Shown piece by piece: positions 1 through 20,384 of a stretch of DNA of 20,384 nt. The DNA comes from a virus, in IMG/VR virus record IMGVR_UViG_3300032304_002309, positions 1 to 20,384 of that record, one strand, 5' to 3'. The position numbers and the translations under genes are program-made. The notes beneath the pieces were generated by a model. The model was given only the letters and a program-made list of their open reading frames with translations, was not told the DNA's origin and did not search any database. How positions within the stretch are numbered: position 1 is the stretch's first letter; every line of letters starts with the position of its first letter.

Positions 1-382
1 AGTGTAATCCCTGACCATCATTCGATCCCTCAAGTGATATTAGTTTAATCAGATTATCCGAATCACCTTTCTTCTTATAAATTTCGTTGAATCCCTTAGC
101 TATTCCCCTTTTGAAGACCTCGGTAAAATAAGCAAAAGCATTAACAGATTTTTCTTCATTAAAATTATACCAATTTTGATACATATCAAGAAGTCCTGAC
201 TGATAACAATCAAGTTTATCGTCATTATTCCAATATCTCATTTTTTTGATGGTTTCTTTGCCAAGTAATTCTAACATTTTCTCAGCTTTCCGTGTTAATT
301 TTCCCTGTGATTTTGATACAAGGATTTCGACATAAAGTTCTCGATTATTTAAATAGATAACATTGGGATTATTTTTTCGAAT
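1..382 (-). CDS. 55: gp55-like late-transcription sigma factor (C-terminus beyond window)
   Basis: The open frame continues off the left edge of the window. The visible protein has YLNNRELYVEIL near the N-terminus, then a sigma region 2-like stretch with NWYNFNEEKSVNAFAYFTE and a basic KRGIAKGFNEIYKKKGD helix. This pattern is characteristic of T4 gp55 homologues, small sigma factors that direct host RNA polymerase to late promoters together with gp33 and the sliding clamp. The start is unresolved. The frame is open from 430, but it has no ATG before residue 36 of the call given here (ATG at 275-277), which would remove the conserved N-terminal block. I chose the ATT at 380-382, which sits 6 nt after an AAAAGG sequence. 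An ATG at 458-460 lies in the same frame but is closed by TAA and TGA stops. Family assignment is fairly confident; the start is not. Confidence 0.7.
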   Translation of the reverse strand, partial: MRKNNPNVIYLNNRELYVEILVSKSQGKLTRKAEKMLELLGKETIKKMRYWNNDDKLDCYQSGLLDMYQNWYNFNEEKSVNAFAYFTEVFKRGIAKGFNEIYKKKGDSDNLIKLISLEGSNDGQGLH

Positions 383-439
383 AAAAAACCTTTTAGATCT
401 TTTATTTAAAGAGTTAAATTGTATTATTAGTCAATAATA

Positions 440-460
440 TTAAAAACGTAATACTTTCAT
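440..460 (-). other. Six-codon mini-ORF (MKVLRF) upstream of the gp55-like gene
   Basis: ATG at 458-460 lies 1 nt after a TAATATATAA box, in the position where other genes of this window have their start codon. It reads MKVLRF and then TAA. It is in the same frame as the gp55-like gene, with TAA and TGA stops between. It could be a short leader peptide or the stranded original start of the sigma gene after mutation. There is no evidence that it is translated. Confidence 0.25.
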
Positions 461-461
461 G

Positions 462-471
462 TTATATATTA
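462..471 (-). promoter_or_regulatory. Promoter-like box TAATATATAA upstream of gp55-like gene
   Basis: Exact TAATATATAA on the minus strand, the same 10-mer found before the genes starting at 1813, 4665 and 13188. Proposed as a late-type -10 box by analogy with T4 TATAAATA. Confidence 0.45.
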
Positions 472-499
472 AACTAACTATTAGTTTTAAAAAGGCACA

Positions 500-528
500 A
501 AAAAACCTCGAAAATTTCGAGGTTTTTT
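500..528. terminator. Bidirectional rho-independent terminator
   Basis: A perfect inverted repeat, A6-CCTCGAAA / TTTCGAGG-T6 around a single central A (in practice a CCTCG/CGAGG core with a short loop). It lies 5 nt beyond the stop of the minus-strand gene ending at 533. The T-run is present on both strands, so it can stop transcription in either direction. It separates the 426-residue protein gene from the gp55-like gene. Confidence 0.85.
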
Positions 529-532
529 ATTT

Positions 533-1813
533 TTAGAATTTAATTCTTTCTTTATATTGAATTTCTTTCACAGCTTGTAATTCAACACTAAGAATATTTT
601 CTCTTTTTTGAAGATTTACTAAAGCTTCTTTTAGAACTTTAGTTTCACCCAACATTTGAAGAGAAGCTTTAACTTTGCTAACATTAAATTTAACATCTTC
701 TAATTTAAGAGTGATTTCTCTTTCTTTATCTTCAAGCTTTTTCTTAGTAACTACTTCCTTATTCAATTTATTCTCATAGAAATAAGTTAAATCAAAATTC
801 AATTCATTTCTAACTTCATTAACCAATTCAAGAGCTGATTCATATTTAAAGAATGAGTAACCATATCTCTCATCACATCTATAAACAAATAAACTATTTT
901 TATAATTGAAAGCAAATACTTCTAAAGTAGGATTAATAAGATTAGAAACTCTCTTAACTACATCTAATTCAACAAAAGAATCTAAATTCTTAGCAACTTC
1001 TTGAATCAAAGGATAGAAATTTTTATTCACGATAGGAATAACCGGAGATTGGAAAATACTCTCAAGTGTTGATTCTTCATTTAACTCATCTTCGTTAATG
1101 AATAAACCTTTCTTAGAAACACCTAATCCAACAGTCAAATATTCAGAAATTCTGAAATCAATTCTACTCTCATTAATATAACAAAACTGAAGAGCTGTTT
1201 GTAAAGTTCTTAAAGTTCTAAATCTAGCCTCGTCTTTTACATGATTTTCTAAAAGAGTTTTATCAATAGCATTTTCACTTAAAAGAAACCAAGAATCTTT
1301 AATAAAAGCAATGTGTCCATCTTCAACTTGCTCTACAATAGTATAAACAGATTCAGCCTTTCCACCATTTAAAAGATTTTGTTTTTTCTCAGGAGATTTC
1401 GTCAAATTATGAACAAACAATTTAATTTCTGGAACCCAGTCATAAACTGCTAATTCGTTAAGAACTTTTGACATTCTATCTTGATCTGTTTCAAGATTTA
1501 TAGTTTGTAAAAGAACATTTAAAGGTTGTCTATACAATTCACCTTGATTTTTAGAATTGATAACATTATAAAGATTTTTCAATTCATATAATAACTCAAA
1601 CTGAGCCATATCATCATTTAATCCTTCAAGGAAAAGCTTTACTTGTTTGTCATATGTATAAGGCTTTAATCTCTCATTTAAAGAGTAAACCATTTGCTTT
1701 TCAGCAAATTCAGTATAATTATTAAGGTGACCCTCAACAACATAAGCTACGTCTGACTGTTCGAAAGTCAAAGACTTTTTAAAGTTGAAAAGCTCAAGTT
1801 TTAGATTCTTCAT
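533..1813 (-). CDS. Unrecognised 426-residue phage protein with C-terminal coiled coil
   Basis: I do not recognise this family. The protein is soluble, with no signal peptide or membrane segment visible. Residues 1-340 are mixed alpha/beta with no catalytic motif I can name. Residues about 345-420 are rich in K, E, L and V in heptad-like spacing (for example VTKKKLEDKEREITLKLEDV) and look like a coiled coil or long helical hairpin. The ATG at 1811-1813 is preceded by a TAATATATAA box 26 nt upstream but no clear Shine-Dalgarno. The gene is followed almost immediately by a strong terminator, so it is probably a self-contained, well-expressed unit. Its position between gp15 and the sigma gene suggests a virion or late protein, but that is only an inference. 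Confidence 0.8.
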   Translation of the reverse strand: MKNLKLELFNFKKSLTFEQSDVAYVVEGHLNNYTEFAEKQMVYSLNERLKPYTYDKQVKLFLEGLNDDMAQFELLYELKNLYNVINSKNQGELYRQPLNVLLQTINLETDQDRMSKVLNELAVYDWVPEIKLFVHNLTKSPEKKQNLLNGGKAESVYTIVEQVEDGHIAFIKDSWFLLSENAIDKTLLENHVKDEARFRTLRTLQTALQFCYINESRIDFRISEYLTVGLGVSKKGLFINEDELNEESTLESIFQSPVIPIVNKNFYPLIQEVAKNLDSFVELDVVKRVSNLINPTLEVFAFNYKNSLFVYRCDERYGYSFFKYESALELVNEVRNELNFDLTYFYENKLNKEVVTKKKLEDKEREITLKLEDVKFNVSKVKASLQMLGETKVLKEALVNLQKRENILSVELQAVKEIQYKERIKF

Positions 1814-1839
1814 ATTTTAAAAGTTTATTTTTTATATTC

Positions 1840-1849
1840 TTATATATTA
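1840..1849 (-). promoter_or_regulatory. Promoter-like box TAATATATAA before the 426-residue gene
   Basis: Exact TAATATATAA on the minus strand, 26 nt upstream of the ATG at 1811-1813. Long-spacing class. Confidence 0.5.
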
Positions 1850-1880
1850 CATTCGAAAAACGACTTTTTACTATTTTTTA

Positions 1881-2633
1881 CTATTTATTTTGTGATAAAT
1901 CGTCTAAATTAGCATTCGGATTTGAAGGACGTGGATTTCCAGTCCTTAAAGCAATAATATTGTTGAACCAACGAGTTCTAAAAGGTTTAACCTCAACATT
2001 AGTAATGAATGCCGGATAAAATGTCTGGACTTCCAAAGAAGCAGTCAATTTAATTGTATTATCACTTTTTAGATTTTTCTCCCTCACAATTTCAATGCCA
2101 TTATTATCTGGCTGCATCATTATAGCATCAATGTTCATATAATTATGCTCAAAATACATATACTTATAAAGCCATAAAGTATTCATAATCGCTTGTGAAC
2201 ATTTAAACACATCCACTTCACTCTTTAGTAAAATCTGTAAATCATAAGTAGCAGTGATAGGTATAGCTCTTAACTTATTCAGAACTCTCTTTGCCTCAAC
2301 ATTATCCTCAACCACATTCCTTAACCAAATATTTGGATTTCTAAATTCATCTGAACGAATAACCCAACTCGTTAGTGTGACATGACCTCTTGGAATTTGG
2401 TCAGTATTCAATTCAACAAATCTGTTCTGTGAAACTATATCATCAGTAAAAGCATCCAATAAAAATCTATCATCACCAGTTAAAGAGTAATAAAATGGAA
2501 CGTTAACCTCAACATCACCACTTGTAAACCGATTAATCCACTTAACTCTTCCCTCAAGAGTGTCCAAAACACACATGGTCAGGTCTCTCAGAAATACTTC
2601 ATCGAAATTAAACTTTTCACCTATCATAATCAT
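1881..2633 (-). CDS. 15: gp15-like tail sheath stabiliser / tail terminator
   Basis: The 250-residue protein resembles T4 gp15 in size and pattern. An early segment EVNVPFYYSLTGDDRF corresponds to the gp15 'I-R-V-P-I-T-Y' region. A middle block PITATYDLQILLKSEVDVFKCSQAI matches 'P-I-K-M-I-Y-E-L-S-I-F-T-R-Y-E-D-D-M-F-Q-I'. A C-terminal beta segment LTASLEVQTFYPAF matches 'W-S-L-T-F-E-V-N-G-W-M-Y-P-P'. In T4, gp15 forms the hexameric ring that caps the tube and sheath and joins tail to head. The C-terminal tail after about residue 230 is rich in N and P and likely disordered. The start may be the first ATG (2631-2633), which runs directly out of the TAATATATAT box, or the third codon (ATG at 2625-2627). 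The comparison is from memory, not an alignment search. Confidence 0.62.
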   Translation of the reverse strand: MIMIGEKFNFDEVFLRDLTMCVLDTLEGRVKWINRFTSGDVEVNVPFYYSLTGDDRFLLDAFTDDIVSQNRFVELNTDQIPRGHVTLTSWVIRSDEFRNPNIWLRNVVEDNVEAKRVLNKLRAIPITATYDLQILLKSEVDVFKCSQAIMNTLWLYKYMYFEHNYMNIDAIMMQPDNNGIEIVREKNLKSDNTIKLTASLEVQTFYPAFITNVEVKPFRTRWFNNIIALRTGNPRPSNPNANLDDLSQNK

Positions 2634-2641
2634 ATATATTA
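2630..2641. promoter_or_regulatory. Shared divergent promoter-like element between gp15 and the clamp loader
   Basis: The near-palindrome TCATATATATTA reads TAATATATAT toward the minus-strand gene 15 and TCATATATAT toward the plus-strand clamp loader (ATG at 2661, 21 nt on). Only 27 bp separate the two start codons, so both genes must use this segment. Confidence 0.4.
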
Positions 2642-2660
2642 GAACTTTAATCTCCGCATC

Positions 2661-3623
2661 ATGTCAATTCAAAATTTATTACTCTGGGAAAAATGGCGTC
2701 CAAAAAAATTAGAAGATACTATACTTCCTGAACGTATCAAAAAACACTTTGAAATGGGTGTTACGAAAAACTATATTTTCTACGGAAACTACGGAATAGG
2801 CAAAACAACTTTAGCTAGAATTTTAATTGGTAAATATTCAAAAGATAAAGCTTTTTTAGAAATAAATTCATCACTCTATACATCCATTGATGTACTTCGT
2901 AGTGAAATTGAAAAATTTTGTAAAACTGTTCCAATGTTTGATTCAGAAGATCCAATTAAATACGTCTTCCTTGATGAGTTTGAAAGGGTAAGTCAACAAT
3001 ATCAAGACGGACTGAAAGCTTTCATCGAACAATATCACCACAATGTTCGATTTATCTTAACCACAAACCACTACAATAAAATATCAGATGGTATTAAATC
3101 AAGATTTACCGCTATTAACTTTGATACACAAAGCCCTGAGGAAGAAAAAATGGTTAAAAACGGAATCTTTAAAAGAATAACAGATGTTGTTTGTCCAAAA
3201 GAAAATCTAACCATAGAAAAAGAAGTTTTGATTTCTCTAATCAATAAGAAATATCCTGATATACGTTCAATTTTCGTTGAGTTACAAAATATTAAAGATA
3301 CCGGCGAAGTTTCATCAACTGGTTCTAATGTAAATAATAAACTAAAAACTGATACTTATAACTTGATTTATGATAAATCAGCTGATTATGAAAAGATTTA
3401 TCATTTTCTTATGACACTTTATGGTGCTGAAAAAATAGATTTACTTTTTCAAATCTTAGGAAGAACATTTATTGAGTGGTCTTTACAAGAGGGTAAAAAT
3501 GTTGATAAACTTTTCAAGTGTAATTATGTAATTTCTGATTATCGTTCAAAATTAGATTCACAATCCGATCCAATAATTCTTGGAATGTCCGTTATCGGTA
3601 AGTTAAGAGATATTTTACTTTGA
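2661..3623 (+). CDS. 44: gp44-like clamp-loader ATPase (RFC small subunit / DnaX type)
   Basis: An AAA+ ATPase of 320 residues, close to T4 gp44 in length. It begins with the family hallmark LLWEKWRPKKLEDTILPE. Walker A is GNYGIGKTT at residues 42-50. Walker B is YVFLDEFE around 101-108, with D105 and E106. Sensor 1 is LTTNHYNK around 133-140. The SRF motif carrying the arginine finger is KSRFTAINF around 146-154. With gp62 this protein would load the sliding clamp (gp45) for the replicative polymerase, and in T4-like phages the same clamp activates late transcription. No gp62 or gp45 gene lies nearby in this window. The 3' end overlaps the convergent frameshifted gene by 9 bp. Confidence 0.9.
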   Translation: MSIQNLLLWEKWRPKKLEDTILPERIKKHFEMGVTKNYIFYGNYGIGKTTLARILIGKYSKDKAFLEINSSLYTSIDVLRSEIEKFCKTVPMFDSEDPIKYVFLDEFERVSQQYQDGLKAFIEQYHHNVRFILTTNHYNKISDGIKSRFTAINFDTQSPEEEKMVKNGIFKRITDVVCPKENLTIEKEVLISLINKKYPDIRSIFVELQNIKDTGEVSSTGSNVNNKLKTDTYNLIYDKSADYEKIYHFLMTLYGAEKIDLLFQILGRTFIEWSLQEGKNVDKLFKCNYVISDYRSKLDSQSDPIILGMSVIGKLRDILL

Positions 3624-4623
3624 TTCTATCCATTCTATCATCTTAGGTAAAAAAGCATCATCAACAAGATAATATTCTTTACAAACAAAAGTTATTTCTT
3701 GTTCACCGATTTCTTCCATATCACCATCTTGATATCCCTGAACAATTTGATACATGCTATCCATAGCATCTTTTTTAACTTCCTCTGTCATAACTTTCTC
3801 AAAATCATCTAAATTCATTTTTGGAATCCAGATTAAATCTTTTCTTAATTCCTCTTGTTCTATATCAGGAGAAACAGAATATTTCTCTGGATTTTCCCTA
3901 ACTTCGCCTAAAATTCTTGGAATTTGATTCAAACCAATTTCTATTCCCTTATATGAATATCGCCCCTCTCCTCCACCTTTACACCAACTCCATTGATCTC
4001 TTTTTTGTCCAGGTTCACCATATACTTCCCACCATCTATCCATCATATACTCTTCATCGATATAATTATCTCCAATATAATTAACATACCAATCCTTCAA
4101 TTCAATATCAGAATATAAATCCTTTATCTCTGGATTCCAGAAATAACGATACTCACCAATTGGAAAAAATATAAAACTAACCTGTCTTTTTCTTTCCACA
4201 CCATCTTGCTTATCAACAAATCTTGAGTAATCTTTTGCATTTAGTGGTTGTTTAGTTGCAAAAGTACCACTACCTCTTAAAGGAAATCCAAACTTATCAG
4301 AAAATAAATTATCAAACTCTTCTGATCTTGTCTCATATCGAGTGCATATCTATTAACACGAGATTGTTTTTTACCTAATCCTTTAACAATCTCATTAATT
4401 TCCCCTTTAACTCCTCTAAATAGAATTGATTCACTATCTTTCATCTCACCTAGAAATTCTGAACAATCCTTTTCTAAAATTTGAAATATTTTTTCCAATC
4501 TTCATCAGAATATAAATTATTAAAATCTCTTTTACATTTTTCCTTATAATCATCAAAAGCCTTCACCGATGATTTACCGGTTGGAAATTGGAAGAACTCG
4601 TTGATTGTCATTAAGTATTTCAT
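3615..4623 (-). pseudogene. Frameshifted gene, possibly ADP-ribosyltransferase-like
   Basis: Three consecutive minus-strand frames make one protein of about 336 residues if two single-base losses are restored. Frame 1 runs from ATG 4621-4623 (MKYLMTINEFFQF...) to a TAG at 4474. Adding one A to the A6 run at 4489-4494 joins it to the frame read until about 4340 (SILFRGVKGEINEIVKGLGK, then SRVNRYA). One more base near 4335-4345 joins that to TRYETRSEEFDNLFSDKFGF and on to the stop at 3615. The order LFRG ... SRxNR ... T ... FDxxFxxKFG ... GTFATK ... FFPIGEYRYFWNPEIKDLY recalls a phage family I associate with ADP-ribosyltransferase-like virion proteins, but I cannot point to a certain R-S-E catalytic triad. 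It is either a decayed gene or two homopolymer-type sequencing errors. The N-terminus resembles a capsid-targeting peptide. Confidence 0.7.
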
Positions 4624-4627
4624 CTAT

Positions 4628-4637
4628 CTATATATTA
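4628..4637 (-). promoter_or_regulatory. Promoter-like box TAATATATAG before the frameshifted gene
   Basis: Exact TAATATATAG, 4 nt upstream of the ATG at 4621-4623. Short-spacing class. It lies only 14 bp from the opposite-facing box of gene 25. Confidence 0.45.
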
Positions 4638-4651
4638 AGAAACCGAATTTA

Positions 4652-4661
4652 TAATATATAA
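4652..4661 (+). promoter_or_regulatory. Promoter-like box TAATATATAA before gene 25
   Basis: Exact TAATATATAA, 3 nt upstream of the gene 25 ATG at 4665. No Shine-Dalgarno is visible. If this is a -10 box, transcription would start at or within the start codon (leaderless mRNA). Confidence 0.5.
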
Positions 4662-4664
4662 CTT

Positions 4665-5042
4665 ATGGCAGAATTTGATTTCAGAGATTTTTATATTGGA
4701 TATGAAGGTCATCCACGCTTCACAATTAATAAAATCATCACAGATGATATAATTAGAGTGATTGTCCAAAAATACGAAATGATACTCTTTACAAATAAAG
4801 GCGAGTTATTTGGAGATCCAGATTTCGGATGTGATTTAACTAAACTTCTTTTTGAAACTAAAATATCAGCCGAAGCCGTAAAATCTACAATTATCGGACA
4901 AATAAACACTTATATAAGTGAACTACAAGGAACCAATTACACACTAGAGGTAACATTTCAACAAGACCCAGAGAATTACCAAGACATCATGATAGTTGAT
5001 TTCACACTACTGGATTACGAAGTTAAAGCTATCGTTTCTTAG
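4665..5042 (+). CDS. 25: gp25-like baseplate wedge protein
   Basis: 125 residues, close to T4 gp25 (132). It has the GPW/gp25 family core: an N-terminal alpha/beta part, then FTNKGELFGDPDFGCDLTKLLFE, where the family has a 'GER...PdfGc.L...lFe' signature. A helix VKSTIIGQINTYIS follows, then the C-terminal strands EVTFQQDPE and IMIVDFTL. In T4 gp25 is a conserved core wedge subunit that binds gp6 and the sheath initiator region and is needed for sheath assembly. The stop overlaps the remnant stop of the giant gene on the opposite strand by 4 bases (TTAG at 5039-5042), which looks like the original convergent gene arrangement. An incomplete second copy lies at 5175-5429. Confidence 0.88.
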   Translation: MAEFDFRDFYIGYEGHPRFTINKIITDDIIRVIVQKYEMILFTNKGELFGDPDFGCDLTKLLFETKISAEAVKSTIIGQINTYISELQGTNYTLEVTFQQDPENYQDIMIVDFTLLDYEVKAIVS

Positions 5043-5170
5043 TTTGTATAAACTATTGGTATTACAGCATTTATATACTGCTTGGTAGTAAGATTTGTAT
5101 AAGATTCTAATTCTCTCAAATCCAATATACCTTTAATTTCATAGTTCTTTTTATCACGATAGTTAGAACC
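5039..5170 (-). pseudogene. Orphan 3' end of the giant baseplate gene
   Basis: The minus strand here encodes the last 40-odd residues of a protein homologous to the C-terminus of the giant gene at 7287-13103. It ends ESYTNLTTKQYINAVIPIVY plus TN and a stop, where the intact gene has ESYTNLTSKQYTNSVIGIVY plus TGQ. The upstream 74 bp (5097-5170) are identical to 7348-7421. The homology breaks abruptly at 5170/5171, where sequence matching gene 25 begins. It has no start and is not expected to be expressed. It marks where the giant gene ended before the insertion. Confidence 0.85.
5097..5170. repeat. 74-bp direct repeat, copy 1
   Basis: Base-for-base identical to 7348-7421 and in the same orientation. 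The two copies are 2251 bp apart and bracket the second gene 25 fragment, the nuclease gene and the last 61 bp of the giant gene. Confidence 0.93.
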
Positions 5171-5174
5171 TTTA

Positions 5175-5429
5175 TTTACAAATAAAGGAGAGTTATTTGG
5201 AGATCCAAATTTTGGAGCTGATCTAACTAAACTACTCTTTGAAACAAAAATATCTGCTCAAGCTGTAAAAGCAATTATAGTCTCACAAATTAATGCCTAT
5301 ATCACAGAACTACAAAATACAAGTTATACTTTAGGAGTAACCTTCCAACAAGATCCTGAAAATTATCAAGATGTTATGTTAGTCGATTTTACACTATCTG
5401 ATTATGAAATAAAAGCCATTATTTCTTAA
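5175..5429 (+). pseudogene. 25: Second, diverged 3' two-thirds of gene 25
   Basis: These 255 nt align without gaps to 4788-5042 at an offset of 387. They encode 84 residues starting FTNKGELFGDPNFGADLTKL and ending KAIIS, with about 67 of 84 residues identical to the intact gp25. Many differences are silent or conservative and there is no internal stop. So this copy diverged under selection, most likely in a related phage, and was not duplicated recently in place. It lacks roughly the first 41 codons and any start signal, so it should be non-functional here. Its last 11 bases overlap the end of the convergent nuclease gene. Confidence 0.88.
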
Positions 5430-7224
5430 CTATTAATTCAAATTTCAATTTACCACAATCATATATCTTCAATAAATCCAATTTGGATTCTGATATATTT
5501 GTCCTTGACTTTCTAAATCTAGATTTATGTAATCTTTTTCTATTTATAATATATTTGTAATCGGGACTTCCATCTGAAATTTTAATAAAATTCAAAGATT
5601 CATATAACTTACCATCAGACCAATCTTTATCAGCATAAGAAACAATTCTCAAAGGATTATAATTTACTATGAAATAATTTAAAAGTTTAGATGCACCACC
5701 AACAACAGAAGTATTTAAAATACTACAAAATCTCGATAGATTCCATTCATTACTCGGCATTAATTTACGACCCTCAAAGTGATCAAATGTCATTAGTGAC
5801 ACTAAATTATCATCATAAAACAATCCGATTTTTAAAACACTACTAACCTTTGATTGGATATGATTATCTTCCAAAAATCTATTACACAAATTAGAATCAT
5901 TTAAAATTCTAACCTCACACTTTCTTGCAAATATCTTTGTTTTTGCATTTCCTATTAAATAGGATATCATGGACTTAACTATATTTTGTTTAAGATCCCA
6001 ATCATCTTCCCATATATGCACTATACGTATGCCATTATTTTTAAAATAAATAGTTTTATCAGAATGATAATTTTTATTTTTAAATCTATCAGAATGCCAA
6101 TATAATCCATTAAATTCAAAACCCAACCTCAATTCTGGTAGGTATATATCAATCTCTTGTCTATTATCTCTATAAGATTGTATAATTTCACTATCATAGA
6201 TACTTTTAATAAATTCAAATAATAACTGCTCTTTGATAGACTGACTATTACCTATTTTGTGACAATTAGTACATAGCGGTAGGTGTGAATTTTCCCTCCA
6301 AAAGAAAGCATCAGAATTTATCTCAAAGTTATGATCTTTTCCACAATCACAATTAAATAAAGATATCCCGTTTTCTATGTATCTAATGAAATTAGGATGA
6401 TTTCCAATTATTGTTGTTTTGTAAAAATGATCACTTGATGTATAATTAAAGGCCCCATATTTCTCTAAATTGGTTTGTTTAATCTTTTGTTTAATAAAAT
6501 CTGACTGCAGAACATATTCAACACCATATCTTTCTAAATTTGTCTGTTTAATCCTATCTTTAACTTCTTTTAATTGTGATGTAAATTCAACACCATATTT
6601 TTCTAAATTGGTTTGTTTAGATTTTTCTTTATATTCATCAGTTTTAGCATAATTATCAACGCCATATCTTTCTATGGTAGTATTCTTTAATTTTTGACTT
6701 ATCTGTTTATTCTGCAAAACATATTCTACCCCATATTTTTCTAAATTTGTCTGTCTAATTCTATCTTTAAATTCATCAGTCTTAGTATATGATGAAGCTC
6801 CATATTTTTCTAAATTGGTCTGTTTTGATTTTTCTTTATACTCATTTGTTTTAGTATAATTATCAAAACCATATTTTTCCAAATTAGTCTTAACAATACT
6901 ATCCCTAACCTCTTTTAACTGAAGAGTATGCTCTACACCATATTTAATGATATTATTCTCATTTCTTTTTTTACTCATACAAATTCTATTGTTACAACAA
7001 CATTTATTTTGTATTTTTAATTGTTTAATATATTTGTAGTATTGTTTAGTAAAAACAATTCCACAATAATCACAAGATACAGAAACCTCTAAATGTGAAT
7101 TTTTAGATAAATTTTCTATTTTAATTGTAAGTGTATCCCCTATCTTAATAGATTTTGAGATCCTCCTATAAAAAATTAAGTTTTTTTTGTCTATTTTAAT
7201 ATCTATTGACTCTGTTAATAACAT
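5419..7224 (-). CDS. Free-standing homing-endonuclease-like protein with eight 23-residue repeats and a C-terminal GNAT-like domain
   Basis: 601 residues. Residues 51-82 hold a Cys-rich zinc-finger-like module (CDYC, then CCC and C). Residues 92-275 are eight 23-residue repeats with core LEKYGVxxYxKTDEYKEKxK, the pattern seen in DNA-binding regions of phage homing endonucleases. Residues 292-321 form another Cys pair module. Residues about 330-410 are a Vsr/PD-(D/E)XK-type nuclease: SIKEQLLFEFI, EIDIYLPELRLGFEFNGLYWHSD, a lysine-rich stretch, then GIRIVHIWEDDW. Residues about 434-560 (KIGLFYDDNLVSLMTFD, LSRFCSILNTSVVGGASKLL, IVSYADKDWSDGKLYESLNF) look like a GNAT/Mom-type acyltransferase fold. 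The protein would cut a neighbouring allele lacking the gene and spread by recombination. It sits between gene 25 and the giant gene and is linked to a duplicated junction. The ATG at 7222-7224 lies 3 nt from a TAATATATAG box. Confidence 0.82.
   Translation of the reverse strand: MLLTESIDIKIDKKNLIFYRRISKSIKIGDTLTIKIENLSKNSHLEVSVSCDYCGIVFTKQYYKYIKQLKIQNKCCCNNRICMSKKRNENNIIKYGVEHTLQLKEVRDSIVKTNLEKYGFDNYTKTNEYKEKSKQTNLEKYGASSYTKTDEFKDRIRQTNLEKYGVEYVLQNKQISQKLKNTTIERYGVDNYAKTDEYKEKSKQTNLEKYGVEFTSQLKEVKDRIKQTNLERYGVEYVLQSDFIKQKIKQTNLEKYGAFNYTSSDHFYKTTIIGNHPNFIRYIENGISLFNCDCGKDHNFEINSDAFFWRENSHLPLCTNCHKIGNSQSIKEQLLFEFIKSIYDSEIIQSYRDNRQEIDIYLPELRLGFEFNGLYWHSDRFKNKNYHSDKTIYFKNNGIRIVHIWEDDWDLKQNIVKSMISYLIGNAKTKIFARKCEVRILNDSNLCNRFLEDNHIQSKVSSVLKIGLFYDDNLVSLMTFDHFEGRKLMPSNEWNLSRFCSILNTSVVGGASKLLNYFIVNYNPLRIVSYADKDWSDGKLYESLNFIKISDGSPDYKYIINRKRLHKSRFRKSRTNISESKLDLLKIYDCGKLKFELIVKK
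6400..6951 (-). repeat. Eight in-frame 69-bp coding repeats (23 residues each)
   Basis: Residues 92-275 of the nuclease divide exactly into eight units of 23 residues with no length variation. Units start at residues 92, 115, 138, 161, 184, 207, 230 and 253. The most constant positions are LEKYG at the start and K-x-TN at the end of each unit. The nucleotide copies have diverged, so this is an old protein repeat, not a recent slippage product. Confidence 0.9.
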
Positions 7225-7244
7225 ATACTATATATTATAGTATA
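7224..7244 (-). promoter_or_regulatory. Promoter-like box inside a small hairpin at the first nuclease gene start
   Basis: TAATATATAG on the minus strand (7228-7237) is embedded in an inverted repeat, TATACTATA-ATA-TATAGTATA. The last arm base is the A of the start ATG. The box lies 3 nt from the start. Confidence 0.45.
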
Positions 7245-7286
7245 GCTCCCTATTTTGTTATTAAAGTTAGATTATTTTAATAAAAA

Positions 7287-10200
7287 CTATTGACCCGTAT
7301 AAACAATACCAATCACAGAATTAGTATATTGTTTTGAAGTTAGATTAGTATAAGATTCTAATTCTCTCAAATCCAATATACCTTTAATTTCATAGTTCTT
7401 TTTATCACGATAGTTAGAACCGTAGCCGTTTTCAGAAGAAACCTCAATAACTAAATAAGGATCTATATTCGAGTCAATAGTGAAATTAAAAGGATAAAGA
7501 TTATCAATCCTTCTTCTTTCAGTAATATGTTGAATTGGAGCCAAATCTACTTCTTTCCATTCAGTAATATTTAACCAATTACTACCAGCTGTTCCACTAT
7601 CAATAAAAGGTGTTACAACTGAAGCCGTAGAAGATGTTCCAAATCCATAACTTGTAAAGATATAAAATTCTCTCTGATATTTAACTATGTCAGAAACATT
7701 GTAAACATTTCCCTTAGTCCACTCTGATATGTTCTCATATTTTCTCGGATTGTTAGTTTTATTGTTATCAATAAATGATTCATACAACTTATCATAATAA
7801 ACCACCCTATCACCAATCATATAATCTTTGAAAGCATACCATTCACGGTAAATCTGATAACTTCTTATATCAATTGTATAATAATCTGGTAACGTAGATT
7901 GTGTTATTCCAGGATACCTTGAAGGAACATCTGTTGGAAAGTAAAAATCCAATACACAATTATAAACAGTGGATCCATTATTCACTGGCATCAAATATAA
8001 CTCGTTCATTTTGAACGAAACTGGAGTAAAGTTTTCATAATGTTTAATAATATTAACATCTCTTACTATGTGAGTGATTGTTGATACACCCTGAAAGTCA
8101 GCTCTTCCAGTAATATCCAAAATCTTATGAGTGATTGGAATAATATTCTTCTGCAACCAATATTTCAAACCTTGAAGTTTCTTCTGAACCTCTTCTAATG
8201 TATAATTCAAAACATTATTACCCTCTCTATCTGTAATTCTATAAGTTAAATTGAATAGGTTAGTATCTGCATAATTTGGATTAGGAAAAGTATGTTTGAT
8301 AAAGTCATTTTCCTTCCAACCCTCAACAGTATTATCAAAAATATCCGGTATTTCAACTTTGAATAATTTAAAATAGTTTGGTGAATCGATATTGATATTT
8401 CTATAATATTCATTTAACTCTAAATCATTATATCCAAAGTAATTAATTGCATTAATGATAGATTTATAACTACCGATATATGGATATATGAGATTCTTCA
8501 TCATCAACATCTCTTTTCTCTTACGGTTTAAATAGACCCAATCGATTCCCTCTTCTTTAATATCATATTCTTTAAATATATAAACATCATCAGATGAAAC
8601 CAACTTCCCCACATTACCCAATTCTGTCTTGAATCGAATATCTTCAATTTCAGTTTGCCCATAAACATTAAATCTTCCAATCTCTTTATCCCAAACTTTA
8701 AACCTAACTGAAAGGTAAGTTGTTTGAGTGGTCTTAGGATAATCTGAAATAATAGTAGATTCAGTATCAAATTGATCAATTTGTTTGAAGAAATCTACAA
8801 CAATTGATTTAAAGTTTATTGCTCGTATTTTAACTAAATATCCATTATTCTTAGAAATGTATTGTTTTTTAGTATTTGTTTCATCCTTAATGAATAAAGC
8901 TAATTGTTGACCCACCTTTAAACCTCTGATATCACCATTTGAATAATTTAAAAAGTTACTTACCGAATTAACATCTAATGAAATGACACCATATCTATCA
9001 TTTGTTGTAGTTATAGTTTGTAAAGTAATTATATCAGATTGAGAAGTAGAAGTATTAATAGTAAAATCAACTGACTCTTTCTTATAGAGTTGTAATATAC
9101 TTCTTAAACCACCTTCAATCTGTGCATTGAAACCAATAAAACATTCAATTGGTTCAGGAACAATTGATAAGTCATCATTATCATCTAAGTAACTTAACTC
9201 ATTCTCAATAATTGGGAAAATAGTTTGTTGATATTCCGGTAAACTAACTCTGCCTATGCTTCTATTAGCCGATCTATTTAAATGAATAGTAGTCAAAGGT
9301 TTTGGACCAGTATAAGCCAATACTCCAGTGGTCGGCAATAAATCACCACTAAAATCATACATAAAAAATTCTGGAACGTTATCCGAAAACCATTTCCAAT
9401 ATAATGAAACTTTAACATCACCGTTGAAGTTTTCTCTTGGTCTTCTGATGAAATCTCTTGTATGTAACCATAAGTAATCTCTGTTGATGAAATTAGGATC
9501 TAAACTACCATAAAAGTTGTCAGTAACCGAGGAAGATGTTGAAGAAATTGGAACAAATGTAAATAATAAAGTCGGAACCACTTCAACAATAGTATTAGTA
9601 ATTGGTTGAATAGCCCAAACTGAATTTCTATCCAGATTCGAAATAATTTGAGTAGTAGGATCTGAAAGTATAACAGAATTAGATATTGCTCCAGTAGTAG
9701 CATCCATGGTCCAAATTCCATTAAAGGTAGGATCTTGATTAGAAATGTAAATATCACCATCATAATTATTATAAGCTTGAAATCCATAAAGATTCACAGG
9801 AGATTGAGTATAAACAGAATTATCCGTAACAGTGTCCCAGAGACTAAACTCAGGAGTGTCAGTTGATAAATGAAGGCCTGATAAAACTGGATTAAATGTT
9901 AAATAGTTTAAAGTTCCAGCAGTTGGTATAAGTGATGTAACAACACCAGCATCTATTTTATAAAGATTAGAAGAACTCCAAATATAAACACCTTCTGTTA
10001 CCGGATCATATATGATAGGATCATCTGTAAGACCAGAAATAGTATAAATTATAAATGTTAGTGAACCACCATCAACTCTCAAAACTGTTGAAGCATCTCG
10101 ACAAGTAACATACATATCACCTTCAAAATCATTGAAAGCCAAGTTCCAACTTCCATTATATGGTATAGACGAAATAGACGTAACTAAGACTCCTATATTG

Positions 10201-13103
10201 AAAATTTCAACTGATTGATCGGTTGTAACATAAACAAATCCGGTATTTCTATCAAAATCTAAAGCATAAGCATTTTGTGTAATAGTAATTTGACTAATAA
10301 TCGCATTAGCAAATGGGTCAATTTGCCAAAGTATATTCTGAGAAAGTGCCCAAATAAAATTATCAACCGAATTATAAATAATTTGAATACTATTCACATT
10401 TGACGGCAAATTAATAGTAGTAATTTGAGCACCAGTATCAGAATCATAAACACCAATATTATCACCAAATACAAAAATTGAACCTGATGGCTGAACATAT
10501 ATCAAATCAACCATGTTTGTTATTCCAGTAAATGTATTTACTGTATAAGTAGTATTTGAAATATTTACTAAATTGAAAGCTGAACTAAATTGTTGCAAAT
10601 CGAACATACCACCACTAGATGTAGGACTAGGAGGACAACCTGATTGTGAAAACCCAAGTGAAAATGCAACAACAGTATAAGGAGAAACAGAACAAACTCC
10701 ACCAGTGAGACCCCAAAAAGGTCCCTCATAACTTAGATTAATAATTCCTGGATCCAAGAATAAGACATTAAATTCCACATCCTGAAGTGGATAAACCGTA
10801 CCATTAATTCCAGTAACCATTCCAGTTGAAAATCCAGCAGTCTCCAATGATTGACTTGTTGAATAAGTAGCCAATAAAATCTCATTTGAAGTTAAAAGAG
10901 TTCCATGGTTTCCTAACATTTTATTCATAACTCTCCAATTAAAATCTCCAGGCAATACAGATTGACCAGCTCTAACCTCTATATCACATCTCTGGTTTTG
11001 ATTTTTCACATGAAATTTGATACTAGAAGCTAAATTATCAACATAGATACCAAAATTATCTAATATATCAGAATACTCATCTACCCAATTTTGTAAAGTA
11101 GTAGAAAGAGTAGATGTAAAAGTTGGAGATTGTGGTAAGGTGTGAGCAATACCATAAGACCTATTATTAACTCGTATATCAATCCAATTTCCTAAACTTG
11201 AAGTCATACCCTGAACAGACGGTTCATAGAAAAATAAATGTGACTTTTCAATATGAAAGTCAGCAGTCGTTCCAACCTTCACTTCAAATTGTAAAGGCAC
11301 ATTTGGATATTCAGTCCTCAAATTAATCGAATTATAGTAAGGTGAAACTATATCAATAGTTTGTAAAGTAGGAATAATACCTAAAGAAAGTAATACTACA
11401 CTATGAAGTGTCATCCAATTTCTCAAAGTCTTATCAATAGTCCTTTCTAAATCAATTGTTCCTGAAGTATAAACCCATCTTATTTCAGTTTGATAGACTT
11501 CTTTATTAATTATTATTATAAAACCATATTCATCTAAATCAGTGAAAACTATGTTGTAAGAGAAGTTTTGACTGAAATCGTAATTAAACTCTCTCTTTAA
11601 ATTTTCTTCTACTTCAATAGCTCTTTCAACTACCCACTTTTGGCTTCCTATTTGAAGAGAAGATGTAGGAGAGAATGATGAAGTCACTCCATAATAGTTT
11701 ACAACTGCATACTTTGAAGGATAAACCAAATCAGCACGGACTGTTCCACTCTCATAGTATAAATCTATATTCAAAATAGATAAATCAGAAGCAAATTTTT
11801 CAACAGCAGAGGCTAAAGTCACAGTAGATGACATTGTAAATGACTGACTGAAATATAACTTATCAGTTGTTAAATACAAATCAGCCGTAATTGATTCATA
11901 AAGTGGAGATTGATCCAATGGAAGATATGTCGGGATACCCCAATAAGTTAAATCATCTGGTGTGATTAAAGAAGTTGCTGACCAAGTATGTGTTTGAAGA
12001 CATTGTTTAATTGTATTATTCCATAAAACTTGTGTACCAGCTTCATAAGTAATTAAGTTAGCATTACCAACAAATGTAGGTATGCTAGACACATTAAAAA
12101 ACTGAGAACCATTAAGTGATGGTGGCACTGAAACAACTTTAAATTGTACACCAGGTTTGAAAATTGTTGGTATCGGAAGAACGTTTAAATCCAAGACATT
12201 TACATAGTTATATGTTGTTGAAGTAATCGGATCTGTTATAACCAATGGTGTAGATGAATCATAAAATATCATAGAACCACTGTAAACTTCAGGCAAGTCT
12301 GTTTTCATTAGGACTTCAATCCACAAATCGTGATTTGTAGGTAAGGTTGAAGTAAAATATTCATAATGGTCAATATCATAAATATTTTCATTTTTTATTG
12401 TGACAACAGTTGCATCAATATACTTATTAGTCTTATCATATAAGTCATTCTTCAAGGAATTGACAATATTTAACTTTCTATTTTTATATAATCTATTGTA
12501 GAAATCCTTTTCATTCCAAATAGATAGATTCTCAGCTAAAGTAGATGAACTAACATAATTATAAATACCAATAATATCAACCGATGAAATAGTTTTCCCT
12601 ACATAATTAGTCAATGTTTGCCAAGAATATGAAGTATTGAAAGTTCGGTTATCAACCATACTTATAATCAAAACAGCATCCTTCTTATTTCCAACAACCA
12701 CAAAAGTTCTATCAGTATTAGTAAATTCAAAAATGGATTGGTCAAATCTCAATAGAGCACCGAGTGGAAATTTCTTGTGAAAATCACTACCATAAATCCA
12801 TTTTGAATAAAAATTTGATTCAAAATTAACTGGCTCAATTAAATCAATTTGTTGATTTGTAAAATCAGAGTTATAGAAATGAAATCCAAACTCATTGAAT
12901 AACTGCCATCTTAAAAGAGTTAAATCGGACTGATTTTCATATTCAAATGCCTTAATCTTCTCAAACATATAAATAGCTTGAGTTTTAAAAGTATCATTAG
13001 AATTTTCATGAAATAGGATATCACCTTCATATCTCTCAAGTGTTTCATTATAATTAAAATTCAGAGCATTTCCTTCTTTATCATAGAATAGTAAGTTATT
13101 CAT
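7287..13103 (-). CDS. Giant baseplate / host-binding protein with beta-propeller and carbohydrate-binding-like modules
   Basis: 1938 residues, the largest gene here, convergent with gene 25. I cannot assign a T4 gene number with certainty; a gp7-like wedge protein is the closest guess. Visible parts in order: residues 1-250, an alpha/beta N-terminus; 351-389, a short module (QVLWNNTIKQCLQTHTW ... DLTYWG) like CBM5/12 chitin-binding domains; about 400-740, repeated beta-rich segments; 860-1177, seven or eight 38-42-residue beta units with a YVTN/NHL-propeller look (GFVYVTTDQSVEIFN, GDMYVTCRDASTVLRVD, GDIYISNQ); about 1505-1570, a segment around RKRKEMLMMKNLIYPYIGSY that recalls tail protein I/wedge proteins; 1752-1795 and 1796-1852, two more CBM5/12-like modules. 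The likely role is baseplate scaffold plus receptor contact. GAAGGA lies 7 nt before the ATG (13101-13103), a rare clear Shine-Dalgarno here. It has no signal peptide, as expected for a virion protein. Confidence 0.75.
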   Translation of the reverse strand: MNNLLFYDKEGNALNFNYNETLERYEGDILFHENSNDTFKTQAIYMFEKIKAFEYENQSDLTLLRWQLFNEFGFHFYNSDFTNQQIDLIEPVNFESNFYSKWIYGSDFHKKFPLGALLRFDQSIFEFTNTDRTFVVVGNKKDAVLIISMVDNRTFNTSYSWQTLTNYVGKTISSVDIIGIYNYVSSSTLAENLSIWNEKDFYNRLYKNRKLNIVNSLKNDLYDKTNKYIDATVVTIKNENIYDIDHYEYFTSTLPTNHDLWIEVLMKTDLPEVYSGSMIFYDSSTPLVITDPITSTTYNYVNVLDLNVLPIPTIFKPGVQFKVVSVPPSLNGSQFFNVSSIPTFVGNANLITYEAGTQVLWNNTIKQCLQTHTWSATSLITPDDLTYWGIPTYLPLDQSPLYESITADLYLTTDKLYFSQSFTMSSTVTLASAVEKFASDLSILNIDLYYESGTVRADLVYPSKYAVVNYYGVTSSFSPTSSLQIGSQKWVVERAIEVEENLKREFNYDFSQNFSYNIVFTDLDEYGFIIIINKEVYQTEIRWVYTSGTIDLERTIDKTLRNWMTLHSVVLLSLGIIPTLQTIDIVSPYYNSINLRTEYPNVPLQFEVKVGTTADFHIEKSHLFFYEPSVQGMTSSLGNWIDIRVNNRSYGIAHTLPQSPTFTSTLSTTLQNWVDEYSDILDNFGIYVDNLASSIKFHVKNQNQRCDIEVRAGQSVLPGDFNWRVMNKMLGNHGTLLTSNEILLATYSTSQSLETAGFSTGMVTGINGTVYPLQDVEFNVLFLDPGIINLSYEGPFWGLTGGVCSVSPYTVVAFSLGFSQSGCPPSPTSSGGMFDLQQFSSAFNLVNISNTTYTVNTFTGITNMVDLIYVQPSGSIFVFGDNIGVYDSDTGAQITTINLPSNVNSIQIIYNSVDNFIWALSQNILWQIDPFANAIISQITITQNAYALDFDRNTGFVYVTTDQSVEIFNIGVLVTSISSIPYNGSWNLAFNDFEGDMYVTCRDASTVLRVDGGSLTFIIYTISGLTDDPIIYDPVTEGVYIWSSSNLYKIDAGVVTSLIPTAGTLNYLTFNPVLSGLHLSTDTPEFSLWDTVTDNSVYTQSPVNLYGFQAYNNYDGDIYISNQDPTFNGIWTMDATTGAISNSVILSDPTTQIISNLDRNSVWAIQPITNTIVEVVPTLLFTFVPISSTSSSVTDNFYGSLDPNFINRDYLWLHTRDFIRRPRENFNGDVKVSLYWKWFSDNVPEFFMYDFSGDLLPTTGVLAYTGPKPLTTIHLNRSANRSIGRVSLPEYQQTIFPIIENELSYLDDNDDLSIVPEPIECFIGFNAQIEGGLRSILQLYKKESVDFTINTSTSQSDIITLQTITTTNDRYGVISLDVNSVSNFLNYSNGDIRGLKVGQQLALFIKDETNTKKQYISKNNGYLVKIRAINFKSIVVDFFKQIDQFDTESTIISDYPKTTQTTYLSVRFKVWDKEIGRFNVYGQTEIEDIRFKTELGNVGKLVSSDDVYIFKEYDIKEEGIDWVYLNRKRKEMLMMKNLIYPYIGSYKSIINAINYFGYNDLELNEYYRNINIDSPNYFKLFKVEIPDIFDNTVEGWKENDFIKHTFPNPNYADTNLFNLTYRITDREGNNVLNYTLEEVQKKLQGLKYWLQKNIIPITHKILDITGRADFQGVSTITHIVRDVNIIKHYENFTPVSFKMNELYLMPVNNGSTVYNCVLDFYFPTDVPSRYPGITQSTLPDYYTIDIRSYQIYREWYAFKDYMIGDRVVYYDKLYESFIDNNKTNNPRKYENISEWTKGNVYNVSDIVKYQREFYIFTSYGFGTSSTASVVTPFIDSGTAGSNWLNITEWKEVDLAPIQHITERRRIDNLYPFNFTIDSNIDPYLVIEVSSENGYGSNYRDKKNYEIKGILDLRELESYTNLTSKQYTNSVIGIVYTGQ
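7348..7421. repeat. 74-bp direct repeat, copy 2 (inside the giant gene's 3' end)
   Basis: Identical to 5097-5170. Homology continues downstream (7287-7347) only as a diverged match, and stops at 7421/7422 because copy 1 is cut there. Confidence 0.93.
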
Positions 13104-13124
13104 TAATCAGTCCTTCAATTTGAA

Positions 13125-13134
13125 TTATATATAA
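13125..13134 (-). promoter_or_regulatory. Promoter-like box TTATATATAA before the giant gene
   Basis: On the minus strand, 21 nt upstream of the ATG at 13101-13103, with GAAGGA between box and start. Long-spacing class. Confidence 0.45.
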
Positions 13135-13159
13135 AATATCTAATTCTTGATAAGGATTT

Positions 13160-13169
13160 TAATATATAA
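13160..13169 (+). promoter_or_regulatory. Promoter-like box TAATATATAA before the 226-residue gene
   Basis: Exact TAATATATAA, 18 nt upstream of the ATG at 13188. Divergent from the giant gene's box 25 bp away. Confidence 0.5.
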
Positions 13170-13187
13170 AAAAACTAATTCAAACTT

Positions 13188-13868
13188 ATGAAAGAAGAAT
13201 CTAAAGACTTACAAAAACATGGAGGTATAAATATCAAAGATTTTACACCTGAAAAAGGATATCTACCTATTGTCGATTTAGAGGAAAAAGACGCTGACTT
13301 AAAGACAATTAAAAAGTTTTCTGATTTTGGTTTTGACCCATCAGAAAATCTAAAATTCCATCTAGAGAACAAACTATCTGTATTAGATAATGTGTTCAGA
13401 CCAGGTTCAGAAGCATTCTTTTCACTTATAAAAGAAGCTAAAAATTTCATCAATTTACTATCTGAAAATGATAAACAAATCTTTGAAAATAGTGATTTAG
13501 GTGAATTTGTCCTATTTGAAGGTCAAATGGTTCCACTTGATTTACCAATGGAAAATGCTGAGACTATATTGGAAGCAAAATATAAAGGTAAAGAGGTCGA
13601 TTTGAATAAACCTATGAGAAGTTCAGGACCAAAGAAATATAAAGTTTATGTTAAAAATCCTAAAACTGGGAATGTAAAAGTAGTAAATTTTGGAGATGTT
13701 AAAGGAGGACTGAGTGCTAAAGTAAGTGATCCGAAAGCGAGGAAGGCATTTTCTAGTCGTATGGATTGTCCGTCAAAAAAGGATAAAACAAAAGCTGGGT
13801 ACTGGTCGTGTCGCCTCAATAAATTTGGTCACCTTTTTGGCGGATCCACCTATCCCGGGTTTTGGTAA
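13188..13868 (+). CDS. Phage protein with conserved C-terminal RKAFxxRxxCxxKxDKTxAxYWSCR motif
   Basis: 226 residues. The N-terminal 130 residues are acidic and poorly recognisable. From about residue 131 the protein becomes basic and strongly family-like: KYKGKEVDLNKPMRSSG, KKYKVYVKNPKTGNVKVVNF, then DPKARKAFSSRMDCPSKKDK and AGYWSCRLNKFG. I recognise this tail from many T4-like and marine phage proteins, where it sits at the end of head- or structure-associated proteins, but its function is unknown to me. The two cysteines (C194, C208) and basic residues would suit nucleic-acid or metal binding, which is inference. The last 80 or so bases (13801-13880) are about 51% G+C, far above the surroundings. 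First gene of the plus-strand block; divergent from the giant gene. Confidence 0.75.
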   Translation: MKEESKDLQKHGGINIKDFTPEKGYLPIVDLEEKDADLKTIKKFSDFGFDPSENLKFHLENKLSVLDNVFRPGSEAFFSLIKEAKNFINLLSENDKQIFENSDLGEFVLFEGQMVPLDLPMENAETILEAKYKGKEVDLNKPMRSSGPKKYKVYVKNPKTGNVKVVNFGDVKGGLSAKVSDPKARKAFSSRMDCPSKKDKTKAGYWSCRLNKFGHLFGGSTYPGFW

Positions 13869-13903
13869 TCTGGGGGAAGGTAAATAATATAATATGACTA
13901 TTT

Positions 13904-13913
13904 TTATATATAG
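13904..13913 (+). promoter_or_regulatory. Promoter-like box TTATATATAG before the small-gene operon
   Basis: Lies 3 nt upstream of the ATG at 13917. Short-spacing class. It heads the 13917-15955 operon; no similar box precedes the internal genes. Confidence 0.45.
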
Positions 13914-13916
13914 TCT

Positions 13917-14336
13917 ATGAAATACATAAAATCATATAAATTATTTGAATCTGTTGATAAAACATTTGTTAAAGATTTTTTAACAGACTTTGGTACACTT
14001 ATTTCTCTCAATTTTAGTCAGATAACTAAAATGGGTAAAGATGTTGATTCAACAAAAGAATTAACACTCATGATGCAACAACTTAGAAAACCAATAATAA
14101 ACGGTCAAACTTATTTTGATTTTCTCAAAGATAATATAAATACTATTCCAAATAATTCAAAGTTACTTTCCACACTTTTAGGTATAGTAAGAGATTTTTT
14201 AATTTATATAGAACCAAGAGTTAAGAAATTTGTAACTGACGAAGCTGCTTCTAATGGTGTTAATTATAAAGAAGCTTGGTTAAAAAGAATAGAAAAGATT
14301 AAAAACGATTACAAACTAATAATAACCCAACAATGA
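13917..14336 (+). CDS. Small helical protein with capsid-targeting-like N-terminus
   Basis: 139 residues, not recognised. The N-terminus MKYIKSYKLFESV resembles the T4 capsid-targeting peptide MKTYQEFIAEA, including an L-x-E|S sequence that fits the T4 prohead protease rule (L/I-x-E before a small residue). The rest is predominantly helical by composition, with alternating hydrophobic and charged residues and no catalytic motif. The stop TGA overlaps the next ATG (ATGA), so translation is probably coupled. First gene of a five- or six-gene operon. A role as an internal head protein is an inference. Confidence 0.75.
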   Translation: MKYIKSYKLFESVDKTFVKDFLTDFGTLISLNFSQITKMGKDVDSTKELTLMMQQLRKPIINGQTYFDFLKDNINTIPNNSKLLSTLLGIVRDFLIYIEPRVKKFVTDEAASNGVNYKEAWLKRIEKIKNDYKLIITQQ

Positions 14337-14596
14337 CATTACCTTTCATAGAAGAAAAAATTAGTGATAATCTCTTTATCAGAACTTTTAAACAAGAAAA
14401 TGATTCTGGAGAAATGGTTTGGCATCGTGACTACGAGGATCGAATAATCGAATCAATCGAGGAAACTGATTGGGGATTTCAGTTAGATAATCAACTACCT
14501 ATTCGTATTTCTGGTAAAATATATATACCAAGAGGAGTTTATCATCGTTTAATAAAAGGATCTGGTGATTTAAAAATAAAATTAGAAAAATTATGA
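14333..14596 (+). CDS. Small cupin-like protein
   Basis: 87 residues. The central block MVWHRDYEDRIIESIEETDWGFQLDNQLPIR, followed by IPRGVYHRLIKGSGDLKIKLE, looks like a minimal cupin barrel: a WHRD strand with possible metal ligands H and D, a loop, a 'P-x-G-x-x-H' type second motif (IPRGVYHR), and closing strands. Small proteins of this type occur in many large phages with unknown function. The sequence does not show whether metal is bound. It overlaps both neighbours by 4 bases (ATGA), so it is made as part of the operon. It has no capsid-targeting-like N-terminus, unlike its neighbours. Confidence 0.72.
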   Translation: MTLPFIEEKISDNLFIRTFKQENDSGEMVWHRDYEDRIIESIEETDWGFQLDNQLPIRISGKIYIPRGVYHRLIKGSGDLKIKLEKL

Positions 14597-15105
14597 AACA
14601 TCTAAGAAAATATAACGAAGCCTTTGGTCAAGAGTGTTCATTTGAAGATTTCAAAGATATTATGCTTGATATTTTAGATGATTTCAATTTTGAATATGAA
14701 TTTCATGATTATTCAAAAGATGAAAATCCTTTTTATGATTGTTTGATTGATTTATCCGGAAAAGAAGAATATGCTCTACATGATGATATACCTTCAATGA
14801 ACATAAATTTTCTTGGATGGAGAGAAGACCAAACATTACCACCAACGGATGATCCAGAAGAAATTACAAACGATGGAATAAACGACTGTGTAACATCAAT
14901 TAACGATAATATTGAAAGATTGGAAGAATTGAAAAAAAATTTAGCCAGTATAATTAAATATCAAAAAGATTGTTCAAAAGTATTTGAATTAATTAAAGTT
15001 GTTAATAACAGACTTAAAAAATTCTCTAACTGTTATCATTGTGCAATTGGATTCAATGATGGTGAGTTAAGGATAACATTTGAAATTAAAGATGAAGAGG
15101 ATTAA
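14593..15105 (+). CDS. Acidic hypothetical protein with capsid-targeting-like N-terminus
   Basis: 170 residues, not recognised. It starts MKHLRKYNEAFGQE, again close to the MK-x-hydrophobic-...-E/F pattern of neighbouring genes. It is strongly acidic (DDF, DDIP, DDPEE, EIKDEED) with a central helix DNIERLEELKKNLASIIKYQK and a C-terminal strand pair ending GELRITFEIK. Cysteines C15, C50, C98, C127, C143 and C146 are scattered and form no clear finger. The start overlaps the previous stop by 4 bases and the 3' end overlaps the next gene by 14 bases. Confidence 0.75.
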   Translation: MKHLRKYNEAFGQECSFEDFKDIMLDILDDFNFEYEFHDYSKDENPFYDCLIDLSGKEEYALHDDIPSMNINFLGWREDQTLPPTDDPEEITNDGINDCVTSINDNIERLEELKKNLASIIKYQKDCSKVFELIKVVNNRLKKFSNCYHCAIGFNDGELRITFEIKDEED

Positions 15106-15634
15106 ATCAGTTGAAAACTACATCTCTGAAAAATTGGGAATTGTTTCTAACCTAGAAACAATTGCCGACCATGTACTTTCTAAACTGGAAGAAAAAAACT
15201 ATTACCAATTAGAAACCAGAATAAGAGACTATGATGTCACAATCGAATTTTATGTACTATCCGATTTGGAAGAATCCGGATCTTTTTCAACAGTGGATCT
15301 AGATAAGAGAATCTTTAAGATAAAAATCAAAAAATTGAACAAATCAACACTAATCCACGAACTAAAACATTTAGATAGATTTTTAGTCAGAAACACAAAG
15401 AAAGGATTAAAATACGAATCGAGAAGTATAATGACACACATTACCAATTTCGTAACAAAGAACTTCAGTCACTTTTTTAAAGATAAAGAATCTGCGGAAA
15501 TGCTTAGTCTAATAATCTATTATTCCAATCCAGATGAATTTGAATCACACTTTAATGGCATCTATCATCAATTAAAAAACATCATATCAGAGAAAATGTC
15601 CAAAGAGGAAAAAATTAAATTAATTAACGAATAA
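15092..15634 (+). CDS. HExxH metallopeptidase-like protein with capsid-targeting-like N-terminus
   Basis: 180 residues from the ATG at 15092; an upstream in-frame TTG at 15080 would add four residues but lies deeper in the previous gene. Residues 85-94 read STLIHELKHL: H89-E90-x-x-H93 is the zinc-binding and catalytic motif of gluzincin-type peptidases. A downstream block YYSNPDEFESHFNGIY (143-158) matches the position where small phage and bacterial zincins carry a third ligand (E149, E151 or H153). The fold before it (VTIEFYVLSDLEESGSF, KRIFKIKIKKL) gives the beta strands normally found ahead of the HExxH helix. The N-terminus MKRIKSVENYISEKL contains I-S-E, consistent with prohead-protease removal. 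The target is unknown. It could act on prohead components or on host proteins after injection; both are inference. Confidence 0.7.
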   Translation: MKRIKSVENYISEKLGIVSNLETIADHVLSKLEEKNYYQLETRIRDYDVTIEFYVLSDLEESGSFSTVDLDKRIFKIKIKKLNKSTLIHELKHLDRFLVRNTKKGLKYESRSIMTHITNFVTKNFSHFFKDKESAEMLSLIIYYSNPDEFESHFNGIYHQLKNIISEKMSKEEKIKLINE

Positions 15635-15641
15635 CTACAAG

Positions 15642-15725
15642 ATGAGGCAATATACATCTTTTATAGATACTTTTCTAAAAACGAATTCGACATCAGATAT
15701 TTTTTCAAATCGAATCGGGACATGA
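15642..15725 (+). CDS. 27-residue ORF coupled to the next gene
   Basis: Starts 7 nt after the metallopeptidase stop and ends in an ATGA overlap with the 77-residue ORF. It reads MRQYTSFIDTFLKTNSTSD and on to RIGT. The start resembles both the next ORF (MNQYLSEYRRFLESF) and the T4 targeting peptide. It may be a real mini-gene, or the original N-terminus of the next gene separated by a frameshift. Too short to judge by composition. Confidence 0.35.
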   Translation: MRQYTSFIDTFLKTNSTSDIFSNRIGT

Positions 15726-15955
15726 ACCAATATCTAAGTGAATATAGAAGATTCTTAGAATCATTTACTAATCAAAAAGTAGAACGTATTTCAATTTGGA
15801 ATCAACTATTTTCTCATTTGAAAAAGTGGATTAATTCAAAGTTAGACGATGTTGAATCTGATAACTCATATCAGGAGTTTAATAAAAAGGTTAATGTATC
15901 AGTGCAAAAAAACTATCGAAAGTTTAACAGACTTTACTCACTTTTAGTCTTATAG
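15722..15955 (+). CDS. Small basic hypothetical protein (77 residues)
   Basis: Not recognised. It begins MNQYLSEYRRFLESF, like a capsid-targeting peptide, followed by a helical segment ISIWNQLFSHLKKWINSKLDD and a basic tyrosine-rich C-terminus. It overlaps the previous mini-ORF by 4 bases and, at its 3' end, the convergent gene 47 by 22 bases. Last gene of the small-gene operon. No terminator is visible at the convergent junction. Confidence 0.6.
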   Translation: MNQYLSEYRRFLESFTNQKVERISIWNQLFSHLKKWINSKLDDVESDNSYQEFNKKVNVSVQKNYRKFNRLYSLLVL

Positions 15956-17043
15956 TTCTCATTAAAAGCTCTGATAATCTCATCAAACTCCCTAATCAAA
16001 CCAGACTTAAAATTGTCATTATCATACTTTTGTTCTAAAATATATTTTCTGATAAACTCCTCATAATCTAATTGAATAGAAACTTGCAATTCCTCCTCAG
16101 TCATCGGAGGACTTTTTTCTTTTTCTTCTTCAGATTTAACTATATCATCCAAATACTCAACTGAGGCAAAGTTTCCCTTCTCTAATAACAATTCTAACTT
16201 TCTTCTCAATTTTCGATTACTAACTAAAAGATTATTGGAAATAGTTAAGTCAATATAATCTTTAGTATTTTTAAGAGAATTCAAATCATCTATATCAGAT
16301 TCTTCTCTTACTGTGAATTTTTTAAATACTGGAGAATGTGTATTGGGAACAAAATCTATCTTTCCAGAAACTAAATCAAGAATTGTAATTCCCTTCTGAT
16401 CCCCCATATCATTTCTATCCATTTGATAAGGAGATCCGATAAAAGTAAAATTTTCACTAGATTGTCTAATATGTATATGGCCCGAGAATACGTGTTTATA
16501 TCCCTTGAATTCAAGAACATCAATTTTATCAGGATTTCTATGTGCAACTGAATTTAAGTGCATACGACAACCGTTTAAGTCAGAATGACAGAAAAGATAG
16601 TTCCCAGGATTTTCCTTGATTGATTTTATCATATCCAGTCTTCTCTCAATCCAAGGCATAAGAACTAATTTGTTACCAAATAATTCAATACTTGAAGTTT
16701 CAGTATAAACATGAATATTATCAACAAAATTAAAAAGGCGAACTGAATTAACATCATTAGTTCCTTTGTTCCATAAATCATGATTTCCCACGATTAGATG
16801 AACTGGAAGTATTTTAGATATTTCAGTTAGTATTTTTTCAGCCTTATAGGAAGCAATGATTGGAATAGAGGTTCGATTATCATAAAGATCACCACAATGT
16901 ATCATAATATCACCTGGTTGAACATTCTTTTTTAAATAAGGTATCAAGAAATTGATGAAGTAATCCTCCATCATATTAAGCCATTTATCTAAATTATTTA
17001 AATAAACTCCAAAGTGCCAATCTGTTGTGAGGAAAACTCTCAT
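15934..17043 (-). CDS. 47: gp47-like SbcD/Mre11 nuclease subunit
   Basis: 369 residues with the full set of calcineurin-type metallophosphoesterase motifs in Mre11/SbcD order: D8-x-H10 (TTDWHFG), GDLYDNR at 51-57 (D52), GNHD at 86-89, H153 in FCHSD, and GHIH at 188-191. After about residue 250 comes the less conserved C-terminal part expected to bind the gp46/SbcC coiled-coil partner. In T4 the gp46-gp47 complex resects DNA ends for recombination-dependent replication and host DNA breakdown. No gp46 gene is in this window. The ATG at 17041-17043 is preceded by a TGTATATAAG box 20 nt upstream. This gene may also process the breaks made by the neighbouring homing nucleases. Confidence 0.9.
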   Translation of the reverse strand: MRVFLTTDWHFGVYLNNLDKWLNMMEDYFINFLIPYLKKNVQPGDIMIHCGDLYDNRTSIPIIASYKAEKILTEISKILPVHLIVGNHDLWNKGTNDVNSVRLFNFVDNIHVYTETSSIELFGNKLVLMPWIERRLDMIKSIKENPGNYLFCHSDLNGCRMHLNSVAHRNPDKIDVLEFKGYKHVFSGHIHIRQSSENFTFIGSPYQMDRNDMGDQKGITILDLVSGKIDFVPNTHSPVFKKFTVREESDIDDLNSLKNTKDYIDLTISNNLLVSNRKLRRKLELLLEKGNFASVEYLDDIVKSEEEKEKSPPMTEEELQVSIQLDYEEFIRKYILEQKYDNDNFKSGLIREFDEIIRAFNENYKTKSE

Positions 17044-17063
17044 CGTCTAAGTATTATTTTAAA

Positions 17064-17073
17064 CTTATATACA
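17064..17073 (-). promoter_or_regulatory. Promoter-like box TGTATATAAG before gene 47
   Basis: A looser match to the TAATATATAR element, 20 nt upstream of the ATG, in the 48-bp gap after the second nuclease gene. Confidence 0.35.
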
Positions 17074-17091
17074 CAAAATGGTATTTGGTTT

Positions 17092-18783
17092 TTAAACCAA
17101 AACCAATTCAAATTTAGACCTACCACAATCATATATCTTTGGATATCCCAAACAACTCTCAGACATACCAATCTTTGACCTCCTAAACCCCGATTTGTGA
17201 AATCTTTTATTATCAATAATATACTTATAATCAGGATACCCACTTGAAACTTTACTAAAACCCAACATAAAATACAAATTTCCATTACTCCAACTTCTAT
17301 CAGAGTATGAAATTATTCTTTTTGGATGATAATTTTTTACAAAAAATGAAATAATTTTAGAAGCACCACCAACAACAGAAATACCAAGAGAAGAGCAAAA
17401 TCTACTCAAATTCCATTCATCTTCTTTCATCTTTTTCCTACCCTCAAATTGGTCAAACACCATTAAACTAACTATCTCATCATTATATAACAATCCTATT
17501 TTTACTTTTGATGTAACAAAACCCTGAACATGATTTCTATCCAAAAATTCTTTCACTAATTTACTATCTTCCATCAACATGACTTTACACTTTCGAGCAG
17601 GAATCCTCTCAGAAACTCCTATAAGATTTATAATTTGACTCTTAATTATATCCTTTTTGAAAATCCAATCATCTTCCCAAATATGGACTATTCGAACACC
17701 ACGATCTAAGAAATAATTGGTTTTATTAAGATGATAATTCTTATCTTTAAATTTATTTGAATGCCAATATAAACCATTAAACTCAAATCCTATTTTTATA
17801 TCTGGTAAATAGATATCAATCTCCAACCCATCTCTATATGAATCAATAACTAAACCGCTATAAATATTCCTTATCCACTCAGAAATCTCCTTTTCTTTAA
17901 ATGACTTTGAATCACTGACCGGATTACAAACAGTACAAATTGGAGTACCATTCTCAACCCTATCATTAAACGTGGTTTTATGGATACTAAAATCATGATC
18001 TTTATATGGACACCTAATAGTAACAATTGAACCAGCTCTACATACTAAGTTTAAATTCATATCGGACAACTTCGAAATCCAATAATCCTCATGTCTAATA
18101 GAATTCATTTTATTATTCAGAATGCTCATTCTATTTGACAAGGAATCTCTAACCTCTAATCTTTGTGAATTAAACTCAACACCAAATTTACTAAACATTG
18201 TTTTTGATTTTCTTTCTTTAACCGACTCAACAAATGATACATTCTCATATCCATATTTTTCCAAATTGGATTTTTTAATTTTAGACTTAATAAAATCATT
18301 ACATAACGGAGTCACATATCCATATCTTTTCAAATTTGTATCTCCAACCTTTTCTTTCTTCTCATCTGAATTAGATGCGCATTTTGGAGAACAGAATTTA
18401 TGAAATCCCACAGAGGTGTTTATTAAATTAGTATATCTAAATTTACAATAATTACATAAAGGTGGAGATTTTAAATCACAATAATATAAGTAAACCTTTG
18501 TTTTGAAATCTAAAACTATGTCAAACTTTTGATTGATGAAATCATCAACTAAAGGCATATTTAGTTTAAAATTTCGACTCTTACAGTAATTAAAAAAATC
18601 TTCTTTTGAGGAGTCAATTATACTCAGTGATAATAACTCATTTTTTTTCTCCAATATGCACTTTCTTTTAGAGTTAAGAGAATCTTTCCTACAATCTTTA
18701 CAAGTTTTTCTAAAACTCATTCTATCCTTCCTAAACTCAAAATAATCTGAGTCCTTTTCTATTAAACACTTATTACAAATCAT
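17092..18783 (-). CDS. Second homing-endonuclease-like protein, with three 23-residue repeats and GNAT-like C-terminus
   Basis: 563 residues from ATG 18781-18783; an in-frame TTG seven codons upstream (18804) is less likely because the ATG begins the zinc-finger MICNKCLIEKDSDYFEF. Cys pairs appear near residues 3/6, 29/32, 107-113 and 131-135. Residues about 151-219 hold three 23-residue repeats (LKRYGY..., LEKYGYENVS..., FSKFGVEFNS...). The nuclease region follows: SKSFKEKEISEWI, EIDIYLPDIKIGFEFNGLYW, GVRIVHIWEDDW. Then the GNAT-like part: KIGLLYNDEIVSLMVFD, LSRFCSSLGISVVGGASKII, IISYSDRSWSNGNLYFMLGF. From the nuclease domain on it is clearly homologous to the 5419-7224 gene by eye, with most motif residues identical. 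It lies co-directionally between the tail tube gene and gene 47. Confidence 0.8.
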   Translation of the reverse strand: MICNKCLIEKDSDYFEFRKDRMSFRKTCKDCRKDSLNSKRKCILEKKNELLSLSIIDSSKEDFFNYCKSRNFKLNMPLVDDFINQKFDIVLDFKTKVYLYYCDLKSPPLCNYCKFRYTNLINTSVGFHKFCSPKCASNSDEKKEKVGDTNLKRYGYVTPLCNDFIKSKIKKSNLEKYGYENVSFVESVKERKSKTMFSKFGVEFNSQRLEVRDSLSNRMSILNNKMNSIRHEDYWISKLSDMNLNLVCRAGSIVTIRCPYKDHDFSIHKTTFNDRVENGTPICTVCNPVSDSKSFKEKEISEWIRNIYSGLVIDSYRDGLEIDIYLPDIKIGFEFNGLYWHSNKFKDKNYHLNKTNYFLDRGVRIVHIWEDDWIFKKDIIKSQIINLIGVSERIPARKCKVMLMEDSKLVKEFLDRNHVQGFVTSKVKIGLLYNDEIVSLMVFDQFEGRKKMKEDEWNLSRFCSSLGISVVGGASKIISFFVKNYHPKRIISYSDRSWSNGNLYFMLGFSKVSSGYPDYKYIIDNKRFHKSGFRRSKIGMSESCLGYPKIYDCGRSKFELVLV

Positions 18784-18799
18784 ATTGTATATATCAATA
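18783..18799 (-). promoter_or_regulatory. Promoter-like box in a small hairpin at the second nuclease gene start
   Basis: Minus-strand arms TATTG and CAATA flank ATATATA; the box TGATATATAC (18787-18796) ends 3 nt before the ATG. A weak hairpin, but with the same layout as at the other two nuclease genes. Confidence 0.3.
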
Positions 18800-18843
18800 A
18801 TCAAATATGAAGTTTGGTAAAATCTATCCCATTTTTATATTTA

Positions 18844-18868
18844 AAAACCCTCTAACTTAGAGGGTTTT
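18844..18868. terminator. Bidirectional rho-independent terminator after the tail tube gene
   Basis: A perfect 11-bp stem, AAAACCCTCTA / TAGAGGGTTTT, with a 3-nt loop, 28 nt downstream of the tail tube stop on the minus strand. T-runs on both strands. It insulates the second nuclease gene from tail tube transcription, so that gene needs its own promoter. Confidence 0.87.
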
Positions 18869-18896
18869 AATATTAGAATGATAATATGAAGTTATT

Positions 18897-19520
18897 TTAA
18901 TAACCAGACACAAATGGTGGTTGAATGGTGAAGTTATTATCAATGTACTCGTCAATCCAGTAATCAAAGACGAACTTAGCTGAAGTATCTTCCCAGATAC
19001 CATTCGAACCCCAATCCATTGTGGGTGATCCAACAGAAGATATCTGACAGTTTTGAAAAGTAACTCTTCTTAGAACAAGACCTTTTTTATCATGTTGGTT
19101 TACAATAATAGTTCCAATTATATCAGCCTTGTAGTGAAGATATCCATTTTGTGAATTCCAAACCAAATCATACCAAGCTCTTAATGTGTTCCAAGTTTCC
19201 ATAGAACCCTGTGAGTTAACATTCACATTGAATTTTATATCCAACTCACCTGAAGATTTATCAGGACCAGCATTCAAGAATTCACGAGTTGAATATTTGA
19301 AACGTTGTTGAGAAGCACCAATATCCTTATTAGTAACACCTAAATCGATGTTTTTAGCTTGTTGTAAAAGCAACACAGGATCTCTACCCTGAGTTTGTAA
19401 TATTGTAGGTAACACGAATGTTATCTCAAACAGATTTAAATAAACCGGTTCTTGTGGTTGTGTTGTAGGACCACCAGGTGATCCGGTCATTTGGAGTTGA
19501 GTGAAGTGCGGTAGTGGCAT
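18897..19520 (-). CDS. 19: gp19-like tail tube protein
   Basis: 207 residues. After a flexible Pro/Gly/Gln-rich N-terminus comes YLNLFEITFVLPTILQ, the strand pair that opens T4-type tube proteins. DIGASQQRFKYSTREFLNAGPDK and ELDIKFNVNVNSQG follow. The family's 'typical' W/Y-rich central part is MxTWNTLRAWYDLVW with NGYLHYKADIIGTIIV, and then the closing VTFQNCQISSVGSP and SAKFVFDYWIDEYID. In T4, gp19 hexamers stack to form the inner tube. The gene is followed by its own strong terminator, which fits a highly expressed structural gene. T4 gp19 is somewhat shorter (163 residues); the extra length is in the N-terminal tail and loops. Confidence 0.8.
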   Translation of the reverse strand: MPLPHFTQLQMTGSPGGPTTQPQEPVYLNLFEITFVLPTILQTQGRDPVLLLQQAKNIDLGVTNKDIGASQQRFKYSTREFLNAGPDKSSGELDIKFNVNVNSQGSMETWNTLRAWYDLVWNSQNGYLHYKADIIGTIIVNQHDKKGLVLRRVTFQNCQISSVGSPTMDWGSNGIWEDTSAKFVFDYWIDEYIDNNFTIQPPFVSGY

Positions 19521-19538
19521 AGTCTAAATTATTTTTAT

Positions 19539-19548
19539 AATATATATT
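19539..19548 (-). promoter_or_regulatory. AT-rich promoter-like box before the tail tube gene
   Basis: AATATATATT on the minus strand, about 18 nt upstream of the ATG at 19518-19520. It matches the shared motif only loosely. Confidence 0.3.
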
Positions 19549-19593
19549 TTGATGCATTAACTCTCTAATATACTTAACAATAAATATGTCTAA

Positions 19594-19650
19594 AAAATTG
19601 CACTTTTCATATTTAGTATGTAATATATACTAAATATGAGATGCAATTTT
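19594..19650 (+). promoter_or_regulatory. Long hairpin covering the third nuclease start, with a promoter-like box in its loop
   Basis: Left arm 19594-19619 and right arm 19627-19650 are inverted repeats. They match perfectly for AAAATTGCA at the base and CATATTTAGTAT at the top, with a small internal bulge (CTTTT against AGA). The 7-nt loop is GTAATAT. The box TAATATATAC (19621-19630) starts in the loop, and the start ATG (19636-19638) lies within the right arm. A transcript from upstream would hide the start in a stem. One begun from the box would lack the left arm. Confidence 0.7.
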
Positions 19651-20384
19651 AGATATTGTAATAAAGAGATAAACTATGGCAGACCAGATAGGAAATTTTG
19701 CAATAAAAATTGTAAAAGTAAGGAGAATAAAATACTATCCGAGATAAAAATACTGAATATGAAATCCAAAAAGACTAAAGAATTTATCGAAAAGTCGATC
19801 AAAATACATAATAATAAATTCATATATGATTTGGTAGTTTACACTAACTGCCGATCAAAAGTAAAAATAATATGTCCTACTCATGGTATTTTTGAACAAA
19901 AAGCTAGTAATCATCTACACAACGGATATGGATGTGACTCTTGTGCAAGAGATGAACACAAACTAACTCAACTATCAACAGAGAGAATAAATAACCTTAA
20001 AAGAATACATAATAACAAATATGAATATAAAGATTTATCAGTTATAAAAGGATTTATAAATATCATTTGTCCAAATCACGGAATCTTCACTCAATATCTA
20101 TACTACCATGAATACGGACACGGATGTGCTGAGTGTAATTCATCATCAAGAGGTGAAGATTATATTAAAAATTATCTAGAAAATAATAATATTTGTTACA
20201 TTAGAAATCACATTTTTGATGGATGTAAGAATAAGAAGGGTTTAAGGTTCGACTTCTATCTCCAAGAGTTGGATACTATAATAGAATATGATGGTGAACA
20301 TCACTTCAAAGAGAATAAATATTTTGGCATTGGTAATTTAGAATATGTTAAGAAAAACGATGAAATTAAAAATAGATTTTGTCA
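19636..20384 (+). CDS. Third endonuclease-like gene: zinc-binding repeats plus PD-(D/E)XK nuclease (3' end beyond window)
   Basis: 249 residues are visible and the frame is open at the edge. It begins with a four-cysteine finger, MRCNFRYC ... KFCNKNC (C3, C8, C22, C26). Two repeats of a DUF723-like zinc-ribbon follow: KVKIICPTHGIFEQ with GYGCDSC (about 55-103), and FINIICPNHGIFTQ with GHGCAEC (about 123-167). The nuclease core is at 174-245: GEDYIKNYL (E174), LRFDFYLQ (D206), IIEYDGEHHF (E217), then the family's KNDEIKNRFC. This layout is common in phage homing-type endonucleases and differs from the two larger nucleases of this window. It has no GNAT-like domain in the visible part. It is divergent from the tail tube gene. 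Expression is probably controlled by the hairpin at its start. Confidence 0.8.
   Translation, partial: MRCNFRYCNKEINYGRPDRKFCNKNCKSKENKILSEIKILNMKSKKTKEFIEKSIKIHNNKFIYDLVVYTNCRSKVKIICPTHGIFEQKASNHLHNGYGCDSCARDEHKLTQLSTERINNLKRIHNNKYEYKDLSVIKGFINIICPNHGIFTQYLYYHEYGHGCAECNSSSRGEDYIKNYLENNNICYIRNHIFDGCKNKKGLRFDFYLQELDTIIEYDGEHHFKENKYFGIGNLEYVKKNDEIKNRFC

Follow-up and report, generated by a model that had tools for sequence, protein, structure and literature searches.

A mobile nuclease gene and its foreign flanks in the 3′ end of a giant phage gene: a probable one-sided acquisition

An L004-like phage appears to have taken up a block from a related phage, within the 3′ end of its giant gene, by one-sided repair or copying, a reading to which we assign a probability of roughly two in three. 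The DNA analysed (hereafter the window) is a metagenomic contig of 20,384 bp, IMG/VR virus record IMGVR_UViG_3300032304_002309. In the simplest description, the net insertion is 5171-7421 (2,251 bp), 131 bp before the stop of the giant gene, because its removal restores an in-frame, ungapped giant-gene end. With 5170 joined to 7422, this end was continuous, in frame and gap-free against the empty-site relatives L004-L006. Carried on the insert were the 3′ part of a gene 25 from another phage, the gene for a mobile nuclease and a new end for the giant gene (Table 1). When a mobile nuclease is acquired in nature, homologous recombination on both sides usually leaves no visible seam. In the window the two joints can still be read, as can the fragment of the passenger gene and the stranded end, and empty and occupied relatives are known, so that the steps of one event can be reconstructed. 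Read this way, the event shows mobile nucleases moving flanking gene pieces between phages.

The protein of the resident gene 25 (25A) was 98% identical to that of L004-L006 and 92% identical to that of L007; its match to Pfam GPW_gp25 (E = 2.3e-4) was below the cut-off. A first-pass annotation of this DNA had described the junction correctly in three respects. The intact gene 25 ends 4 bases inside an orphan giant-gene end (TTAG, 5039-5042), which is a stop-to-open frame encoding ...GSNYRDKKNYEIKGILDLRELESYTNLTTKQYINAVIPIVYTN before its stop. At 5170/5171 this orphan end switches to a diverged second 3′ part of gene 25 (25B), which aligned with 25A ungapped over 5175-5429 (195 of 255 nt and 67 of 84 residues identical). 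The two 74-bp copies are identical between diverged flanks: 15 sites differ in the 51 bp to their left and none within the repeats. The chance of 74 identical bases beside ~25% divergence is ~1e-9. In the ORF listing, 25B had no start codon yielding an ORF of at least 40 aa.

Table 1. Features of the gene 25/giant-gene junction, in window positions
Feature	Position	Strand	Details or basis
Gene 25A, intact resident baseplate wedge gene	4665-5042	+	125 aa; phrog_261, E = 2e-11
Displaced original giant-gene 3′ end	5039-5170	-	43 codons plus stop, lacking the 5′ part
Left copy of 74-bp perfect direct repeat	5097-5170		Identical to 7348-7421
Perfect inverted repeat CCTTTATTT-AC-AAATAAAGG	5169-5188		Illegitimate joint 5170/5171 at its foot
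Gene 25B, startless 3′ fragment of putatively foreign gene 25	5171-5429	+	Tree, codon-position differences, dS/dN
Mobile nuclease gene	5419-7224	-	phrog_3339, DUF7487
Mom-like GNAT domain (predicted)	5428-5952	-	Residues ~425-599; AlphaFold2 model, Foldseek, hhalign
Nuclease domain (predicted)	5953-6252	-	Residues ~325-424; family profile matches 3r3p, E = 0.0012
Nuclease 5′ spacer, putatively donor-derived	7225-7286		62 bp; first 38 bp 89% identical to L015
Replacement (donor-type) giant-gene 3′ terminus	7287-7347	-	Differs from displaced end at 15/51, from L004 at 12/51
Right copy of 74-bp repeat	7348-7421		Putative donor/recipient switch at or within the repeat
Intact giant gene, recipient body	7287-13103	-	1938 aa; ungapped and ~92% nt identical to L004 over first 978 nt beyond the repeat

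The earlier proposal that the right side was exchanged by homology and the left side joined illegitimately is supported. Read from the window's own sequence, the left joint showed at most 1 bp of microhomology, because the recipient side reads AGTTAGAACC/GTAGCC (slash at the joint) and does not contain the TTT/ACAAATAAAG similarity. That similarity had been placed near the left joint; it belongs to the comparison of 25A with 25B. The inverted repeat at this joint is one of only five such places within the window.

Relatives with a 4-bp gene overlap in place of the nuclease had been predicted, and we found them. L004, L005 and L006 came from three metagenomes and were identical at the locus; they and L007 lacked the nuclease and kept the overlap (TTAG or TTAA). 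The companion prediction, a relative with the order gene 25 - nuclease - giant gene, held for the arrangement and failed for the close donor: L015 and L016 carry a nuclease (75% aa identity) between the same gene pair, but 25B was only 74.5% identical to L015 (65/255 differences) and ~78% identical to L007. Our searches found no donor closer than ~78% to 25B and no nuclease relative closer than L015/L016. In the space separating gene 25 from the nuclease, L015 retains the ancestral gene 25/giant overlap and ~33 bp of a displaced giant-gene end (TAAGGATAAACTATTCC...); its nuclease frame runs into both. This displaced end scored 36 in a targeted test, against a maximum of 29 in 2000 shuffles. 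By these alignments, both known occupied alleles (the window and L015) keep an old giant-gene end on the gene 25 side.

In the gene 25 tree, 25A grouped with L004 (100/98) and then L007 (95/92), and 25B fell outside {window A, L004, L007}. The first-pass annotation had named a grouping of the two copies as the result that would speak against transfer; the tree did not contain it, and the test that forced them together was borderline (dlnL 24, p-AU 0.053). Together with the empty and occupied relatives, the position of 25B supports the transfer from a related phage that had been proposed. 25B appears to have diverged under strong constraint as part of a working gene elsewhere, because it differed from 25A by dS ~1.7 and dN ~0.12, with 15/8/36 differences by codon position. 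dS to L015 was 0.8 for the nuclease and 1.06 for 25B, consistent with arrival as one block, and the similarity of these values points to an unsampled phage, a distant relative of L015, as the probable source. Over the 51 bp beyond the overlap, the displaced giant end differed from L004 at 4 sites and the new end at 12, which suggests that the displaced end is L004-like and its replacement is not.

Over short tracts, both the window and L004 have a mosaic makeup. Compared with L004, 25B had 2 differences in its first 42 nt, against 61 in the rest, a ratio that was the lowest of 231 pairs; this mosaic test is suggestive of a recipient-like start of 25B, though not clean. Within 25A, a 112-bp tract (4787-4898) had 16 differences to L004 between sides identical to it, and it begins almost exactly at the start of the duplicated gene 25 part (4784-4788). 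The 74-bp repeat could itself be donor-derived: 5125-5170 differed from L004 at 9 of 46 positions, and 14% of giant-body windows were as divergent. The repeat was not assignable to donor or recipient, because searches for the 74-bp variant and for the 25B/nuclease joint (the latter sought in bacterial genomes) gave no match.

The mechanism that we favor would proceed as follows. The block would comprise the last two thirds of the donor gene 25, the mobile nuclease gene and the last 61 bp or more of the donor giant gene. The nuclease may have made the starting break. With the donor genome as template, a recipient giant-gene end would have undergone repair or further copying through the giant-gene end, then the nuclease, then gene 25′. 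Synthesis would have stopped at the foot of the small hairpin formed by the inverted repeat, and non-homologous joining at 5170 would have linked the stopped end to a second end or copy of the recipient. The sequence itself shows that the right side is homologous, with the switch at or inside the 74 bp, and that the old giant-gene end is stranded beside gene 25 and a new one supplied. In this mechanism 74 bp of recipient sequence would be present twice, as the left joint falls 74 bp past the point of return. The Mom-like domain could let the new carrier survive with the whole original target region present.

Sequence comparison supports this mechanism: empty (L004-L006, L007) and occupied (L015/L016) alleles exist at one locus, joining 5170 to 7422 restores the giant-gene frame, the displaced end resembles L004 where the new end does not, and 25B lies outside the A/L004/L007 clade. 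The similar dS of nuclease and 25B to L015, the displaced giant end of L015 and the precedent of the T4 td intron (PMC2988022) also speak for it. Several points count against it. A single break at 5170/7422 alone does not yield 74 identical bases on both sides; a second copy of the recipient, a switch of template or a donor that matches the recipient throughout the 74 bp is required. The possible donor origin of the repeat and the short-tract mosaicism also weigh against it. No donor above ~78% was found, the joint 5170/5171 was found in no other IMG/VR contig scanned, and all 75-mers of the inferred empty allele persist, contrary to ordinary homing.

The origin of the identical 74 bp could also be sought in the recipient itself. 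A tandem duplication of 383-387 bp (gene 25 3′ part plus giant end, with its joint at 5170/5171) might have come first, and the donor nuclease with its flanks might then have entered the second copy by ordinary homing, with homology on both sides, left conversion reaching the duplication joint and right conversion stopping before the 74 bp. We consider this order of events unlikely, although several points speak for it: it explains the non-homologous joint and the identical repeat without two recipient ends, it fits the recipient-like first 42 nt of 25B, as measured by the low ratio of the winB-L004 pair, and tandem segmental amplification near the phage homing endonuclease SegB is known (PMC13096335). 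However, 25B differs from 25A at 3 of these 42 positions while the 74 bp has no difference, so that the start of 25B is not cleanly recipient. The left conversion would also have to reach almost exactly the joint, and a nuclease-free duplicated allele was not found among the relatives. The divergence of 5125-5170 from L004, greater than that of its surroundings, would instead suit a rearranged block, or a circular or tandem form containing the joint, that the donor lineage already carried and that recombined into the recipient by homology at either end; excision of 5171-7421 as a circle yields the same joint. This seems improbable to us: L015/L016, the only occupied relatives, do not have the arrangement, and the single crossover of a circle would leave differences within the repeats unless they are corrected.

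A chimeric assembly of two strains, one with the empty allele and one with the nuclease, deserves mention because the window is a metagenomic contig, a short assembly word can be smaller than 74 bp, the joint is absent from any second contig, and two full versions of the region lie side by side. We judge it very improbable, since the two sides of 5170/5171 have no sequence in common that would let an assembler cross over; L015 also has an independent displaced giant end at the same site. A recent in-place duplication of the gene 25/giant junction, with no foreign DNA, was rejected as scarcely credible. The direct repeats themselves are all that speaks for it, and against them stand the position of 25B outside the A/L004/L007 clade (95/92; p-AU 0.053 and dlnL 24 for an A + B clade), dS of ~1.7 against dN of 0.12, and the relative of the nuclease at the same locus in L015. 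Our preferred reading remains the one-sided insertion of a block from a related phage.

We observed DUF7487 repeats, an EDxHD/PD-(D/E)XK-like nuclease and a C-terminal Mom-like GNAT domain in the predicted nuclease protein. Matches to phrog_3339 'homing endonuclease' (E = 1.7e-111) and to DUF7487 (PF24308, E = 3.1e-54) place it by profile in the DUF7487/phrog_3339 phage nuclease family. The structure matched by the family profile, 3r3p (listed as 'Mobile intron protein'), we take to be I-Bth0305I. E332, D359, E370, H377, H403, E406 and D407 were invariant in 20 members, and we predict an EDxHD (I-Bth0305I-like) nuclease. The GNAT fold was modelled by AlphaFold2 with a pLDDT of 86, and the best PDB match of the model in Foldseek was phage Mu Mom (8bv8, E = 8.7e-7). 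A profile of 14 GNAT domains matched a profile of 9 Mom proteins in hhalign (probability 97.2, E = 4.2e-11), and the Mom-invariant H48, R101, S114, D139 and Y149 match residues invariant in the nuclease family; the Pfam Mom model alone matched weakly (E = 0.0095). These data suggest that the C-terminal domain belongs to the Mom DNA-modification family by fold and invariant residues. A PDB sequence search with the single nuclease protein gave no match, so the nuclease and Mom assignments rest on the family profile and the fold.

A near-perfect palindrome, ATATACTATATATTATAGTATA (7224-7246), lies just upstream of the nuclease start and is partly common to L015; it is a possible regulatory site. 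The window holds a second nuclease of the same family (17092-18804, minus strand; 44% aa identity in alignment), also with a Mom-like domain, and a third, different endonuclease-like gene (19636-20382, plus strand; phrog_559, DUF723) that is truncated where the contig ends.

In classical homing the target is lost or split. The first-pass annotation had described the event as homing, and part of that description stands: occupied (L015/L016) and empty (L004-L007) alleles at one locus, together with co-transferred donor flanks (25B and 7287-7347, neither recipient-like), fit homing. The fate of the target does not: the window still contains all subsequences of the inferred empty allele up to 75 bp long, so that no target was destroyed or replaced in the carrier, given a target near the insertion and a repeat made of recipient DNA. 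The nuclease would still find a target of ordinary length near the site; the exceptions would be a target in another place, an inactive enzyme or a protected genome. Inactivity is not an obvious answer, because the nuclease is under purifying selection (dN/dS ~0.17 vs L015). The question is then how a genome survives a nuclease with the original target region intact. The Mom-like domain is a candidate answer, as it could protect its own genome by modification.

One-sided events are known from the T4 td intron, where homology on one side only leads to illegitimate second joints (PMC2988022). As in the window, one side is homologous and one illegitimate, and the phage gains a nuclease-bearing segment. 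The td events come from a laboratory assay with truncated flanks and have junctions with microhomology, whereas the gene in the window is natural and free-standing, microhomology at its joint is visible over no more than 1 bp, and the recipient gained a 74-bp duplication without losing any sequence. The free-standing seg and mob genes of T4 resemble the window in that a nuclease lies between conserved genes, is patchy among relatives and brings donor flanks. To our knowledge, the known cases of this type convert flanks by homology on both sides, whereas the window keeps the old flank beside the new one.

In yeast WHO elements, the nuclease has on one side the target gene, which ends in a donor-type 3′ part, and on the other side that gene's former 3′ end, now displaced (PMC7282813). 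Both occupied alleles, the window and L015, have this architecture, with a displaced former 3′ end beside the nuclease. In other respects the window differs: the replacement end does not remove the cleavage site, given a target near the insertion and a repeat of recipient origin; the nuclease is of another family and fold than the HO-like intein plus zinc-finger nuclease; the target is a phage structural gene; there is no tandem cluster; and across 31 nuclease loci gene-end duplication is not general for the family. REase-Mom fusions of jumbo phages, predicted to protect phage DNA while cutting other DNA (PMC7824862), likewise join a restriction-type endonuclease domain to a Mom (GNAT) domain. 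There the fusion is predicted to be a weapon, and in the window it forms a mobile gene for which both occupied and empty alleles are known. In phage T6, segmental amplification driven by SegB (PMC13096335) also ties a phage homing nuclease to duplication of neighbouring DNA, but as tandem amplification within one phage, whereas the duplicated part in the window appears to come from a diverged phage.

A broader proposal, which we regard as speculative and rather unlikely as a whole, is that giant phages carry self-protecting endonuclease-Mom mobile genes that enter the 3′ end of a structural gene, give it a new end and strand the old one in a WHO-like manner. If true, insertion need not destroy the target, because the enzyme can mark its own genome, and a self-marking nuclease would be free to spread through half-matched joints.

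A general duplication of flanks was sought across 31 nuclease loci and not found. Clear cases were the window (strong) and the L045 group (a 33-bp terminator), with L015 added by the targeted test; gene-end or flank duplication is not general for this nuclease family. In L045 (10335-12175, reverse strand), the same 28-33 bp transcription terminator (AAAGCTCTTGTTATTCAAGAGCTTTTTT) stands on either side of a related nuclease and seems to be a duplicate of the upstream gene's terminator. The terminator-flanked nuclease also occurs in L048, L049, L051, L056, L070, L081 and L097. The gene 25/giant junction varies in other ways among relatives. The giant protein of L017-L020 has an extra C-terminal part of ~300 residues at this junction (L017, 6385-7444), and L104-L109 have a similar gap of ~1 kb between gene 25 and the conserved giant C-terminus. 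L013/L014 show a local rearrangement of this pair: the giant gene precedes gene 25, and both have the same orientation.
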